Shown in pieces: positions 1 to 64,000 of a stretch of 64,000 bases of DNA. Made by a program: the position numbers and the translations under genes. The stretch is from Rhizobium gallicum bv. gallicum R602sp (GTDB taxonomy: Bacteria > Pseudomonadota > Alphaproteobacteria > Rhizobiales > Rhizobiaceae). Numbering within the stretch: position 1 is the stretch's first letter; every line of letters starts with the position of its first letter. The stretch is from assembly GCF_000816845.1 (NCBI RefSeq), contig NZ_CP006880.1, forward strand, positions 1,116,001 through 1,180,000, in the 5' to 3' direction. Under the pieces are notes generated by a model. It saw nothing but the letters and a program-made list of their open reading frames with translations. It was not told the origin of the DNA and searched no databases.

Positions 1-2
1 TC

Positions 3-413
3 TTGAGCGACGACGAACGCACTGGAAAATTCGGCGGGCTGTTGCGACGTTCCCGGCTGGATGAACTGCCCGAATTGTGGAGTATCGTCATTGGTGACAT
101 GAGCGTCATAGGGCCAAGGCCGATACTGTTGGAAAAAATACATGCCCTTGGCGAGCGCGGGATCTTGCGGTGTTCAGTGAGGCCCGGACTAACCGGCTGG
201 GCACAGGTAAATGGGAACACCAAGCTCACTGACGATGAAAAGGTTGATCTGGATATCTGGTATATCGAGAACCGCACATGCCTAATGGATGCCGAGATAA
301 TCGCTAAGACCGTTTTGGTTATGATTTTCGGCGAAAGACGGAACGAGAAACGCCTTGCTGCGGCCGTTCTTGCTGCGAGCAGTCGCGATACGCTCCGTAA
401 GGGACCAAAGTAA
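3..413 (+). CDS. Sugar transferase, C-terminal part (cut by window edge)
   Basis: This is the C-terminal ~136 residues of a bacterial sugar transferase, the membrane enzyme that moves a sugar-1-phosphate from a nucleotide sugar to undecaprenyl phosphate and so starts a polysaccharide repeat unit. The family signatures are visible: RRSRLDELPELWSIVIGDMS, then GPRP, then VRPGLTGWAQVNG. The frame is open to the left edge, so the TTG at base 3 is not taken as the true start; the N-terminal membrane part lies outside the window. The C-terminal tail after the conserved core (about 20 residues, basic and alanine-rich) is not characteristic. The exopolysaccharide genes downstream fit a role as the initiating transferase of this locus. 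Confidence 0.85.
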   Translation: MSDDERTGKFGGLLRRSRLDELPELWSIVIGDMSVIGPRPILLEKIHALGERGILRCSVRPGLTGWAQVNGNTKLTDDEKVDLDIWYIENRTCLMDAEIIAKTVLVMIFGERRNEKRLAAAVLAASSRDTLRKGPK

Positions 414-518
414 AGCTCGTTTGAAGATCGACGAAGAACGCCCGGTCAAGCTGCCGAGCATTTATTGTGCTCGCAGGTAAAGGTGAATGTCCATTTGTCC
501 CCAGGTATCGTCAACAGA

Positions 519-1298
519 TCACCTGTCAGTGGTTCCTTTTACCATGACGCCAATATACTTATTCCTGCTTTTTACAACGAAGTATTTATGCTGAACAGTT
601 TCTGAGAAATGGAAGAAAGCGAGATTGTCTTGAATGTCATCGGAGATAAAAACACCACCAGGCCTCAGAGCCTGCCAAAGGCGGCTGTAGCCAAACATTC
701 TTCCTGAATAGCTTTTATCACTGTCGTAGTGACACATATCCAACGGATACAAGCGCCCTAGTGCCTTGCCTATCCCGCTGCGGTCGGCTTCTCGGATAAG
801 TTCCCAATAAATGCGAAGGTATGGAGGAACCGCTGCCCCAACATGTTTTTCGCTTCCAAAACGCAGGTAGGGTCTATCAACGCTGATAAGCTTTCCCCCG
901 CTTCGTTTGGAAACGCTCGCAAGAATAGCGAGACTGGAATCACCCAGGGCGACTCCCGTTTCAACAACTTGCTTGGCGTTCAACGATTCAGCCATGCTAT
1001 AAAGGAAGGACATATCGGCCCCACCCCCAATGTATTGGGGGGCGACACTTCGGGCCTTAGCTATTAGGCGCGCCAGTTCAGGCTGCGCGTCCTCGAACGG
1101 GGTCCAAACAAATCCGGACATGACAGAAGGAAGGCGATCACATTCAATTGCCTCTGTTGCACAACGAGCTTTCGCGAGGTGGCCAGTTGCCTCACCTTCA
1201 GCGGGAAACAGCGTACGGGAAACCAGCGATGGGATGGTCGGCCACAATGATGGTCGCAAAGCATATCCGGCAACAGACTTAAACGCGGCCTTCATCAT
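519..1298 (-). CDS. Class I SAM-dependent methyltransferase
   Basis: A 259-residue protein with a Rossmann-type methyltransferase fold. Motif I is seen as VVETGVALGDSSLAIL (about residues 111-126), an acidic residue follows at ISVD, and a post-motif segment reads RPGGVFISDDIQ. This layout matches the Methyltransf_24 type of O-methyltransferase; the acceptor is unknown, but the position inside an exopolysaccharide locus suggests a sugar or lipid-linked intermediate. The start is ATG at 1298 or, with better spacing from AGGAG, ATG at 1295. The gene points away from its neighbours and appears monocistronic. No signal peptide or membrane segment is evident. Confidence 0.75.
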   Translation of the reverse strand: MMKAAFKSVAGYALRPSLWPTIPSLVSRTLFPAEGEATGHLAKARCATEAIECDRLPSVMSGFVWTPFEDAQPELARLIAKARSVAPQYIGGGADMSFLYSMAESLNAKQVVETGVALGDSSLAILASVSKRSGGKLISVDRPYLRFGSEKHVGAAVPPYLRIYWELIREADRSGIGKALGRLYPLDMCHYDSDKSYSGRMFGYSRLWQALRPGGVFISDDIQDNLAFFHFSETVQHKYFVVKSRNKYIGVMVKGTTDR

Positions 1299-1797
1299 CT
1301 GCTCCTATTCAGGCCGAGCGTGCTGGCGAATGGGGTCACATTCTGTATATCGCAGGCCGCTGCAGACAAACGTTCCCGAGAGAACAGGACCATATTATTT
1401 ATAGATTGCTAATATGCAAGTGGGCGGGTCGCGGTATTTCCTTTCAGCTGCAGTCTTTTGGACAGCCTGTTCGCGCCCTGTTTGACTTCGTAGCCGCGAG
1501 CCTGCCGTGGCTGGAGGCAACGGTAGGGGTCAGCTATGATCCTCCATTGAAGACGCGGCTCAGGAAAGATGTGCCACTGCTACCCGGACACCAAATGATC
1601 CCAGGTCGTGCTCGGATCTTGCAGCTCTTGCGCTTCGTACTCCGGTGTGACGAGAGCTTTCCGGCTTCGGCAGCATGGTCCGGCCTTTCACCAAGTGAGC
1701 ATCAAATCACGTCAACGAATTTATATCTCGGCCACCTTGACACAATGGGCCGCGACGCCGATGAATTTCTAATGTGCGCCGGGGGTTAATTTGGATA
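1299..1797. other. Intergenic stretch without a supported gene
   Basis: About 500 bases between the methyltransferase and acyltransferase genes. A 127-codon open frame (1406-1789) exists, but its product has no recognisable domain or plausible hydrophobic pattern and no ribosome site. I see no clear terminator or promoter; it may be remnant DNA. Confidence 0.4.
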
Positions 1798-2778
1798 ATG
1801 CAACACGGCAATCAGAACGACTTGGGGCTGGTTGCAGCAATACCAGCGCGCAACACGACCGTTGACCTCTTAAGGGCAGTCAGCGTCCTTTGGATCGTTG
1901 GCGTCTGGCATCCGATAGGATATTCGCCAATCAGGGAAGTAGGCAAGAACGCCGTGACCTTGATGGTGACGGTCGCCGCTTTGGCGCTTTTTGTGCTTCT
2001 ATCTGGCTACCTACAAGGAGGCCGCGGCCGCGATCTTTTCGACTTCTATAGGCGACGCTTTTGGAGGATTTACGTACCATTCGTTGGAGCTAGCCTGATA
2101 TTCCTCGTGATGAATATCGGAGATCATCTTGCGCTGATTAAAGGCGTCTTCCTGGTGGCTATGTTGGATGAACCGGCAGCGGTTACGCTATGGTTCATCA
2201 ATATGATTATGCTCTTCTACCTGTGTGCACCAGTGCTGCTCTGGATCAAACGGAGATCGCTGACGTTGTTGTTGATTGTAACGGTCATAATCCTATTGGG
2301 ATTGCTGGCTGTCGACTGGCTCTGGGAGCGCCTGGACAATCGTTTGATGATCTACTTCCCCTGCTTCGTGGCTGGAATTGTTTTGTCTGGATCGGCTCCG
2401 CCCAAAGCGGTCTGGCCGGTAGTGCTTGTGACCGCAATCGCTTGTATCGCCACGCTTTCTGTGCCGATCGATGGGACAGATATTGTCCTTTTGCCTTGGG
2501 CTGTGCTCGCCTCGGTCTCCGCGTTTTGCTTAGCCACCCGGCGGCTTAACGACCTTTCGGATACGGCGACAATGTGGATTGAGCGGGCGGCCTATGCCAG
2601 CTTCTTCGCCTATCTTCTGCACCGTCCCGTATACAGGATCTTGGAAGCACTTTCGGCTGCAATTGAGCTTGATCCATTGATCCTAATTGTCGCGGTGGGG
2701 ATTCCGACAACCGCTATCGCGGCGTACTTCCTGCAAAAAGGGTACGATCGCTTGCTCGCGTCCGCTAGAATGGCATAA
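1798..2778 (+). CDS. Acyltransferase 3 family membrane protein
   Basis: A polytopic membrane protein of about 326 residues resembling the acyltransferase-3 (OafA/ExoZ-like) family, which puts acetyl or other acyl groups on surface polysaccharides using cytoplasmic acyl-CoA. The N-terminus carries the family pattern with DLLRAVSVLWIVGVWHP (expected R and H near the first helix), followed by roughly ten hydrophobic segments with short loops, and FFAYLLHRPVY near the end as in many family members. ATG at 1798 is chosen over an in-frame GTG at 1774 because the extra eight residues look unlike the family; the ribosome site is weak in either case. The gene is probably the decorating enzyme of the polymer made by this locus. 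Confidence 0.75.
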   Translation: MQHGNQNDLGLVAAIPARNTTVDLLRAVSVLWIVGVWHPIGYSPIREVGKNAVTLMVTVAALALFVLLSGYLQGGRGRDLFDFYRRRFWRIYVPFVGASLIFLVMNIGDHLALIKGVFLVAMLDEPAAVTLWFINMIMLFYLCAPVLLWIKRRSLTLLLIVTVIILLGLLAVDWLWERLDNRLMIYFPCFVAGIVLSGSAPPKAVWPVVLVTAIACIATLSVPIDGTDIVLLPWAVLASVSAFCLATRRLNDLSDTATMWIERAAYASFFAYLLHRPVYRILEALSAAIELDPLILIVAVGIPTTAIAAYFLQKGYDRLLASARMA

Positions 2779-3380
2779 CATTTGGCTGCAACTGTTGCAG
2801 CGTGAAAGTCTGCTTGAAGGCCGCCTTTCTTTTCACGCCAAGCGTGACTTATAATGCGCTGATACCGCCAAGTCCGCAGGGTTGTCTCTGAGCCGCCAGC
2901 GCGCATTATATCCGCACACATCATAAGTGTTACAACGTCCAGAGAACGTGAGTCTTCAAACGAGAAACTCAATAAGAAGCAATCGGAAATTGCGGCGCGA
3001 TTAAACGTTCCGAGAGTGTCCGGGCGTTTACTCGCGATAGAGGGGAAAGAGTAGCCGCCCACGAATTGAAAAACACGTTTTAATTGAATTCGCCTTGGGA
3101 TTGCGAATATAATATTATCGCTTATGTATATAAAACTAAATGATTAATCAGTATATTAAAGTATTAATATCATTTAGCTTTAATATAATGTGGCTTTACA
3201 AAAAAAATTGCTGATGTACCGTCCTAGAACAAACAGAAGACTTGATTAAAACTGTCACGGAAACGTCACGGTACGCTTATGTTTTACCGGCTAAAGCCGG
3301 GATTCGCAAGGCATCGGAGTTTATCTTGCTATTCGCGTCGCGACAACGGCGCGCGTTGCAGTTGTACGGGGGATGCATGC
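2779..3380. other. AT-rich regulatory region upstream of the capD-like operon
   Basis: About 600 bases without a supported gene. Bases 3080-3220 are strikingly AT-rich for this genome and look like a promoter or regulator-binding region. It is followed by a direct repeat, GTCACGG at 3254-3260 and again at 3265-3271, placed 110-130 bases before the chosen start of the dehydratase gene. An open frame on the minus strand (2610-3062) overlaps the acyltransferase and is not supported. Confidence 0.5.
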
Positions 3381-5618
3381 ATGGCTCGGGGTGACAAAGT
3401 CATCTCTGCTCACCGGCGGGAGATGGGTGCTAGACAGGACGAGGTGTTGGCGGCTTGGAAGGCCGCGGTTGGCTATGCCGATTCTGTGGTCAGCGCGGCG
3501 GTTCTTCTATCAAAAAAGACAGCCCGTTCTCACCTTCGCAAGGTTCGGCAGGCACCCTTGCTGTTTGCGACCGACCTCGTGTCCGCATGCTTCGCCCTGA
3601 GCTTCGCGTTCGTCGCGCGCTATGGACTGGAGCAGGTTCAGGCAAGTCCGGAGCTGATCGAAACGCTGTTATTTGCGGGTCCGCAGTATCTTGCGATTTG
3701 CATCGTGGTCTTTCCCATGGCCGGCCTTTATAGCCGCAATTGGCGGTACGGTTCGATCTCCGATCTCTGGACAATCCTACGGGCAGTCCTCATAACCACG
3801 GCCCTTTTGGTCTGCGTGCTATTCTTCATAACAAGGCTGGAAGATATCCCGCGCGCAGCCTTGCTTCTCGAGGCGCTCCTGCTCTCACTGTTCCTTTCGG
3901 CGTCGCGGCTGACCTTTCGCATTAACGAATTGTCCCTGCCGGATAACGCTGGATGGCTGAAGCAAGCGCCCGAGCGGGAGCAAAAGATACCGACGCTGCT
4001 GGTTGGTGCGGGAGATGCTGCGGATCTCTATCTGCGCGCTGTGAGCCGCGACCGCAGCTGCTTCCATCGTCCGGTTGCCATCATCGAGCCGACAGGCGCC
4101 TGCGAAGGGATAATGATGCACGGCGTGCCGATTTTGGGTGCCCTGACGGATTTTGAGAGGGTTGTAAGGGAACTACGCCTCGCCAATTCCTTCCCGCGGC
4201 ACCTTGTCTTCACCGAGGCGCCTTCCGTATTCGGTGAGGAGGTCTGCGAAAAGCTCATCAGGCAGGCCGAAGCGCTCGGCATCACCGTTTCCCGTTTATC
4301 CCAGATGACCGAGCTGAAGAATGCCAAGCGGGAAAACCGATTTGAACTCAAGTCGATCGAGCTGACGGATCTGTTGGAGCGGCCGCAGGCCGCTTTGGAC
4401 AGGGATGCCATTTTGCGGCTCATAAAGGGGCGCCGCGTTCTCATCACTGGTGCCGGCGGCTCGATCGGCTCCGAGCTCACGCTCCAGATCGCTGCCTGTG
4501 AGCCGTCGCAGCTCGTTCTCGTCGAGAACTGCGAGTTCAATCTTTACACAATTGACCTTGAGCTCGCGGAACGCTTCGCGACGTTGCCCCGCGCAACCTG
4601 TCTCTGCAATGTTCGGCGGGCCAATCGTGTCAACGACGTTTTCGAAGAATATAGGCCGGAGCTGGTTTTCCATGCGGCAGCGCTCAAGCACGTCCCGATG
4701 GTGGAGATCAATCCGTGTGAAGGCGCGCTCACAAACGTGATCGGCACGATGAACGTCGCCAATGCCGCCAGGCAGATCGGCGCCCTTGCGATGGTTCAGA
4801 TCTCTACCGATAAGGTGGTCAATCCGACAAGCGTCATGGGAGGGACGAAACGCCTCGCGGAGCTCTATTGTCAGGCGCTGGACCTCGAAGGAGTGGAGCG
4901 GGGAAGCGGGCCACGTTACATGACCGTGCGGTTCGGCAACGTTCTTGGCTCGAGCGGCTCCCTCATCCCGTTGTTCAAGAGACAGATCGCCAGCGGTGGA
5001 CCGTTGACCGTGACCGATCCGGACATGACGCGGTTTTTTATGACCATTCGGGAAGCCGTGGAACTTACCCTACAGGCCTCCGCTTACGGGCTCGAGGGCG
5101 ACATCGGAAAAGGTGAGATCTTCGTTCTGGATATGGGAAAGCCGGTGAAGATCATGGACATCGCACGCAGGATGATCAGGCTTGCAGGTCTTGTCCCCGA
5201 CAAGGATATAGCGATCAAGGTCATCGGGCTGCGTCCCGGCGAAAAGTGCTACGAGGAGCTTTTCGATATGAATGATACTCCGGTTCCGTCACCTGTTCCG
5301 GGGGTTTTCGGCGCAATTCCCAGGCCCGTGCCCCTTTCCAAGCTTCGCACGACGTTCGCCAGGCTGGAGCGCTTCGCTGAATTGGGTGATGCATCCATGG
5401 TGCTCGCCCTCATCAGCAGCCTTGTCCCAGGTTATGCGTGGCAGCGTCCCGCATTCGCCGGAGCGGCACTGGCTCCAGTGCATGATGGAACTCGCGAAGA
5501 GGGCGAGGATCATGATGACGTGGGTCTCCCGGACAACTTACTTGCAGCTCTTGTGGCTGAGACTGATGGAGGAAATGCTGAGGTGTCTGGGTGGATCAGC
5601 CCATCACGGCTGCAATGA
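3381..5618 (+). CDS. Membrane-bound nucleotide-sugar 4,6-dehydratase (CapD/WbpM/FlaA1 type)
   Basis: A 745-residue protein with the architecture of CapD/WbpM: four N-terminal membrane helices (about residues 55-180), a Rossmann-like CoA-binding-type domain beginning at IPTLLVGAGDAADLYLRA, then a short-chain dehydrogenase core. The core shows GAGGSIGSE near residues 356-364, HAAALKHVP, and STDKVVNPTSVMGGTKR, where Met replaces the usual catalytic Tyr as in this family. Such enzymes convert UDP-GlcNAc or a related sugar to a 4-keto-6-deoxy sugar, which would feed the DegT aminotransferase at 12.4-13.6 kb. ATG at 3381 is preferred (GGGGGA nine bases upstream); an open extension to 3279 has no family match. 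It leads an operon with the glycosyltransferase and the Wzc-like gene. Confidence 0.85.
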   Translation: MARGDKVISAHRREMGARQDEVLAAWKAAVGYADSVVSAAVLLSKKTARSHLRKVRQAPLLFATDLVSACFALSFAFVARYGLEQVQASPELIETLLFAGPQYLAICIVVFPMAGLYSRNWRYGSISDLWTILRAVLITTALLVCVLFFITRLEDIPRAALLLEALLLSLFLSASRLTFRINELSLPDNAGWLKQAPEREQKIPTLLVGAGDAADLYLRAVSRDRSCFHRPVAIIEPTGACEGIMMHGVPILGALTDFERVVRELRLANSFPRHLVFTEAPSVFGEEVCEKLIRQAEALGITVSRLSQMTELKNAKRENRFELKSIELTDLLERPQAALDRDAILRLIKGRRVLITGAGGSIGSELTLQIAACEPSQLVLVENCEFNLYTIDLELAERFATLPRATCLCNVRRANRVNDVFEEYRPELVFHAAALKHVPMVEINPCEGALTNVIGTMNVANAARQIGALAMVQISTDKVVNPTSVMGGTKRLAELYCQALDLEGVERGSGPRYMTVRFGNVLGSSGSLIPLFKRQIASGGPLTVTDPDMTRFFMTIREAVELTLQASAYGLEGDIGKGEIFVLDMGKPVKIMDIARRMIRLAGLVPDKDIAIKVIGLRPGEKCYEELFDMNDTPVPSPVPGVFGAIPRPVPLSKLRTTFARLERFAELGDASMVLALISSLVPGYAWQRPAFAGAALAPVHDGTREEGEDHDDVGLPDNLLAALVAETDGGNAEVSGWISPSRLQ

Positions 5619-5687
5619 AACCCAATCAGCGGCAGGCGCCGGTCGCTCCCACGAAATTAGTCTATTGGATCTCGTCTGGAGAGAACT

Positions 5688-6995
5688 GTGTTGAATGTAG
5701 ATGCGGCACCAACGGATAGCACTCCATTGGATCGCTTGCTTTGGCGGCAGCAGGAACGAAGCCAGCGCATTCTGGTGCTGTCCAGCTATAGCCGTTCGTT
5801 GACGAATTTCCGTTTGGAACTTCTGAAATCCATGGTGCGCGCCGGCCATGTCGTAGTAGCTGCAGGTCCTGAAGACGACGCGGAGGTGAAGGCCGATCTT
5901 TCCAAGATCGGGGTTGAGTTCGCCACAATCCCGATGGCCCGCGCCAGCTTGAGCCCGGTCAGGGACATTGCGACGTTCCTCCAGATCCGGCGACTTATAA
6001 AGAAGATAAGGCCCGACGTCGTGGTCCCCTATACGATGAAACCGATCGTCTACGGCGGAATCGCAGCCCGCTCAGCGGGTGTTCCGGGGCGTTGTTTTCT
6101 CGTAACCGGTCTGGGGCATGTTTTTTCAGAAGCGAGCCTCAGGACGCTAAAGGGCCGTTGGATCAAACGACTGTGCGTTCGGCTTTATCGGCTGGCGATG
6201 GCGGGAGCGAGGACGGTTTTTGTCTACAATGATGCAGATCGCTCGGACATCATTGAAAATTCATTGGTCCACGACGTTTCCGTTATTCATCGTGTTGCCG
6301 GCTCCGGCGTGGATGTCGATCACTTCGCCTTCGCACCCGCCCCATTGGAAAAGCCTGTCTTTCTCCTGGTGGCCCGGCTGATCAAAGACAAGGGCGTCTT
6401 CGAGTATGTGGAGGCGGCGCGCCGCTTGAAGCGGCAGCGGCCGAATGCCGAATTCCAACTTCTCGGACCGTTTGATCCCAATCCAGGGGCGATATCGCGG
6501 CTGCAGGTTCAAGAGTGGATCGAAGAAGGGATCGTGGATTATCTTGGCGAGACAAAGGATGTCCGCCCCTTCCTCGCGAATTGCAACATATTCGTCCTCC
6601 CCTCCTATTACCGAGAGGGAATACCCCGCAGCATCCTGGAAGCGATGGCAGTCGGGCGCGCGATTATTACAACGGACCTGCCGGGTTGCCGGGAAACCAT
6701 CGAACCTGGGGAGAACGGCTATCTTGTCATGCCGCGAAGCGCAGACAGCCTGTTGAGCGCCATGTGGCCGCTTGCCGACGGGCTACGGCTGGCTGCTGAG
6801 ATGGGTCGGCGTTCGCGCGAACTGGCCTGCACCAGGTTCAATGTCCACTCAATCAACGAAATACTTATCGATCGCATGGGTCTCTCAAATCATGACCATG
6901 CGGGCCGAGAGGCTGCAGGAGCCTGTGGGCGGGAGGCCGACGCGATCAACCAACAGCTCGATGCAACGAGGAGGGTCATCTCTTGGAGAGGGTGA
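5688..6995 (+). CDS. Glycosyltransferase family 4
   Basis: A 435-residue GT-B glycosyltransferase. The N-terminal half (about 25-200) reads RILVLSSYSRSLTNFRLELL and later PYTMKPIVYGGIAARSAG, typical of the PglA/WcaL-like group. The C-terminal half has VARLIKDKGVFEYVEAA and the E-x7-E nucleotide-sugar motif in YREGIPRSILEAMAVG. It probably adds one sugar to the lipid-linked repeat unit on the cytoplasmic face. The start is GTG at 5688, or TTG at 5691, both behind CTGGAGAGA. It lies 69 bases after the dehydratase gene and overlaps the next gene by 13 bases, so the three genes are probably co-transcribed and partly coupled. Confidence 0.85.
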   Translation: MLNVDAAPTDSTPLDRLLWRQQERSQRILVLSSYSRSLTNFRLELLKSMVRAGHVVVAAGPEDDAEVKADLSKIGVEFATIPMARASLSPVRDIATFLQIRRLIKKIRPDVVVPYTMKPIVYGGIAARSAGVPGRCFLVTGLGHVFSEASLRTLKGRWIKRLCVRLYRLAMAGARTVFVYNDADRSDIIENSLVHDVSVIHRVAGSGVDVDHFAFAPAPLEKPVFLLVARLIKDKGVFEYVEAARRLKRQRPNAEFQLLGPFDPNPGAISRLQVQEWIEEGIVDYLGETKDVRPFLANCNIFVLPSYYREGIPRSILEAMAVGRAIITTDLPGCRETIEPGENGYLVMPRSADSLLSAMWPLADGLRLAAEMGRRSRELACTRFNVHSINEILIDRMGLSNHDHAGREAAGACGREADAINQQLDATRRVISWRG

Positions 6996-9241
6996 AAATA
7001 ACACCACATGGGCTCGTTCCATCGCCTGCGGGCAGACATCACAGCATCACTTATCAGCGGCGCCTGCTCCGCCCGCGTTCAGGCTATGGAATTGTCGATC
7101 TGCTGGAATTGGTGCGCAGGCACCTATGGTCCTTTGGGTCGGTCCTTGTGGGCGGGCTGATTCTCACAGCCTTGACCGCCGGCTTTATGACAAGGGTCTA
7201 TGTCGCTTCGTCTGCCATTGTTTTCGATCGGAACGATGCCCGTCCCTATGAGGCCGTCGAGGAACTCCGCAAACAGGAGCGGGACAAGTCCGTAATGGAA
7301 ACGGAACTGGACGTAATCAAATCGCGGGTGTTCGTGGGCACGGTTGTGGACGCGCTCGACTTGGTGAGCGACCCCGACTACAATACTTACCTTCCGCGTC
7401 GTGACGACGAAAATGAAGGAGGTATCAGCCTTCTCGTTTCTGCTACGACCAAATTCTTCGCCCCGAAGCAGAATCCCGACACGGTTCGCAGCCGGCTGGT
7501 TTCAAAGAGCGTTCAACGCGACAGGGCTATATCGGCGTTGCTCGGTTCCTTCACCGTCGACCGCAACGGTGAAAGCCTTGCGATGACGATCCAGGTGCGG
7601 CAGACAAGGGCGCTGAAGGCAGCGGCGATCGCCGACGCCATTGCTCAACATTATGTTGATTGGACTGCCAAACTCACGGACGAAGCAACGAAGAACACGA
7701 TCGACTATCTTCGAGGTCAGGCGAGGGAGCTTGGCAGCCGCATAGCGGCAATGGAACGCGAGATAGCCGCGTTTTCGGCCAATCGCGATCTCACTTTCGA
7801 TCCGAAGGATGACATTCTCAGGTCACGGTTGGAGCTTCTGAATGAGCAATTTACAGTGGCAAGTACTGACGAGACCGCCGCGCGGTCGAAGTATCTCGAG
7901 GCCAAAGCACTGATTGCGTCGGGCGATGTATCATCCGTTGTACGTGTGGTCGCGTCAGAGCCGCTGGATCGTCTTCGCACCGAGCAGTCACGCCTGGAAC
8001 GACTGAAGGCACAGCTTAGCTCTAAATTCGCCAAGAACCATCCGTTGGTCGCCGATGCCGATGCCGAACTCGAAGCCAATCGACGGATGATGACGGACGA
8101 AGCAGAACGAATTGTCCAGGAATTGGCAAATAGCGCAGAGGTCGCGGCCGGCCGTGCTGCCAAATTTAGTACCGATGTAGCGATGCTCCAGAAACAGATA
8201 CAAGGGCGCAGTCTTGCGGAAATCCGTAGACGCGAACTTGAGAGGGATTTGCTGGCCGAACAAAAGCGTTATGATCAGGTCGTGCTTCGACTAGGGGATC
8301 TAGATCCCGAGCGGGGCGAGCACAAAGCGTCAGCAAGTGTCGCGTCCTATGCGGAGGTGCCGACGAGCCCGACGTTTCCGAAGCCGGCTCTCGTCGTCGT
8401 GTCGGGGTCGATGGGTTCTCTCATCCTCGCGGTCCTGACGGTCATCATTGTCGATGTGCTCGACGATCGCCTGTATCGCTCGAACGACCTGGAAGACATT
8501 CTGGGCCGGCCGAACCTGGTGACCGTTCCGCGCCTGACCCGGCATTTCCGGCACGGTTCCAGCTCATTCGAATTTGCCGTCGACAATCCATCCTCGCCCT
8601 TCGGAAAGGCAATGCGAAATTTGTGTCTTGGGTGGCGAACAATCGAACGCTCGATTGGTGGAAAGATCGTGATGTTTTGTTCACCCTCGCCTGGTGAGGG
8701 CAAGACCGCGCTCGCCCTCGGCATGGCCGCCGCGGCGGCAACGAGCAATCTTCGCACGGTTCTGGTTGACTTTGACTCATCAGCGAAAGGTGCGGGCGCG
8801 CTTCTTGGCATAGCCACGCCTGGCCTGGTGCCAAAGATCGCAGATCCGCCCGATTTATGCATCTCCAGCATGACTTCGCCGGCCCATCCCAGGCTTGACG
8901 TCGTCTTCGCAAGCTTCACTGCCGACGATTCAGGACCACTTTGCTCTTATTTGCGCAAAATGTATGATCTGGTCATCATCGACGCGCCTAATTTAGAGAA
9001 CGAGGAAGGGGCCGTTTGGCTCGCCGCCCATGTGGATTCCATCATCGTGGTCGTCTCGGCGGGACGCACAACGGAACGAAAGCTGGTCAATGCGTTGAAC
9101 CGCCTCTCGGTCAACCAACCTTTCATCCTTGGAGGCGTTCTCAACCAAGGCGCGAAGCCTGAAGCCGGCAAGGCAGCGCTGGCGAAATCCGGGCTGTGGG
9201 CGCAAGTCAAAGCACGGTTTCGTCAGAAAGAAACCGCATGA
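6983..9241 (+). CDS. Wzc/ExoP-like polysaccharide co-polymerase with ATPase domain, no tyrosine tail
   Basis: A 752-residue inner-membrane protein controlling polymer length and export. The Wzz domain begins after YGIVDLLELVRRHLW; membrane helices lie near residues 47-70 and 475-500, with a long coiled-coil-rich periplasmic part between. The cytoplasmic domain has a Walker A in SPSPGEGKTALA, a second nucleotide motif TVLVDFDSS and Walker B LVIIDAPN. Typical bacterial tyrosine kinases of this group end in a tyrosine cluster; the last ~50 residues here contain no Tyr, so autophosphorylation in the usual way looks impossible. The start is TTG at 6983 after GAGGAGGG, inside the end of the previous gene; GTG at 6992 is an alternative. 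Confidence 0.85.
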   Translation: MERVKITPHGLVPSPAGRHHSITYQRRLLRPRSGYGIVDLLELVRRHLWSFGSVLVGGLILTALTAGFMTRVYVASSAIVFDRNDARPYEAVEELRKQERDKSVMETELDVIKSRVFVGTVVDALDLVSDPDYNTYLPRRDDENEGGISLLVSATTKFFAPKQNPDTVRSRLVSKSVQRDRAISALLGSFTVDRNGESLAMTIQVRQTRALKAAAIADAIAQHYVDWTAKLTDEATKNTIDYLRGQARELGSRIAAMEREIAAFSANRDLTFDPKDDILRSRLELLNEQFTVASTDETAARSKYLEAKALIASGDVSSVVRVVASEPLDRLRTEQSRLERLKAQLSSKFAKNHPLVADADAELEANRRMMTDEAERIVQELANSAEVAAGRAAKFSTDVAMLQKQIQGRSLAEIRRRELERDLLAEQKRYDQVVLRLGDLDPERGEHKASASVASYAEVPTSPTFPKPALVVVSGSMGSLILAVLTVIIVDVLDDRLYRSNDLEDILGRPNLVTVPRLTRHFRHGSSSFEFAVDNPSSPFGKAMRNLCLGWRTIERSIGGKIVMFCSPSPGEGKTALALGMAAAAATSNLRTVLVDFDSSAKGAGALLGIATPGLVPKIADPPDLCISSMTSPAHPRLDVVFASFTADDSGPLCSYLRKMYDLVIIDAPNLENEEGAVWLAAHVDSIIVVVSAGRTTERKLVNALNRLSVNQPFILGGVLNQGAKPEAGKAALAKSGLWAQVKARFRQKETA

Positions 9242-9547
9242 ATGAGCTTCCACATGAGAAGCCGGATAGTTGAAAAACTGAAAACCAAATCCATCCTCTC
9301 ATCCGAGAAGGTCGCAGGTCAGCGCATCCTACAATATTTTATGGGCAGAGGAGATTGGACAAAAGAAAGCGCGGGCGCGACGATTGCGTTTAAGCGGCCC
9401 GCCATCCGAAAACAGCCCTCGGCCGCGCGAGGGCTCGAAATCCCTTGAAATCGGGGATCAAGTGGCCGGCGGCGGCCCCGTTGGGGACGGCGCGCTTTGC
9501 CGCAGATTGGCAATTCAGTCCCCACCTATGCTGACCAAAGCATTTGA
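9242..9547. other. Gap between convergent genes
   Basis: About 306 bases separate the Wzc-like gene from the convergent glycosyltransferase. A 68-codon frame starts directly after the Wzc-like stop but has no recognisable features. The only clear element is the hairpin at 9414-9435. Confidence 0.5.
9414..9435 (-). terminator. Rho-independent terminator for the GT4 gene
   Basis: A perfect 8-bp stem AGCCCTCG/CGAGGGCT with a six-base loop. Read on the minus strand it is followed by TGTTTT, so it fits termination of the minus-strand glycosyltransferase. Confidence 0.7.
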
Positions 9548-10714
9548 TCATGCGGTTCTGCCGGCAAGCTCGCGATAGATATGCATTATTTTTTCTGTAT
9601 GAGGGCGAATTCCGTAATGTGCCAAAGCAGATTTTTGCGCGTTTGCGCTCACGCGCTGCCATTCAGACGGATCCTTTAAGAGCTTGGCCATCGGCGGCAC
9701 AAAAGCGCTCGGCACTTCCGGCTCGACGAGATAGCCGGTCTCTCCATCGACGATTGCTTCGGGATTTCCACCGTGGTTCGTCGCGACGACCGGCGTCCCG
9801 ACCAGCATCGCTTCGATGAGGGTTCTTCCGAACGGTTCGTTTATTGCGGGTACAAGTAGAATATCCATAGCGCACATCAGACGGTTGATCGACGAGCGGA
9901 AACCCATCAGGTGAATGGCCTTTTCTATCCCCAACTCGCGCGCACGCGCCGCCACCTCGACATCAAGTCGCTCGCCGCAATGCTCGGGCGAGCCAAACAA
10001 CAAGCCTGCGACCGTCAGTTCAGGATGCTGCGCGCAAAACGCGTGTATGGCTTCGACAAAGCGGATTGGCCGCTTGCGATCGATGAGTGTGCCAAAAAAT
10101 CCAATGAGGCGTGTTTTCTCATCCAGTCCGAGCTCCCGCACGAGATCCAGACGACACTCCTCTCTGTCAAGCAGGGGCTCGGGATGGTCAAAAGGACTAT
10201 GGATCACCGAGGTTCGGGCGCTGATGGGGAGCAAAGGTGAGGTCGGCTTTGCATAGTTGGAGACGGTAACGATATGACTGGCAATAAACGGCGCGAGAAG
10301 GTTTATGCCCCGTCCCGCCGGGTCGCCGCGATGGTGCCATAGTAGGCGCGCTCCGGAAAGCACGGTTGGAAGCCCCCATGTCGCGTGTATCGACCCGTCG
10401 TTGGTGTGGACGATATCGGCCTTGTGCCGGCGAAGAAAACGGATCAATCGGGCGACGGTATAAAGGTAGCCTGCTGCCGCCGCGCTTCCGGCGCCGCGAT
10501 ATCGAGGTCTGAGGACGGACACCTTGACCGTCAGATAGTCAATCTGACGCTTGTCCAAATATTTTACGAAATCTCCGTTTGGCTTATGGAGCACGACCAC
10601 CGGCCGCACCTCGGAGGGCTGAAGCGCTTCAATCAGCTTGATTGCTGAGATGTCGCTTCCGCCGAATTTATCGCCAACAAACGGATAGACTACGACTATT
10701 GGCCTCGAACCCAT
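9548..10714 (-). CDS. Glycosyltransferase family 4
   Basis: A 388-residue GT-B glycosyltransferase. The start of the fold reads IVVVYPFVGDKFGGSDISAI with the glycine-rich acceptor-side loop; the C-terminal domain has GFFGTLIDRKRPIRFVEAI and the E-x7-E motif in NEPFGRTLIEAMLVGTPVVA, followed by GGNPEAI. The substrate is not known. ATG at 10714 is chosen because AGGT lies seven bases upstream; the extension to 10777 adds residues not seen in the family. The gene stands alone, convergent with the Wzc-like gene and divergent from the lyase-like gene, within the exopolysaccharide locus. Confidence 0.85.
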   Translation of the reverse strand: MGSRPIVVVYPFVGDKFGGSDISAIKLIEALQPSEVRPVVVLHKPNGDFVKYLDKRQIDYLTVKVSVLRPRYRGAGSAAAAGYLYTVARLIRFLRRHKADIVHTNDGSIHATWGLPTVLSGARLLWHHRGDPAGRGINLLAPFIASHIVTVSNYAKPTSPLLPISARTSVIHSPFDHPEPLLDREECRLDLVRELGLDEKTRLIGFFGTLIDRKRPIRFVEAIHAFCAQHPELTVAGLLFGSPEHCGERLDVEVAARARELGIEKAIHLMGFRSSINRLMCAMDILLVPAINEPFGRTLIEAMLVGTPVVATNHGGNPEAIVDGETGYLVEPEVPSAFVPPMAKLLKDPSEWQRVSANAQKSALAHYGIRPHTEKIMHIYRELAGRTA

Positions 10715-10913
10715 GGATTTACCTGTGTAAACCGTATTGGCAATAGTATCGCCGAATGGTGCGATATTTGATATCACCCTAATTAGTTATTGATTGTACT
10801 GGAGCACTGCCCAATTCGACAGAGCGCGTCGAAAAGCGTTCATCTTCGTCCGGCTGAACGCTAACTGACGATAGCAGGAGGGGCGCTCTTTTCAGCTGTT
10901 ATTGGGTTGTGAG

Positions 10914-12344
10914 ATGGTGGATGCGAACGGCATGGACGCAAGAGATGGTATGCATTGGCAAGGGCGCCGCTGCGCTCCAATGTTCATCGCTGCAACCTGC
11001 CTACTAGCACTCACTTTAATCAGCCTTGGGGCTGTCGGCCACGCTCAGGCTGCAAACGCAGCATCCGATGCGTTCCCTGGCGCCGAAGGTTACGGAAAGA
11101 GTGCGCAAGGCGGAAGAGGCGGCGCGATCATCGCTGTCACAAATCTGGAAGACAGCGGATCCGGAAGCCTCAGAGCGTGCATCGAGGCGGCGGGTCCGAG
11201 GAACTGCGTCTTCCAGATTGGCGGTACGATCAAGCTCAAGCGAACGCTGATCGTTCGAAGCGACAATGCGTCAGTCTCCATCCTCGGGCAGACGGCACCC
11301 GGCAGCGGCATAGTCTTGACGATTGAGCGGCCTGACAAAAAGGGAAAAAATACGCTGCTGGGAATCAAGGGAACGAATGACGTTATCGTGCGACATATTC
11401 GCATCCGGCCGCAGCTCCCAAACACTGTCAAAAACGTTGACGGGCTGGTCATCGAGAATAGCCAAAGGGTGTACGTCGACCACGTGTCGGTTTCCTGGGC
11501 GACGGACGAGAACATCAGTACCCATGCCGACGCCACGGAGGTCACGATCGCAAATTCGATCCTTGCGGAGGGCCTCAACAAACACAGCAAATGCACGTTG
11601 CTTGGATCCGATCCACGGGCGCCGCAAAAACTGACATTTCTCAGGAACCTGTGTCTGTCGAATAATGATCGGAATCCAGACAACAATCACTACGGACAGT
11701 CCTGTATTGAGATCGTTAATAACGTTTTCTTCAATGCGCGGTCCGAGTGGGCGGAGATTTTCTCGCAGTTTCCTGGGGGGACCCCGATCGCATATGCCGG
11801 GAATTATTTCAAAGCAGGCCCGAATACAAACGACCTAACCTATGCCATTCGGTCGAAAGATGCCGCAAGGGTTGCAGATCCGCAGATCTATCAGGAAGGC
11901 AATGTAACCTGGGCACCGCCTTCTAAGACGATCGTCACGGTGGCGCCCGATACGGAGCGCTTCCTTGTCTCCAGTCCGCCCTGCGCCCTAAGCGTAACTG
12001 CCGTCGCTCCGGCAGCAAAGGCTTACCATGACGTGCGAACACGGTCGGGCGCGTTCCCGCGCGACAGTCTCGATCATGGCTGGGCCAACGCTATGGGAGC
12101 GGAGGGGGAGAAGGGCGACGGGAGGATGGTGAGCGAACCAGGTCAGATTCCGTCGATGGCAACCGGAGCCCCTTATAGGGACGAGGATCAGGACGGAATG
12201 GCCGACTCCGTCGAGGCCAAATTTGCCGCCAAGCCCGGCGTGAGTGATGCCTGGTCGGTGAGGAACCCTGACGGCCCAGCCCATTTCGACGAATTCATGG
12301 AATGGCTCTCGGAAGAACGGATCGCTGGTCGGTATCCACGATGA
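10914..12344 (+). CDS. Secreted pectate-lyase-like (PL1-type) beta-helix protein
   Basis: About 476 residues with an N-terminal export signal (hydrophobic stretch MFIAATCLLALTLISLGAVG, cleavage likely after AQA). The mature part starts FPGAEGYGKSAQGGRGG, followed by VTNLEDSGSGSLRACI and IGGTIKL, the entry pattern of bacterial pectate-lyase-like right-handed helices. Asn/Val-rich rungs follow (VIVRHIRIRP, VYVDHVSVSWATDE). Near the C-terminus DEDQDGMADSVEA resembles a calcium-binding Asp loop common in such lyases. In an exopolysaccharide locus it more likely trims or releases the polymer than attacks plant pectin, but both are open. The exact start is uncertain: ATG at 10914, 10932 or 10950; none has a strong ribosome site. 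Confidence 0.75.
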   Translation: MVDANGMDARDGMHWQGRRCAPMFIAATCLLALTLISLGAVGHAQAANAASDAFPGAEGYGKSAQGGRGGAIIAVTNLEDSGSGSLRACIEAAGPRNCVFQIGGTIKLKRTLIVRSDNASVSILGQTAPGSGIVLTIERPDKKGKNTLLGIKGTNDVIVRHIRIRPQLPNTVKNVDGLVIENSQRVYVDHVSVSWATDENISTHADATEVTIANSILAEGLNKHSKCTLLGSDPRAPQKLTFLRNLCLSNNDRNPDNNHYGQSCIEIVNNVFFNARSEWAEIFSQFPGGTPIAYAGNYFKAGPNTNDLTYAIRSKDAARVADPQIYQEGNVTWAPPSKTIVTVAPDTERFLVSSPPCALSVTAVAPAAKAYHDVRTRSGAFPRDSLDHGWANAMGAEGEKGDGRMVSEPGQIPSMATGAPYRDEDQDGMADSVEAKFAAKPGVSDAWSVRNPDGPAHFDEFMEWLSEERIAGRYPR

Positions 12345-12352
12345 TGCGGGTC

Positions 12353-12384
12353 GCCTACCGGCAGAAACCGGCTAGACCGTAGGC
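12353..12384. terminator. Possible bidirectional terminator
   Basis: GCCTAC at 12353-12358 pairs with GTAGGC at 12379-12384, with an inner CCGG/CCGG pair. It sits between the convergent lyase-like and aminotransferase genes. There is no strong T-run. Confidence 0.35.
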
Positions 12385-12421
12385 AGCTCGCTCCGAAACA
12401 AGCCTGCTGGCGACTGTTGGT

Positions 12422-13597
12422 TTACGCCGAATTTCTGGCGCCATCGGTTGCAACAAGGACAGCTTCCCGCAGCGCCCTGGCATTTTGATGGACTGCCTCT
12501 TCGGTTAAACTCGGATCGACGAGGAGAGCCAGGCTCGTTTCGCCGAGTTTTTGCGCGACAGGCAATCTTCGCGCCGGTTGCGCCAGGTTAGCGAATGCCT
12601 TTTCGAGGTAGATCTCTGAGCAGCTTCCGGCAAAGCAGGAAACGCCTGCGGTATTCAGCTTCACCAGAATCTCGTCACGATCATGGCCCATCTTCAGTCG
12701 ATCCGGACGAACAAACGTATAAAAGCGGTAATATGCATGGCGAATGCCCTCACGCGGCACGGGTGTTCGAAGAGCGTCGAGGTCGGCAGTCGCTGCGATA
12801 AGAATCTGCGCGTTTCTTTCTCTTGCCGCTTGCCACTCCTTTAGCCGGGCGAGTTGGCAGAGGCCAAGCACCGCCTGATACGACATCATCCGCAAGTTGG
12901 TGCCAACGGACTCGTGAAGCCATCGAAAACCGCTTCGAACCGACTTTTGCTGAACGGCGTCATATGACTTGCCGTGATCCCTTCTGCTCCATGCCTTCTT
13001 CCAAAGTGCTGTATCGTTCATCGCAATGAGGCCGCCTTCGCCGCCGGTGGTGATGATCTTATCCTGGCAGAACGAAAAGGCCGCAATATCGCCGAACGAC
13101 CCGACCGGCTTCCCGTCAATGTCGGCGCCATGCGCTTGGGCGCAATCTTCAATGACCCACAAACCTCTCTCGTGGGCAAAAGCCATGATCTCAGCCATGT
13201 CGCATGGCCATCCTGCAAGGTGGACGGCGATGATGCCTTTGGTCCTTGACGAAACTTTCTCTGCTATCGCGGCTGTCGTGATATTCTGGCTATCCTGATC
13301 GATATCTGCAAAGACCGGCACCCCCCCGCAAAAGGGTACGCAAGCAGCAGATGCGACGAAACTGCGTGGCGTCACGATTACTTCGTCCCCAGCGCGCAAG
13401 CCGAGCGCGAACAGTGCGAGTTCGAGAGCAGCGGTTCCATTTGTGACGGCGATGGCGTGTTCAACCCCGAGCAAGGCGGTGTACGCTTCTTCGAATTGCG
13501 CCACATAGGGACCTGTCCAGGCATTGACCCGACCGCTCCGAAGCATGGAAGCGACCGCTTCGATCTGCTCTTCATCAAAAACGGGCCACTGCGCCAT
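12422..13597 (-). CDS. DegT/DnrJ/EryC1 family sugar aminotransferase
   Basis: A 391-residue PLP-dependent aminotransferase acting on keto sugars linked to a nucleotide. The fold type I signatures include NGTAALELALFALGL, EVIVTPRSFVASA, VIEDCAQAHGA and the PLP-lysine region FSFCQDKIITTGGEGG. The usual product is a 3- or 4-amino-deoxy sugar. The keto substrate could be made by the CapD-like dehydratase at 3.4-5.6 kb. It is the last gene of a minus-strand operon: ExoF-like protein, PIG-L deacetylase, this aminotransferase, with gaps of 70 and 51 bases. Confidence 0.88.
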   Translation of the reverse strand: MAQWPVFDEEQIEAVASMLRSGRVNAWTGPYVAQFEEAYTALLGVEHAIAVTNGTAALELALFALGLRAGDEVIVTPRSFVASAACVPFCGGVPVFADIDQDSQNITTAAIAEKVSSRTKGIIAVHLAGWPCDMAEIMAFAHERGLWVIEDCAQAHGADIDGKPVGSFGDIAAFSFCQDKIITTGGEGGLIAMNDTALWKKAWSRRDHGKSYDAVQQKSVRSGFRWLHESVGTNLRMMSYQAVLGLCQLARLKEWQAARERNAQILIAATADLDALRTPVPREGIRHAYYRFYTFVRPDRLKMGHDRDEILVKLNTAGVSCFAGSCSEIYLEKAFANLAQPARRLPVAQKLGETSLALLVDPSLTEEAVHQNARALREAVLVATDGARNSA

Positions 13598-13648
13598 TTC
13601 GCCCTCCGTCTTAGACGCGATATCCGCTTCCCGAAACTGGTTCCTGCA

Positions 13649-14350
13649 TCACAGTACCTGACGAACCATCACGAAGGCTTCCGCTGCTCGACTGAAGACG
13701 GTTGCGCCGCGCAACGTCGCCAGCGCCCTCAAGGTTTCGATAGAGCGTTCATGTGGGGTTGGCCGGAGCTGCGATTGAAAAGCCGACATCGCTTCCAATT
13801 TGGTTTCGAGATGCTCCTCGATATCGATGAAGACGTGTGGAATGAAACTGGGCGTCACATAGGCCGCGTTCCAATTCGTCTCCGAGAGCGTCTCATATGC
13901 CAGAATCAATCTCGGATATTGTTCCTGATGAGGTCTTGCCGCCACGAGCGCAGACGTGAAGACGATCTGATGGTCGACATGCATGTCTCCGACGAAAGGG
14001 AGGAGAAGCGTTTGCGGGGAATATGCCGAAACGATTTCGAACAGCGAGCGGTTCAAATCGGAGACGGCCGTCTCGGCCAGGCCGGCTGCGGGGAAACCCA
14101 TCCAATCGGTTCTGCCGACACCAAGGATCGCGTGCGCCCGGCGCGCCTCTTCCCTCACGCGAGAGACGGCCTCGGATGCGTAATGCGGAGGCTTGCCCTC
14201 GGTTACGATGACGATCCGAACTTCGGCTCCCTCCGAAGCGAGCCGCGCAATTGTACCACCTGCCCCGAGAACCTCGTCGTCCGCATGGGGGGCGATGACA
14301 AGCGTCCTGCCGAAGACGTCGCTCAACATGCGTACGCCGCCTATTTCCAT
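13649..14350 (-). CDS. PIG-L/LmbE family deacetylase
   Basis: A 233-residue zinc-dependent N-acetyl-sugar deacetylase of the PIG-L family. The metal-site motif PHADDEVLGAGG is present at about residues 21-32, and the second histidine region is DMHVDHQIV. These enzymes remove acetyl from N-acetylglucosamine-type groups, so it could deacetylate an amino sugar of the repeat unit. ATG at 14350 is used; a second in-frame ATG at 14329 has AGGCGG upstream and is equally possible. It sits between the ExoF-like and aminotransferase genes on the same strand. No signal peptide is visible, so it probably acts in the cytoplasm. Confidence 0.8.
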   Translation of the reverse strand: MEIGGVRMLSDVFGRTLVIAPHADDEVLGAGGTIARLASEGAEVRIVIVTEGKPPHYASEAVSRVREEARRAHAILGVGRTDWMGFPAAGLAETAVSDLNRSLFEIVSAYSPQTLLLPFVGDMHVDHQIVFTSALVAARPHQEQYPRLILAYETLSETNWNAAYVTPSFIPHVFIDIEEHLETKLEAMSAFQSQLRPTPHERSIETLRALATLRGATVFSRAAEAFVMVRQVL

Positions 14351-14420
14351 CGGTTTTCGATCCCGCGTTCATATAGGGAGGTGGCGTTGATGCTCGGGTC
14401 CACGTTCGCTCCTCGGATTG

Positions 14421-15677
14421 TTACATGCCCGCGATCGAGACGGCGACGACATCCCCCGGAAGCAACTCCGTGAATGGCGCACCATCGATCACGGTATTGA
14501 CCCCGCTCTTGGGGCGGCGAACCTCGTAAGTGAAGGAGATCTGGTCGCGATTTCTTTCGTCCGCGGCTACCGAAGCAAGGAGATAGAATTGCTCTTCGGC
14601 GGATTGGCGTGTGGATTCGAGCTTCTTGATCGCCGTTTCGCGCTCCTGGAGCTTCAGCAATATGTCTTTCTCCCGATCCGCCTGCAGTTTCGCGAGTTCC
14701 AGCTTGAGGTTGCCGAGTTCGCGTCTCGACCGGGATGTCTCCGCGTATATCTCCAGAAGCTGGGTTTTCTCGTTCGAAGTCGTATTCTTGACCCGCGCGA
14801 TCTCGGTCTCCGTATTCAGTTCGCGTTTGCGTAGCGCGGTCACACGTTCAAGATCTCGCTCGTTCATCTCGACGACGCCTTTTTGTTCGACTTCAAGCTG
14901 AGCGAGAATCTTCAAACCTGCCTCTGTTTCGGCAATCCCCTGTGTCAGAATCTGGACTTGAGCCTGTGTCGTGATCAGATCGGTTTTCAGGATCTTCTCC
15001 TCGATTTCGAGTACGCTCTTGAGAGATGTTCTTTCGAGATAGGGGCGTGCGCTCTCTGGGGCGTCTTGCAAATCGATGGTTTCGGCCCCACGTAACTGGG
15101 CCGCCAACCGCGCTGCATAAATCGCCTCATGGACGATTTCCACCTCGGCGCCGTCCATCGTCCCCCGCAATCGCGCGCGGGCCATGATCTTGTCAGCCGC
15201 ACTCGACGCCGCCGTCAAAGTTCCACCTGCAAGGCCGACAGCCTGTTCGACCGTCAAGCCCGGAAAAAAGGGAAAGGATCCGGGGTTCTTGACCTCGCCC
15301 AGAACAAAAACCGGCTTGTAGGTCGCTATGTTCAACGCAATTTTAGGATCGACCAATATCTGCCGGTTCTTGTATTCGGTCCGCAATTTTTCCAGCGCCT
15401 GGTTGACACTGAGCCCTCCGATCTCGACGCCGCCGACCAAGGGAAATTGCGCAGCCCCATCTGCATCAACTGTCAACAGAACTGGCAGTAGGGCGTCGTC
15501 AAGAAAATCAAAATTGACGGCGTCTCCGGGCTGCAGCTGGTAAACCTCCGATCGCGTATCAGTTACGGCCGCAACAAGCATTGCAATGGCGACCCAAATA
15601 GCCCGGCGAGAAGCATTGCGTTCGCCGGAAATTGCGCCGCTTTTCACCCAAGGATGAGATGACATCATGTCCCCCAT
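14421..15677 (-). CDS. exoF: ExoF-like polysaccharide export protein
   Basis: About 418 residues, periplasmic/outer-membrane side of exopolysaccharide export. After a hydrophobic signal (AIWVAIAMLVAAVTDTRS) comes the poly-export domain: VYQLQPGDAVNFDFLDD, then an SLBB-like stretch KPVFVLGEVKNPGSFPFFPG and TVEQAVGLAGGT. The second half is long coiled coil (about residues 200-370, ELEVEQKGVVEMNERDLERV and onward), as in Sinorhizobium ExoF rather than Wza. It ends with VRRPKSGVNTVIDGAPFTELLPGDVV, a second SLBB-like piece. The start is one of ATG 15677, 15668 or 15665; GGGGGA lies just before the latter two. It is the first gene of the operon with the deacetylase and aminotransferase, divergent from the MurA-like gene. 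Confidence 0.8.
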   Translation of the reverse strand: MGDMMSSHPWVKSGAISGERNASRRAIWVAIAMLVAAVTDTRSEVYQLQPGDAVNFDFLDDALLPVLLTVDADGAAQFPLVGGVEIGGLSVNQALEKLRTEYKNRQILVDPKIALNIATYKPVFVLGEVKNPGSFPFFPGLTVEQAVGLAGGTLTAASSAADKIMARARLRGTMDGAEVEIVHEAIYAARLAAQLRGAETIDLQDAPESARPYLERTSLKSVLEIEEKILKTDLITTQAQVQILTQGIAETEAGLKILAQLEVEQKGVVEMNERDLERVTALRKRELNTETEIARVKNTTSNEKTQLLEIYAETSRSRRELGNLKLELAKLQADREKDILLKLQERETAIKKLESTRQSAEEQFYLLASVAADERNRDQISFTYEVRRPKSGVNTVIDGAPFTELLPGDVVAVSIAGM

Positions 15678-16066
15678 TGAACCATCGGTTGTCGCACGAG
15701 CGACGTGGATTCGATCTCTATCTAAGAAAGTTGTTTCTTTTAACGTCAAGTAAATAAATGTTAAACGGCGCGTCGCAGTAGTACGGAAACGTCTATTGCA
15801 TTCAGGCTATGAAAGGTTACTTCTATAGCCCGTCAGTATTATATTCAGTTCGATGCGCGACGTCTGCAGGTCAATTTAAGATTGTATTTTATTGTATCGC
15901 ATTCTTGGTTTGTTGAAAATAGATTTGCTTTTTAAGATTAGATTTTTTGTCAGTAATATTCTAACATGAAGCGCGGCGTTATTCCTGCGACCAGCTGATG
16001 CGCATTTACTGATGCTCTGTTGAATCCTAGCCAGTCGATATCGAGAGCTTCACCAGGAGTTGAGAG
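15678..16066. other. Divergent AT-rich promoter region (exoF-like / murA-like)
   Basis: About 390 bases between two divergent exopolysaccharide operons. Bases 15860-15965 are AT-rich like the region at 3080-3220. The 11-mer ACGGAAACGTC occurs at 15783-15793 and also at 3257-3267 in front of the capD-like operon. No gene is supported here. Confidence 0.55.
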
Positions 16067-17380
16067 ATGCTCATTGAAACCAAAGCTGAGTTGGGAGCGT
16101 ATCAGCCATTTTCTCAAACACACAGCGAACGGCAAGTGTCGAGATATCGCGTCCATGCGTCCCGCCTCGAAGGGGAAGTGTTAGTAAGTGGAGCGAAGAA
16201 TAGTGTTCTGCGTCTTCTCGCAGCCTCGCTGCTGACATCTGGCAAAATCGAGATCTCGAACTATCCCACGATGCTCTTGGACGCTCAGGTTCATCTTGGG
16301 ATGCTGGAGGCGCTTGGAAAACATTGCATTGTCGAAGGCGAGACGGCCTATATCGAGGAGATTGTCCCCCCGCCGTCGGAGTTGGTGTGGAAGGGCCGCT
16401 CAATTCGCAACACACTCTTGATATTGGGTGCCCTAACGGCTCGCACCGGGAGAGGCTCTGTGCCGTTGCCGGGTGGCTGCAAACTCGGTGAACGAAAGCA
16501 TGACCTGCATGTTATGCTTTTGGAAGCACTTGGTGCGACCGTTACAGAAACAGACACCAATCTCGAAGCCTATGCACCGCAAGGCCTGACGGGCGCCGAC
16601 ATCCGTTTGCCGATCCGCTCAACCGGCGCTACCGAGAACGCTCTGTTGTGCGGCGCATTGGCCCGCGGTGTCACGACCGTTTGGAACCCGCATATCCGCC
16701 CTGAAATAATCGATCTGATCTCCATGCTTCGAACGATGGGCTCGAAGATCAAGCTATTCGGTCAGGAGCGCATCGAGATTGAAGGTCGAGAAGGGCTCAC
16801 GGGTGTTCGACATAGGGTCATTGGCGATAACATGGAAGCTCTAACGTGGCTGGTCGGGGCGTGTATCACCAACGGCGACGTCGAGATCCATGGCTTTCCG
16901 CTATCGGACTTGGAAGTTCCCCTCATACACCTCAAGGAAAGCGGCGCGCGTGTCTATACCGGTCAAGAGAGCATAATCGTTCGCGGCGGCAACTGTTATC
17001 CCGTGGAGATCAGCACGGGCGCCTATCCAGGAATAAATTCCGACATGCAGCCTCTCTTTGCAGCGTTCGGTGCCATGTCACGCGGTGAGAGCAAGATAAT
17101 TGATCTGCGCTTTCCGGGACGCTACCTCTACGCGGAAGAGATGGGTTTGATGGGACTTGACTATTCCATCGAAGATAATCTCCTACGCATTCGCGGCGGC
17201 ACCAAGTTGCGTGGGGCGGAAGTTACAGCACGTGATCTTCGCGCAGGCATCGCCCTGACTTTGGCCGGTCTCGTCGCCGACGGAGAGACGATCGTGCGCG
17301 ACGCCTGGCAAATAGAACGTGGTTACGATCGATTCATCGAGAAAGTTACATCGCTGGGTGGGGACGTCCTCGCCGAATGA
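16067..17380 (+). CDS. murA: MurA paralogue (UDP-GlcNAc enolpyruvyl transferase type) in the EPS locus
   Basis: A 437-residue member of the EPSP-synthase/MurA fold. Known catalytic positions are kept: the Lys-Asn pair in GAKNSVL, the reactive Cys in PGGCKLGERKHDLH, the Asp in PGINSDMQ and the Arg in DLRAGIALTLAG. The canonical loop reads GGCAIGARPVDLH, so the loop here is altered but retains Cys and Arg. The enzyme would transfer enolpyruvate from PEP to the 3-hydroxyl of UDP-GlcNAc or a related UDP-sugar. GGAG about ten bases before ATG supports the start. It heads the operon murA-like, murB-like, glycosyltransferase, flippase, which points to polysaccharide rather than peptidoglycan synthesis. 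Whether the genome has a separate housekeeping murA cannot be seen here. Confidence 0.85.
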   Translation: MLIETKAELGAYQPFSQTHSERQVSRYRVHASRLEGEVLVSGAKNSVLRLLAASLLTSGKIEISNYPTMLLDAQVHLGMLEALGKHCIVEGETAYIEEIVPPPSELVWKGRSIRNTLLILGALTARTGRGSVPLPGGCKLGERKHDLHVMLLEALGATVTETDTNLEAYAPQGLTGADIRLPIRSTGATENALLCGALARGVTTVWNPHIRPEIIDLISMLRTMGSKIKLFGQERIEIEGREGLTGVRHRVIGDNMEALTWLVGACITNGDVEIHGFPLSDLEVPLIHLKESGARVYTGQESIIVRGGNCYPVEISTGAYPGINSDMQPLFAAFGAMSRGESKIIDLRFPGRYLYAEEMGLMGLDYSIEDNLLRIRGGTKLRGAEVTARDLRAGIALTLAGLVADGETIVRDAWQIERGYDRFIEKVTSLGGDVLAE

Positions 17381-17392
17381 AGACAGGCGGAA

Positions 17393-18412
17393 ATGGCGCT
17401 GTTGGTCACCGTGGAACTGACTGTGAACACTCCGAAGATATCAAGCAAGAATGTTTCGTCGCTTCTCGGGAACATCAAGAACGTTGAGATTTCATCTCAT
17501 GTCCCGCTGAAGTACGTCGGGCGATGGCAGATCGGCGGACCGGCTGACGTCGTGGTTGAACCGCTCGATGCGCGAGCGGTCAGCGAGGTTTTGAAGTGCC
17601 TCGGTGCGGAGAAAGTGCCATTCTTGGTGATTGGCGATGGCACGAACCTTCTCTTTGATGATGCAGGTTTTCGAGGTGTGGTCCTGCGGATCGGAAGAAG
17701 AATGTCCCAGATTGCAATCAACGGCACACACGTCGTTGCTCAAGCCGGAATCTGGACTCCTGTTTTTGCGCGAAAAGTCGGATGTGCAGGATTGACCGGT
17801 GCGGAGCACACGGTGGGAATTCCAGGAACGCTGGGCGGCCTGGTTGTTATGAACGGTGGCAGCCAGAGAAAGGGGATCGGCAGCAACCTTGTTAGTGCAA
17901 CGGTCGTCGACATTGATGGCAAGGTGAACATCTTGGATCGAAACGCATGTGAATTCTCATACAGAAAATCCAACCTGCAGCGGCCGGACCTGGTTCTCTT
18001 GGAAGCAGCTTTTGAGTTTTCCACCGCTAACAAGGCGGACGTGCGAAGAAGGATGATTGAAATTATGGTGTCGAGACGAAAGAAATTCCCCCTTCGCCTC
18101 CCAAACTGCGGTTCCGTTTTCCTCAGTGACCCCAAGATGTATGACGTTGTAGGTCCCCCCGGAAAAGCGATCGAGGATGCTGGCTTGCGGGGACGTCGCA
18201 TAGGTGGAGCTCAGATTGCCCCTGGTCATGGGAACTTTATCGTTAACCTCGGCGGTGCAACGAGCTCGGACGTGCTGGGCCTGATCGATTTAATAAGAAG
18301 GACGATTTTTGAACGAAGCGGCTTTTTAATGGACTGCGAAGTTCGTCACGTTCGTCCCGACGGATTGCTCCAACCAGCTCATCTTTCGGTTCAATCAGGA
18401 AAGTGGAATTGA
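17393..18412 (+). CDS. murB: MurB paralogue (UDP-enolpyruvyl-sugar reductase type) in the EPS locus
   Basis: A 339-residue FAD-dependent reductase of the MurB family, which reduces the enolpyruvyl ether to a D-lactyl ether using NADPH. FAD-binding features are WQIGGPADVVVEP, LVIGDGTNLLFDD and GAEHTVGIPGTLGGLVVMNGG. The proton-donor serine is in PNCGSVFLSDP and the active-site glutamate in GFLMDCEVRHVRPDG, so both catalytic residues are present. It starts 12 bases after the MurA-like stop behind AGGCGGA, and its TGA overlaps the next ATG (TGATG at 18410-18414). The tight pairing with a MurA-like gene and with a glycosyltransferase and flippase supports synthesis of a muramic-acid-like sugar for an exported polymer. 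Confidence 0.85.
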   Translation: MALLVTVELTVNTPKISSKNVSSLLGNIKNVEISSHVPLKYVGRWQIGGPADVVVEPLDARAVSEVLKCLGAEKVPFLVIGDGTNLLFDDAGFRGVVLRIGRRMSQIAINGTHVVAQAGIWTPVFARKVGCAGLTGAEHTVGIPGTLGGLVVMNGGSQRKGIGSNLVSATVVDIDGKVNILDRNACEFSYRKSNLQRPDLVLLEAAFEFSTANKADVRRRMIEIMVSRRKKFPLRLPNCGSVFLSDPKMYDVVGPPGKAIEDAGLRGRRIGGAQIAPGHGNFIVNLGGATSSDVLGLIDLIRRTIFERSGFLMDCEVRHVRPDGLLQPAHLSVQSGKWN

Positions 18413-19401
18413 TGCCTCGCGTGGTTGTCGTGTCCCCATACTACAACAGGGCTCACTTAGTCGATGAGACCGTCACGGCAATTCGCGATCAGACATATCA
18501 GGATTTCGAGGCCTATTTCGTTGACGATGGGTCGCAAGACGGCACCTATCATGCACTTTTGAAATACAAGTCGGATAAAATACGCGTTTCTACGCAACGC
18601 AACGTAGGGTTCACGCGGACTATGATCTCGACTATCGCCTGCACGGATAGCGAATTCATCGCAGTTCAGGGATCAGGCGATATATCTTATCCAATGCGCC
18701 TGCAGAGCCAGGTTCGATTTTTAGAGGAGTATCCTGATGTCGTTGCAGTCGGCTGCTATCGGGAAGTCGTATCAGACATAGCTTCGAGGAGTTACACCGT
18801 TCGGCCGCTCGTCCATAAGGATATAAAAGTACAACTCTTTAACGGCAATCCTTTTTCGCAGGGCGAAGTCCTTATGCGACGCTCTGTATATGAAAGGGCT
18901 GGGGGATATAGACCTTTCTTCGTATATCGGCAGGATCTCGATCTGTGGCTGCGCATGACGGACTACGGGGAGATGGCTGTCGTTCCCGAGATTTTATACA
19001 AAGCTTGGAAGCGCAAGGATTCCGTAACCGGCGATCCGCGCAAGCTGGCAGTTGCGATGAGCTGCAGAGATTTCGCCTTGTATTGTGCCCGAGAGCGCAT
19101 GGCAGGGAGGCCCGATCCCTTGGACGCGAATGGGCCGATTTCGGCGTTGATGCGGCCGCGGTCAAAGGATCTTGCGACAAGCCTCGCCTCGGAGGCCAGG
19201 CGGCGGGCCTTGATAGGGCTGGAAGATGATGCAAGCTATCTGCTAAAGGCAGCTTTCAACGAGAAACCAGTCATCTCAGCTTGGTTTACGCGCGTTATTT
19301 TATTCGTTCCGTGGCTGAGGCCACTGGCTCTTCTTGCCAATCGTCTTATGGGCCTACTCAGAGGCTGGGGGGCAGCGCCCCGCGCGGACAGGGCCGCTTG
19401 A
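18412..19401 (+). CDS. Glycosyltransferase family 2
   Basis: A 329-residue GT-A enzyme. The start of the fold reads VVVVSPYYNRAHLVDETV with the nucleotide-binding FVDDGSQDGTY; the expected DXD position carries SGDISYP in place of the usual SDD. Later QGEVLMRRSVYERAGGYRP and the acidic YRQDLDLWLRM fit the family. It ends with an amphipathic or weakly hydrophobic segment (VILFVPWLRPLALLANRLM) that could attach to the membrane. ATG at 18412, within the MurB-like stop codon, is preferred over an upstream GTG at 18403. Candidate role: adds the lactyl-ether sugar or its neighbour to the lipid-linked unit. Confidence 0.82.
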   Translation: MPRVVVVSPYYNRAHLVDETVTAIRDQTYQDFEAYFVDDGSQDGTYHALLKYKSDKIRVSTQRNVGFTRTMISTIACTDSEFIAVQGSGDISYPMRLQSQVRFLEEYPDVVAVGCYREVVSDIASRSYTVRPLVHKDIKVQLFNGNPFSQGEVLMRRSVYERAGGYRPFFVYRQDLDLWLRMTDYGEMAVVPEILYKAWKRKDSVTGDPRKLAVAMSCRDFALYCARERMAGRPDPLDANGPISALMRPRSKDLATSLASEARRRALIGLEDDASYLLKAAFNEKPVISAWFTRVILFVPWLRPLALLANRLMGLLRGWGAAPRADRAA

Positions 19402-19406
19402 TCTAG

Positions 19407-20909
19407 ATGATTTCGTCAGAGCCCGGGAACAAAGGTCTCAGTCACAAAGTCCGATCCGAGGTCGCGATGACCTCGATATTCCAAGGCGCAGGCATAGCCA
19501 TCGATTTGGCTTACATGGCCATCCTATCACGCCTCCTGTCGCCAGCGGATTTTGGCGTCATGGCAACGGCGATCTTGTTCCTCTCATTTTGCAATCTTTT
19601 GCGTGAAATCGGAATTGGCGCGACGATCGTTCAATTGCCAAGCCTCACAGAAGTTGAGCAGCGGACGGCACTCACGTTAGTGCTGATCTCGTCTGCCATT
19701 CTCTTCTTTTTGGCACAGGCTTGTGCTGCGCCATTTGCGCGCTTCATGAACATGCCCGCGTCGGAAGATGTTGTTAGAGTATTGTCGTTCATCATCATCG
19801 TTCAAGCATTTACCTCGATATCAGAGGGCCTGCTCTTACGGCGACTGGAAATGCGCCGCATCCGAATGAGCGAGATTGCGGCCAAAACGCTCGCATACGG
19901 CACGACCGGCATCGGTTTGGCATTTGCGGGCTTCGGATACTGGGCCCTTGCGGCGGCATCGATATGTGAGGCCAGTTTCCTGTCCTTCGTCCTGGTTTAT
20001 GCTGCTAAACCGAACCTTCGACCGTTATTTGATAGCCAATCCAGCCGTCGCCTTATGGGAAAGGGATCTGGCTTTACTGCATCACGGGTAATCAACTTTA
20101 TCGCGCTTCGCGCAGACATCACCATTGTCGGCCGATCCTTGGATGCAATTCACCTTGGCCTCTACTCACGAGCATATCGTCTCATGAGTCTTCCGACGGA
20201 CGTTTACGCTCGAATAGCGGATCGGGTCGTTTTTCCGGCGATGGCGCAAGTGCAGTCTAACCCAGAGCGGCTCAAGAAAGCGTATCTGCGAGGCGTTGGT
20301 CTAACCGCTCTTTTTGGAATGCCAATGAGCGCAGTGATCTATATTCTTGCTCCGGAAATTGTTTTGTCCCTCCTCGGCAAGCAATGGGAGAAGGTTATCC
20401 CCGTGTTTTCCTATCTTGCTATCGGAATGTACTTTAGGTTGGCTTCACGCGTGAGTGGGTCTCTGCTGCGCGCAACGGCGTCCATACGCGCGCTTATACT
20501 ATCGCAAGCTGTTTATGCGTGCCTGTCAGTATGCGGCACTTTGCTAGTTGTCGAGTATGGACTATCAGCAGTGGCGACAGCAGTGGGACTTGCCATTTTT
20601 GTATACTTTTGCGTAATCACCGCGTTTGCCTGCCAAGTAGCCCGCGTCTCCCTCATGGAGTTAATCATGGAGCATCGATACGGTATGCGTGTATCGGCCA
20701 TGGTTGGCATTCCTTGCTTTGTCATCGCTTACGTTCTGCGGCTCGAAAATACGCATGCGAGCATCGTACTACTTTCCGAAACCTTGTTTCTGGGCATCTT
20801 TTCGATTTGCTTCGCATATCGCATGCCGATTAAACTAATTGGCAAAGAGGGTGCTGAATTCAGCGGCCATATGCGCAGCGCAATTCGTTCAATGCTGCGC
20901 CCTGGTTGA
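19407..20909 (+). CDS. Wzx-type polysaccharide flippase
   Basis: A 500-residue polytopic protein of the oligosaccharide flippase (MOP) superfamily, with about 12-14 hydrophobic segments. It opens with IFQGAGIAIDLAYMAILSRLLSPADFGVMA, the usual Wzx/ExoT-like first helix pair, and continues LREIGIGATIVQLPSLTE, which is widely shared in the family. It would move the lipid-linked repeat unit to the periplasmic face. It starts five bases after the glycosyltransferase stop and is the last gene of the murA-like operon. A Wzy polymerase was not found in the window; it may be outside or too divergent for me to recognise. Confidence 0.85.
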   Translation: MISSEPGNKGLSHKVRSEVAMTSIFQGAGIAIDLAYMAILSRLLSPADFGVMATAILFLSFCNLLREIGIGATIVQLPSLTEVEQRTALTLVLISSAILFFLAQACAAPFARFMNMPASEDVVRVLSFIIIVQAFTSISEGLLLRRLEMRRIRMSEIAAKTLAYGTTGIGLAFAGFGYWALAAASICEASFLSFVLVYAAKPNLRPLFDSQSSRRLMGKGSGFTASRVINFIALRADITIVGRSLDAIHLGLYSRAYRLMSLPTDVYARIADRVVFPAMAQVQSNPERLKKAYLRGVGLTALFGMPMSAVIYILAPEIVLSLLGKQWEKVIPVFSYLAIGMYFRLASRVSGSLLRATASIRALILSQAVYACLSVCGTLLVVEYGLSAVATAVGLAIFVYFCVITAFACQVARVSLMELIMEHRYGMRVSAMVGIPCFVIAYVLRLENTHASIVLLSETLFLGIFSICFAYRMPIKLIGKEGAEFSGHMRSAIRSMLRPG

Positions 20910-21257
20910 AATGATCCATCGTCCGTCTAGGTTGTCTTTCGCCGCCTCAGAAGCCATATGACGACTGACCGCCATCAGCCGGTTCCGGCTGAACAGGCCC
21001 AAATCCGCTCATATGCTGCATTTAACGCAGACCCATCCGAATTTAAATGGGCCACGTCCCACGCCCCCGGATCGCGTTTGGGATGTGCCGGCAGAATCGT
21101 TTTTTCCATTTTCCGCCAGAATGAAAATGTCCGCATCTGCCAAAAATTTGTGCTCCTCGTGTCGATCTTTTGCCTGTCTGAACGTCCTAAGGTCGGTAGT
21201 GGCGCCACGGCGCCGAAAGCGGTTTTGCGATCTCGCAAGAGCAAGGAGATGATGGAG
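20910..21257. other. Gap between flippase and MFS gene
   Basis: About 348 bases. The MFS reading frame stays open back to 20958, but the extension lacks MFS character and a ribosome site. No clear promoter or terminator was seen. Confidence 0.45.
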
Positions 21258-22463
21258 ATGGGCGTTTCGTATCGTTGGATCATTGTCGGGATTGGCGCAT
21301 TGATGACCTGTGTCGCTCTTGGCGCCATGTTTTCGCTGGCGATCTTTCTCGAGCCGATGGCCACGACCACCCATTGGTCGCGTGCCGGCATTTCAGGCGC
21401 CATGACGCTCAATTTTCTCGTCATGGGCGTCGGAGGTTTCGCATGGGGCGCGGCAACCGACCGCTTCGGTCCCCGTATCGTCGTGCTGACTGGTGCAGGG
21501 CTTTTGGGGCTTGCACTTGTCCTTGCCAGCCGGGCGGAGTCGCTGCTCGTGTTTCAATTGAACTACGGCGTTCTCGTTGGCCTTGCTGCCAGCGCTTTCT
21601 TCGCGCCGATGATCGCAATCACCACCGCATGGTTCGAAAAGAACCGCAGCCTTGCCGTTTCCCTGGTCTCAGCGGGCATGGGGGTGGCGCCGATGACGAT
21701 CTCACCCTTCGCGCGCTGGCTGATCTCGGCCCATGACTGGCGCACAGCGATGCTCACGATCGGCATCGTGGCCTGGACGCTTCTGGTGCCGGCGGCTCTG
21801 CTGGTGCGCCGTCCGCCGGCTGCCGCTGGTTCCGGCGATATAGACCAGGACCTTCCTGCGCAGAGCAATGGAACGTCGCTCAAGCAAGCGTTCCGCTCGC
21901 CGCAGCTCCTCGTCCTCGCCCTGACATTCTTTGCCTGCTGCGCGGCGCATTCGGGCCCGATCTTTCATATGGTGAGCTATGCAATGGTATGCGGCGTGGC
22001 GCCAATGGCCGCAGTCAGCATCTACAGCATCGAGGGCCTGGCGGGGCTCGGTGGCCGGATTGTGTTCGGCCTGCTTGCAGACAGGCTCGGCGTAAAACCG
22101 GTGCTGGTCGCGGGGTTGATGGTCCAGGCAGTTGCGATCGCTGCCTATCTTCTCGTCAGCCGGCTTAGCGAATTCTACACCCTCGCCGTTGTTTTCGGCG
22201 GAGCCTATGGTGGTGTGATGCCGCTCTATGCAGTGCTTGCCCGCGAATATTTCGGACCGCGCATCATCGGCACGGTGTTCGGGGCGGTGACCATGCTCTC
22301 GAGCATCGGCATGGCCGTCGGCCCTTTGGCCGGTGGTTGGGTCTTCGATACCTTCGCCAACTACTCCTGGCTCTTCATCGGTTCGGCCATGGTCGGGCTC
22401 GGCGCAGTCGCGGTCGCGCTTGCCTTCCCGGCGCTGCCGCGCGCACGGCTTCAACCGGCCTAG
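21258..22463 (+). CDS. Major facilitator superfamily transporter
   Basis: A 12-helix transporter of about 401 residues. The first helix is YRWIIVGIGALMTCVALGAMFSLAIF; the conserved loop between helices 2 and 3 is GAATDRFGPRIVV, and its repeat between helices 8 and 9 is GLLADRLGVKPVL. The overall pattern is close to the oxalate/formate-antiporter and monocarboxylate-type groups, suggesting a small organic acid, but the substrate is not known. AAGGAG at 21243-21248 favours ATG 21258 (nine-base spacing) or 21252. It marks the end of the polysaccharide region. The next gene starts 85 bases later and has its own ECF-type promoter. Confidence 0.82.
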   Translation: MGVSYRWIIVGIGALMTCVALGAMFSLAIFLEPMATTTHWSRAGISGAMTLNFLVMGVGGFAWGAATDRFGPRIVVLTGAGLLGLALVLASRAESLLVFQLNYGVLVGLAASAFFAPMIAITTAWFEKNRSLAVSLVSAGMGVAPMTISPFARWLISAHDWRTAMLTIGIVAWTLLVPAALLVRRPPAAAGSGDIDQDLPAQSNGTSLKQAFRSPQLLVLALTFFACCAAHSGPIFHMVSYAMVCGVAPMAAVSIYSIEGLAGLGGRIVFGLLADRLGVKPVLVAGLMVQAVAIAAYLLVSRLSEFYTLAVVFGGAYGGVMPLYAVLAREYFGPRIIGTVFGAVTMLSSIGMAVGPLAGGWVFDTFANYSWLFIGSAMVGLGAVAVALAFPALPRARLQPA

Positions 22464-22494
22464 ATGGAATCCGGTAGTCTGTCGCGATTTCGCG

Positions 22495-22519
22495 GGAATA
22501 AAGTCGGTCTCTTCACGTT
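22495..22519 (+). promoter_or_regulatory. ECF-type promoter P1 (GGAATA-N15-CGTT)
   Basis: GGAATA at 22495-22500 and CGTT at 22516-22519 with exactly 15 bases between, 29 bases before the ATG of the DUF6065-like gene. It is identical in its fixed bases and spacing to the elements at 23734-23758 and 25123-25147. The layout is like alphaproteobacterial ECF promoters (GGAAC-N16/17-CGTT class). Confidence 0.7.
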
Positions 22520-22548
22520 CTACCCGATCATTGGACCGGAGAACGAGC

Positions 22549-23262
22549 ATGTTTCATTTTCGACAGAAAGACCCAGACAAGATTCATTTCCTTTGCCAGC
22601 CGGAAGATCTTGAGGTCATCGCGCCACCAGTGCCTGCCAAGTCGGTTCTGCCGGAGTGGTATCGCAAGCTGCCGGTGGTCGATGCAAAGCATCAGTCGAC
22701 CACAGATAGCGGTCTGACCATTAAACGCTGCATGCCGTTTCTCGACGCTATGATGACCGGCTGGATCTTGCCGCTGGCAGCGACGGTACGGCTTGAGATC
22801 AAGGAGGACGGCAGGAGCGTCGAGGCGGGCTGGGAGTTCGACCGGGTCATGGTCAGTAATCACGGCGTCCATCAGGTCGCGGGCAATCCGAAAGAGCCCG
22901 GCCCGCCCTGCAAGTTTCATAATTACTGGTCGATCCGCACGCCACCTGGATGGAGTTGCCTCTTCGTGCCGCCGCTCAACCGGCCAGCGCAGCCGTTCGA
23001 ATGCGTGGCGGGTATCGTCGACACCGACACTTACACGGCTCATATCCACTTTCCGTTTTTTGCGACGGCGCCCGACGGACTCTATGTCATCGAGAAGGGA
23101 ACGCCGCTTGTGCAGGTGATCCCGATTCACCGCAATCGCGCGGCAATCAATGCGGAAATTCGCCGCGAAACCCGGGAAGAGGCAATGAACCGCCAGACAA
23201 TCTACCGCAACACCATTGCCGGCCACGGGTGGTACCGCAAGGGCGCACGCGCTGCCCGCTGA
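22549..23262 (+). CDS. DUF6065-like protein
   Basis: A 237-residue soluble protein. It begins with a segment around IHFLCQPEDLEVIAPPVPAK and then VLPEWYRKLP, a pattern I associate with the DUF6065 family of unknown function, though this match is from memory and untested. The middle is rich in aromatic residues (YWSIRTPPGWSCLFVPPLN), and the C-terminal part is charged (EIRRETREEAMNRQT). No signal peptide or membrane segment is visible. An ATG with the ECF-type promoter P1 directly upstream fixes the start; the longer open frame back to 22333 is ignored. A strong terminator follows at 23288-23310. Likely a member of the local ECF regulon. Confidence 0.7.
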   Translation: MFHFRQKDPDKIHFLCQPEDLEVIAPPVPAKSVLPEWYRKLPVVDAKHQSTTDSGLTIKRCMPFLDAMMTGWILPLAATVRLEIKEDGRSVEAGWEFDRVMVSNHGVHQVAGNPKEPGPPCKFHNYWSIRTPPGWSCLFVPPLNRPAQPFECVAGIVDTDTYTAHIHFPFFATAPDGLYVIEKGTPLVQVIPIHRNRAAINAEIRRETREEAMNRQTIYRNTIAGHGWYRKGARAAR

Positions 23263-23287
23263 AATTTCAGCGAGCGAGCAACGAGAC

Positions 23288-23310
23288 GGGGGCCGGATAG
23301 TCCGGCCCCC
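23288..23310. terminator. Strong bidirectional terminator
   Basis: A perfect 10-bp GC-rich stem, GGGGGCCGGA/TCCGGCCCCC, with a TAG loop. It lies between the convergent DUF6065-like and Ser/Asn-repeat genes. Confidence 0.8.
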
Positions 23311-23331
23311 GTTCCTTATCCTGCGCTGTCA

Positions 23332-23682
23332 TTAACGCCAGGAGCGCCAATGGTGACGCGAATGATACGAGCCATCAGAACCGCTCGAGCTCGAATTGGA
23401 AGAACTGTTCGAAGAGGAATTCGAAGAACGGTTCGACGATGAGTTCGAGTTAGAATTCGATGAACTGTTCGAAGACGAATTGGAGTTCGAATTGCTTGAT
23501 GAATTCGAACTCGAATTTGACGAGCTATTGCCGGCAACGACGATTGCACCGTCGCTCTGGCTGCTCGACTGTTTCCCGCCGTCAGGTTGTATCGTCGTGT
23601 ATTCCTTGGCCTGTACGGCAGAACCTGCCAGCGCCGCGACGCCGGCGATAAGGGCCGTGCTCAGTTTCCAGGATTTTTTCAT
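23332..23682 (-). CDS. Small secreted Ser/Asn-repeat protein
   Basis: A 116-residue protein with a clear signal peptide (KKSWKLSTALIAGVAALAG, cleavage likely after AVQA at residue 25). Residues 52-100 are almost only Ser and Asn in SSSN/SNSN units, written in repeats of codons that give TTCGAA-like DNA. The C-terminus is basic and aromatic (YHSRHHWRSWR). I recognise no family. ATG at 23682 has GGAG eight bases upstream; the open frame extending to 24309 is an artefact of the overlapping anti-sigma gene. Its promoter P2 matches the ECF-type motif. A flexible, polar, low-complexity exported linker or surface protein is plausible; the function is unknown. Confidence 0.75.
   Translation of the reverse strand: MKKSWKLSTALIAGVAALAGSAVQAKEYTTIQPDGGKQSSSQSDGAIVVAGNSSSNSSSNSSSNSNSNSSSNSSSNSNSNSSSNRSSNSSSNSSSNSSSSGSDGSYHSRHHWRSWR
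23386..23530. repeat. Low-complexity Ser/Asn coding repeat
   Basis: Tandem imperfect repeats of TTCGAA, GAATTC and related 6-12 base units that encode the Ser/Asn tract of the secreted protein. The antisense frames read as Glu/Phe-rich nonsense. Confidence 0.75.
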
Positions 23683-23706
23683 GCCAGTTACTCCTTTTGA
23701 AAACAG

Positions 23707-23725
23707 GACCGGCTGCTCCGGTCCG
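23707..23725 (-). terminator. Hairpin with T-run ahead of the Ser/Asn gene
   Basis: A 7-bp stem GGACCGG/CCGGTCC with a five-base loop; on the minus strand it is followed by TGTTTT. It may end the sigma/anti-sigma transcript, or act as an attenuator, since it lies just downstream of promoter P2. Confidence 0.6.
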
Positions 23726-23733
23726 GCAGAGTA

Positions 23734-23758
23734 ACGGGCGGCACAAGGTTCTATTCCC
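23734..23758 (-). promoter_or_regulatory. ECF-type promoter P2 (GGAATA-N15-CGTT)
   Basis: On the minus strand GGAATA is at 23758-23753 and CGTT at 23737-23734, with exactly 15 bases between, 51 bases before the ATG of the Ser/Asn-repeat gene. It lies in the gap after the anti-sigma gene. Confidence 0.7.
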
Positions 23759-23779
23759 GACTTCCGAACGCTTTTAATT

Positions 23780-24559
23780 TTACGCCCCGTCACGGATTTC
23801 GGCGAGCGCCTTCGCCTCTTCGGACGCCTCGATCGGCGGCTTGGCATCAATGGCTGAAAGGTAGGCGTCGAGCGCATCCGTGGATGAAGCCGGCGCATAG
23901 CCGCCGCTGCCGCCAGCAGCAGCCACTGCGAACGCCACGCGCCATTGCTCACCGGACCGGCAGGCGACCGAAACCACGGTCGAGCGGTCGGGCGAATCGA
24001 CTTCGAACTCGCGGCAAAGCGCCTGCGCATTGTCACGGAAGGTTGCGATTGCCCGGAACCGCTGGTTGGAACCGGCCAACTGCCGCTCCTGGCCGGAAAC
24101 AACCGTTGCCAGGGCCTCGTTGAGCGCGGAGGCGCTGACCCCGGCAACCTGAAGGCCGGCCGAGGCAGGCTCTTCGGACTGCGCCAGCCAATACCCGCCC
24201 AATCCACCGAGAATGGCGGTAAGCGACGCGGCGATCGGGGTGAACCAGCGGCGGGCGACGACCTGATCGTTGGCTGTACGTCGCCGGAATGGCAACACGG
24301 ATGCAGCACCCTGATCGGCGGCCTTCTTTTTTGCGATCATGGCTTCGATTGCCTGGGTCAGCTCGGCCGGAACCGGTTCGTCCAAAAGCGGTTCCAGCGC
24401 CGTCTGTGCCGCTGCTCGTGTCTCCAGGAAAAATGCCACGCGGGGGACGAGCTCATCGTCCGTCTCCATGGCACGTTCAATCTCGGCCGCCGTTTTAGGA
24501 TCAAGCTCGCCATCGGCAAAGCGCATCAGTGTCTCATCTGAAAAATCCGTCTTGGTCAT
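23780..24559 (-). CDS. Membrane-anchored anti-sigma factor
   Basis: A 259-residue protein. Residues 1-60 (FSDETLMRFADGELDPKTAAEIERAM) match the anti-sigma N-terminal helical domain without the zinc-binding His/Cys set. A single membrane helix lies at about residues 104-126 (WFTPIAASLTAILGGLGGYWLAQ), and the C-terminal part is extracytoplasmic. It is expected to bind the ECF sigma factor encoded upstream and release it on an envelope signal. Its ATG overlaps the sigma stop (ATGA), so production is translationally coupled. The periplasmic part has no fold I recognise; Cys residues in CREFEV and ACRSGEQW could form a disulphide. Confidence 0.85.
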   Translation of the reverse strand: MTKTDFSDETLMRFADGELDPKTAAEIERAMETDDELVPRVAFFLETRAAAQTALEPLLDEPVPAELTQAIEAMIAKKKAADQGAASVLPFRRRTANDQVVARRWFTPIAASLTAILGGLGGYWLAQSEEPASAGLQVAGVSASALNEALATVVSGQERQLAGSNQRFRAIATFRDNAQALCREFEVDSPDRSTVVSVACRSGEQWRVAFAVAAAGGSGGYAPASSTDALDAYLSAIDAKPPIEASEEAKALAEIRDGA

Positions 24560-25098
24560 GCCTTGGCCTCTTTCGTCTCCTCAGAACGGGTTGTCTCCGC
24601 CGTTATTCCAGCGGCGTCTGCGAGATTTTTTCGTGCTCGGGCCAGGCGGCTCATGACCGTTCCGATTGGAATGGTGAGTATATCGGCTGTCTCGCGGTAG
24701 GAGAGCTCTTCGACGCAGACGAGGATAAGTACCTCGCGTTGTTCGTCTGGAAGATCGGTAATTGCCTCAGCGACGCTCTTGAGCGTCAGTGACGCTTCGA
24801 CAATGCGCTCGCCGGAAGAGCCTGCGATGTCGTGACGCTCTGAAATATCCTCCTGAATGCCTGCCGTCTTCTGCCGGCGGACCTGGTCGATCCAGAGATT
24901 GCGGAGAATGCGGAACATCCAGGCGTCGAAGCGTGTACCGGGTTCGAATCGTTCTGTATTGGCAAGCGCGCGCTCACAAGCCATTTGCACGAGGTCGTCG
25001 GCGATGTCGCGCGTTCCACAGAGCGATATTGCAAATCGCCGCATGTTCGGCAGAAAGGCGATCAGTTGGTCTTCAACGCTCTCCTTCCGCATGGTCAT
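24556..25098 (-). CDS. ECF-family RNA polymerase sigma factor
   Basis: A 180-residue extracytoplasmic-function sigma factor. Region 2 is seen in DIADDLVQMACERAL and RFDAWMFRILRNLWIDQVRRQ (residues ~30-75); region 4 in LPDEQREVLILVCVEELSYRETADILTIPIGTVMSRLARAR (~115-160). No region 3 or extra C-terminal domain is present. ATG at 25098 or 25092 fits the family length; an open extension to 25230 does not. It is divergent from the subtilase gene and coupled to the anti-sigma gene. The probable targets are the three GGAATA-N15-CGTT promoters around it. I see no such motif reading toward its own gene, so autoregulation is not supported by that element. Confidence 0.9.
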   Translation of the reverse strand: MTMRKESVEDQLIAFLPNMRRFAISLCGTRDIADDLVQMACERALANTERFEPGTRFDAWMFRILRNLWIDQVRRQKTAGIQEDISERHDIAGSSGERIVEASLTLKSVAEAITDLPDEQREVLILVCVEELSYRETADILTIPIGTVMSRLARARKNLADAAGITAETTRSEETKEAKA

Positions 25099-25122
25099 GG
25101 TCGATTGGTTCTTCCCTTGATC

Positions 25123-25147
25123 GGAATAACGCGCGGTTAAGCGCGTT
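25123..25147 (+). promoter_or_regulatory. ECF-type promoter P3 (GGAATA-N15-CGTT) with embedded palindrome
   Basis: GGAATA at 25123-25128 and CGTT at 25144-25147, 15 bases apart, 86 bases before the ATG of the subtilase. A perfect inverted repeat AACGCGC (25128-25134)/GCGCGTT (25141-25147) fills the spacer and -10 element and could be an additional operator. Confidence 0.7.
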
Positions 25148-25233
25148 TTCTGGCAATCTATCGTTATTGCCCAGTTACTCCAAGTGATTGGTTCTGCCCG
25201 ATAGACAACCCGCAGCCATTGAGGAGGCATAAA

Positions 25234-26616
25234 ATGCGAGAATGGTTATCGCTGTTTGGACCAAGGACCAAGGGACGCTTTCTTGTGGCTCTTTTGCTTT
25301 CCAGCGGCCTCACGCTTGCTGACGGCTGGCCCGCGGCCGAACTGGTGGGCATAGGATCCGCTCTTGCCGATGACGATGATGGTGGTGATGATGGTGATGA
25401 CGATGGCGATGATCATGGCGGCGGGAGGTCTGATGCCTCCGATTCAGGCGGCAGGAGCCTTTTTAGGATGTTCGGCAATGCGCCGCGCGCGCCGCGGCGC
25501 GCGCGTTCATCGGTTGCCGATTTGCCGATCCAGGACCCCGACGAGATCGTGGGTTCGGGTTTTACTGCGCTACAGCTCGACCAGCTATCGGCAGCCGGTT
25601 TCGAAATCATCGAGCGGCAAGCGCTCTCCGCTGTCAACACAGAAGTGGTAAAGCTGCGCATTCCGTCCAGTCTTGCACTCAATGCTGCGCGAGAGTTGGC
25701 GGCCACCTTGGCGCCGCAAGCCAGGATCGACTTCAATCACTACTATCGGCCGGAGCAGAGCCCCGACCTGCGCTGCGGCACGGCCGATTGCCTTGCGCGG
25801 ACCGTTATAGGCTGGCCGGCGGAGCAGGAAGGAGAGGGAACTTGCGCAAGCGAAGTTGGCATCGGACTGGTCGATACAGCTGTCAATGCCGATCACGGCG
25901 TTTTCGCCGGCAGCAGCATCGAAACCATCCGGCTCGCCGACGATACGCTGCCGGATTCGGGGCAGCAGCATGGAACGGCTGTTGCGGCCCTTCTGGTCGG
26001 GGCGACGACGAGCCGGACGCCGGGGTTGGTACCAGGCGCGACGTTGATCGCTGTCGACCCATTTTATCGGGCGCGACGTCAGGACGATCGCTCGGAGGCC
26101 TATAATCTCGTACGGGCGTTGGACTTGCTGGCTGAGCGTGAGGTCGAGGTCATCAATCTCAGTCTTGCCGGCCCCGCCAATTTGCTGCTCGAAGAGGCTG
26201 TGCGGAGGGTCAGCGAACGCGGCATCATCATCGTTGCCGCCGTCGGCAATGCCGGCCCTAGGTCCGACCCATCCTATCCTGCGGCCTATGAGGAGGTCGT
26301 TGCTGTTACGGCAATCGACCGGAACAAGAACCCTTACAGACGCGCGGGGCGTGGTCAGCACATCGACTTGGCAGCCCCCGGTGTCGCGGTCTGGACTGCT
26401 GCATCCGTCAGCGGTGGGCGAGCGAAAACCGGTACCTCTTTCGCGGCGCCCTTTGTCACCGCGGCAGCCGCGCGGATGAAAGGCGCAAGTCCTGGTCTTG
26501 CCCCCGAGCGCATTCGCGATGCGCTGACGCGAAGCGCGGAAGATCTCGGCGAACCCGGCAAGGATCCGATCTTCGGGTGGGGGCTTTTGAACGCGCGCAC
26601 ACTCTGTGGGGCGTGA
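25234..26616 (+). CDS. Secreted S8 (subtilisin-like) serine protease
   Basis: A 460-residue subtilase. The N-terminus carries a signal or anchor (FLVALLLSSGLTLADGWPAAE, cleavage near ALA-DD). A very acidic Asp/Gly tract follows (about residues 44-65), then a basic patch. The catalytic triad is visible: Asp in GIGLVDTAVNADHG, His in QQHGTAVAALL and Ser in GTSFAAPFVTAAAARM; the oxyanion Asn is in AAVGNAGPRSDP. GAGGAGG six bases before ATG 25234 sets the start. It is divergent from the ECF sigma gene and carries promoter P3. It could process envelope proteins, the Ser/Asn-repeat protein, or the anti-sigma periplasmic domain; none of these is shown. Confidence 0.9.
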   Translation: MREWLSLFGPRTKGRFLVALLLSSGLTLADGWPAAELVGIGSALADDDDGGDDGDDDGDDHGGGRSDASDSGGRSLFRMFGNAPRAPRRARSSVADLPIQDPDEIVGSGFTALQLDQLSAAGFEIIERQALSAVNTEVVKLRIPSSLALNAARELAATLAPQARIDFNHYYRPEQSPDLRCGTADCLARTVIGWPAEQEGEGTCASEVGIGLVDTAVNADHGVFAGSSIETIRLADDTLPDSGQQHGTAVAALLVGATTSRTPGLVPGATLIAVDPFYRARRQDDRSEAYNLVRALDLLAEREVEVINLSLAGPANLLLEEAVRRVSERGIIIVAAVGNAGPRSDPSYPAAYEEVVAVTAIDRNKNPYRRAGRGQHIDLAAPGVAVWTAASVSGGRAKTGTSFAAPFVTAAAARMKGASPGLAPERIRDALTRSAEDLGEPGKDPIFGWGLLNARTLCGA

Positions 26617-26836
26617 GGGTGCAATTATGAAATTCGGCAAGTAACGGCGGCCCTATTAGGCGGGCGTTGCGCGCGCTTTCGCCGCACGACCAGACTAGCG
26701 ACTCTAAGGATCGCGACGTGTTTAAAGCTCGTGCGGAGGTATTTGGAACGGCACCCGCAGGTTCGCGATGGATGCCTTCCCTTGAACAATGCGTCGAGGA
26801 TCGCTCGGCGGGGGCGTGAGACGACGGCATGCCCCG

Positions 26837-27832
26837 TCACGGCGACAAATGCAGCGCTGCCGTTGCCACCGGCGAGTCCCATAAAGCGATCTCGTCGTCG
26901 GTCAGCAAAGCCAGTGTGACCGACAAGCCCTGCATATCGAGCGAGGTGACATAGGTGCCAACCAGCGCGCGTTCGATGTGAATCAACCGCTCTTCCATGA
27001 AACGGTGAGCGGCGTTGTAGGCAAGGTAGAGTTCGGCCGGCGGCGTGCCGCCAAGGCCGTTGACGAAGAGCAAGGCTTTCGTATCCGGCTGGATGGAGAT
27101 GTCTGCCGAGATTGTTTCGCAAAGATGACGGATGATGGCGTCGGCGGCCAGGAGGCGTTGTCTCGAATGGCCCGGCTCCCCATGGATGCCGACGCCCATT
27201 TCCATTTCGTCCGTGTTCAATGAAAATGTCGTGCGCTGGATCTGTGGTATCGTGACTCCGCTAAGCGCCACCCCCATTGTCCGGATACGTCCGTTCAGGC
27301 GGTCGCCGATCCGCTTCAATTCCTCAAGCGGCAGGCCCCGTTCCGCAGCCGCACCGATGATTTTCTCGACGACCAGTGTGCCTGCAACGGCGCGGCGTCC
27401 TCGGCCTTCGCCGGTTCTGCCCGTCTCGATATCGTCGCTGACGATGACAGTTTCGATCCTGTGCCGGTGGGCGGCCATTTCTATCGCCATCTCGAAGTTC
27501 ATGATGTCGCCGTCATAATTCTTGATGATGAGCAGGCATCCGGCACCTGTGTCCGCCTCCTCTATGGCGCTCACGATCTGGTCGGGCGTCGGCGAGGTAA
27601 AAATATGCCCGACGCAGGCCGCATCCAGCATTCCCTTGCCGACAAATCCGATATGCATAGGCTCGTGACCGGCGCCGCCACCCGAGATGAGTGCGACCTT
27701 ACCTGGTGTGAAGTGTCGACGGCGGACGCATTTTCGCCCTGCGCCGAACACGACGATCTCCCCATGGGCGCGCACGAAGCCTTCCAGGCTTTCGGCGACC
27801 ATGGTTGCCGCAGTGTTCATGAACTTCTTCAT
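26837..27832 (-). CDS. dhaK: Dihydroxyacetone kinase subunit DhaK
   Basis: A 331-residue stand-alone DhaK, the subunit that binds dihydroxyacetone covalently through a histidine. Key motifs are ISGGGAGHEPMHIGFVGKG, LIIKNYDGDIMNFEMA and the substrate-histidine region MGVGIHGEPG. It has no fused DhaL domain, so it would depend on DhaL at 30.6-31.3 kb and the split DhaM for phosphate transfer to make dihydroxyacetone phosphate. It is the last gene of the long minus-strand operon, 59 bases after the helix-turn-helix gene. It is convergent with the subtilase gene; I saw no clear terminator in the 220-base gap. Confidence 0.92.
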   Translation of the reverse strand: MKKFMNTAATMVAESLEGFVRAHGEIVVFGAGRKCVRRRHFTPGKVALISGGGAGHEPMHIGFVGKGMLDAACVGHIFTSPTPDQIVSAIEEADTGAGCLLIIKNYDGDIMNFEMAIEMAAHRHRIETVIVSDDIETGRTGEGRGRRAVAGTLVVEKIIGAAAERGLPLEELKRIGDRLNGRIRTMGVALSGVTIPQIQRTTFSLNTDEMEMGVGIHGEPGHSRQRLLAADAIIRHLCETISADISIQPDTKALLFVNGLGGTPPAELYLAYNAAHRFMEERLIHIERALVGTYVTSLDMQGLSVTLALLTDDEIALWDSPVATAALHLSP

Positions 27833-27891
27833 CGAGCCCTCCCCAAGGCGGCGCTATGTTTGAGGTCCTCAGCCGTTCCGCGAAATGCTGA

Positions 27892-28302
27892 TCAATCCGT
27901 ACCTGCGGAAAGCGCGGCGATCTTCTGCACCAAGTCGGAGATCGCCTCCTCCAGCAGACGGTTCTTCCTGTCGTCGCCGAAATCCGGAACCATGATGGAA
28001 AGTTGCCGCAACTTTTCAGCATTGCCAAGCTCCGGAAGTTTCCCCGGATGCGCTGTTTGATAGGCGTTCAGGAAACGCTCCTGCTCGGCGGCACTGAAGT
28101 GGCAAACCCGAAAAATCGTCGCCAAATGCCGGGCCGGCAGAGGTGTTGCATAGGTCGGGCTCGTGACCTGCGTAACGAAGCTTCGGTGTTTTCCGAGCTC
28201 CGTGGCAAGTCGCTGGCGGGTGCCGGAGGGGCGATTGTCGATGATCTGCGCCAGGATGGACTTGTAGGCGATAATGGCGTCTTCGGTGTCGTCGCGCGCC
28301 AT
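27892..28302 (-). CDS. Small helix-turn-helix protein in the dha operon
   Basis: A 136-residue protein. Residues ~25-75 resemble a lambda-repressor-like helix-turn-helix: GTRQRLATELGKHRSFVTQVTS followed by a Pro-rich turn and HLATIFRVCHFSAAEQERFL. The C-terminal third is predicted helical (DRKNRLLEEAISDLVQKIA). It starts at ATG 28302, one base after the EI stop (TAA-A-ATG), with GGAGAG just upstream; a longer frame is rejected. I do not know a named family. Being the only DNA-binding-type protein in the operon, it is a candidate regulator of it, but it could equally have another role. Confidence 0.65.
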   Translation of the reverse strand: MARDDTEDAIIAYKSILAQIIDNRPSGTRQRLATELGKHRSFVTQVTSPTYATPLPARHLATIFRVCHFSAAEQERFLNAYQTAHPGKLPELGNAEKLRQLSIMVPDFGDDRKNRLLEEAISDLVQKIAALSAGTD

Positions 28303-28303
28303 T

Positions 28304-29911
28304 TTACTCTCCGGCTGCCTTTGTTCCATCGGCTCTCAATCCGACGATCGCGGATCTTATCGCGGGAAGCTGTACGGGCGCCACGGAAAAGTGCCGCAGG
28401 CCGATCGCAAGCAATCCCGCAAGCCATTGCGGATCGCCCGCGATGTCTCCGCAGATGCTAACAGGTTTGCCGCCCTTTGCCGCAAGGCGCATCGCTCCTT
28501 CAAGGAAACGAAACAGCGCGGGTATGGTCGCGCGATGAACGACCGTCGAGTTGGCGCCGTCGCGAGACGAAGCAGCGAGATGCTGTGTGAGGTCATTGGT
28601 TCCGAACGAAAAGAAATCTGCGGTTTCAAAGGTGTCCAGCATCACTGCAGCGGCCGGCACTTCCACCATCATGCCGATCGCAGGGATGGGGTGAGGTATG
28701 CCGCGTGTGGCGAGCCGCACGGCTTCCTCATGAAATATGCTCCGCATCTCGTTGATCTCTGACGGAAAGGTCACCATTGGCAGCATCACGCGAAGATCGC
28801 CGTGGACTGCGGCACGCAGCAGGGCGCGTGCCTGCACGCGAGCAATTTCTGGGTGTGCGAGCAGGAGCCTGATGCCCCGAAGATCCGTTGTCGGTCCGGC
28901 AGGCGGTACACCGAGCCCGGCAAGCGGCTTGTCGCCGCCGATATCCAGCATGCGGACAATCACCGGCTTGCCAGCCGCCCATTTCAGGAGGCGACGATAG
29001 ATGACAATCTGCTTCTCTTCGCTCGCCGCATCCGCGACCGACGAGACTGCAAATTCCGATCGCATCAATCCAATGCCTGCCGTCGTCACCGGCTCAACTG
29101 AGTCCAGTTCGGCCGGGTCGTTAACATTGATCGACAGCAGGATTCGCGTTCCATCGGCCGTGCGTACCTCACCGTTGTCACAAGGACTGGCATGCGTGAA
29201 CGTGGAAATCGATTGCGGGGAAGCCGATTCAACGCGTGCACCGTCGGCATGGACGGCGACTGCACCGCTGTCCGCATCGACCCGAATATAATCGCCTTCC
29301 GAAACGGCGAAACGCCCAGCGTTGACGACCATAGGGATCGATTTCGCCCGTGCGAGCAGCGCGACGTGGCCGATGGCACTGCCATTGAAGAGCGCGATGC
29401 CTCCGCCCCCCGACCAATCATGTGCCAGGAAGCGGCTCGGCTCCATATCCCTGCCAACGAAGATCGAGCCGGCCGGAAAGTCCGCGATGGGCGTTCCGGT
29501 CAATGCGCATAGCACACGGTTCTTGATGTCCAGGATATCGACGGCGCGCGCCCGTACCTGCTCTTCGTCTGCCGTTTCCAATTCGCCGATGTAGTCGTCA
29601 AGCGTACCTGCCCATGCGAAGACGATATTTTCTCCGGCATTCATACGCGCTTCAGCCGTCTCCGCTATCGTCGGGTCGCGAAGAACCTCGATCTGGAAAT
29701 CGATGATGTCCCGGCTTTCGGCGTCCGACCTCCCGGCAAGGGCTTCAAGTTCGTCGACCGATGTTTCGATGGCGTCCATGAGCGCCTGATATCCTGAAGC
29801 GGACTGCGGTCGAGACGAGAGGGCGGCATCAGGCAGTTCCCCAAGGTGCACCGGTCCGTAGGCGACGCCGGAAGAAGCGCTCGTTGCTTTCAGGCTATCC
29901 CGTTCGGCCAT
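28304..29911 (-). CDS. PTS enzyme I type phosphotransferase of the split DhaM
   Basis: A 535-residue phosphoenolpyruvate-protein phosphotransferase, shorter than typical EI (~575). The phospho-histidine region is GSAIGHVALLARAKSIPMVV; PEP-site motifs are GIGLMRSEFAV, MLPMVTFPSEI, FFSFGTNDLTQHLAASSRD and the catalytic Cys in SICGDIAGDP. All key residues are kept, so it should be an active PEP donor, unlike the N-terminally shortened EI-like part fused in Escherichia coli DhaM. It overlaps the HPr gene by 17 bases. It probably phosphorylates the adjacent HPr, which passes phosphate to the EIIA-type DhaM and on to DhaL. Confidence 0.88.
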   Translation of the reverse strand: MAERDSLKATSASSGVAYGPVHLGELPDAALSSRPQSASGYQALMDAIETSVDELEALAGRSDAESRDIIDFQIEVLRDPTIAETAEARMNAGENIVFAWAGTLDDYIGELETADEEQVRARAVDILDIKNRVLCALTGTPIADFPAGSIFVGRDMEPSRFLAHDWSGGGGIALFNGSAIGHVALLARAKSIPMVVNAGRFAVSEGDYIRVDADSGAVAVHADGARVESASPQSISTFTHASPCDNGEVRTADGTRILLSINVNDPAELDSVEPVTTAGIGLMRSEFAVSSVADAASEEKQIVIYRRLLKWAAGKPVIVRMLDIGGDKPLAGLGVPPAGPTTDLRGIRLLLAHPEIARVQARALLRAAVHGDLRVMLPMVTFPSEINEMRSIFHEEAVRLATRGIPHPIPAIGMMVEVPAAAVMLDTFETADFFSFGTNDLTQHLAASSRDGANSTVVHRATIPALFRFLEGAMRLAAKGGKPVSICGDIAGDPQWLAGLLAIGLRHFSVAPVQLPAIRSAIVGLRADGTKAAGE

Positions 29912-30239
29912 GGTTCTTGTCCTCGTCGAAATTGCGTTCGACGAGTTCCTTCAATGCCTTGATTGCCTCTTCCGCCAGAATGCCGTCAGCTCTTATGCGT
30001 AGAACCGATCCCTTGCGGATTCTGGCACTCATGATCTTGATAATGCTCTTGCCGTTCAGCCAGACATCGCTGCCGTTCACGGCGACTTCGATCGAACATG
30101 GGAACGACTTTGCTAGCCGGGTGAATGTCACGGCCGGGCGCGCGTGCAGTCCAACGACATGCTTGACCTCCACCTCCGTCTGGCAGCTGACATGCAATCG
30201 CGTGGCCTCCGTGGTCTCTATTCGCAATTCACTGCTCAT
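29895..30239 (-). CDS. HPr family phosphocarrier of the split DhaM
   Basis: A 114-residue HPr-like protein, longer than the usual ~85-90 residues because of about 25 extra N-terminal residues. The phospho-histidine site is VVGLHARPAVTF and the Ser-46 region is LNGKSIIKIMSA, so a regulatory-type serine is also present. Its ATG is fused to the DhaM stop (TGATG), showing translational coupling, and its 3' end overlaps the EI gene. It probably links EI to the EIIA-type DhaM rather than serving general sugar uptake. Confidence 0.88.
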   Translation of the reverse strand: MSSELRIETTEATRLHVSCQTEVEVKHVVGLHARPAVTFTRLAKSFPCSIEVAVNGSDVWLNGKSIIKIMSARIRKGSVLRIRADGILAEEAIKALKELVERNFDEDKNHGRTG

Positions 30240-30640
30240 CAGGGTGAGAGCTCCTCGGCCGTGGCGACGACTTTTGCAAGCGACGCACCGCCGGAGGCCT
30301 CTGCCGCCGCGATGACGGCGCCTTCTACCAAAGGGGCGTTGCAGATCGCAACGAGCGCCGACCGCGGCGCGCCGAGCATTTCGATCGCCATCTCGCTGTT
30401 CGTTTCCGCCCCGCCGAGATCGACGAAGACGGCGACGCCTGCATCCGACCAGGCCGCCTCGATTGCCCGCAGGATGCCGCCAGCATCGGTGCCGAGCTCG
30501 CCGCGAACATTGCCTCCGGACCAGGCGAGCGGCACGCAATCACCCACCATCTGCCGCACCATGTCGGCAATACCTCGCGCGACCAGCGGCGAGTGGGAGA
30601 CGATTACGATTCCGACGTTTGCGGCATTTCCAGTCGTCAT
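30239..30640 (-). CDS. dhaM: DhaM EIIA-type phosphotransferase subunit
   Basis: A 133-residue protein of the EIIA-mannose fold. The acceptor histidine is in VGIVIVSHSPLVARGIADMV near the N-terminus, and AVFVDLGGAETNSEMAIEML corresponds to the second conserved block. In Escherichia coli DhaM this domain is fused to HPr and EI-like domains; here they are separate neighbouring genes. It would re-phosphorylate the ADP tightly bound to DhaL. It starts inside the DhaL stop (ATGA at 30637-30640) and ends in TGATG with the HPr gene. Confidence 0.9.
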   Translation of the reverse strand: MTTGNAANVGIVIVSHSPLVARGIADMVRQMVGDCVPLAWSGGNVRGELGTDAGGILRAIEAAWSDAGVAVFVDLGGAETNSEMAIEMLGAPRSALVAICNAPLVEGAVIAAAEASGGASLAKVVATAEELSP

Positions 30641-31251
30641 CCCCGATGGTTCTCCCCGAAATAATGGCAGATGGCCGTGGTCAAAAGCGCGCAGCTTGAC
30701 GCACCCGGGTCGACATGACCGATCGAACGATCGCCGAGATAAGACGCGCGGCCGCGCATGGCCTTCATGGCGGCGGTCAGATTGGCGGAGAGCTCGGCGC
30801 GCCGCGCGACATCGATCAGCGTCGAAGATTGGGCAAGCGCATCCTGTACCGGATAGAGCACGTCGAGCAGCGTCTTGTCGCCTGCATGCGAACGTCCGCG
30901 CCTTGCAACCGCATCGATCGCCTTTTTCAGCACGATCGGAAACTCTTCAGTCCCGTCCCGTGCGCGCAGCTCCCGGCCGATTTCCATCAGCAGTGTCCCG
31001 TAAAGAGGACCCGCAGCGCCGCCGACATTCATCACCAAAGTCATTCCTATCTTCTCCACGGCATCCGGCAAGGGGAGGTTGGAAAGGGCAGCCCCTTGCG
31101 CGCTCACCGCCTCGCATCCGCGCCGCATGTTGCTGCCGTGGTCTCCATCGCCGATCGCGCAATCAAGCGCGCAAAGATGATCTGTGTTCGCCGTGATGAC
31201 CGCCCGGCAAGCTTCGATCAGTCCCAAAACAAGCACTGGTTCTGCCTGCAC
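30637..31251 (-). CDS. dhaL: Dihydroxyacetone kinase subunit DhaL
   Basis: A 204-residue nucleotide-binding DhaL subunit. The Mg-ADP site is AIGDGDHGSNMRRG and the glycine loop is VMNVGGAAGPLYGTLLME; RGRASYLGDRSIGHVDPGA is the conserved C-terminal block. The start is GTG at 31251: GGGAGGAT lies seven bases upstream, and the frame open to 31392 is the overlap with the fused kinase gene. It lies 28 bases after that gene and is coupled to dhaM by ATGA. With the separate DhaK, DhaM, HPr and EI it makes a complete PEP-driven dihydroxyacetone kinase. Confidence 0.9.
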   Translation of the reverse strand: MQAEPVLVLGLIEACRAVITANTDHLCALDCAIGDGDHGSNMRRGCEAVSAQGAALSNLPLPDAVEKIGMTLVMNVGGAAGPLYGTLLMEIGRELRARDGTEEFPIVLKKAIDAVARRGRSHAGDKTLLDVLYPVQDALAQSSTLIDVARRAELSANLTAAMKAMRGRASYLGDRSIGHVDPGASSCALLTTAICHYFGENHRG

Positions 31252-31279
31252 CTCATATCCTCCCAACGGCGGCGCGTTT

Positions 31280-32935
31280 TTACGCCATGCTTGTCGCTGC
31301 AATGGCTGCCGCGACCTCGAATGCGCCCGCGACCGCCACCGCACCAGGATCGGGCACTCCTTCCAGATCCTTCTCTCCGACATACGAGGCACGTCCGGCC
31401 TTTGCCTTCTTCATTGCCTTCGTCGACTCTGCACCTGCCACAGCCGCCTTCGCCGCCGCCGCGACGCTGCCGGAGGTGAGGGCTGCGAGCGCCGGGGCCA
31501 GCGCATCGACCATCGTGCGGTCACCGATCCCGGCTCCACCATAAAACGTCATCCGATCGAGCCCGGCAAGAAGAGCCGCGGCGATATCGGATTTTTCCGC
31601 CATGGCCTTGGCTGCGGCGGTAAAGAAGATCGACAGCAGAACGCCGCTCGAGCCCCCCATGCTGATACTCAGAATGTCGCCGACCGAAGCCAGGGTGGCG
31701 GCGGGCTCCTTGAGCGGCAAAGTGTCGATGCGGGCAAGCACGCTGCGAGCGCCGGTTGCCACCGTGGAGCCAGTGTCTCCGTCGCCGACGCGGCCGTCCA
31801 AACGGTTGAGCTCGCTTTCGAGCGAGACCAGGTGCTCGCAGAGTGCTGTTATCAGGCGACGGCTCTGGCCGTGGTCGCTGGCCGCGGCTGTTCCACTCGG
31901 ATTGGCGCCTGTTTGGGGAGCCGCAATGGCCTTGATCCCATGATGTTCGACTGCAGGTACCCAGGCATGGGGTTCGACCGGCGCCATCAAAGCCGCCTCG
32001 CGGGCGCCATCCAACCGGATCAGGGAAAGCGAGAAACCGTTCATGTTGAGCGCCGTCATCATTGGCGCCGGCCCGATAATCAATTTGATGCGGCGCCCAA
32101 GGGAGCAAGACAGGACGGTATTGGCGATCACGCCCATTTCGAGGGGCGGAACGGCGCCAAGATTGTTGATGAGCAGGGCATGGCTTCGCGAGTCGTCCAC
32201 CTTTGCGGCAAGCCGCTCAGTCATAGTGGCAACGATATCGGCGACCGATTGGAGCGCGATACGTTCGGCGCCTGGTTCCCCATGGATACCAAGGCCAAGT
32301 TCGCCTTCGTTCGCGCCAAGGCGATCTTCGTGCGACTGGCCGGGTACGCTGCAGGTCGATAGCGACATCCCGAGCGAAACGATATCGGTTGCTGTGGATG
32401 TAGCGTGTGCGGCGACCGTCTTCAGATCCGTTCCGATCTCGGCATAATATCCGGCAATCTTGTGAACGAACAGGGTGCCGGCGACGCCGCGCGGTTGGTT
32501 GATATGCGGGATCGCGATGTCGTCCGCAACAATGACCATCTCGACGTCGAAACCTTCGGCGCGGGCCTTCTCGGCCGCGAGGCCGAAATTCAAGCGGTCG
32601 CCGGTGTAATTCTTGACGATCAACAGGGCTCCCTTGGGTCCGGTAACGGCGCGGATCGCCGTCAGAACCGCGTCGACGCTTGGCGAAGCAAAGATCTCGC
32701 CGGATACCGCTGCCGTCAGCATGCCCTTGCCGACGAACCCGGCGTGCGAAGGCTCATGTCCCGCACCGCCGCCTGAAATGATTGCCACTTTTGAATGGTC
32801 CCAGTCCGCGCGCAATATCACCTTGATTTCGGGGAATGTGTCCAGACGGGCAAGGCGGCCCGGGCCGCTTGTGAGCAGTAGGCCGTCCAGAGCTTCTGTG
32901 ACGATGTCTTTCCGGCGATTGAAGAAATGTTTCAT
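31280..32935 (-). CDS. Fused DhaK-DhaL dihydroxyacetone kinase (single-chain, ATP type)
   Basis: A 551-residue protein with an N-terminal DhaK domain (~1-330: IISGGGAGHEPSHAGFVGKG, IVKNYTGDRLNFGLAA, LGLGIHGEPGAE with the substrate histidine) and a C-terminal DhaL domain (~350-550: GRVGDGDTGSTVATG, ISMGGSSGVLLS, GRASYVGEKDLEGVPDPGA). This is the arrangement of ATP-dependent dihydroxyacetone kinases of Citrobacter and eukaryotes. The start is ATG at 32935 by domain fit, although the ribosome site is weak; ATG at 32962 is the alternative. It lies between the ABC transporter and the PTS-type dha genes, giving two dihydroxyacetone kinases in one transcript. Confidence 0.9.
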   Translation of the reverse strand: MKHFFNRRKDIVTEALDGLLLTSGPGRLARLDTFPEIKVILRADWDHSKVAIISGGGAGHEPSHAGFVGKGMLTAAVSGEIFASPSVDAVLTAIRAVTGPKGALLIVKNYTGDRLNFGLAAEKARAEGFDVEMVIVADDIAIPHINQPRGVAGTLFVHKIAGYYAEIGTDLKTVAAHATSTATDIVSLGMSLSTCSVPGQSHEDRLGANEGELGLGIHGEPGAERIALQSVADIVATMTERLAAKVDDSRSHALLINNLGAVPPLEMGVIANTVLSCSLGRRIKLIIGPAPMMTALNMNGFSLSLIRLDGAREAALMAPVEPHAWVPAVEHHGIKAIAAPQTGANPSGTAAASDHGQSRRLITALCEHLVSLESELNRLDGRVGDGDTGSTVATGARSVLARIDTLPLKEPAATLASVGDILSISMGGSSGVLLSIFFTAAAKAMAEKSDIAAALLAGLDRMTFYGGAGIGDRTMVDALAPALAALTSGSVAAAAKAAVAGAESTKAMKKAKAGRASYVGEKDLEGVPDPGAVAVAGAFEVAAAIAATSMA

Positions 32936-32988
32936 TGATTGAGACCCGTCTGTTTTTTGCATGCCTGTTTTGGTTCAGTTTCTTCGGT

Positions 32989-33996
32989 TCAAGCGAGCCG
33001 CTGTCCGCTTGCGTCGAAATAGAGCGGGTCGCGGAGCGTAAGATTGATCCTGTCGCCCGGTTTGATTGAGAGATATGGATCCGCAAGCGTGACGAGCTTG
33101 TGATCACGAACACGGATATGCAGGTGGTTCTGGTCGCCCAGGTGCTCGATCCAGTCGACCTCCGCATTTGCATCCTTGCCGACGACGATGTCGAGATGCT
33201 CAGTGCGTGCGCCGATTGTTTTCGTACCCTTGGGAGGACTTCCGCCAGGAAGTAGATCGGCGGGCAGCAGGTTGATATGCGGTTGTCCGAGACGGGCAGC
33301 GACATGAAGGTTGGCGGGATTGCCGTAGATTTCCCGAGGCGTGCCCACCTGCAGTAGCCTGCCTTCCGCGACAATGCCGATGCGATCCGCCATCGTCATG
33401 GCCTCCACCTGATCGTGGGTCACATAGAGCAGGGTCGAGCCCAGTTCCTTCTGGATGCGCTTGAGTTCCAGCCGAAGTTCCGCCCGAAGCTTGGCGTCGA
33501 GAGACGAAAGCGGTTCGTCCATGAGGTAGATCGCGGGTTCGCGCACCAGCGCTCGGCCGATTGCGACGCGCTGCATCTCTCCGCCGGAGAGACGGGTCGA
33601 GCGGTTATCCAACTTATGATCGATCCTCACCATCTGCGCAATCTCGCGGACGCGCCGATCGATCTCGTCGTTGCTCAACATTCGAACCGGCGCCCTAAGA
33701 GGAAATGCAAGGTTTTCGTAAACCGTCATGTGCGGATAAAGCGAATATTGCTGGAACACGAAAGCCACGTCGCGCTCGGCCGGGGATTGGCCAGCGACGT
33801 TGCGCCCGCCGATCTCGATACGGCCGCCGTCGGGCCGTTCTAGGCCGGCGATCAGGCGAAGCGTCGTCGTCTTGCCGGCCCCAGTCGGCCCCAGCAGCAC
33901 GACGAATTCGCCATCGCGGATCGCAAGATCGAGGTTGCTGAGCGCCTGCGTGTCGCCGAAACGCATGTTGAGGTCTTTGAGAACGACATCAGCCAT
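32989..33996 (-). CDS. ABC transporter ATP-binding protein (glycerol/polyol type)
   Basis: A 335-residue ATPase of the MalK/UgpC group. Walker A is LLGPTGAGKTTTLRLIAG, the Q loop is VFQQYSLYPHM, the signature is RLSGGEMQRVAIGRALV and Walker B is IYLMDEPLSSLD; the C-terminal third is a TOBE-type regulatory domain. GGAGGT five bases before ATG 33996 sets the start, which overlaps the preceding ATPase gene by eight bases. Two ATPase genes plus a tiny membrane gene match the glycerol transporter GlpSTPQUV described in Rhizobium leguminosarum, where GlpS and GlpT are the ATPases. Confidence 0.88.
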   Translation of the reverse strand: MADVVLKDLNMRFGDTQALSNLDLAIRDGEFVVLLGPTGAGKTTTLRLIAGLERPDGGRIEIGGRNVAGQSPAERDVAFVFQQYSLYPHMTVYENLAFPLRAPVRMLSNDEIDRRVREIAQMVRIDHKLDNRSTRLSGGEMQRVAIGRALVREPAIYLMDEPLSSLDAKLRAELRLELKRIQKELGSTLLYVTHDQVEAMTMADRIGIVAEGRLLQVGTPREIYGNPANLHVAARLGQPHINLLPADLLPGGSPPKGTKTIGARTEHLDIVVGKDANAEVDWIEHLGDQNHLHIRVRDHKLVTLADPYLSIKPGDRINLTLRDPLYFDASGQRLA

Positions 33997-35086
33997 GCCG
34001 GACCTCCGAATAGAGCGATGAAGCGACCGCACGGCCCGACTGGCAGTCGAAGAGCGCAAGTTCGGCAGGGTTGAATTCGAGACCGACCGTTTCGCCGGTG
34101 CGGAAGTTACGGTTTGCCGGAACCCGGGCTTTGATCAATCCGCTGCGGGTTTCGATCGCCACGATCTGATTTGTTCCAAGATACTCGCTGCCATAGACGG
34201 CGCCGCGCAGGGCGGAGGCATCGCTGACGCGGATGTGCTCCGGCCGCACGCCAAGCGCCAGCTCGCCTACCCTCAAGTCCTGGTGAATCTCGGGAACGGC
34301 GACATCGACGCCATCAAGAGAGATGGATCGGTCTCCCTTCTGAAGGCCGGAGGTGAAGCGCATGAAATTCATCGGCGGTGAGCCGATGAAGTCCGCGACA
34401 TACATGGTCGCAGGCTTGCTGTAGATTTCCTGCGGCGTTCCGAACTGCTCTATGACGCCATGGTTCATGACGGCGATCTTGTCGGCCATCGCCATCGCCT
34501 CATGCTGATCGTGCGTGACGTAGACCGTCGTCGCATGGATGCGGTTGTGCAATTCGCGCAGCTCATGAACCATGACCTCGCGGAACTCCGCATCGAGCGT
34601 ACCGAGCGGTTCATCCATCAGGAAGCATTTCGGGCGCCGCACGATGGCGCGGCCGAGCGCCACGCGCTGCCGGTCGCCACCGGCAAGCCCGGAGACGGAC
34701 CTCTCGAGAATATGGTCGATCTGTAGGAGGCGGGCGGTCTCCTGGACGCGTTCACGTATTCTCGCCTTCGGCATCCCTTGAGACAGCAACGGAAAGCCGA
34801 TATTCTTGCGCACATTCATGTGCGGATAGAGCGCAAAGAGCTGGAAGACAAAGGCAATGTCGCGGGCGCTGGCGCGATTGAAGGTGACGTCCTCGCCGTC
34901 GAGGTAGATCTTGCCGCTGGTCGGCAGTTCGAGGCCGGCGATCATGCGAAGGGTGGTCGTCTTGCCGCAGCCGGATGGCCCGAGCAGGGCGAGAAACTCG
35001 CCGTCATCGACGACGAAGCTCGAGCCTTCGACGGCAGCGAAGCTGCCGAACTGTTTGCGGACATTTTCTATCTTGATCTCCGCCAT
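33989..35086 (-). CDS. ABC transporter ATP-binding protein (second ATPase)
   Basis: A 365-residue ATPase. Walker A is LLGPSGCGKTTTLRMIAG and Walker B is CFLMDEPLGTLDAE. The signature is unusual, reading SGLAGGDRQRVALGRAIV, so LSGGQ is replaced by LAGGD. This suggests an asymmetric heterodimer with the LSGGE-bearing partner encoded next. A TOBE-like domain follows (~240-350). It lies three bases after the small membrane-protein gene. Role: energises uptake by the two permeases encoded upstream, probably of a three-carbon polyol or dihydroxyacetone. Confidence 0.88.
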   Translation of the reverse strand: MAEIKIENVRKQFGSFAAVEGSSFVVDDGEFLALLGPSGCGKTTTLRMIAGLELPTSGKIYLDGEDVTFNRASARDIAFVFQLFALYPHMNVRKNIGFPLLSQGMPKARIRERVQETARLLQIDHILERSVSGLAGGDRQRVALGRAIVRRPKCFLMDEPLGTLDAEFREVMVHELRELHNRIHATTVYVTHDQHEAMAMADKIAVMNHGVIEQFGTPQEIYSKPATMYVADFIGSPPMNFMRFTSGLQKGDRSISLDGVDVAVPEIHQDLRVGELALGVRPEHIRVSDASALRGAVYGSEYLGTNQIVAIETRSGLIKARVPANRNFRTGETVGLEFNPAELALFDCQSGRAVASSLYSEVRHG

Positions 35087-35089
35087 GGT

Positions 35090-35302
35090 TCACTCCGCAA
35101 ATTTCGAGACGATGATGAACATCGCTGTTCCGGTAAGCAGTGTGACCAGCGAGTAGGTGTAGAGCACCAGCAGGAAGGGTTGGAACAGCATCAGGAAACC
35201 TGCTGCAATTACCACCGTTGCAATGTTCTCCATCGGACCGCGTCGCAGGAAAAAAGACCGCTTCGGACGGTCAGGGCGGGGCGTTTCTATCATGTGCGTC
35301 AT
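35090..35302 (-). CDS. Small GlpU-like membrane protein
   Basis: A 70-residue protein with two closely spaced hydrophobic segments (NIATVVIAAGFLMLFQPFLLVLYTYSLVTLLTGTAMF is one long hydrophobic block split near its middle). The N-terminus is basic (RPDRPKRSFFLRRG), consistent with an inside orientation. Position and size match GlpU, the small protein of unknown role in the rhizobial glycerol ABC transporter. It overlaps the upstream permease stop by ATGA and lies three bases before the ATPase gene, so it is a genuine member of the transporter operon. Confidence 0.8.
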   Translation of the reverse strand: MTHMIETPRPDRPKRSFFLRRGPMENIATVVIAAGFLMLFQPFLLVLYTYSLVTLLTGTAMFIIVSKFAE

Positions 35303-36252
35303 TTGCGGACCGCTCCGAAGGTGATGCCGCGCAGCAGCTGCTTGCGCAGGAGAATGGTGAAGACCAGGATCGGAATCAGGAAGATGGTGGTACCCGCTGC
35401 AACAGCCGGCCAGTCCTGCCCTCCTTCGCCGATGATTGTCGGGATGAATGGCGGTGCGGTCTGCGCGCTGCCCGATGTCAGAAGTGCGGCGAAGGCATAT
35501 TCGTTCCAGGCGAAGATCAGGCAGAAGATGGCGGTGGCGGCGATGCCGGTCGTTGCCTGCGGCAGCACGACCTTCCGGAAGGCCTGCAGCCGGGTGTAGC
35601 CGTCGATCATCGCGGCCTCCTCGTATTCACGCGGGATCTCGTCGATGAAGCCTTTGAGCAGCCAGACAGCGAGCGACACATTGACCGCCGTGTAAAGCAG
35701 GATCATCCCCAATGCCGTGTCGGACAGCCCAAGTTCCCGGTACATCAGGTAGATCGGGATCGCGACGGCGATCGGCGGCATCATGCGCGTCGACAGGATG
35801 AAGAACAAAAGATCGTCGGCGAGCGGCACCCGGAAGCGCGAGAAGCCGTAGGCGGCCATCGTACCGAGCAAGACGGCGAGAAAAGTAGATCCGAACGCGA
35901 TCACCAGGGAATTGATGAAGCGCGGCAAGAAATTCGAGGGGCCGGCGATCACCATGTTGCGCTTGCGGGTTACCTCATCGCAGGTGCCTGTCGGCTCTGG
36001 CAAGGAAGCAATGTATTCAGGCGTCTGCCGCGTTCTCGTGGTCAGAAGATTGCAATAGCCTTCAAGCGACGGTGTGAAGACGATCTTCGGCGGATAGCTG
36101 ATGGAATCAGGCGGCGACTTGATGCTGGTCAGGAAAATCCAGACCAGCGGTACTAGAGTGATCAGCGCGTAGAGGATCACGATCGCGCCGGCGATCCGTT
36201 TGCTGGTGAAGCTCGGCTCAACGACCGAATGGGCGGAGTTCGCAGAGCTCAT
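35299..36252 (-). CDS. ABC transporter permease (MalG type)
   Basis: A 317-residue inner-membrane permease with about six helices. The EAA loop for ATPase contact reads EYEEAAMIDGYTRLQAFRKVVLPQ. Relative to MalG, it has an extended periplasmic loop after the first helix (PTGTCDEVTRKRNM area) with Cys residues. It overlaps the neighbouring permease and small-protein genes by four bases each. It pairs with the permease encoded upstream and fits the GlpQ position of the rhizobial glycerol transporter. Confidence 0.88.
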   Translation of the reverse strand: MSSANSAHSVVEPSFTSKRIAGAIVILYALITLVPLVWIFLTSIKSPPDSISYPPKIVFTPSLEGYCNLLTTRTRQTPEYIASLPEPTGTCDEVTRKRNMVIAGPSNFLPRFINSLVIAFGSTFLAVLLGTMAAYGFSRFRVPLADDLLFFILSTRMMPPIAVAIPIYLMYRELGLSDTALGMILLYTAVNVSLAVWLLKGFIDEIPREYEEAAMIDGYTRLQAFRKVVLPQATTGIAATAIFCLIFAWNEYAFAALLTSGSAQTAPPFIPTIIGEGGQDWPAVAAGTTIFLIPILVFTILLRKQLLRGITFGAVRK

Positions 36253-37214
36253 CGTTGTTTTACCTTGTTAAGAGCCTTGACGTAGATGTTGGCGAGACCG
36301 AACACCGCGACAAAGAGAACGATAGCAAAGGCGGAGGCGCGGCCGGTAGCCCAGCTCTCGAAGGCCGCGCGCTTCAGCGTGATCGAGGCGACCTCTGTAA
36401 CCGAGCCAGGCCCGCCGCCGGTCAAAAGCGTTACCATGTCGAACATCTTGAAGTTCTCGATCCCGCGAAAGAGGATGGCGAGCATGATGAAAGGCAGCGC
36501 CATCGGCACCGTGATCGACCAGAATTGGCGCCATGCCGAGGCACGGTCGACCTCCGCGGCCTCGTAGATGTAGTCCGGGATCGAGCGCAGGCCGGCGAGG
36601 CAGATCAGCATCACATAGGGCGTCCACATCCAGGTATCGACGATGATGATCGCCCAAGGCGCAAGCGAAACGTCGCCGAGCATCCGGATATCCGACGTCG
36701 GAATGCCACTGAGCCAGGAGACCGCATAGGCGAAAAGGCCGATCTGCGGTTCGTAGAGAAAACGCCAGAAATTGCCGACAACAGCCGGAGACAGCATCAT
36801 CGGAATCAGTATGATCGTCGTCCAGAAGGCATGGCCGCGAAATTTGCGATCGATCAGGTAGGCGAGTGTGAAGCCGATAACGGTTTGCAGGACGATCGTC
36901 CAGAAGACGAAATGCGCTGTCGTCTGCATCGCCTGCCAGACGTCCGGATCGGTTAAGACGCGCTCGTAATTTCTCAAACCCACCCCTTCGACAGCGGCAT
37001 TCGGCCGGTTGGCACGATAGTTCGTGAAGGAAAGATAGATTGCCCAGATGAGCGGAAAAATGTTGATCGCGAGCAACAGGACGATGGCGGGAGCGATGAA
37101 CAGCCATGCTATCGCTCGATCGGACAGGCCGCGCACCCGCCGGACCACGGAATTCGGCGTCATCTTTGCAGTCGCATCGGCTGCCTTCTCGACGATGGAA
37201 TTGGAAATGTTCAA
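36249..37214 (-). CDS. ABC transporter permease (MalF type)
   Basis: About 321 residues with six membrane helices (first: AIAWLFIAPAIVLLLAINIF). The EAA loop is YIYEAAEVDRASAWRQFWSITVP. The start is uncertain: TTG at 37214 has AGGTGA five bases upstream, while ATG at 37163 has no clear ribosome site but gives a typical N-terminus. The open frame back to 37349 runs into the binding-protein gene and is not used. It corresponds to the GlpP position. A hairpin between this gene and the binding-protein gene may lower permease relative to binding-protein expression. Confidence 0.85.
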   Translation of the reverse strand: MNISNSIVEKAADATAKMTPNSVVRRVRGLSDRAIAWLFIAPAIVLLLAINIFPLIWAIYLSFTNYRANRPNAAVEGVGLRNYERVLTDPDVWQAMQTTAHFVFWTIVLQTVIGFTLAYLIDRKFRGHAFWTTIILIPMMLSPAVVGNFWRFLYEPQIGLFAYAVSWLSGIPTSDIRMLGDVSLAPWAIIIVDTWMWTPYVMLICLAGLRSIPDYIYEAAEVDRASAWRQFWSITVPMALPFIMLAILFRGIENFKMFDMVTLLTGGGPGSVTEVASITLKRAAFESWATGRASAFAIVLFVAVFGLANIYVKALNKVKQR

Positions 37215-37251
37215 GATGTCACCTGGTCTCTGCGTATGTGAGACATCATGC

Positions 37252-37278
37252 GGCCCGGCTCCTTTGCCGATCCGGGCC
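37252..37278 (-). promoter_or_regulatory. Intercistronic hairpin after the binding-protein gene
   Basis: A perfect 7-bp stem, GGCCCGG (37252-37258)/CCGGGCC (37272-37278), with a 13-base loop and no T-run. It lies in the 98-base gap between the binding-protein and permease genes. Such hairpins often protect the binding-protein mRNA or cause partial termination. Confidence 0.55.
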
Positions 37279-37312
37279 CTCCAGACAAGAATTCCGCGTG
37301 TCCAGCCAGACA

Positions 37313-38638
37313 CTAGATCTTGCCGTCGTCCTCGAACACTTGGGTCCAATCCTTCACCAAGCCGTCGAGAGCTTCCTGAGCGGTCCCATTGCCGGCGACC
37401 ACATAATTATGAACCCGCTTCTGCATGGCTTGGAGAAGGGACGCGTAGCTCGGTTCGGCCCAGAAATCCTTGACGATCGCCATGGAGTCCAGAAACGCCT
37501 GAGCGTAAGGCTGGCTGCCGGCGAAGCCGGGCGCGTTGACGACGGAATTCAAGCAGGAGAAGCCGCCGAGCTCCCACCACTTGGCCTGCACATCAGGTTG
37601 TGCGAACCACTTGATGTACTGCAGCGCGCCGTCCTTCTTGTCGGAATAGGAGACAACCGAGATACCTTGTCCGCCGAGTTGGGCAAAGTGCGCCTTCTCG
37701 GCAGGATTCGGGAAGAAGCCGATGCGATCGCCGCCGACTTTCTCGTCTTTGTAAAGGCCGGGCCAGGTAAAGGCGAAATTCATCTGCATGGCGACCTGGC
37801 CGGATTTGAAGGCATCCGCGGATTCGACCATGTAGACGTTTGAACTGCCCGGCGGCGTGCAGCAATCATACAGGGACTTGTAGAATTCAAGGCCCTTTAC
37901 CGCGTCGGGCGAATTGACGAAGCCTTCCATCTCGTAGGGCTTCTTGGGGTTGTCATATTGGAAGCCCCAATCATAGAGGACATTGGTCGCGCCCATGGTG
38001 ATGCCCTCCGAGCCGCGCTCGGTATAGATCGAAGCGCCGTAAACGGTCTTTCCGTCGATCTCGCGCTTCTGGAAGAATTCGGCAATCTGCTTCAGTTGAT
38101 CATAGGTCTTCGGCGCAGCGAGATCCCAGCCATATTTCTCTTTGAATTCCTTTTTGAGTTCCGGACGCTCGAACCAGTCTTTGCGGTAGGTCCAGCCGAC
38201 GACGTCGCCCATGGCCGGAAGCGCCCAGTAGTTCGGGGTATTCTTCGGCCACTCGGAGTAACCGACAACTGTTGCCGGCACGAAGTCATCCATCTTGATG
38301 CCTTCCTTGTCGAAAAAGTCGTTGAGCTTGACGTAGTGTCCATTCTCCGCTGATCCGCCGATCCATTGGCTGTCGCCGATAATCAGGTCGCAGAGCTTGC
38401 CGTGAGAGTTGAGTTCATTGAGAAAGCGGTCGGCATAGCTCGTCCATGGGACAAACTCGAACTTCATCGTCGTGCCGGTCTTGGCCGAGAAGTCCTTTGA
38501 CAGTTCCACGAGCGCGTTGGCTGGGTCCCAGGCGGCCCAGCAGAGTGTCAGTTCATCGGCTTTTGCAAGATTGGGCAGTGCCGACGAGAGCATGAGCGCC
38601 GAGGCCAACCCGAGAAGGGCTTTCGATTTCTTTTGCAT
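37313..38638 (-). CDS. ABC transporter substrate-binding protein (glycerol/polyol type)
   Basis: A 441-residue periplasmic binding protein. The signal peptide is KSKALLGLASALMLSSALPN with cleavage likely after AKA. The mature protein begins DELTLCWAAWDPANALVELSKDF, typical of extracellular family 1 binding proteins, and LPAMGDVVGWTYRKDWF is a ligand-cleft-like segment. The start ATG 38638 has TGGGAGGAA directly upstream. It is the first gene of the long operon, about 100 bases downstream of the 28-bp inverted repeat. Coupling to dihydroxyacetone kinases instead of glpD suggests dihydroxyacetone or a related three-carbon compound as ligand, but glycerol remains possible. Confidence 0.9.
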   Translation of the reverse strand: MQKKSKALLGLASALMLSSALPNLAKADELTLCWAAWDPANALVELSKDFSAKTGTTMKFEFVPWTSYADRFLNELNSHGKLCDLIIGDSQWIGGSAENGHYVKLNDFFDKEGIKMDDFVPATVVGYSEWPKNTPNYWALPAMGDVVGWTYRKDWFERPELKKEFKEKYGWDLAAPKTYDQLKQIAEFFQKREIDGKTVYGASIYTERGSEGITMGATNVLYDWGFQYDNPKKPYEMEGFVNSPDAVKGLEFYKSLYDCCTPPGSSNVYMVESADAFKSGQVAMQMNFAFTWPGLYKDEKVGGDRIGFFPNPAEKAHFAQLGGQGISVVSYSDKKDGALQYIKWFAQPDVQAKWWELGGFSCLNSVVNAPGFAGSQPYAQAFLDSMAIVKDFWAEPSYASLLQAMQKRVHNYVVAGNGTAQEALDGLVKDWTQVFEDDGKI

Positions 38639-38740
38639 AAGTTCCTCCCAGAACCAAAGGCCGGCTCCCACCGGCGTCGCAACTTCACCCACTTCTAAGG
38701 AATGCTCACATGAACTCCTCAATATTCATGTTTAGCAATG

Positions 38741-38768
38741 TGTTTAGTAAAATCCATTTTAATAAACA
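38741..38768. promoter_or_regulatory. Operator-like inverted repeat upstream of the dha transport operon
   Basis: TGTTTAGTAAAA (38741-38752), spacer TCCA, TTTTAATAAACA (38757-38768): 12-base arms with one mismatch. A further half-site TGTTTAG begins at 38729, exactly 12 bases before the left arm. It lies about 100-130 bases before the binding-protein start and looks like a dimeric repressor or activator site. Confidence 0.7.
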
Positions 38769-38880
38769 ATGCAAGCGACAAAATCGCGGCACTGCACATG
38801 CCTTGGCGCTGCGCCGGCAGAAGGTGGTAGCCGCGATAAAGCAAGTGCCGCAGGGACAGTGTCAGGGGTTTTGGGAGACA

Positions 38881-38901
38881 GCTCGAAATGATCATTCGAG
38901 C
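38881..38901 (-). terminator. Hairpin overlapping the ybhR-like stop codon
   Basis: A perfect 7-bp stem, GCTCGAA/TTCGAGC, with a seven-base loop, spanning the stop codon of the last gene of the exporter operon. There is no long T-run. Confidence 0.45.
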
Positions 38902-40004
38902 CTTCTGCGAAATAGCCACGAGGCTGCGCTTAAGGTTCCGGCAGCAATCACGCAAAGCGGCCATGTCTGGTGCCACACCTCCATGACGGGAATGTCTTTG
39001 AGGAAGATGCCTTTTACAATCACCAGGAAGTAGCGCAGCGGGTTGATCAGTGTGACCGGCTGCAGCCAATCGGGCATGTTCTCGATCGGCGTTGCGAAGC
39101 CGGAAAGAAGCATAGCCGGCACCATGAACAGGAAGGCGCCGAGAATTGCCTGCTGCTGCGTCATAGACAAGGCGGAGATGAAAAGCCCCAGACCGGCGAC
39201 CGATGCGAGATAGAAGAGCGAACTGCCGTAAAGAAGCAGCAGCGAACCGCGCAGCGGCACGCCGAAGATGAAGATCGCCGCTAGGATATAGACCGTCATG
39301 TGAAAGAGCCCGATTATCATCGGCGGGACAAGCTTGCCGATCAGGATCTCATGGGTGCGCAGCGGCGAGACCATCAACTGGTCGAAGGTACCGAGCTCGC
39401 GTTCGCGAGCGATCGAAAGGGCGGTGACGATAAGCCCGATGAGCAGCGCGATGCTGGCGATCAGGTTCGGCACCATGAACCATTGGAAGATCAGGTTGGG
39501 ATTGAACCAGTTGCGCGGCACTGTCGTGACGGAACGGACAGCTCCTCGGACACCTGCAGGCGTCTCAGCAGATAATGTCGCGACAATCTGCATAAGGTAT
39601 CCCGAAACGATCTGCGATGCATTGGAGCGCCGGCCGTCAAGGATGACCTGCAGATCGGCCGGTTCTCCCGCCTCGATCCTGCGTGAGAAATCGGCACCAA
39701 TTTCGATTGCGGCGGTTACCGTCTGGCGATCGATAGCATCCCGCACGCTGGCTGGCGTGCCGGCGATGATCACCTTGCGGAATGTCGGCGAACCCTCGAT
39801 GCGCCGCACGAGTTCTTGCCCCCAATAGCCGCTGTCGCGGCTGAGTAGCATCACATCGACATTTCGAACCTCGAGCGTCGCTGCATAGGAAAAGACCAGG
39901 AGCTGCACGATCGGCGGACCGATCAGGATGGTACGGCCCCTCGGATCGCGCAGTACGGCCAGCAGTTCTTTGACAATAAGCGCTTTCAGACGCGTCCACC
40001 ACAT
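38892..40004 (-). CDS. ybhR: ABC-2 type permease, YbhR-like
   Basis: About 370 residues. The cytoplasmic N-terminus (WTRLKALIVKELLAVLRDPRGRT) is followed by one helix, a large extracytoplasmic domain and a C-terminal bundle of five helices including LASIALLIGLIVTALSIARERELGTFDQLMVSPL, the ABC-2 signature. ATG at 40004 is preferred because it follows the ybhS-like stop by one base; ATG at 40040 is possible. With the ybhS-like protein it forms the membrane channel of an exporter resembling Escherichia coli YbhGFSR, which is linked to drug or cation resistance. Confidence 0.85.
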   Translation of the reverse strand: MWWTRLKALIVKELLAVLRDPRGRTILIGPPIVQLLVFSYAATLEVRNVDVMLLSRDSGYWGQELVRRIEGSPTFRKVIIAGTPASVRDAIDRQTVTAAIEIGADFSRRIEAGEPADLQVILDGRRSNASQIVSGYLMQIVATLSAETPAGVRGAVRSVTTVPRNWFNPNLIFQWFMVPNLIASIALLIGLIVTALSIARERELGTFDQLMVSPLRTHEILIGKLVPPMIIGLFHMTVYILAAIFIFGVPLRGSLLLLYGSSLFYLASVAGLGLFISALSMTQQQAILGAFLFMVPAMLLSGFATPIENMPDWLQPVTLINPLRYFLVIVKGIFLKDIPVMEVWHQTWPLCVIAAGTLSAASWLFRRRLE

Positions 40005-40005
40005 C

Positions 40006-41154
40006 TTACGCAATCCTCTTTTTGGTGCTGCGTGCGGCAAGCAGGAAAAAGACAGAGCCGATCAGAAACATCACGAGGATCGCATGGAGGAACATCGGCC
40101 AGATATCGCCGGCCAGGAACACGGTCTGCAGGCTGGGGATCAGATAACGCGCCGGCACGATGAATGTGATCCATTGGATCACGGTCGGCATCGAATTGAT
40201 CTCGAAGAGAAAACCGGACAGCAGGAAAGCGGGAAGGAAGGCCGTAATCAGTGCCAGCTGCGAGGCAAGGAACTGGTTCTTGGTGGCAGCCGAGATCAGC
40301 AGGCCCTGCCCGAGCGCCGGCATGAGGAAAACGGCGGACAGGGCATAGAGCGCCAGGACGGAACCGCGAAACGGAACGCCAAACAAAAAGACGGCAAGCA
40401 GCACGCAAAGCGTCATCGATGTGAGGCCGAGCAGGAAATAGGGGAGTATCTTGCCGGCAAGCAACTCGGCGGCCGTCACCGGCGTTGCCATCATCGCTTC
40501 CATCGTGCCCCGCTCCCATTCGCGGGCAACGACCAGCGATGTCAAAAGCGTTCCAACCAGCGTCATGACGATTGCGATCGAGCCTGGCACCAGAAATGAC
40601 CGGCTGGTCAGTTCCGGATTGAACCAAAAGCGTTGCTCCACGGAAATCGGCGGGCCGTCTGCGGCAAGTTCGGACTGCTGCTGGAGCCGCCAGTTTGCCA
40701 CGGCGCCCTGGACGTAGTTCTGCACGAAATTGGCGGTGTTGGGATCGGAACCGTCGACGATCACTTGGACCTGCGGCCGATTGCCTGCTGCATAATTCCG
40801 GGTGAACTCCGCCGGGATGACAATGATGCCGCGGATGCGGGAAAGTACCAGCTCTTCTGCGAAGAGCCGTCTGTCGCGGCCGGTGGTCACGGAAAAATAG
40901 CGGGATGCCTGGAAGCTTGCGGCAAGATCATTCGTCAGCGGTGTTGTTTCTTCGATGACCAATCCCACCCGCGTCCGCGTCGTGTCCAGCGAAACGCCGT
41001 AACCAAATAGAAAGAGCAGGATGAGCGGCAGCACAAATGCAATCAGAATGCTGCTCGGATCACGAATGACCTGAAGGCATTCCTTGCGAACCAATGCTGC
41101 AAAACGGCGGGTCCGGCTGGAGCGGGACACCGGTGCGAGGGGCGGGAGCGTCAT
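40006..41154 (-). CDS. ybhS: ABC-2 type permease, YbhS-like
   Basis: A 382-residue permease with the same layout as its partner: N-terminal FAALVRKECLQVIRDPSSILIAFVLPLILLFLFGYGV, a large extracytoplasmic loop, then SIAIVMTLVGTLLTSLVVAREWERGTMEAMMATPV with the ABC-2 motif. ATG at 41154 overlaps the ATPase stop (ATGA), which fixes the start against an open extension to 41310. It is followed after one base by the ybhR-like gene. The two permeases share about the same length and sequence style, as expected for a heterodimer. Confidence 0.87.
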   Translation of the reverse strand: MTLPPLAPVSRSSRTRRFAALVRKECLQVIRDPSSILIAFVLPLILLFLFGYGVSLDTTRTRVGLVIEETTPLTNDLAASFQASRYFSVTTGRDRRLFAEELVLSRIRGIIVIPAEFTRNYAAGNRPQVQVIVDGSDPNTANFVQNYVQGAVANWRLQQQSELAADGPPISVEQRFWFNPELTSRSFLVPGSIAIVMTLVGTLLTSLVVAREWERGTMEAMMATPVTAAELLAGKILPYFLLGLTSMTLCVLLAVFLFGVPFRGSVLALYALSAVFLMPALGQGLLISAATKNQFLASQLALITAFLPAFLLSGFLFEINSMPTVIQWITFIVPARYLIPSLQTVFLAGDIWPMFLHAILVMFLIGSVFFLLAARSTKKRIA

Positions 41155-42893
41155 GCCGCAATCCTCTCCTGCGAGGCTTGAACAAGCGCGATGAACGCAT
41201 CCTCCATCGTCGGATCGGGGTTGTCGGCATTTGAAGAACGCGCCTTCAGCTCGTCCGGCGTACCGAGTGCGATCGAACGGCCCCGATAGATCAGCGAAAT
41301 GCGATCGCAATATTCCGCCTCGTCCATGAAATGCGTGGTGACGAGGACGGTGACGCCTTTTTCTACGAGCCCGTTGATATGTGTCCAGAATTCGCGGCGC
41401 GTAATCGGATCGACGCCCGAGGTGGGTTCGTCGAGAAAGAGCGCCTCAGGTTCATGCATGACGGCGCAGGCAAGCGCCAACCTCTGCTTCAGCCCGAGCG
41501 GCAGGTCCTTTGCGGACATCGCAAGACGCGATTGAAGATCGAAGATCGATGTCATCAATTGCGTGCGCTCGCGCTTGCGCTGGCCGCTCAGTCCATAGAC
41601 GCCGGCAAAGAAATCGAGGTTCTGCGCGACGCTGAGATCGCCATAAAGCGAGAATTTCTGCGCCATGTAGCCGAGGCGATTGCGCGCCTGTGCCGCATCG
41701 CGGCGCAGGTCGAAGCCGGCCACCCGCCCTTCGCCGCTCGTCGGTTTCAAAAGTCCGCACAGCATCTTGAAAGTCGTTGATTTGCCCGCACCGTTCGGCC
41801 CGAGCAGCCCGAATATCTGGCCTCGCGGAATATCGAACGTAATGTCGTCGGCTGCTGTGAAGTCGCCGAAGCGTTTGGTGAGACCGTTCGCTACGATCAC
41901 CGGCTTGTCGTCCTTGCCGGTCAGAGGCTGCTGCGCCTCCGCAAGCCTCGACCGACCGCCTGGCCCTCCGCCCAGCATGTCGACGAAAGCGTCTTCGAAG
42001 CGCGGTTCTGTGGGGCTAACATTTGCGTTCGTGGCTGCGGCAAACACGCCATCGTGGCCGGTCGCGGTAACCAGTCGGATCGCTTCACCCTGGATGACAC
42101 CGTCGATAACGCCGTCCTCGTCGAGAAGCTTCGCAAGCAGCTGACGGCGCCGACCCGAAACTCCGGTCAACCGAAAGACACGGTCTTTGACCTGGCCCGT
42201 CAGATCCTTCGGTTCACCGGAGAAAAGCAGCTTGCCCTCATTCATCAGCAGGACGCGATCGCAGGCCTCGGCCTCGTCGAGGTAGGCCGTCGACCAGACG
42301 ACGCCGATGCCTTCCGCTGTCAGATTCTCGACCATCTTCCACAGGTCGCGCCGGGAAATCGGATCGACACCCACGCCGGGCTCGTCAAGGAGCAAAAGCC
42401 GAGGTTTTTTCAAAAGCGCGCAAGCAAGGCCGAGCTTCTGCTTCATGCCGCCCGAGAGCCTTCCGGCAAGACGGCCTGTGAAGCGTTTCAGGTCCGTGAA
42501 GGTCAGAAGTTCATCGAAGGTCGCTGCTCGTTCGCTTTTTGGCAGCCCGCGAAGGTCGGCGTAGAGATCGAGATTTTCCTGGACCGACAAATCCTCATAA
42601 AGTCCGAAGCGCTGGGGCATGTAGCCGATTGAAGCTTGGATGGCAGCCGATCCGTCGCGCGGTTCGAAGCCCAGCACCTTGACCGTACCTCCTTCCGGAA
42701 GCATGAGACCGGTCATCAGGCGGATCAGTGTGGTCTTGCCTGCTCCGTCGGGTCCGACGAGCCCGGTGATCTCGCTGCCGCGGATCGAGGCCGAAATTGT
42801 ATCAAGTGCAGGTTTCGCCTCGCCGAACCGCTTCGTCACGTCCTTCAGGTGAACGAGCTCGGCGGTATCACGAGGTCTTTCTGCAGCACTCAT
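41151..42893 (-). CDS. ybhF: Double ABC ATPase, YbhF-like
   Basis: A 580-residue protein with two fused ATPase domains, matching YbhF (578 residues) rather than the longer RbbA, which also has a membrane part. Domain 1 (~10-240): Walker [15 protein letters not shown], signature [16 protein letters not shown], Walker [14 protein letters not shown]. Domain 2 (~330-560): [14 protein letters not shown], a degenerate signature [15 protein letters not shown], and [12 protein letters not shown]. It energises the ybhS/ybhR-like channel. It overlaps both neighbours by four bases. Confidence 0.9.
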
Positions 42894-43900
42894 TTTTTCG
42901 CTGCCTGCAATGACGGAAGGCGAAGCGTCACCGGCATGCCCTGGCGAAGATCCGGCCCGGGTTTTTCGATGACGACGCGCAGACGATAGACGAGGTCAGT
43001 GCGAAGTTCCGGTGTCTCGACGGATTTCGGCGTGAATTCTGCAACCGGAGAAATGAAGCCGATCCTGCCGTCATAGGCCTGATCCGGTTTGGTGTCGGAC
43101 GTGACCTTGACCTTCATGCCCGGATGTATCCGACCGAGTTCCGCCTCTGCGACATAGCTGCGGACCCATACAGGCTCGGTCAGCGATAGCACATAGACGG
43201 CATCGGCGGACGATACGATCGCACCGGGCTCCTTGATCCGCGACAGGATGACGCCGTCGTTGGGTGCCCGAAGCTCCGTATCGCCAAGGGATGTCCGCGC
43301 CGTTGCAAGAGTGGCTTCGGCCGATTTCAACTGCGCTGCCGCAGCTGCGATGTCTTCGGCGCGGCTGCCTTCCTTCAACAACACGAGCGCCTGATTTGCC
43401 GATTCCGCACGTGCCGCAGCCATTGCTCTTGCAGCCGTCGCCTGATCGAGGCCCGCTTGAGAAACCGTACCCTGCGGCCGCAGCTGCCGGGCGCGGTCGT
43501 AAGCGAGATTGGCGTTATTCAGGTCAGCAAGGCTTTCGTTGTAAGATGCGCTTGCCTGCGCAATCTCTGCGGGCCGCGGACCGGCCCTGAGCTTGTCGAG
43601 TGTGGCACGCAGCGCGGCGACGCTTGCTTCCGCCGAACGGACCGCATAGTCGTAAGGTTCGGTGTCCAGCCGCGCCAGAATAGCACCGCGCTTGACGGTA
43701 TCGCCCTCATCGACGCGTGCCTCTTCGAGCCGGCCACTTACCCGGAAAGCGAGCGAAACTTGGCGGATATCGACATTTCCGTAGAGTGTAAACTCCTTTG
43801 CGCCTTGCGGGGCCCAGCCGAGCCTCGACGGCACGTCGTACCACCAGCCGGCCGCGGCTGCGCCGGCGAGAAGGATCGCAGCCGGAATGATCTTGTTCAT
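42890..43900 (-). CDS. ybhG: Membrane fusion (HlyD/EmrA-type) protein, YbhG-like
   Basis: A 336-residue periplasmic adaptor. An N-terminal membrane anchor ([17 protein letters not shown]) precedes a biotinyl/lipoyl-like half-domain ([37 protein letters not shown]), a long alpha hairpin rich in Ala (~85-200) and a second half-domain ending [21 protein letters not shown]. The start ATG 43900 has GGAGAAACAGA upstream and overlaps the TetR stop. It would connect the YbhFSR-like pump to the outer membrane. Confidence 0.88.
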
Positions 43901-44595
43901 TCTGTTTCTCCTTTCGCCGGTTCGAGCAGCGCGACAAGGTTGCGCGCGTGGGCCTGCAGTGTTGCGATCTGCTCTTTGCCGATAAAATCCCATTCCATCT
44001 GCGCGAGCACTGCGGCGTTCGCCATGCGGAAGACCAGAAGGCTGCCGACGAAGGAGAGGGTGCGCAAACGCACGTTCTCGGAGGCAGGGTCGTCTTTCAA
44101 AATCGCCCCGATCAGCCGCCGTGCCATGTTGATCATCGGTCCCATGATGCCGGCATAGACCCTTTCGAAAGCCGCCGTCGGCTCCAACTGCTCGCGGATG
44201 ATGAAGCGGGCCCAGGCCTCCGATTCCTTGCTGACGAAAAGGACGACCATTGTTTCGACGATCTCCGTCAGAAAGAGCCGTGCCTGCGACACATTCAACG
44301 GCGTGTTCGTTTCATCGATTTCTTCAAGATGGCGGCCGACGCGATGGCGGATGCCGGCGACATGTCCGGCGACAATTCCCGCAAGGTATTCGGCCGTTGC
44401 GATATAAAGCCCTTCCTTGCTGCCGAAGTAATAAGGGATGGCTTGTAGGTTGACGCCTGCCGTATCGGCAAGCTTGCGCGTACTAGCGCCGTCAAAGCCG
44501 TACCGGCCAAATACATCAAGTGCCGCCGCAAGCAGCCTCTCGCGGGTAACTTCGCTTCGGGATGCCTCGGTGTTTTTGGTGCCCGTTTCGTTCAT
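43897..44595 (-). CDS. TetR family regulator of the exporter operon (CecR-like)
   Basis: A 232-residue TetR repressor. The helix-turn-helix lies in residues ~15-60 ([33 protein letters not shown] followed by [10 protein letters not shown]), and the C-terminal domain resembles CecR, the regulator of ybhG in Escherichia coli. It is the first gene of the operon and is coupled to ybhG by ATGA. ATG at 44595 has no Shine-Dalgarno but sits eight bases after the -10 of a good sigma-70-type promoter, so the transcript may be leaderless. The alternative TTG at 44631 lies in the -35 box and is unlikely. Confidence 0.87.
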
Positions 44596-44602
44596 GAGAG
44601 TT

Positions 44603-44631
44603 ACTATATGGCGTTTCTTGATATCAGTCAA
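44603..44631 (-). promoter_or_regulatory. Sigma-70-type promoter giving a probable leaderless tetR mRNA
   Basis: On the minus strand TTGACT (44631-44626), a 17-base spacer and TATAGT (44608-44603). The tetR ATG begins at 44595, about where transcription should start. The spacer holds the palindrome TGATATCA (44619-44626), a possible TetR operator core. Confidence 0.6.
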
Positions 44632-44868
44632 TCGAATGAATTATAATGGCGTAAGTCATTGCACACGCCGCGACGCGCCGCTTTCCTCGGCGTTTCTTTC
44701 TGGCGGCGGGCGTGGATCGTTTACTTGAGGCCGACAATCACGGCATCTGTGGTGCTGGGGCCGACGATTTCCGCCAGTTTGCGGGCGAGATATCAGCCAC
44801 GTTGTTTCGTCATATTGCGCAGCGAACGCGCCGTGCGGGCGTAGCGCCTGCGCCCGTCAGGGACGAGG

Positions 44869-44891
44869 CAACGGGTTCGCTGAACCCGTTG
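44869..44891 (-). terminator. Hairpin after the DMGDH-like gene
   Basis: A perfect 10-bp stem CAACGGGTTC/GAACCCGTTG with a GCT loop, starting ten bases after the stop codon. There is no T-run on the minus strand. Confidence 0.6.
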
Positions 44892-44900
44892 TTCTTGATA

Positions 44901-47462
44901 TCAGCTCCGGGGCTTCGAATTTTCCGGATCGTAGAGCGGCTTGTAGCCGACGGCGACGACTTCGACGGGATAGGTCTCGCCGAAGTAATCGACCTCGAGC
45001 TCGCGACCCACCTGGCAATAGGACCAGGGCAGAAATGCCAGCGCGATATTCTTGCCGATGGTCGGGCCATAGGCAATCGACGTCGTATAGGAGCGGCGGC
45101 CGAGTTCGTCGACCAGCGTTTCGCCCGTGGCCGGATCCATGACCGGCAGTGAGCCGACCGGGTAGCGGGCAACACCGCTCGTGTCGACATTGTCAGTCAT
45201 CACGAGCGTGCAGAGCATGGCCGGCTGGTGCTCGCGAGCCTTGTATTCCAGATGCTTGGACTTGCCGCGGAAGTCGGCTTCCTTGACCTTCGGACGGGCG
45301 AGGTCGGATTCGATGAGGTTGTACTGCGTAAGTAGGTCGGCGTTCTGCAGGCGCAGGCTCTTTTCCATGCGGCGGGAATTGGCATAAGTTTCCACGCCGA
45401 AGGCCATGACGCCGGTCGAGCGCAGCGCATCCCAGACAGAAAGACCGTCTTCGTATTTCATGTGCAGTTCCCAGCCCTGTTCACCGACATAGGAAATGCG
45501 GAAGGCCGTGACGGACTTGCCGGCGATCTCGATCGGTTTTATTGCCGCGAAGGCGAAGTTTTCGGGATCAAGGCCGGCCGGATCGGCGACGACCTTTTTC
45601 AGCGTTGCGCGCGCATTCGGACCCCAGATACCGATGGTGGTGTACTTCTCGGCCACCTCGGTGACGGTAACGTTGAACTCCTTATCCTCGGCGATGCGCT
45701 TCACGTAATGGAAATCGCGCGGGCCGGCATCGGCGCCGTCGATGACGCGGCAGCGATCGGCCATGCGGATCACGGTCAGGTCGGCACGGACCATGCCTTC
45801 GTCATCGAGGAAGTGCGTGTAGATGCCCTTTCCGACGTTTGCATCACCGCCGATCTTGGCCGCGCAGATCCATTCCATCAGTTCGACATGGTCCGGGCCC
45901 TCAACATCGAACATGTAGAAGTGGCTGAGGTTGACGATTCCGCAATCCTCGCTCATGGCGAGATGTTCAGCATTCGATACGCGCCAGAAGTGCCGGTTGT
46001 CCCACTCGTTTTCGCGAACCGGAACGCGGTCGCCATACTTTTCAAGCAGATGCTCATTCGCCTTGTAGCCGTGCGCGCGTTCCCAGCCTCCAAGTTCCAT
46101 GAAATATCCGCCGAGCTCCACCTCGCGCTCGTAGAAAGGCGAGCGCTTGACGTTGCGTCCGGTGGCATAGGGCTCGCGCGGATGTATGGCGGGAAAGTAG
46201 ATCTTCTGGGCCGCCTCGAATGTACGGCCCTCGATGAATTTTTCCTCGAGCTGGTGCGGATAGAAGCGTGCATAGTCGATACTGGCATGGTCGATCTCTG
46301 TGCGGCCGTCCGTCATCCAGTCGGCGATCAGCTTGCCGTAGCCGGGGCCGTCCTTGACCCAGATAGCGACGCAGTACCAGAGGCCGCGAACCTTCTGGCT
46401 TTCGCCGCAGGACGGGCCGCCAGCTGCAGAGACCTGCAGGAGGCCATTGAAGGAATGGCCTTCATTGTATCCCAGTTCACCGAGGATCGGGGTGAGCTCC
46501 ATGGCGCGCTCCAGTGGCTCGAGGATCTGCTCCATTTCGAGGTCGCGTTGCGAGGGCGAGAGGCGAGCTTCATGCTTTTCCAAAATGTCGCGCGGATGGC
46601 AAAGGCGAGGATTGGTCGTTTCGTAATAGCCCCATTCGATCTGGCCGCCTTCGGTGGTCTTCGGGTCGCCGGTATCGCGCATGTAGGCGGAGTTGCCCTG
46701 GTCGCGCAAAAGCGGAAAGCCGATTTCCTTGCCCGTGCCTTCGAACTCGTTGTAGGGTCCGAAGAAAGTCAGCGGATGGTCGACCGGCATGACCGGAAGG
46801 TCTTCGCCGACCATTTCGGCGATCAGGCGACCCCAGATCCCGGCACATACGACGACATGATCGGCCATGATCGTGCCGCGATGAGTAACGACGCCCTTGA
46901 TGCGGCCATTCTCGACGATCAGCGATTTGGCGGGCGTATTGCCGAAAACCTTGAGCTTGCCGGCCTTTTCGCCAGCATCGACCAACTTGCCGGCGACGGT
47001 CTGCGAGCGTGGAATGACGAGGCCGGCATCGGGATCGAACAGGCCTCCCTGAACCATGCTCTCCTCGATCAGCGGGAACTTTTCCTTGATCTCGGCCGGG
47101 CTGACATAATGTGCCCGGGTACCGAAGGCCTTAGCCGAGGTTAGCTTGCGCTTGATCTCTTGCATCCAGGTGTCGTCGCCGGTCCGTGCAACTTCCAGGC
47201 CGCCGATGCGGGCGTAGTGGCCCATTTTCTCGTAGAAATCGATGGAGTACTGCGTCGTCCAGACCGAGAGATAGTCATGGCTGGTCGTGTAGCAGAAGTC
47301 GGAGGCGTGCGCCGTCGAGCCGATGTCGGTCGGGATGCCCGACTTGTCGATGCCGACGATATCATCCCAGCCACGTTCGATCAGGTGATGCGCAATTGAT
47401 GCGCCCACAATGCCGCCCAACCCAATAATTACAACTTTCGCTTTTTGTGGAAATTCTGCCAT
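44901..47462 (-). CDS. FAD-dependent oxidoreductase with GcvT domain (dimethylglycine/sarcosine dehydrogenase type)
   Basis: An 853-residue enzyme. The N-terminal DAO-type FAD domain reads VVIIGLGGIVGASIAHHLIERG, followed by GSTAHASDFCYTTSH at the usual site of covalent flavin attachment in this group. The middle has the FAO_M-type linker, and the C-terminal ~400 residues form a GcvT-like folate-binding domain (AEHLAMSEDCGIVNLSHFYMFDVEGP, GEQGWELHMKYEDGLSVWDAL). Such enzymes demethylate N-methylated amino acids and pass the methyl carbon to tetrahydrofolate; the exact substrate is unknown. ATG at 47462 has GAGGG upstream. The gene is monocistronic and followed by a hairpin; a 12-bp palindrome CGACT-AC-AGTCG (47513-47524) lies about 50 bases upstream. 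Confidence 0.85.
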   Translation of the reverse strand: MAEFPQKAKVVIIGLGGIVGASIAHHLIERGWDDIVGIDKSGIPTDIGSTAHASDFCYTTSHDYLSVWTTQYSIDFYEKMGHYARIGGLEVARTGDDTWMQEIKRKLTSAKAFGTRAHYVSPAEIKEKFPLIEESMVQGGLFDPDAGLVIPRSQTVAGKLVDAGEKAGKLKVFGNTPAKSLIVENGRIKGVVTHRGTIMADHVVVCAGIWGRLIAEMVGEDLPVMPVDHPLTFFGPYNEFEGTGKEIGFPLLRDQGNSAYMRDTGDPKTTEGGQIEWGYYETTNPRLCHPRDILEKHEARLSPSQRDLEMEQILEPLERAMELTPILGELGYNEGHSFNGLLQVSAAGGPSCGESQKVRGLWYCVAIWVKDGPGYGKLIADWMTDGRTEIDHASIDYARFYPHQLEEKFIEGRTFEAAQKIYFPAIHPREPYATGRNVKRSPFYEREVELGGYFMELGGWERAHGYKANEHLLEKYGDRVPVRENEWDNRHFWRVSNAEHLAMSEDCGIVNLSHFYMFDVEGPDHVELMEWICAAKIGGDANVGKGIYTHFLDDEGMVRADLTVIRMADRCRVIDGADAGPRDFHYVKRIAEDKEFNVTVTEVAEKYTTIGIWGPNARATLKKVVADPAGLDPENFAFAAIKPIEIAGKSVTAFRISYVGEQGWELHMKYEDGLSVWDALRSTGVMAFGVETYANSRRMEKSLRLQNADLLTQYNLIESDLARPKVKEADFRGKSKHLEYKAREHQPAMLCTLVMTDNVDTSGVARYPVGSLPVMDPATGETLVDELGRRSYTTSIAYGPTIGKNIALAFLPWSYCQVGRELEVDYFGETYPVEVVAVGYKPLYDPENSKPRS

Positions 47463-47965
47463 CACATGCACCCTCGAACTTTGTTGCGCCGAATCTAGTA
47501 CACGCAATGACGCGACTACAGTCGATCCACGACATAAAAATGTAGCGATCCGCCAAATGCCTCGCCTGTTCGAGACATCCGCGGGCAGCCATTCTCCTGC
47601 ACTCCGGCAAGGTACGCCTATACAGGCCAGCCGCGAGGTTCCGGATTCATTTTTTTGAACAGGCGGAGAGCTGCAGACCATGGATCTTCGCGCAGGGAGG
47701 CGAGAAAGTCGGCAGCTCAGTTGCAAGCTGCGACGATCGTCGTCGCTGAAGGCTTTTTTCACGCCGCCGAGCACTCCGGCTGGTTTCGAATATCACCTGC
47801 AGTTTGGGTTCGTGTACATTCTCGATGTCTTCGCGCAGGTCGCCTCGCTGATCATCGGAATTTTCCTATGAAGGTCGACCGGCTCCGTGCTGGCGGGCCC
47901 GACTCTTCCTATAACGCGCGATTCCCGATATCGAATATCGAGTAATCTATTTTTGATGGCGAGGA
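47463..47965. other. Gap between the DMGDH-like gene and padR
   Basis: About 500 bases without a supported gene. Short frames (47655-47945, 47680-47871) lack recognisable features. Two palindromes are visible: CGACTACAGTCG (47513-47524) near the oxidoreductase start, and CGATATCGAATATCG (47926-47940) before padR, which could be the PadR operator. Confidence 0.45.
47926..47940. promoter_or_regulatory. Candidate PadR operator
   Basis: CGATAT-CGA-ATATCG, an inverted repeat 25 bases before the padR ATG. PadR regulators commonly repress their own operon through AT-containing palindromes. Confidence 0.4.
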
Positions 47966-48276
47966 ATGGAATATCAGGATCTTCTTTCCGGTTTTGTCCG
48001 GCCCACGTCCTCCATCACGCCGCAGAGGGCAATCTGCACGGCCTGTGGATGATCGAAGAACTGGCCCGGCATGGCTACAAAGTCAGCGCCGGGACGCTCT
48101 ACCCCATGCTGCACTCCCTGGAGAAGAAAGGTTATCTGACCTCACGTATCGAACGCGTCGGCCGCTCGCACCGGCGGATCTGCAACGCTACACCCTACGG
48201 CCTTGTCGCTCTCGAAAAAACCAAGGAAAAAGCCAAGGAGCTATTTCGTGAAATTCTCCCAGACAACACTGCCTGA
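47966..48276 (+). pseudogene. Frameshifted PadR family regulator upstream of chrA
   Basis: The conserved N-terminus MEYQDLLSGFVR is read from ATG 47966, but the remainder (HVLHHAAEG, MIEELARHGYKVSAGTLYPMLHSLEKKGYLTS) is in the next frame, so one base seems to be missing near 48000-48004, where Leu is expected between Arg and His. The winged-helix core and its C-terminus are otherwise intact. An unshifted product could start at ATG 47956 but would lack the normal first helix. It overlaps the chrA start by 29 bases and would normally regulate it. Either a real inactivation or a sequencing error in GGCCCACG. Confidence 0.7.
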
Positions 48277-49480
48277 GTCTGCAGTCGAGCGCCCGCGTGG
48301 CAATCCCGGTGAAGTCTTTCGCGTATTCCTGAAGCTCGGGCTGACCTCCTTCGGCGGACCGATCGCGCATCTCGGCTATTTCCGGGACGAGTTGGTGGTG
48401 CGGCGCAGATGGATCGACGAGGCCGGCTATGCCGATCTCGTGGCGCTTTGCCAATTTCTACCGGGGCCGGCGTCAAGCCAGGTCGGCTTTTCGCTCGGTA
48501 TCCTGCGCGGCAACGGCTTGCTTGGCGGGCTCGCTGCCTGGTTCGCTTTCACCATGCCATCGGCCGCCATGCTCCTGGTCTTTGCGCTCGGTGCCGCGGC
48601 TTTCACCGGACCCGTAGCAGAAGGCTTCCTGCACGGCCTGAAGCTGGTAGCCGTTGCCGTTGTCTCGCAGGCGATCTGGGGTATGGCGAAGGTTCTTACA
48701 CCTGACCGCGAGCGTGCCGGCATTGCGTTGGCCGCCGTTGCGATCACTGTGTTCATCGGGGGAACGTTCGGCCAGACCGGCGCGATCGCACTTGGTTCTG
48801 TTGCCGGGCTCTGGTTTTGTCGCGCGGTCGTCCCTGTACAGGCCGGACGTCTCAGCTTCCCAGTCTCGCGCCGGGGCGGCGCGATCGCGCTCATCGTCTT
48901 CGCGGTCTTGTTCTTGGTCCCGCCCCTTATTGCAGGCTTCACTGGCCATGAGGCTGTCGCGCTGTTCGACGCCTTCTATCGCTCGGGCTCTCTGGTGTTC
49001 GGTGGGGGACATGTCGTGCTGCCGTTGCTTCAGGCGGAAGTGGTGACGCCTGGTTGGGTGACGAACGAGGCTTTTCTCGCCGGCTATGGCTTGGCGCAGG
49101 CAGTGCCCGGACCGCTTTTTACCTTCGCCGCTTATCTCGGCGCGGTTATGGGGCCTGCACCCAACGGGCTCGCCGGGGCGGTCATCGCCCTTGTCGCCGT
49201 CTTTTTGCCGGGCCTGCTTTTGGTTTACGGCATGCTGCCGTTCTGGGACGCGCTTCGGCTGCGAGCCGCGGCACAGGCCGCCATGCGCGGCGCGAACGCC
49301 GCCGTCGTCGGGATCCTTGGTGCGGCGCTCTACAGCCCGGTCTGGACGAACGCTGTACTCTCGCCCGTGGATTTTGCACTCGCACTCGCAGGGTTTCTCT
49401 TGCTTGTCGTCTGGAAAATGCCACCCTGGATCGTCGTCTTGGTGCTGGCAGCAAGCGGTGCGCTTCTCCATCCCATTTGA
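48248..49480 (+). CDS. chrA: Chromate transporter ChrA
   Basis: A 410-residue chromate efflux transporter with the two-domain CHR architecture. Domain 1 has FLKLGLTSFGGPIAHLGYFRDELV and LCQFLPGPASSQVGFSLGILRGN; domain 2 has SLVFGGGHVVLPLLQAEVV and GLAQAVPGPLFTFAAYLGAVMG. There are ten or so membrane segments. The start is GTG at 48248, with AAGGAG seven bases upstream; an open extension to 48203 is rejected. It overlaps the 3' end of padR. Role: chromate export, driven by the membrane potential in known members. Confidence 0.9.
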   Translation: MKFSQTTLPESAVERPRGNPGEVFRVFLKLGLTSFGGPIAHLGYFRDELVVRRRWIDEAGYADLVALCQFLPGPASSQVGFSLGILRGNGLLGGLAAWFAFTMPSAAMLLVFALGAAAFTGPVAEGFLHGLKLVAVAVVSQAIWGMAKVLTPDRERAGIALAAVAITVFIGGTFGQTGAIALGSVAGLWFCRAVVPVQAGRLSFPVSRRGGAIALIVFAVLFLVPPLIAGFTGHEAVALFDAFYRSGSLVFGGGHVVLPLLQAEVVTPGWVTNEAFLAGYGLAQAVPGPLFTFAAYLGAVMGPAPNGLAGAVIALVAVFLPGLLLVYGMLPFWDALRLRAAAQAAMRGANAAVVGILGAALYSPVWTNAVLSPVDFALALAGFLLLVVWKMPPWIVVLVLAASGALLHPI

Positions 49481-49555
49481 GGACCTTTGGGCAAGGGCAA
49501 GCATCTACCAATTATCGGGGGTAAAGTAACGAGAGCTACAACGGAGGAAAATTCC

Positions 49556-49939
49556 ATGTCAGGCATCAGCGTGCGTTACATCGTTGACGACGTCGACGCA
49601 GCAGTCGATTTTTACCAACAGCATCTCGGCTTCTCGGTCGCGTTTCGTCCCGCGCCAGGCTTCGCCATTCTCACCAAAGATGGGTTTCGCCTTCTCGTAA
49701 GCGCAATGACCGGACCAGGCGGAGCGCCACAGGCGATGCCGGATGGGCGCAAGCCGGAGCCCGGCGGCTGGAATCGCATTCAGATCGAAGTTACGGATAT
49801 AGAGGCGCAGGTCGCAGCACTGCGCCAAGCCGGCGCACGGTTCCGCAACGACATCTTGCAAGGAATGGGCGGCAAGCAAATCCTTCTCGAGGACCCCGCG
49901 GGAAATCCGATCGAACTGTTCGAAGCGCCGAAGAAATGA
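49556..49939 (+). CDS. VOC (glyoxalase/bleomycin-resistance) family protein
   Basis: A 127-residue single-domain vicinal-oxygen-chelate protein: VRYIVDDVDAAVDFYQQHLGF, then FRLLVSAMTGPGGAPQAM, and ILLEDPAGNPIELFEAP with the C-terminal metal-type Glu. The first metal position has Arg instead of His or Glu, so metal binding may be altered. GGAGGA nine bases before ATG 49556 sets the start. It follows chrA by 75 bases on the same strand and may be co-transcribed. Substrate unknown. Confidence 0.82.
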   Translation: MSGISVRYIVDDVDAAVDFYQQHLGFSVAFRPAPGFAILTKDGFRLLVSAMTGPGGAPQAMPDGRKPEPGGWNRIQIEVTDIEAQVAALRQAGARFRNDILQGMGGKQILLEDPAGNPIELFEAPKK

Positions 49940-49969
49940 GCTTTGCCAAATGCGCAGCCAATGGAGCCC

Positions 49970-50374
49970 TCAAACGCTAGGGACATCGGAAGCGCTTGTG
50001 CGCTGATCCGGGATGGCGCAGGTCGCGCCGCCCAAAAGGCGCGAGCGGGTGAGAAAACGTTTCTCGCGCCCATTGTCGAGCGAAAACATGCCGCCGCGGC
50101 CGGGGACGACATCGATGATCAGTTGCGTATGCTTCCAGGCTTCGAACTGGCTGGCACTGATATAGACAGGCACGCCCCCGATCTCGCCAAGTTTCACATC
50201 TGTCTCCCCGACGCGGAATTCAGGTGACGGGTAACACATCGGCGACGACCCATCGCAGCAGCCGCCGGACTGGTGAAACAGGATATCGGGATGGTCGCGG
50301 CGGATTTCGCTAATCAGAACAAGCGCCGCATCCGTTGCAAGCACGCGTGGTTCACCGGTAACGGTCGTTTCCAT
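49970..50374 (-). CDS. DUF779 protein of the aldehyde dehydrogenase operon
   Basis: A 134-residue protein with the family hallmark HQSGGCCDGSSPMCYP and later GRGGMFSLDNGREKRFLTRSRLL. DUF779 proteins occur next to acetaldehyde dehydrogenases of the ExaC/AcoD type; their biochemical role is unknown, but the paired cysteines suggest metal binding or redox chemistry. ATG at 50374 is chosen by domain fit. It lies 71 bases after the aldehyde dehydrogenase gene on the same strand, so it is almost surely co-transcribed. Confidence 0.85.
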   Translation of the reverse strand: METTVTGEPRVLATDAALVLISEIRRDHPDILFHQSGGCCDGSSPMCYPSPEFRVGETDVKLGEIGGVPVYISASQFEAWKHTQLIIDVVPGRGGMFSLDNGREKRFLTRSRLLGGATCAIPDQRTSASDVPSV

Positions 50375-50445
50375 CCTGGTTCCTTCATGCCGAAAAGCCT
50401 CCTCCCGAATAGGGAGAAGGCAGCAATTTATGACCAACCCGTTCC

Positions 50446-51954
50446 TCAGAAGAAGCCGAGCGCCTTCGGGCTGTAGCTCACGAGCATGTTCTTGGTCTGC
50501 TGGTAATGGTCAAGCATCATCTTATGTGTTTCGCGGCCGATACCAGACTGCTTGTAGCCGCCGAAGGCCGCATGTGCCGGATAGGCGTGGTAGCAATTCG
50601 TCCAGACGCGCCCCGCCTGGATCTCGCGGCCGAAGCGGTAGGCGCGGCTTCCGTCACGCGTCCAAACGCCTGCTCCCAGGCCGTAAAGAGTGTCGTTGGC
50701 GATCTCCAGCGCTTCCTTCTCATTCTTGAAGGTCGTGACCGATACCACCGGGCCGAAGATCTCTTCCTGGAAGATGCGCATTCTGTTATGGCCCCTGAGG
50801 ATCGTCGGTTTGACATAATAGCCATTGGCAAGTTCGCCGCCGAGATCATTGCGCGTGCCCCCCGCCAGGACTTCGGCGCCTTCCTGCTTGCCGATGTCGA
50901 GATAGGCGAGGATCTTCTCTAACTGTTCGTTCGATGCCTGCGCGCCGATCATCGTCGCGCTGTCGAGCGGGTTGCCCTGCTTGATGGCTTCGACGCGCTT
51001 GACGGCCCTTTCCATGAAGCGGTCATAGATCGATTCCTCAACCAGGGCGCGGCTGGGGCAGGTGCAGACTTCGCCCTGGTTTAGAGCAAACATCGCAAAA
51101 CCTTCCAGCGCCTTGTCAAGGAAATCGTCGTCTTCGGCCATGACGTCGGCGAAGAAGATATTTGGCGACTTGCCGCCGAGTTCGAGGGTAACGGGGATGA
51201 GGTTCTGGCTGGCATATTGCATGATCAGTCGCCCGGTCGAGGTCTCGCCCGTGAAGGCGATCTTGGCGATGCGCGGGCTGGCCGCAAGCGGCTTGCCGGC
51301 TTCCAGGCCAAAACCGTTGACAATATTGAGGACGCCTGGCGGCAGCAGATCGCCGACGAGTTCGGCCCATACAAGAATGGACGCTGGTGTCTGTTCGGCC
51401 GGCTTGAGAACCACGCAATTGCCCGCCGCAAGGGCCGGAGCAAGCTTCCAGGCCGCCATCAGGATGGGGAAGTTCCAAGGAATGATCTGGCCGACGACGC
51501 CAAGCGGCTCGTGGAAGTGATAGGCGACGGTGTCGTGGTCGATTTCGCCGATCGAGCCTTCCTGTGCACGTATGCAGGCAGCAAAATAACGGAAGTGGTC
51601 GATGGCAAGCGGAATGTCGGCCGCCATCGTCTCGCGGATCGGTTTGCCGTTGTCCCACGTCTCGGCCTGGGCGAGCAATTCCAGCTTGTCCTCCATGCGC
51701 TGGGCGATCTTCATCAAGATATTCGAGCGTTCGGCAGGCGAAGTCTTGGCCCATTTATCCTTCGCCGCATGGGCCGCATCGAGCGCCGCGTTGACGTCCT
51801 TTTCGTCGGAACGTGCAATTTCGCAAAGCTTGCCGCCTGTCACCGGCGTGATGTTGTCGAAGTATTTGCCTTCGATCGGCTCGCGCCACTCGCCCCCGAT
51901 GAAGTTGCCGTACTTTGACTTGAACGGCGCTTCGACGATCTTCTGATGCAGCAT
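50446..51954 (-). CDS. NAD-dependent aldehyde dehydrogenase (ExaC/AcoD type)
   Basis: A 502-residue aldehyde dehydrogenase. The catalytic Cys is in [17 protein letters not shown], the general-base Glu in [14 protein letters not shown] and the coenzyme loop in [14 protein letters not shown]. The CTCPSR form is typical of the bacterial acetaldehyde dehydrogenases ExaC and AcoD. GGAGGATG precedes ATG 51954. It forms an operon with DUF779. A GAF-Fis regulator lies upstream on the same strand, and a TGTCGCA-N4-TGCGACA site lies 106 bases upstream of the ATG. Role: oxidation of acetaldehyde or similar short aldehydes to acids. Confidence 0.9.
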
Positions 51955-51976
51955 GTCATCCTCCCTAGATGAGCCA

Positions 51977-51992
51977 GGTTCAGGAGTGAACC
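51977..51992. promoter_or_regulatory. Palindrome in the aldehyde dehydrogenase leader
   Basis: GGTTCA-GGAG-TGAACC, a perfect 6-bp inverted repeat about 23 bases before the start codon. It could be a hairpin near the ribosome site or a second operator. Confidence 0.35.
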
Positions 51993-52059
51993 AGTGGAGG
52001 AATTCTGCGCATCTTTGGTCGAACGAACCAGACTGGCGGGGTATTGTTGCAGTGCACAG

Positions 52060-52077
52060 TGTCGCAGCGGTGCGACA
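52060..52077. promoter_or_regulatory. Operator site O1 for the GAF-Fis regulator
   Basis: TGTCGCA-GCGG-TGCGACA, a perfect 7-bp inverted repeat between the regulator gene and the aldehyde dehydrogenase. The same palindrome occurs at 53167-53184 upstream of the regulator. Confidence 0.7.
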
Positions 52078-52110
52078 TGATAATCGCACTTCGGAAAGAA
52101 CAAGAGACGT

Positions 52111-53070
52111 TCAGTGGAGATTGAGCTTCTTCATCTTGCGATGAAGGGTGGCCCGGCTCATGCCAAGATCCATCGCAGCCCGCGAGACGTTGCCGCTGGT
52201 TCGGGTGAGGGCGCGCAAAAGCGCCGCACGCTCTGCTTCCAGAAGAGCCTCGCCGTTTGCGGCGCAGTTTTCATGGAGCGCATCGGCTGCGGGAACGCCC
52301 GCCGCAATCTGCCGGTCGTCCAGCTTCAGCGCCAGCCGCGCCGCGCGGGTAGCTCCGAGCACGAGGTCGTGCTTGTCCACGGCAAGCAAGGCGGCCGCCG
52401 AATTCGCGCCTGAGGGGACCATCAGGAAACGCGCGCCGCTAAAGGCGCTCCGGAAGATATTGAGCTCGATGCGAAGGGCTGCGTCGCGCACGGTCTGCGA
52501 CAGGATCGACAGCGTCATCTCGTTGACATCGTCGCGGCAGGTGGAAATGTCGAGTGCAGCTGCGAGCTGGCCAAGATGATCGCGGATCGGCGCGGTCGTA
52601 CAGCTGAGCCGGATATTGGAACAAAAGAAATGCTGGTCACGGAAGATCGCAACGGCGCGTTCGTCGGCCAGCGCAGTGCCGATGCCGTTCGTGCCAATGC
52701 TTGCCTCCGTCCAAATCGATCCTGTCCAGAGGCCGAGATCGTGAAACTCCTTGTCGTCGCCGGCCTTGCCCCGCCGTTCGAGCGCAATGCCGTTACGGTC
52801 CGTGAGCAGCAAGCAGCAGCCGGCCTTACCGACTGTCGTAAAAAGCCGGTCGAGCTCGTCTGTAGCATCCTTGACCAGTTGTTCCGATTGCTCGCGTGCC
52901 TGCCGAAACTCGTGATCGGTGAGCCGCAAAGGTGTGCGCACATCTTCCGGCGCCAGCTGATGCATGGTCATGCAACGCCGCCAGGAAGCCACAATTGGTG
53001 AACTTGCCGCCGCTGATTTCTGCTGCGCGCATGTATAGACATGACCCGCATGTGCGGAGTGTTCGTGCAT
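52111..53070 (-). CDS. GAF-Fis transcriptional regulator lacking the AAA+ domain (AcoR-like)
   Basis: A 319-residue regulator. An N-terminal sensory part resembles AcoR (SWRRCMTMHQLAPED, LVKDATDELDRLFTTVGKAGCCLLLTDRNGI) with a GAF-like region TEASIGTNGIGTALADERAVAI. The C-terminus is a Fis-type helix-turn-helix (LTRTSGNVSRAAMDLGMSRATLHRKMKKL). The central sigma-54-activating AAA+ domain, with GAFTGA and Walker motifs, is absent, so it should act on ordinary promoters. This fits the lack of a -24/-12 element in front of the aldehyde dehydrogenase. GGGAGGAG before ATG 53070 sets the start. Matching palindromes upstream of both this gene and its presumed target suggest control of itself and of the aldehyde dehydrogenase. 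Confidence 0.85.
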   Translation of the reverse strand: MHEHSAHAGHVYTCAQQKSAAASSPIVASWRRCMTMHQLAPEDVRTPLRLTDHEFRQAREQSEQLVKDATDELDRLFTTVGKAGCCLLLTDRNGIALERRGKAGDDKEFHDLGLWTGSIWTEASIGTNGIGTALADERAVAIFRDQHFFCSNIRLSCTTAPIRDHLGQLAAALDISTCRDDVNEMTLSILSQTVRDAALRIELNIFRSAFSGARFLMVPSGANSAAALLAVDKHDLVLGATRAARLALKLDDRQIAAGVPAADALHENCAANGEALLEAERAALLRALTRTSGNVSRAAMDLGMSRATLHRKMKKLNLH

Positions 53071-53164
53071 CGGCTCCTCCCACGGAACGCAAGAGCAATC
53101 TGTCGGAAATAACGTGTTTCTGCAATGCTCCTGGAATATGAAGATTGTCGCATGGCTCGGCCGA

Positions 53165-53186
53165 ACTGTCGCAGCCGTGCGACAGT
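53165..53186. promoter_or_regulatory. Operator site O2 upstream of the GAF-Fis regulator
   Basis: ACTGTCGCA-GCCG-TGCGACAGT, a perfect 9-bp inverted repeat about 95 bases before the regulator start. A half-site TGTCGCA lies at 53146-53152. The core matches O1. Confidence 0.7.
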
Positions 53187-53517
53187 TGGTGTTCTGGGGT
53201 GCATCCGCCGCACGTCAAATGGGGCAATGACGCTACATCTGCCCGATTGTTCCGGAAATGGCCCTGGCAGCTCTCAGGCGATCGCATTGGCGTTCGCGAC
53301 AATGGCCGCCGGTTTGGCCGGCGGCAAACGATGCCGCTGTTTCCGCCAGCGTCTTGGTCCTGCGATGCTGGACGTTGACGTTTTTAAAATGAGATGGTGC
53401 CGAGTGGCCCGTTGGGTGCCAATGGGACCTCGGATTTGGCCGCAAATTCGTTGAAATCGATGGGGTGCCATCATCGTTTGTTATCTATTTCCTTCTATCA
53501 TGCTCAAAGGACGGAAG
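53187..53517. other. Gap upstream of the solute-binding protein gene
   Basis: About 330 bases without a supported gene; it should hold the promoter of the binding-protein/cyclase pair, but no clear hexamers were found. Confidence 0.4.
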
Positions 53518-54288
53518 ATGGGGGAACAGATGATCGGCCGGTTCGCACTTGCAGCAGTCCTTTTTCTCGCAGGCTCGATTGATCTCGCGACGGCGAATGA
53601 AAAGCTCCGCGTCGCGACGGAAGGCGCATACCCACCATTCAATTTTCAAGATGCATCCGGTCAGCTTGGTGGTTTCGACGTCGATATTGCCAAAGCGCTT
53701 TGCCAGCAAATGGCGGTTGATTGCACGTTTGTCGCCATCCCCTGGACCGAGATCGTTCAAGGTTTGTCGGATAATAAATACGACATGATCGTCGCAAGCA
53801 TGGCGTTTACCGAAGAGCGCGCTCAAAAAATGGAGTTCTCCGCTCCATACTACCGTTCTCATTCGGTTCTGGTCGGCGACGCTGAAAAGTTCCAGGATAG
53901 TGCGCCGGCAGCCCTCTCCGGCGTACGGATTGCGGCAGCACAGGACACGATCCAGGCGGAGTATTTGCAAAAGGCCTATGGAGCAAGCAAGGCCGTGCTG
54001 GCAAAGGATCAACCAGGTGCCCAACGTCTTCTTCTGGACAACCAGGCCGATCTGTTGATCGGCGATGCCATTGAACTTTTGAGCTTCCTGCAGACCACGG
54101 AAGGTGCGCGCTTTGGATATGTGGGAGATCCAATCTCAAGCGAGTTTCTTCAAAGTTCGGCGCACATCACCGCGAAGAAGGGAAACTCGGCCCTGATTCA
54201 GAAGGTGAATGCCGCACTGAAGCAGATTAAGCTCAACGGTGTCTACGACCGCATCAACGACGCTTATTTCCCGTTCAGCATTTATTGA
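53518..54288 (+). CDS. Amino-acid-type periplasmic solute-binding protein (family 3)
   Basis: A 256-residue binding protein. The signal peptide is MIGRFALAAVLFLAGSIDLATA; the mature part shows KLRVATEGAYPPFNFQDASGQLGGFDVDIAKAL and WTEIVQGLSDNKYDMIVASMAFTEERAQKMEFS, the standard pattern of lysine/arginine/ornithine-type binding proteins. ATG 53518 has AAAGGA upstream; ATG 53500 is an alternative. No permease or ATPase gene is near. It is followed after nine bases by a membrane diguanylate cyclase, so a sensing role for that protein is more likely than classical transport. Confidence 0.88.
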   Translation: MGEQMIGRFALAAVLFLAGSIDLATANEKLRVATEGAYPPFNFQDASGQLGGFDVDIAKALCQQMAVDCTFVAIPWTEIVQGLSDNKYDMIVASMAFTEERAQKMEFSAPYYRSHSVLVGDAEKFQDSAPAALSGVRIAAAQDTIQAEYLQKAYGASKAVLAKDQPGAQRLLLDNQADLLIGDAIELLSFLQTTEGARFGYVGDPISSEFLQSSAHITAKKGNSALIQKVNAALKQIKLNGVYDRINDAYFPFSIY

Positions 54289-54297
54289 GCCGATGGA

Positions 54298-55674
54298 ATG
54301 GAAGAAAATAGCGCCCCGAAACGGCGTCAGCTCTCACTCAGCGCTGTTGCAAGATTTCTTCTGCTCGGCGTCGTGGCATATACGCTGATTGCAGCGGCTT
54401 TTTCGTTCGTCTTCCTGAAAAGGATCGAGACACAAGCGAACTTTACGCGCGATGTACAAATCCCTCTGATCCTGACGCAAACGCGCAATGCGGTAAAAAT
54501 CGAGCGCCTCTCTTCTCTTGTTCGATCGATCTTTTTGGCGAAAGACCGCAGACTGGAACGCCAGATCCAGTTGCAAATCCAGGCTCTCGCGCAAGGCTTT
54601 TCGTTCGATCACCACGGTTTCCTGGTTGAGAGATCTCAGAAAGTCGCCGACGAAGCCAAGACGATCGCCAAGCTTCGCCAGCAGGCCCGCGACAAAGAAA
54701 GCTCGACGCAACCGTCGCCCTCCGCCAATTCTATCGACGCACGGGTCGTTGATGAACTCGACCGACTGGCGACGCAGGCCTATGAGAGGGCCATACACGA
54801 TCTCGATGCGATGGGGACTCAGTTGAGCGGCGATGCTGCCGTCGTGGCGGACAATATCGCCAGCGAAATCCAAAACAGTGCGAGCTACATGCAGGTTGGG
54901 TGGCTCCTCATCCTGGTTGTTCCTGGCCTTTTCGCCGTCACAATACTCATTGCTGCCAAGCATCATCTTGCTGCACCCATCGGCGCTGCGATTAAGAATT
55001 TGGAACGCATTGGCAGGAACGAACCGGTCCTGACGCTGGAACGCCTTCCACTCATTTCGGAACTCGCAATGATTGATGCGGCGATCGTTGCCTACGGCCA
55101 AGTATCCGACGATCTGCACCGCACCAATTCGATCCTGCAAGGATTGGCGGAAAAGGATCCTTTAACGGGATTGGCGAATCGACGGACCTTTGAAAGCTAT
55201 CTGGCGGCGGTCTTAACCCGTCCGGCAATAAGCTCGCCCGGCGTTGCGATCATGATGATCGATATCGATCACTTCAAATCCGTCAACGACACTTTCGGTC
55301 ACCTTGCAGGTGACAGGTCTCTTGTGGCTGTCGCGAATGTGCTGACATCCGTGCCATGGCAAGCAAACCATCTTGCAGCGCGATACGGCGGCGAAGAGTT
55401 CGTCGTCGTCCTGGAGGAGTGTTCGCTCGAGCAAGCGATTGAGCGCGCGGAATGGCTGAGACGTTCTGTGCAGGAGCTTAACATCGAGACAGGAACAGGG
55501 CAGCCATTTCTGAGACTAACCGCCAGCGTAGGCGTCGCTGTCTCGAATAGTGTTTCCGATCAACCGTCAGACATAATCGCAAGAGCAGACCGTGCCCTCT
55601 ACACCGCAAAGAAAAGCGGACGCAACAATGTTCAGGTCGCATCGTTAGATATTGGAATTTCAAAAGCGGGCTGA
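54298..55674 (+). CDS. Membrane-bound diguanylate cyclase
   Basis: A 458-residue cyclase making c-di-GMP. Membrane helices lie at about residues 20-43 and 200-220, enclosing a helical periplasmic sensor region (~44-199). The GGDEF domain (~285-450) has DPLTGLANRRTFESYL, MMIDIDHFKSVNDTFGHLAGD and the active-site RYGGEEFVVVLEE. The inhibitory RxxD site before GGEEF is missing (QANH instead), so product inhibition is not expected. No HAMP, PAS or EAL domain was recognised. It likely responds to the solute-binding protein encoded directly upstream. Confidence 0.9.
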   Translation: MEENSAPKRRQLSLSAVARFLLLGVVAYTLIAAAFSFVFLKRIETQANFTRDVQIPLILTQTRNAVKIERLSSLVRSIFLAKDRRLERQIQLQIQALAQGFSFDHHGFLVERSQKVADEAKTIAKLRQQARDKESSTQPSPSANSIDARVVDELDRLATQAYERAIHDLDAMGTQLSGDAAVVADNIASEIQNSASYMQVGWLLILVVPGLFAVTILIAAKHHLAAPIGAAIKNLERIGRNEPVLTLERLPLISELAMIDAAIVAYGQVSDDLHRTNSILQGLAEKDPLTGLANRRTFESYLAAVLTRPAISSPGVAIMMIDIDHFKSVNDTFGHLAGDRSLVAVANVLTSVPWQANHLAARYGGEEFVVVLEECSLEQAIERAEWLRRSVQELNIETGTGQPFLRLTASVGVAVSNSVSDQPSDIIARADRALYTAKKSGRNNVQVASLDIGISKAG

Positions 55675-55780
55675 ACATCCGTCAGCTGCAGTTTCACCGG
55701 TGCTGGCAACATAAAGGCTTCGCACGGCGTTCTACTGCCAACTCGTCCTTTCATGCGCGCCACCAGCAAGACGCGTGGCA

Positions 55781-56059
55781 TCAGTTGCGCGGGTGCGCGG
55801 GTCTCACCAATTCGATGACGATAATGTTCGCTTCATGCGCAGCCTTGATAAATGCAGCCCGCACGTCTTCGGGAGGTATTCGGTCGTATAATCCGTCAAG
55901 GCATGCCATGACTGCCTCGGAAAAATCCTCTCCGTCATCGGTCGGCCAGTGCTGCAGTAGGGTATCGGCTGCAAGGCCCACAGAGTTAACGACCCGATAC
56001 TTTCCGATGCGATGCATCGCCAAACCGACCGGCCGAAACGCCAAACCGTTTCGTTTCAT
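55781..56059 (-). CDS. DUF982 family protein
   Basis: A 92-residue soluble protein with the rhizobial DUF982 pattern: VGLAADTLLQHWPTDDGEDFSEAVMACLDGLYDRIPPEDVRAAFIKAAHEANI. The function is unknown; the family is abundant in Rhizobiaceae, often on plasmids. It is convergent with the cyclase gene. ATG at 56059 is the only plausible start. Confidence 0.75.
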   Translation of the reverse strand: MKRNGLAFRPVGLAMHRIGKYRVVNSVGLAADTLLQHWPTDDGEDFSEAVMACLDGLYDRIPPEDVRAAFIKAAHEANIIVIELVRPAHPRN

Positions 56060-56257
56060 AACACTTTGCCTCCGTTAATCCGCCGTACCAGCACTCGTTG
56101 CAAAACCCGTGCCCGATGCCCGCGATGGCCTGGATGACGCAATCAAGGCCACAGCGTCAAACAAACAGGCTACTTGCGCGTTTACCCAATTGCCCATGCC
56201 TATATTCGTGGCTGCTAGAGCGCTGGTCACAGGCAACACGGGGCCAGGGTTGATTCA

Positions 56258-56446
56258 ATGGTTGGCCCACGCACTGATCAAAAAGGAAAGGACAGGGGAG
56301 ACAAGGCTCGCCCAAGACCAGATATTTTTCAATATTTGCGTAGTGCGATGGCCGGGCTTCATCCGGGTATCGGCTGGGTAATTTACCTCGCTCTGGTGGC
56401 GCTGATCTTTCTAATGGGATCACTGCCCATGTGGTGGCTGCTATGA
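56258..56446 (+). CDS. Small single-pass membrane protein (tentative)
   Basis: Up to 62 residues: a basic N-terminal half (DQKGKDRGDKARPRPDIF) and one strong membrane helix at the C-terminus (WVIYLALVALIFLMGSLPMWW). AGGG lies eight bases before the ATG; a shorter form could start at 56348. Its TGA overlaps the ATG of a second mini-ORF. I recognise no family. The coupling argues that it is real, but coding evidence is thin. Confidence 0.45.
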   Translation: MVGPRTDQKGKDRGDKARPRPDIFQYLRSAMAGLHPGIGWVIYLALVALIFLMGSLPMWWLL

Positions 56447-56523
56447 CACCGAGGACAGAGCGAATCATACTCGCCTTGCTTTGCCTCATCGGCATCGTGG
56501 CACTGGTCTATGAATTTGGCTAA
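56443..56523 (+). CDS. 26-residue membrane peptide coupled to the preceding ORF (tentative)
   Basis: Reads MTPRTERIILALLCLIGIVA and ends in a short acidic tail: one short helix. It starts in the ATGA overlap with the previous small ORF. Too short for homology calls by eye. Confidence 0.4.
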   Translation: MTPRTERIILALLCLIGIVALVYEFG

Positions 56524-57233
56524 AGTCGCCGCTTTCTTCTCCAGGCCGGACCGGGCGTTGAAGCCGCATAATGCGTTAAGTCTCACGGGTCAGTACCGCT
56601 CTCACTGTGAACACGCCACGATATCGGCTCCAACGGGTGTCGGCTGTTCTGCTCCACGTTCTCAGACGTCACGGGACTGCTGTCGTTCGGCATATCGAGC
56701 CGCGCTGGATAGACCCGCTAGCGTGAAGCGGCAGGGAGCGTAACTAGGGTTCCCGCCGCCTGCCGCATATCGAAGGCTACTTGTCCGGCCGCCATCTCGA
56801 TTCCGTCCCCGACATTTTTCCGGCCCGTCCTGCAAATCCAATAGACGCTTCGTTGCCGCTACGTCATCAAGCAAGGTATGGGTGAGGTGGAAGCCGCGCC
56901 TTTCGAGGAAGCCAAGTGCAACCATCGGCAGCGCACCGACGATGTCTTGAGCCCGTTAGGACGTGACCCATAATCAGGATTGACCCGAAATGGGTGGAAG
57001 GCCCGCGGTCTGCTTTCAGGGCGCAAGCTCGCAAAAGCGGACAATCGAACAAGGCAGCCCTTACACGCGGCCTTGTGGATTGGCCACCGTGCCATCACGA
57101 CCGTTGATCGGAAACGGGCCTCGCGATCTGCGCCCAGCTGAAAATAGTTCAAGGCCGAGGTCGATTTCGGGGAGGCCATTCGTCGTCCCGATAGGAAGAC
57201 GAAGAAATTCGCCCAAGCAAGGAAACGGATGCG
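56524..57233. other. Gene-poor stretch, probably decayed DNA
   Basis: About 700 bases with only shadow frames. A minus-strand frame around 56860-56925 (VALGFLERRGFHLTHTLLDDVAATKRLLDL) looks protein-like but is interrupted on both sides and could be a gene fragment of unknown identity. Confidence 0.4.
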
Positions 57234-57875
57234 ATGACAATCACTATCACAGCATTTGAACGATCGCCCGACGGCGGCAAGGGACTGGCGCGCCATATGC
57301 GCGTTCGCTGGGCCCTCGAAGAAGTGGGTCAGCCTTATGAGGTCTGGTTTCCTTCGCACAGATGAAGGCGCCTGACCATCTGGCCATCCATCCCTTCGGC
57401 CAGATCCCCACCTATGAGGAAGGTTCTCTCGCTGTTTGAGACCGGCTCGATCGTCTTTCATCTTGCCGAGCAGTATGCGGGCCTGCCGCCGAAGGATCAC
57501 GATGCCCGTGCGCGCGCGATCACGTGGATGTTTGCCGCACTTAACACCGTCGAGCCGCCGATTCTTGAACTAACGACGGCAAAAATATTCGAAGGTGACA
57601 AGCCTTGGAGCGAGGAGCGCTTACCGTTGGTCAAGGACCGTGTTCGCGCTCGGCTGGACAAACTCTCGGCGCACTTAGGCGTCGCCGACTGGCTCGACGA
57701 TGCGTTCAGCGCGGGCGATTTATTGATGGTATCAGTGCTGCTGCGACTTAGAATGTCCGGCATTTTGGACGAATATCAAAACTTGGCTGCCTATGTAGCT
57801 CGCGGGCAAGCCCGGCCCGCTTATATCCGGGCTTTCGCCGCGCAATTTGCGATCAATGCCCCATCAACCAGCTGA
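57234..57875 (+). pseudogene. Glutathione S-transferase, two frameshifts
   Basis: The N-terminus TITITAFERSPDGGKGLARH and WALEEVGQPYEV belongs to a glutathione S-transferase-like family, but the frame ends at 57365. The next part (AQMKAPDHLAIHPFGQIPTY) is in a second frame, and the C-terminal domain (LFETGSIVFHLAEQYAGL, ARAITWMFAALNTVEPPI, DWLDDAFSAGDLLMVSVL) in a third. Each change is explained by the loss of one base, near 57351 and 57432. AAGGAA precedes the original ATG. It is probably inactive unless both are sequencing errors. Confidence 0.8.
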
Positions 57876-57904
57876 AACACCTCATAAAGCTGAGCCGACA
57901 GCAA

Positions 57905-58357
57905 ATGATCCACAGCGCCTCCATTCGCCCCCACCAGCAGGCCGCGACGGCAAAAACAGGGTGCGGATCACTGTCTCGGCCGCTCGCGCGGCGGGCCTCA
58001 CGACCAAGATCCACGTCGTTGTCGACGCACAAGGGCTCCCGATCCGGCTCGGCCTGACGAAGGGCCAAACTCATTTGGGCAGATGCCCATACGCTACTCA
58101 ATCACCTTGGGCCGGACACCATCGTGCCGGCCGACAAGGCCTGCGACGCCGACCGCATTCGTGAGCTGATCCGAGAGCCGCACCGAACATCCAGCCGAAG
58201 AGTAACCGCCGCTGGAAGCCTGCTTCAGAAAGCAGCTTTATCGCCAGCGCAATCTGATCGAGCGCTTCTTCTCCAAGCTGAAGCACGCGGGCGACTTCCT
58301 CGCTATGGTCCAACTCGGCTCGATCCGGATGTGGCTGCGGCTGAGTCTACGACCTAG
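57905..58357 (+). mobile_element. IS5-family transposase remnant
   Basis: Pieces of an IS5-type DDE transposase in several frames: SIRPHQQAATAKTG, then LTTKIHVVVDAQGLPIRLGLTKGQTH, a region equivalent to VPADKACDADRIRELIREP, then LIERFFSKLKH and MVQLGSIRMWLRL. Frames change at least four times, and internal parts are missing (the stretch normally between KLKH and the end is shortened). No intact terminal repeats were recognised. A dead element. Confidence 0.75.
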
Positions 58358-58514
58358 CAATGGGAGAGAATTGTAAATATTAAAAATATAAATGTTTACA
58401 TATAGATAGGCCTATCAGATAACATTATTGGCAAAGGTATTGAAGTGTTTTCGAGGCTTCAGCCGAAGGTGAAAGCGAAGGCTTCCACTCCCGATCCTGC
58501 TCGCGCTTTTCGCC

Positions 58515-58744
58515 TTCATGGGGAGTGGAATAGTTTCCTGTGGCCGCTAATCGTCACCAACGGCATGGAAAAGGCCACGCTGCCGCTCGGGCTCACCTTG
58601 TTTCAGATACAGCAAGGGAACCTCGTGGAACTATATCATGGCCGGCGCAGCGATCACGATGCTACCGGCATCTTCCTAGCCATCGTACTGCAGAAAGTGA
58701 TCTATTGGGGTATCACCATCGGCTCCGGCTTCGGTGGACGTTAG
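58515..58744 (+). pseudogene. 3' fragment of a sugar ABC permease (MalG/UgpE type)
   Basis: The sequence encodes EWNSFLWPLIVTN, ATLPLGLTLFQIQQG and, after a frame change, the family ending IVLQKVIYWGITIGSGFGG. In between, GTSWNYIMAGAAITMLP is readable in another frame. This is the C-terminal third of a sugar ABC permease, left without the rest of its operon. It lies beside the transposase remnant, so a deletion or insertion event is likely. Confidence 0.7.
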
Positions 58745-58987
58745 TTCCTGCCGATATTGCGGCGAAATCTGTCAGATAGCCAGCGCGCCTTCACCCGAAT
58801 TGGCCGTCAGGAGCGACTGAAGCGCATCACTCCGTCGCCACGACGATCATATGGTTGATCCGGCAATTGCCAAGGCCCTAGCTTGCATCTGGCTGACGGC
58901 CACCGAATGAACGCAGTTAAGCAAGCCTCATGGGAAGGCGAGCCTCCGCCGATCACTCGGGGCGTCGACGGGTCTGATGCACATGTG

Positions 58988-59347
58988 TCAGGTCAGCCGC
59001 AGATCCACGCCTGGATGCAACTTCTTGAGGTTGGGCAATGATTTGATCTGCCAGGGGACTTGAGAAGAACCGCGTACGGTCAAATGAATGTCCGGGTGAT
59101 TGCGAGCCTCGATCGTCAACTTGGCAAGCAGGTTTATGCCGGAGGAGTTCAAGAATTGAAGTCCGGTCACGTCGAAAGTGGCCTTGCCCGCCCCCTCTTC
59201 GAGCGCTTTCATGGCCAAGGCATGAATGGGTGCGTAAGCGTCCGGGCCTGCCAGCCGCATGGTTCCGTCAAAATAAACGGTACCGCCCTCGGACCAGACG
59301 CGGAACGCTTCTTCTCTGATTTCCATAGCACTTTTCTCGCGGTTCAT
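58988..59347 (-). CDS. STAS domain anti-sigma-factor antagonist (slr1659-type)
   Basis: A 119-residue single STAS domain. The phosphorylatable serine position is in [20 protein letters not shown] (Ser68/Ser69), equivalent to the DSSG motif of SpoIIAA/RsbV. An N-terminal strand [13 protein letters not shown] fits the slr1659 group. It is the last gene of the operon and overlaps the HATPase gene by four bases. Expected role: switching partner, phosphorylated by the HATPase-type kinase and dephosphorylated by the SpoIIE phosphatase encoded just upstream. Confidence 0.85.
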
Positions 59348-59898
59348 GACGGTGAAATTGGCATTGCTGCATATGTTTCAAGTCTCGCGCGGTTGCGCGG
59401 GCGATCCTCTTCGAAGAGCCAAGCCAGGTCTGCCTTGTAGTCGCTCATCAAAGTCAGCAATCCCAATCCGGAACCGCTACCTGCCGTTTTAGCGCTCGCC
59501 TCGATCTGCTGGATGAGAAGATCGCTCGGATCGCCTTGCGTTATGCTCGACAGCAACCGCTGGAACCTGGCTGCCGTCTGCCTGTCGACAAAATTCGATA
59601 TCCTCATCTTAAAGCTGTCGTCCTCCGCTATGGCTTCGATCGCGATCTCGCCTGGAGCACGAAACTTGATGGCGTTTTCGATCAATTCGTTCGTAAGGTA
59701 GCCGATATCCTGTCGGACCTGATTATAGCGCCGCTTCGAAGGTCGAAATCGCAGCGCCATCATCTCGGCGATGAAATCCGACGTCATGCTGGAGTGTTTC
59801 CAGGCAAGGTCAAGAGGGCCATCGAGTAGCCGCAGCTGAACGGCGTGCGCCGCGTCAAACGAAGCGAGATGCTCCTGCCCATATAGGACGGTTGTCAT
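59344..59898 (-). CDS. HATPase-type regulator (slr1658-type)
   Basis: A 184-residue histidine-kinase-like ATPase of the RsbW/SpoIIAB kind in the slr1658 group. The N box is [13 protein letters not shown], the G1 region ISNFVD is altered, and the G2 box is [14 protein letters not shown], so ATP binding seems likely. In partner-switching systems such proteins phosphorylate the STAS partner and sequester a target. It lies four bases after the SpoIIE phosphatase gene and is coupled by ATGA to the STAS gene. Confidence 0.83.
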
Positions 59899-59902
59899 GT
59901 CA

Positions 59903-62263
59903 TCACCTGTGTCGCACTACGACGAGCGTAATGTCATCATGTATCTTTTGCGTTCCGATATAGGTCATGAGGCTTTCGAGAATACCGTTCATCACCTGCT
60001 CAGCTGTGCGACCGTGCAGGCGGCGGACGTTTTCGCAAAGCCGCTCGATGCCGAATAGTTCGCCTTCGGGATTTTCAGCCTCGGTGACGCCATCGGTATG
60101 AAGGACAATCAAATCGCCCTTGTGAAAGGGTATTTCGCGGGTATCGATGAAAGACGATATATCAGATTCAAGTCCCACTGGCAGGCCGAGGTCGCTGGTG
60201 TCGATCCGTTCGACCGCCCCGGTATGACGAATGACAATCAGATCCTCATGCTGGCCCGAAATCGTCAAACGCTCGCCATCATAGTCCAGAAATGACAGCG
60301 TGACATGCTTGTCGATTTTGGTCCGCTCGATGTTCTTGTAGATCGTGCGGTTCAGATGGCTGAGGAACCTTGAGGGGTTCGTTTCGCCGGCTTCCTGTAG
60401 CGCGCGGGCGACGGACTGCACCATAAGCATCAACACACCGCTTTCGAGGCCGTGGCCCGTCACGTCGCCAATGCCTATCTTCAGGTGAGCTCCGTTTTGC
60501 AGGATATCGTAGTAGTCGCCGCCGACCTCGTCGGCGGGGCGCATATAGGCGGCAATCTCCAACTGCTCGATCGCCGCAAGCTCTTTAGCGCGCGGCAGCA
60601 CCATGAGCTGAATCTGCCGAGCCACATCCAGTTCGGCACCGAGGCGCAGGTTTTCGCTCTTCAATTGGCCGTTCAGAATCGAGATTTCTTCTTTGGCCAC
60701 CTCAATTTCCTGCGTGCGCTCAGCAACCAGGTTCTCGAGATTTTCGGTATGGAAGCTGATCTCCTCGGCCATGCGGTTGAACGCGAGACCAGCCTCGCCG
60801 ACTTCGTCCTTGGTTGGTATATCGACCCTGACAGAATAATCCTTTGTCTGTATGCGCTTGGCGGCACCCGCCAGTGCGCTGATCCCGCTTGTAATTCGCT
60901 TTGACGCCAAAAAGACCGCTCCCGTGACGACGAGCATCGACACGAGAACCGCGAGGATCTGATAAATCAGAATGCGGTTGGTCGCCCGCGATATTTGATC
61001 CCTGGCGGCTGTGAGGGAGGCATAGATTTCACGCTCGGGTACAACGATGCCGAGCGACATTACCTCGCGCTGAACCGGTCCGTTTATCCAAAGATTGGTT
61101 GCGTTTAGCTGTTTTGTAACGACAAGATAAGGAACATCTTCGCCGCTCTCGTTCAGCAAAATGTGCCTTATGACGCCATCGGCATCAAGCGGCAGTGAGG
61201 CGACTTCCTTTTGGGAACTGTTGCGTAAAGAGCGGTCAAGGCCGGTAACGCCCTTGTTCGTGGCGTCGCTCGCCGAGCGTAGACCGATGATCTTTTCCCC
61301 GGCAGGGTTGATCGCAACGACATTGCCGTCCGACATGGTTAGAAAGCCAAATCCGCTTTCGGCCACCTTCACGCGCTCGACAATTTCGGCGAGCTGGTCA
61401 AGGGTGATGTCTGCTCCGGCAGCTCCCGCCACGCTACGCCGATCGGCAGTCCAAAGCGGATGGAAGAAGCTGACGATCAGTTTTCCCGTGATTGCGTCGG
61501 TATAGGGAGCGGTCTGGGTGATATTGTCAGGTACCGGCCGCAAGGAAGGGTCGCTTGCCCACTTCTGCCAGGATTCATAAAGACCGGGAAAGAAGAAATC
61601 CCAAAAGTCTGCGCTGTTGTGACCGGGATAAAGCCGATCGAAAGTCTGCGCTTGATCTGTATAAGGTGCGGTCCTGAAGATCGGGCGCTCCTTCGGCCCA
61701 ATATAGTACATCTGCAGCTTCGATGCGCCATTTTTCAGGAGGTCGGGCGCGACAAGATCAAGGACCGCACTCGTCTCGATATCCGTCTGCACCTGCGGCA
61801 GCGGACGGCGATCCTTGTCCAGGAGGTAGCCCCACACGCTGACGACCGACGGCGCCCCTGGAAGGTTCTGCGCCCATTTACCCTTGGCGTCAAACGTCAC
61901 GGTCACCGCATCTGGAGCCGCCCTTGCCATGGCGGCTCCAATCTCCCCGTTCCTCGCTGGTTGATCGATCTGACCCTGAAGCACGCCTGTCAACGCCTTG
62001 ACGTCGGAATGGACCTGGTGGAGAAGCAAGCCAACCTGCGCGGCCGTGGAATCGGTATAGGCGCGGATATAATCTTGACTTGCCCGTTCAAGGCCGTGTC
62101 CCACTTCGGCCGTCGCATCCCGAGAAAGTCGCTGGACATTCCAAAGGGCGAGACCGCCGCTGACAAGCAGGTCAAAAAGGACCGCCCCACCGACAACAAT
62201 CATGAATTTCGCGCGAAATGAGCGCAGGCCGAGTCTTGGCTTCCTGATCGGCGCGGTCATCAT
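59903..62263 (-). CDS. Membrane SpoIIE/PP2C phosphatase with Cache sensor and HAMP
   Basis: A 786-residue sensor phosphatase. A first membrane helix (~19-40) and a second (~430-455, ILIYQILAVLVSMLVVTGAVFLA) enclose a large dCache-like periplasmic domain. A HAMP (~456-510) and a coiled coil (LVAERTQEIEVAKEEISILNGQ) follow, then a PP2C/SpoIIE domain (~560-786) with metal-site Asp motifs VGGDYYD, IGDVTGHG, HTDGVTEA and HDDITLVVV. It should dephosphorylate one or both STAS domains of the operon in response to an external signal. ATG 62263 overlaps the methyltransferase stop. The architecture recalls SiaA of Pseudomonas. Confidence 0.88.
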   Translation of the reverse strand: MMTAPIRKPRLGLRSFRAKFMIVVGGAVLFDLLVSGGLALWNVQRLSRDATAEVGHGLERASQDYIRAYTDSTAAQVGLLLHQVHSDVKALTGVLQGQIDQPARNGEIGAAMARAAPDAVTVTFDAKGKWAQNLPGAPSVVSVWGYLLDKDRRPLPQVQTDIETSAVLDLVAPDLLKNGASKLQMYYIGPKERPIFRTAPYTDQAQTFDRLYPGHNSADFWDFFFPGLYESWQKWASDPSLRPVPDNITQTAPYTDAITGKLIVSFFHPLWTADRRSVAGAAGADITLDQLAEIVERVKVAESGFGFLTMSDGNVVAINPAGEKIIGLRSASDATNKGVTGLDRSLRNSSQKEVASLPLDADGVIRHILLNESGEDVPYLVVTKQLNATNLWINGPVQREVMSLGIVVPEREIYASLTAARDQISRATNRILIYQILAVLVSMLVVTGAVFLASKRITSGISALAGAAKRIQTKDYSVRVDIPTKDEVGEAGLAFNRMAEEISFHTENLENLVAERTQEIEVAKEEISILNGQLKSENLRLGAELDVARQIQLMVLPRAKELAAIEQLEIAAYMRPADEVGGDYYDILQNGAHLKIGIGDVTGHGLESGVLMLMVQSVARALQEAGETNPSRFLSHLNRTIYKNIERTKIDKHVTLSFLDYDGERLTISGQHEDLIVIRHTGAVERIDTSDLGLPVGLESDISSFIDTREIPFHKGDLIVLHTDGVTEAENPEGELFGIERLCENVRRLHGRTAEQVMNGILESLMTYIGTQKIHDDITLVVVRHR

Positions 62264-63438
62264 AGCGGTTTTCGCCCGGACGCTGCCCAAATGGGCCAGC
62301 CGGCGTAGCCCTTTGGATGAAGCGCCGCAAAGATATGGTCGGCGAATCCTTGTTTGAAACGTTCGATGAATTCCGCTGAATCGCCCCTGCGGACGGACAT
62401 TTCGCCTGCGTAAACATCTCGCCATGCCGCGATGACGTCTGCGAACTCCTGGGGATCGCCGTCGAGGTTGGTGACCATGAAACTTTCCATTTTCACCGCC
62501 TCGAAGCCCGCGTCCAACAATAGACGCAAGCTCTTTGGCCCCATTTCGACGTCCATGTCGAAATGGCTAAAGAGCTTGGCGACCTCGTTATAAGTCCATT
62601 GGATGCTGTCGGCCCGCGGCTCCCCCAGGCAGTGGGAGTTCTTCTCGTTGGTGATGTAAACCCGGCCGCCAGGTTTGCAGATCCGATAGAGCTCCCTGAG
62701 CAGCAGTTCGGGGCGATCGAAGATTTGCAACGAGTGCCGGCAGGTCACGAAATCGAACTGGTCGCTTTCGAACAGCATCTGCGATGCATCGCCGTAAGTG
62801 TATTCAATATCGCGGACATCGAACCTTTCGGCAACATCACGGGCATAGTCGAGGCTTGGCGAGGAATGGTCTAGCGCAACGATCCTTGCTGGACCGAACT
62901 CCTTTCTGACAAGCATCGCGAAATCGCCAATGCCGCAACAGATGTCGGCAATCACCATGCCGTTGCGAAGCCCATGGCGCGGCAATATCTCTCGCTCATG
63001 CCGCCACGTCATCTTGGTCTGCGTTCTGAGGATTGGAATGAAGCTTTTGTTTTCAACGAATGTCTGGCCGGGATAAAAAGCCGAGTCGTAGATCTCGAGC
63101 GCAATGTTCGGTGAAAGATCGCTCAAATGCCGGAACATCCGTGCCGCCCAGGCGACAACGCTTGATGCGACGACCACGAATTTGATTTCGGGCCTTAAAC
63201 GCGAAGCATCGACCAAAACCCGCGTCAAGGCACGAAATGCCGTGCTGTTCATATGCGTAACGCGCTTTAGATTGACGTATAAAACACCGCTGACGGTCTC
63301 GATACCATTTCGCAGCAGCAAGAGATCGTCGGCAATTTCAGCCGTGGAATGAGGTCGAAGCACGCCGGCAAGGGAGAATTCCTGATCGTTGATGTTGAAT
63401 TGCGCTGTAAAGACAGGCGAAGGACTTTGTGCAGTCAA
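62260..63438 (-). CDS. STAS-methyltransferase fusion protein
   Basis: A 392-residue protein. Residues ~10-110 look like a STAS domain (EFSLAGVLRP, then VLYVNLKRVTHMNSTAFRAL, with NSTAF at the usual DSTG position). Residues ~140-300 form a class I SAM-dependent methyltransferase: motif I VIADICCGIGDFAMLV, IVALDHSSPSLDYARDV, DFVTCRHSLQIFDRPELLLRELYRICKPGGRVYI. The fusion places a methyltransferase under possible partner-switch control. It overlaps both neighbours by four bases. The methyl acceptor is unknown. Confidence 0.8.
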   Translation of the reverse strand: MTAQSPSPVFTAQFNINDQEFSLAGVLRPHSTAEIADDLLLLRNGIETVSGVLYVNLKRVTHMNSTAFRALTRVLVDASRLRPEIKFVVVASSVVAWAARMFRHLSDLSPNIALEIYDSAFYPGQTFVENKSFIPILRTQTKMTWRHEREILPRHGLRNGMVIADICCGIGDFAMLVRKEFGPARIVALDHSSPSLDYARDVAERFDVRDIEYTYGDASQMLFESDQFDFVTCRHSLQIFDRPELLLRELYRICKPGGRVYITNEKNSHCLGEPRADSIQWTYNEVAKLFSHFDMDVEMGPKSLRLLLDAGFEAVKMESFMVTNLDGDPQEFADVIAAWRDVYAGEMSVRRGDSAEFIERFKQGFADHIFAALHPKGYAGWPIWAASGRKPL

Positions 63439-63950
63439 TTCAGTAGCCTTTCGAGCGGCAGGTCGACAATGAATGCAAGTGTGCCGATACCCAAATCGCG
63501 GATCTGGATTTCCGCGTCATAGTTCACAACCAGTCCGAGCAGGATCGCTTGGCCATCGGAGGCGGCATCGTTGGTGATCAAGTTGCAATAATTTATAACG
63601 GCTCGGCGGTTTTTTAATCCCAGGACAATCTTCCTGTAGAATTGTCGCTGTTCTGTCGGGCAAGGAAAGATCAGCTCGATGCGCTCGGTCTCCTGACAGC
63701 GATAAAAGTTGCATACGAACTCACCGTCATTCGCCTCTGAGCGAAACGACATCTCCAGAAGCTCGTTAAGGGCTGAGGAGAGCAGGTTGGAATGGCGCAC
63801 GGGATCGCGCCGGTCATGGCTGACCATTCGAGCGACGTAGTTGGACAACTGATCGCAATGCAGCCAGTCGGCGGTAAAGCTCGCCATGTCCATCTTCAGA
63901 CTGAGCAACTGGTCAAATGTGGGGCCAATTGCCGCTTCTTGATTCGTCAA
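63435..63950 (-). CDS. Divergent HATPase-like protein heading the partner-switching operon
   Basis: A 171-residue protein. LLSSALNELLEMSFRS resembles the N box of HATPase regulators (compare [13 protein letters not shown] encoded at 59.3-59.9 kb), but a clear G2 box is missing; IQIRDLGIGTLAFIVDLPLE may be the remaining ATP-lid side. It is therefore a degenerate or divergent member. The start is TTG at 63950, supported by an excellent AAGGAGGT five bases upstream, giving strong initiation despite the weak codon. It is coupled to the STAS-methyltransferase gene by ATGA. Confidence 0.65.
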   Translation of the reverse strand: MTNQEAAIGPTFDQLLSLKMDMASFTADWLHCDQLSNYVARMVSHDRRDPVRHSNLLSSALNELLEMSFRSEANDGEFVCNFYRCQETERIELIFPCPTEQRQFYRKIVLGLKNRRAVINYCNLITNDAASDGQAILLGLVVNYDAEIQIRDLGIGTLAFIVDLPLERLLN

Positions 63951-64000
63951 TCGACACCTCCTTGGCGAATTGCCGCTTCACTTTTCAGCATTTGACCCGA

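Follow-up and report, generated by a model that had tools for sequence, protein, structure and literature searches.

Which genes does the ECF sigma factor encoded in this window (the whole analysed stretch of 64,000 nucleotides) control together with its anti-sigma factor, and what does the corresponding response make? The answer that we consider very probable is an RpoE6-type ECF26 envelope-stress circuit, in which a Ser-Asn repeat protein and a DUF6065 protein form one functional output module. The features of the locus are listed in Table 1.

Table 1. Genes and promoter-like sites of the sigma/anti-sigma locus, in window coordinates.
Feature	Coordinates	Strand	Basis
GGAATA-N15-CGTT promoter-like site, DUF6065 gene	22495..22519	+	exact match; position of the printed SMa0148 promoter of S. 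meliloti
DUF6065 protein, 237 aa, predicted dUTPase fold	22549..23262	+	Pfam PF19541, E 4.4e-9
(S-[SN]-S-N)n repeat protein, 116 aa, signal peptide (by eye, putatively exported)	23332..23682	-	sequence; relatives
GGAATA-N15-CGTT promoter-like site, repeat-protein gene	23733..23757	-	exact match; kept 5' of the repeat gene in relatives
Anti-sigma factor, 259 aa, one membrane span (by eye)	23780..24559	-	NCBIfam NF052375; S. meliloti counterpart
ECF sigma factor, RpoE6-type, putative start codon	24556..25098	-	Pfam Sigma70_r2 and r4_2; S. meliloti orthologue
GGAATA-N15-CGTT promoter-like site, anti-sigma gene	24585..24609	-	inside the sigma ORF; equals the printed ecfR6 promoter
GGAATA-N15-CGTT promoter-like site, subtilase gene	25123..25147	+	exact match; equals the printed SMa0142 promoter
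Subtilase (Peptidase_S8), signal peptide (by eye, putatively exported), acidic N-terminal stretch	25234..26616	+	PF00082, E 3.3e-35

The exact element GGAATA-N15-CGTT occurs four times in the window, compared with a mean of 0.11 (largest value 2) in 100 shuffles, in agreement with the first-pass annotation, which had expected about 0.1 chance matches. That annotation had described three exact sites. The element is real and exact, and the site in front of the repeat-protein gene is indeed present, although at 23757–23733 rather than 23758–23734; the site at 24609–24585 on the minus strand had been overlooked, and with it the anti-sigma gene as a fourth target besides the three genes named as the output of the regulon. 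The distances from the sites to the ATG codons are 29 bases for the DUF6065 gene (ATG at 22549) and 86 bases for the subtilase gene (ATG at 25234, picked by a Shine-Dalgarno-like GAGGAGG at 25221–25227), both as previously given, 50 and not 51 bases for the Ser/Asn gene (ATG at 23682), and 25 bases for the anti-sigma gene (ATG at 24559). No enrichment is seen in the window for the loose pattern GGAA-N16-20-CGTT (15 vs 12.95), and the signal therefore resides in the exact motif. A genome-wide search, also proposed in the first pass, yields 15 exact matches in 7.31 Mb, compared with five for the reversed control. Four of them are the window cluster. Most of the other 11 lie inside ORFs of a mechanical ORF list, and only one (L007) has an ORF start close downstream (a 60-aa ORF, 34 bases). 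The window sites resemble ECF promoters and appear to outline a compact regulon centred on the sigma/anti-sigma pair.

The sigma circuit with identical promoters is already known from a relative, S. meliloti. The window locus is the orthologue of its RpoE6–EcfR6 regulon (SMa0139–SMa0148), with the same gene set and, in both, a divergent serine protease gene; the glyoxylase-family SMa0139 has no counterpart beside the window subtilase. The sigma factor, in which regions 2 and 4 are both present (Pfam Sigma70_r2 and r4_2), is 76% identical to that encoded at pSymA 78965–79501, and the DUF6065 proteins share 78% identity. The anti-sigma factor, matched by NF052375 with E 6e-8, below the cut-off of that model, shares 66% identity with the protein in the EcfR6 position. 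Assignment of the window sigma to group ECF26 is by orthology to RpoE6, which PMC6180224 places there. In Table 1 of the same paper the element is printed for SMa0142 (serine protease), ecfR6, and SMa0148, and all three strings recur without a mismatch in the pSymA locus, which, like the window, has four exact sites. For three of these four, mapped promoters and RpoE6-dependent induction are published (PMC6180224), with the start at the printed SMa0142 promoter about 9 bases after CGTT, and the same authors had proposed for S. meliloti that the anti-sigma gene has a promoter within the sigma gene. The compact regulon of the first-pass annotation is thus matched by a published one. Its suggestion that T at position 5 and A at position 6 set this sigma factor apart did not survive the comparison: GGAATA is the cross-species −35 element of ECF26 (PMC6180224), and since the published consensus is GGAATA with GT at −10, these two bases do not distinguish the window sigma; a −35 element peculiar to it was rejected. 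RpoE1 and RpoE4 (sulfite response; PMC3511301, PMC6180224) belong to the same group, have a similar −35 element and an anti-sigma factor with one membrane domain (judged by eye for the window protein), but their targets differ (the sorT operon) and their printed promoters mostly carry CGTC at −10, with CGTT for SMc02156.

Eighty related loci (958,710 bases) contain 220 exact N15 sites, compared with 0–2 sites for each of 11 other spacers and with 40 scrambled motifs, which average 1.05 sites (maximum 5). The spacer is rigid, a feature newly seen in this analysis. It is most improbable that the sites are fortuitous or belong to a different sigma factor, such as RpoE2 (ECF15) of the general stress response. 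Although 27 RpoE6 targets of S. meliloti (67%) overlap the RpoE2 regulon (PMC6180224), the 80 loci contain a single GGAACA-N15-CGTT, one ECF15-like form, compared with 220 sites with GGAATA, and SMa0142, ecfR6, and SMa0148 are reported to respond to RpoE6, not RpoE2 (PMC6180224). According to the passages of that paper on the unique RpoE6 targets, these gave no response to the stresses that trigger RpoE2.

With a relaxed pattern, a site precedes the DUF6065 gene in 75 of 85 loci (69 exact) and is absent from the other 10. Within a fixed window of 450 bases upstream of the repeat gene, a site is found in 73 of 80 loci (66 exact) and is missing in seven. By the rules of this analysis, a site stands before the subtilase gene in only 33 of 63 subtilase-bearing loci. 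One lineage carries the DUF6065 and repeat genes without the motif, in three such loci downstream of the end of an apparent (by eye) OmpR-type response-regulator gene.

The intragenic site, in which GGAATA is read in the sigma frame as Gly-Ile, is intact and keeps the frame in 46 of 61 related sigma ORFs. Of 62 sigma loci, 49 carry a site ahead of the anti-sigma gene and lack one ahead of the sigma gene. The promoter is placed inside the sigma gene in most loci seen and is in others replaced by one before that gene; the two arrangements offer a natural comparison of negative feedback with self-activation. Linkage to the sigma gene is not universal. In 23 of the 85 loci there is no sigma match nearby, and all 14 of these that were followed have the DUF6065 site, so that the explanation that the two genes are kept together only by the sigma gene was rejected. 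An RpoE6-type sigma factor is encoded elsewhere in 13 of the 14 genomes; of the 14 sigma loci found there, 12 keep both the subtilase and the anti-sigma sites in their exact form, which again does not fit a recognition sequence private to the window. As judged from sequence, the DUF6065 genes of such loci would be targets of the sigma factor in trans.

The DUF6065 and Ser/Asn genes had been presented as separate outputs; both appear to be targets, but they are a tightly associated pair. The repeat gene is present in 83 of 85 close DUF6065 loci (the remaining two are at contig ends), and the two genes are no more than 700 bases apart in 78 of 80 loci, with four relative orientations represented; genome G139 has the two genes on separate contigs. 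Among 247 genomes of the family, 14 have a close DUF6065 protein, and the repeat protein occurs in exactly these 14, as compared by reading both tables, the counts being not independent of ancestry. Two of these 14 lack the sigma factor at E 1e-45, and the pair is missing from 21 of the 33 family genomes that have the sigma factor. None of 15 distant DUF6065 loci (L117–L123, L177–L184) has a repeat gene, defined by a 40-residue stretch with 75% Ser/Asn, and a partner common to all DUF6065 proteins was rejected on this count. The exact motif is also absent from these 15 loci, two of which (L118, L123) have GGAATA-N14-CGTC. Four family genomes with a distant DUF6065 alone gave no repeat-protein match. 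A class-level search of 289 genomes found, besides the own genome, distant forms only, in nine genomes; for eight class-level genomes with a distant DUF6065, 13-kb loci were covered. A Ser/Asn-repeat gene is also found at locus L126. The two genes form a nearly inseparable pair that seems undescribed: the passages of PMC6180224 that deal with SMa0146 and SMa0148 call them hypothetical and mention no pairing, repeat, or fold, and nothing was found in the open PMC literature for DUF6065 or for names of SSSN-type repeats.

The product of the Ser/Asn gene is a (S-[SN]-S-N)n protein that appears to be exported. Its repeat units with the same tetrad share 62.9% of bases, compared with 61.7% for random synonymous codons. 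A recent tandem repeat of DNA was rejected, as the units are close to synonymous saturation, and the codons indicate that the repeat is kept by selection at the protein level. Two of the repeat proteins end in a peptidoglycan-binding domain.

The model of the DUF6065 protein (AF2, pLDDT 87.6) is predicted to have the dUTPase fold: all 50 PDB matches listed are dUTPases, and in a further search against the PDB dUTPases again fill the matches listed, with Foldseek E 2.3e-4. The likeness to the dUTPase superfamily does not extend to sequence. The window protein is matched by PF19541 only and not by the Pfam dUTPase family PF00692, which matches two of 109 relatives at E up to 1 (best 0.15), and hhalign, run with 11 of 30 fetched loci, gave a non-significant probability under 1%. 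Motif V of dUTPases, located near the C terminus, is RG..GFGS/TG; by eye, neither the window protein nor the consensus of the 109 relatives has it, and motif II is degenerate, with its canonical form not seen. Conserved residues of DUF6065 are R60, H105, H124, N144, T159, and D160, including two His of the family's own. A predicted fold is now available for a family that reaches into archaeal viruses.

This fold makes it a realistic possibility, with somewhat less than an even chance, that the DUF6065 protein acts alone as a nucleotide triphosphate hydrolase in the stress response, with the repeat protein as a separate periplasmic or wall component and shared regulation as the only connection. 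The best local alignment with dUTPases, not significant, is in register with motifs III–IV, a ribonucleotide reductase or thymidylate synthase gene is next or nearly next to the haloviral homologue in all three loci read, and the peptidoglycan-binding ends of two repeat proteins would suit a wall component. However, a canonical dUTPase is encoded by the host itself, motifs II and V in their canonical form are not seen by eye in DUF6065, and shared regulation does not explain neighbourhood in four orientations or the 14-for-14 co-occurrence. We lean, tentatively and at close to an even chance, toward the exported repeat protein and DUF6065 being an unrecognised two-component system, seen here in alphaproteobacteria, in which a repurposed dUTPase-fold protein would work directly on, or for, a selected envelope repeat polypeptide, mostly under an ECF26 stress sigma factor. 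The dUTPase fold suggests no obvious chemistry on a Ser/Asn protein.

A rival reading, in which the repeat protein is a RiPP-like precursor modified by DUF6065 in the cytoplasm and trimmed by the subtilase after export, is unlikely. It would agree with the pairing and adjacency of the genes, with protein-level selection on a short repeat, and with the six conserved DUF6065 residues. The subtilase also scores, well below cut-off, with the maturation proteases QhpE and PatA, but mycosin scores higher and this may be general subtilase likeness. The fold predicted for DUF6065 is one of nucleotide hydrolases, and the matches listed include no peptide-modifying relative. The subtilase tracks the sigma factor and not the repeat protein, being present at 17 of the 18 sigma loci that were read in genomes lacking the pair. 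Bufferin/MNIO clusters, which make modified peptides, offer an analogy by description alone (the S. meliloti RpoE7 regulon is an ECF-controlled cluster with a DUF692 gene; PMC6180224); the last 100 residues of 80 repeat proteins contain no Cys.

We propose a two-protein envelope-stress module plus a protease. The membrane anti-sigma factor would hold the sigma factor until an extracytoplasmic signal frees it to read the rigid promoters. Expression of the anti-sigma gene from the intragenic promoter would then provide negative feedback, with sigma itself not raised, while the divergent exported subtilase would be switched on. In part of the lineages, sigma would also drive the exported tetrapeptide-repeat protein and cytoplasmic DUF6065, which may act together, with DUF6065 probably active in the cytoplasm, where it would prepare or guard the repeat protein or its precursors, and with the subtilase probably acting on the repeat protein outside. 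The sites, their conservation, the targets in trans, the pairing, and the predicted fold on which this proposal draws are all read from sequence. New here are the rigid spacer, the placement of sites at sigma loci, the exported repeat protein apparently under selection, the dUTPase fold, and the pairing. For the RpoE6 branch, the promoters are mapped and the function is not defined in the relevant passages of PMC6180224; a partnership that survives rearrangement and unlinking from sigma gives a handle on what this stress response makes. SMa0142 was among peptidases screened in S. meliloti, with normal fixation according to the corresponding part of PMC8175422. In the window, the subtilase gene is followed by one resembling, by eye, dihydroxyacetone kinase.

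Four exact copies of the promoter motif GGAATA-N15-CGTT are present in the window, where 0.11 would be expected. All three sites reported in the first-pass annotation are exact matches, with the minus-strand one positioned one base lower than given there; the fourth lies within the sigma ORF, 25 bases upstream of the ATG of the anti-sigma gene. None of the four is placed to serve the sigma gene. Across the whole genome (7.31 Mb, four contigs), searched as that annotation had suggested, the exact motif occurs 15 times versus five for a reversed control, and the 11 matches outside the cluster are mostly inside ORFs. The 11-base string CCAGTTACTCC, found in the ribosome-binding region of the Ser/Asn-repeat gene, recurs between the sigma and subtilase genes.

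Coordinates of sites and related features
Feature	Locus or record	Position	Strand
Site before DUF6065 gene	window	22495-22519	+
Site before Ser/Asn-repeat gene	window	23757-23733	-
Site before anti-sigma gene	window	24609-24585	-
Site before subtilase gene	window	25123-25147	+
11-base string, first copy	window	23684-23694	
11-base string, second copy	window	25171-25181	
Repeat protein with C-terminal peptidoglycan-binding domain	L076	2432-3013	
Repeat protein with C-terminal peptidoglycan-binding domain	L083	5183-5833	-
Phage records with DUF6065 relatives (L214-L217)	MZ334507, KC117376, AY190604		

A three-sequence DUF6065 alignment scanned over genome contigs gave 142 pattern matches, of which 100 were confirmed and the best 80 kept; adding the window and four plasmid records gives a set of 85 loci. 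In the 958,710 bases of the best 80 of the 100 confirmed loci, the exact motif is found 220 times, as against an average of 1.05 (maximum 5) for 40 scrambled motifs. CGTT at other spacers (N10-N14 and N16-N21) occurs 0-2 times each, and the N15-CGTC variant 28 times. GGAATA-N19-CGTC is present 11 times in these loci, the remaining non-N15 CGTC spacers 0-4 times. With N14-16 and a final T or C allowed (relaxed), a site precedes 75 of 85 DUF6065 genes (69 exact) and 51 of 59 anti-sigma genes (50 exact); for the subtilase and sigma genes, the counts are 33 of 63 (27 exact) and 11 of 62 (four exact). The repeat gene is preceded by a site in 73 of 80 loci, 66 of them exact.

Of the 51 sites before the anti-sigma gene, 39 lie 25 bases from the anti-sigma match, and the intragenic site is intact and in frame, with GGA ATA encoding Gly-Ile, in 46 of the 61 sigma ORFs other than that of the window. 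Elsewhere in the same ORFs, which are kin to one another so that the counts give no probability, GGA accounts for 65 of 464 Gly codons and ATA for 37 of 472 Ile codons; since both are minority codons, their choice at the site fits selection on DNA. Among the 62 sigma-bearing loci, 50 have the anti-sigma site and 11 a site before sigma, with both present in one (L109) and neither in two (L061 and L107), thus the two layouts are almost mutually exclusive. Free sigma would yield extra anti-sigma, yet no extra sigma through GGAATA-N15-CGTT, and because the motif raises only the former, the response should self-terminate.

The sigma factor of the window is 97.8% identical to that on the Rhizobium gallicum plasmid NZ_CP017105, and the two loci are closely alike. 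The S. meliloti pSymA locus (76% identity for sigma, 66% for anti-sigma, and 78% for DUF6065) likewise has a divergent subtilase, a Ser/Asn gene between the anti-sigma and DUF6065 genes, and four exact sites. Three of these fall in the promoter strings printed for SMa0142, ecfR6, and SMa0148 in Table 1 of PMC6180224, which match the locus letter for letter; the position of the last string identifies SMa0148 as the DUF6065 gene. That paper reports log2 changes of 4.7, 3.6, and 6.5, respectively, upon over-production of RpoE6, as well as another prominent target, SMa0146, which, judged by gene order only, would be the Ser/Asn-repeat gene. It also gives a cross-species ECF26 consensus (-35 GGAATA / -10 GT), and its authors suggested an RpoE6-dependent promoter within rpoE6. 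In view of this consensus, the mapped promoters, and the suggested intragenic one, the core of the finding, namely the promoter and its regulon, is already known.

No sigma was found in 23 of the 85 loci, 14 of which were followed to the rest of the genome, the other nine including cut or short contigs. An RpoE6-type sigma (53-77% identical) is present elsewhere in 13 of the 14 genomes followed; 12 of 14 such sigma loci have exact sites before both the divergent subtilase and anti-sigma genes, and the two lacking this arrangement belong to one genome. In a survey of 247 family genomes, sigma was found at E <=1e-45 in 33, among them 12 of the 14 that bear the DUF6065 and repeat genes (the pair). 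Besides the window, 29 family sigma loci were read. The 18 from pair-less genomes have the anti-sigma site (relaxed) in 18, subtilase in 17, and the subtilase site in 15, compared with nine, eight, and eight of the 11 from pair-bearing genomes. These counts argue for sigma, anti-sigma, and subtilase as the core and for the pair as an accessory output. In L079, L090, and L107, genes for proteins with RTX calcium-binding repeats each have a GGAATA-N15-CGTT site and may also belong to the regulon. Genes classed as glycerate-kinase-like, with a Pfam check on L111 only, have the motif 13-42 bases upstream in L086, L092, L095, L097, L099, L101, L111, L112, and L115, as well as in L104 and L106; the latter two also have small Asp-rich proteins and a transporter (of the citrate/anion family in L104) with such sites.

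An ORF with long Ser/Asn runs accompanies DUF6065 in 80 of the 85 loci, and a looser filter adds L079 (T-S-S-N form), L102 (normal form), and L116 (mixed S/G-N form). In L050 and L052, the two remaining loci, the contig ends no more than about 310 bases from DUF6065. Applied to 15 loci with distant DUF6065, this looser filter found no repeat gene. Of 80 loci, 78 have the two genes no more than 700 bases apart (the gap depends on the start codon picked), and the orientation is convergent in 40, DUF6065 first in 27, divergent in nine, and repeat first in four. Among the 247 family genomes, close DUF6065 (E <1e-100) is present in 14 and the distant form only in four. An eight-protein repeat profile recovered the identical 14, and a single-sequence search eight, each within those 14; these searches scored <=18 candidates per genome, and the repeat-protein side may be undercounted. 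The two genes lie within about 1.1 kb of each other except in G139, where they are on separate contigs, and G145, which carries two such pairs, each on its own contig. The repeat gene stands immediately 5' of DUF6065 without the motif in L064, L070, L127-L129, and L132. Upstream of the pair in L070, L127, and L129, the apparent end of an OmpR-type response-regulator gene was recognized by eye, which suggests another control.

In the 80 repeat proteins, the tetrads carry S (94%), S or N (83 and 15.5%), S (96%), and N, the last fixed by the run-selection rule, with a median of 13 uninterrupted tetrads per protein (range 9-23); Cys is absent from the C-terminal 100 residues. In 3,288 pairs of units encoding identical tetrads, 62.9% of the bases are in common versus 61.7% expected for random synonymous codons, which argues that the repeat is maintained by selection on the protein. 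In two Bauldia MAGs, a C-terminal peptidoglycan-binding domain (PF01471, E 1.6e-14 and 6e-13) predicted on this protein points to a periplasmic location. The response would deliver a protease for export and, in genomes that have the pair, a repeat protein of the envelope together with DUF6065 as its partner in the cytoplasm. DUF6065 may prepare the repeat polypeptide or its precursors, or else a nucleotide-linked substrate with which the polypeptide is decorated. A search of the open-access literature found no description of the pairing, of protein-level selection on the repeat, of the predicted DUF6065 fold, or of a conserved feedback site, and these appear to be new.

DUF6065 relatives occur in 54 phage records in all, those of cyanophages being weak. 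Those of tailed haloarchaeal viruses have a ribonucleotide reductase or thymidylate synthase gene nearby; the haloviral matches listed have 38-45% identity. In P0087, a metagenome protein of 331 aa, most of a near-identical DUF6065 is fused to a C-terminal part resembling the subtilase of the window, through either a deletion or an assembly join.
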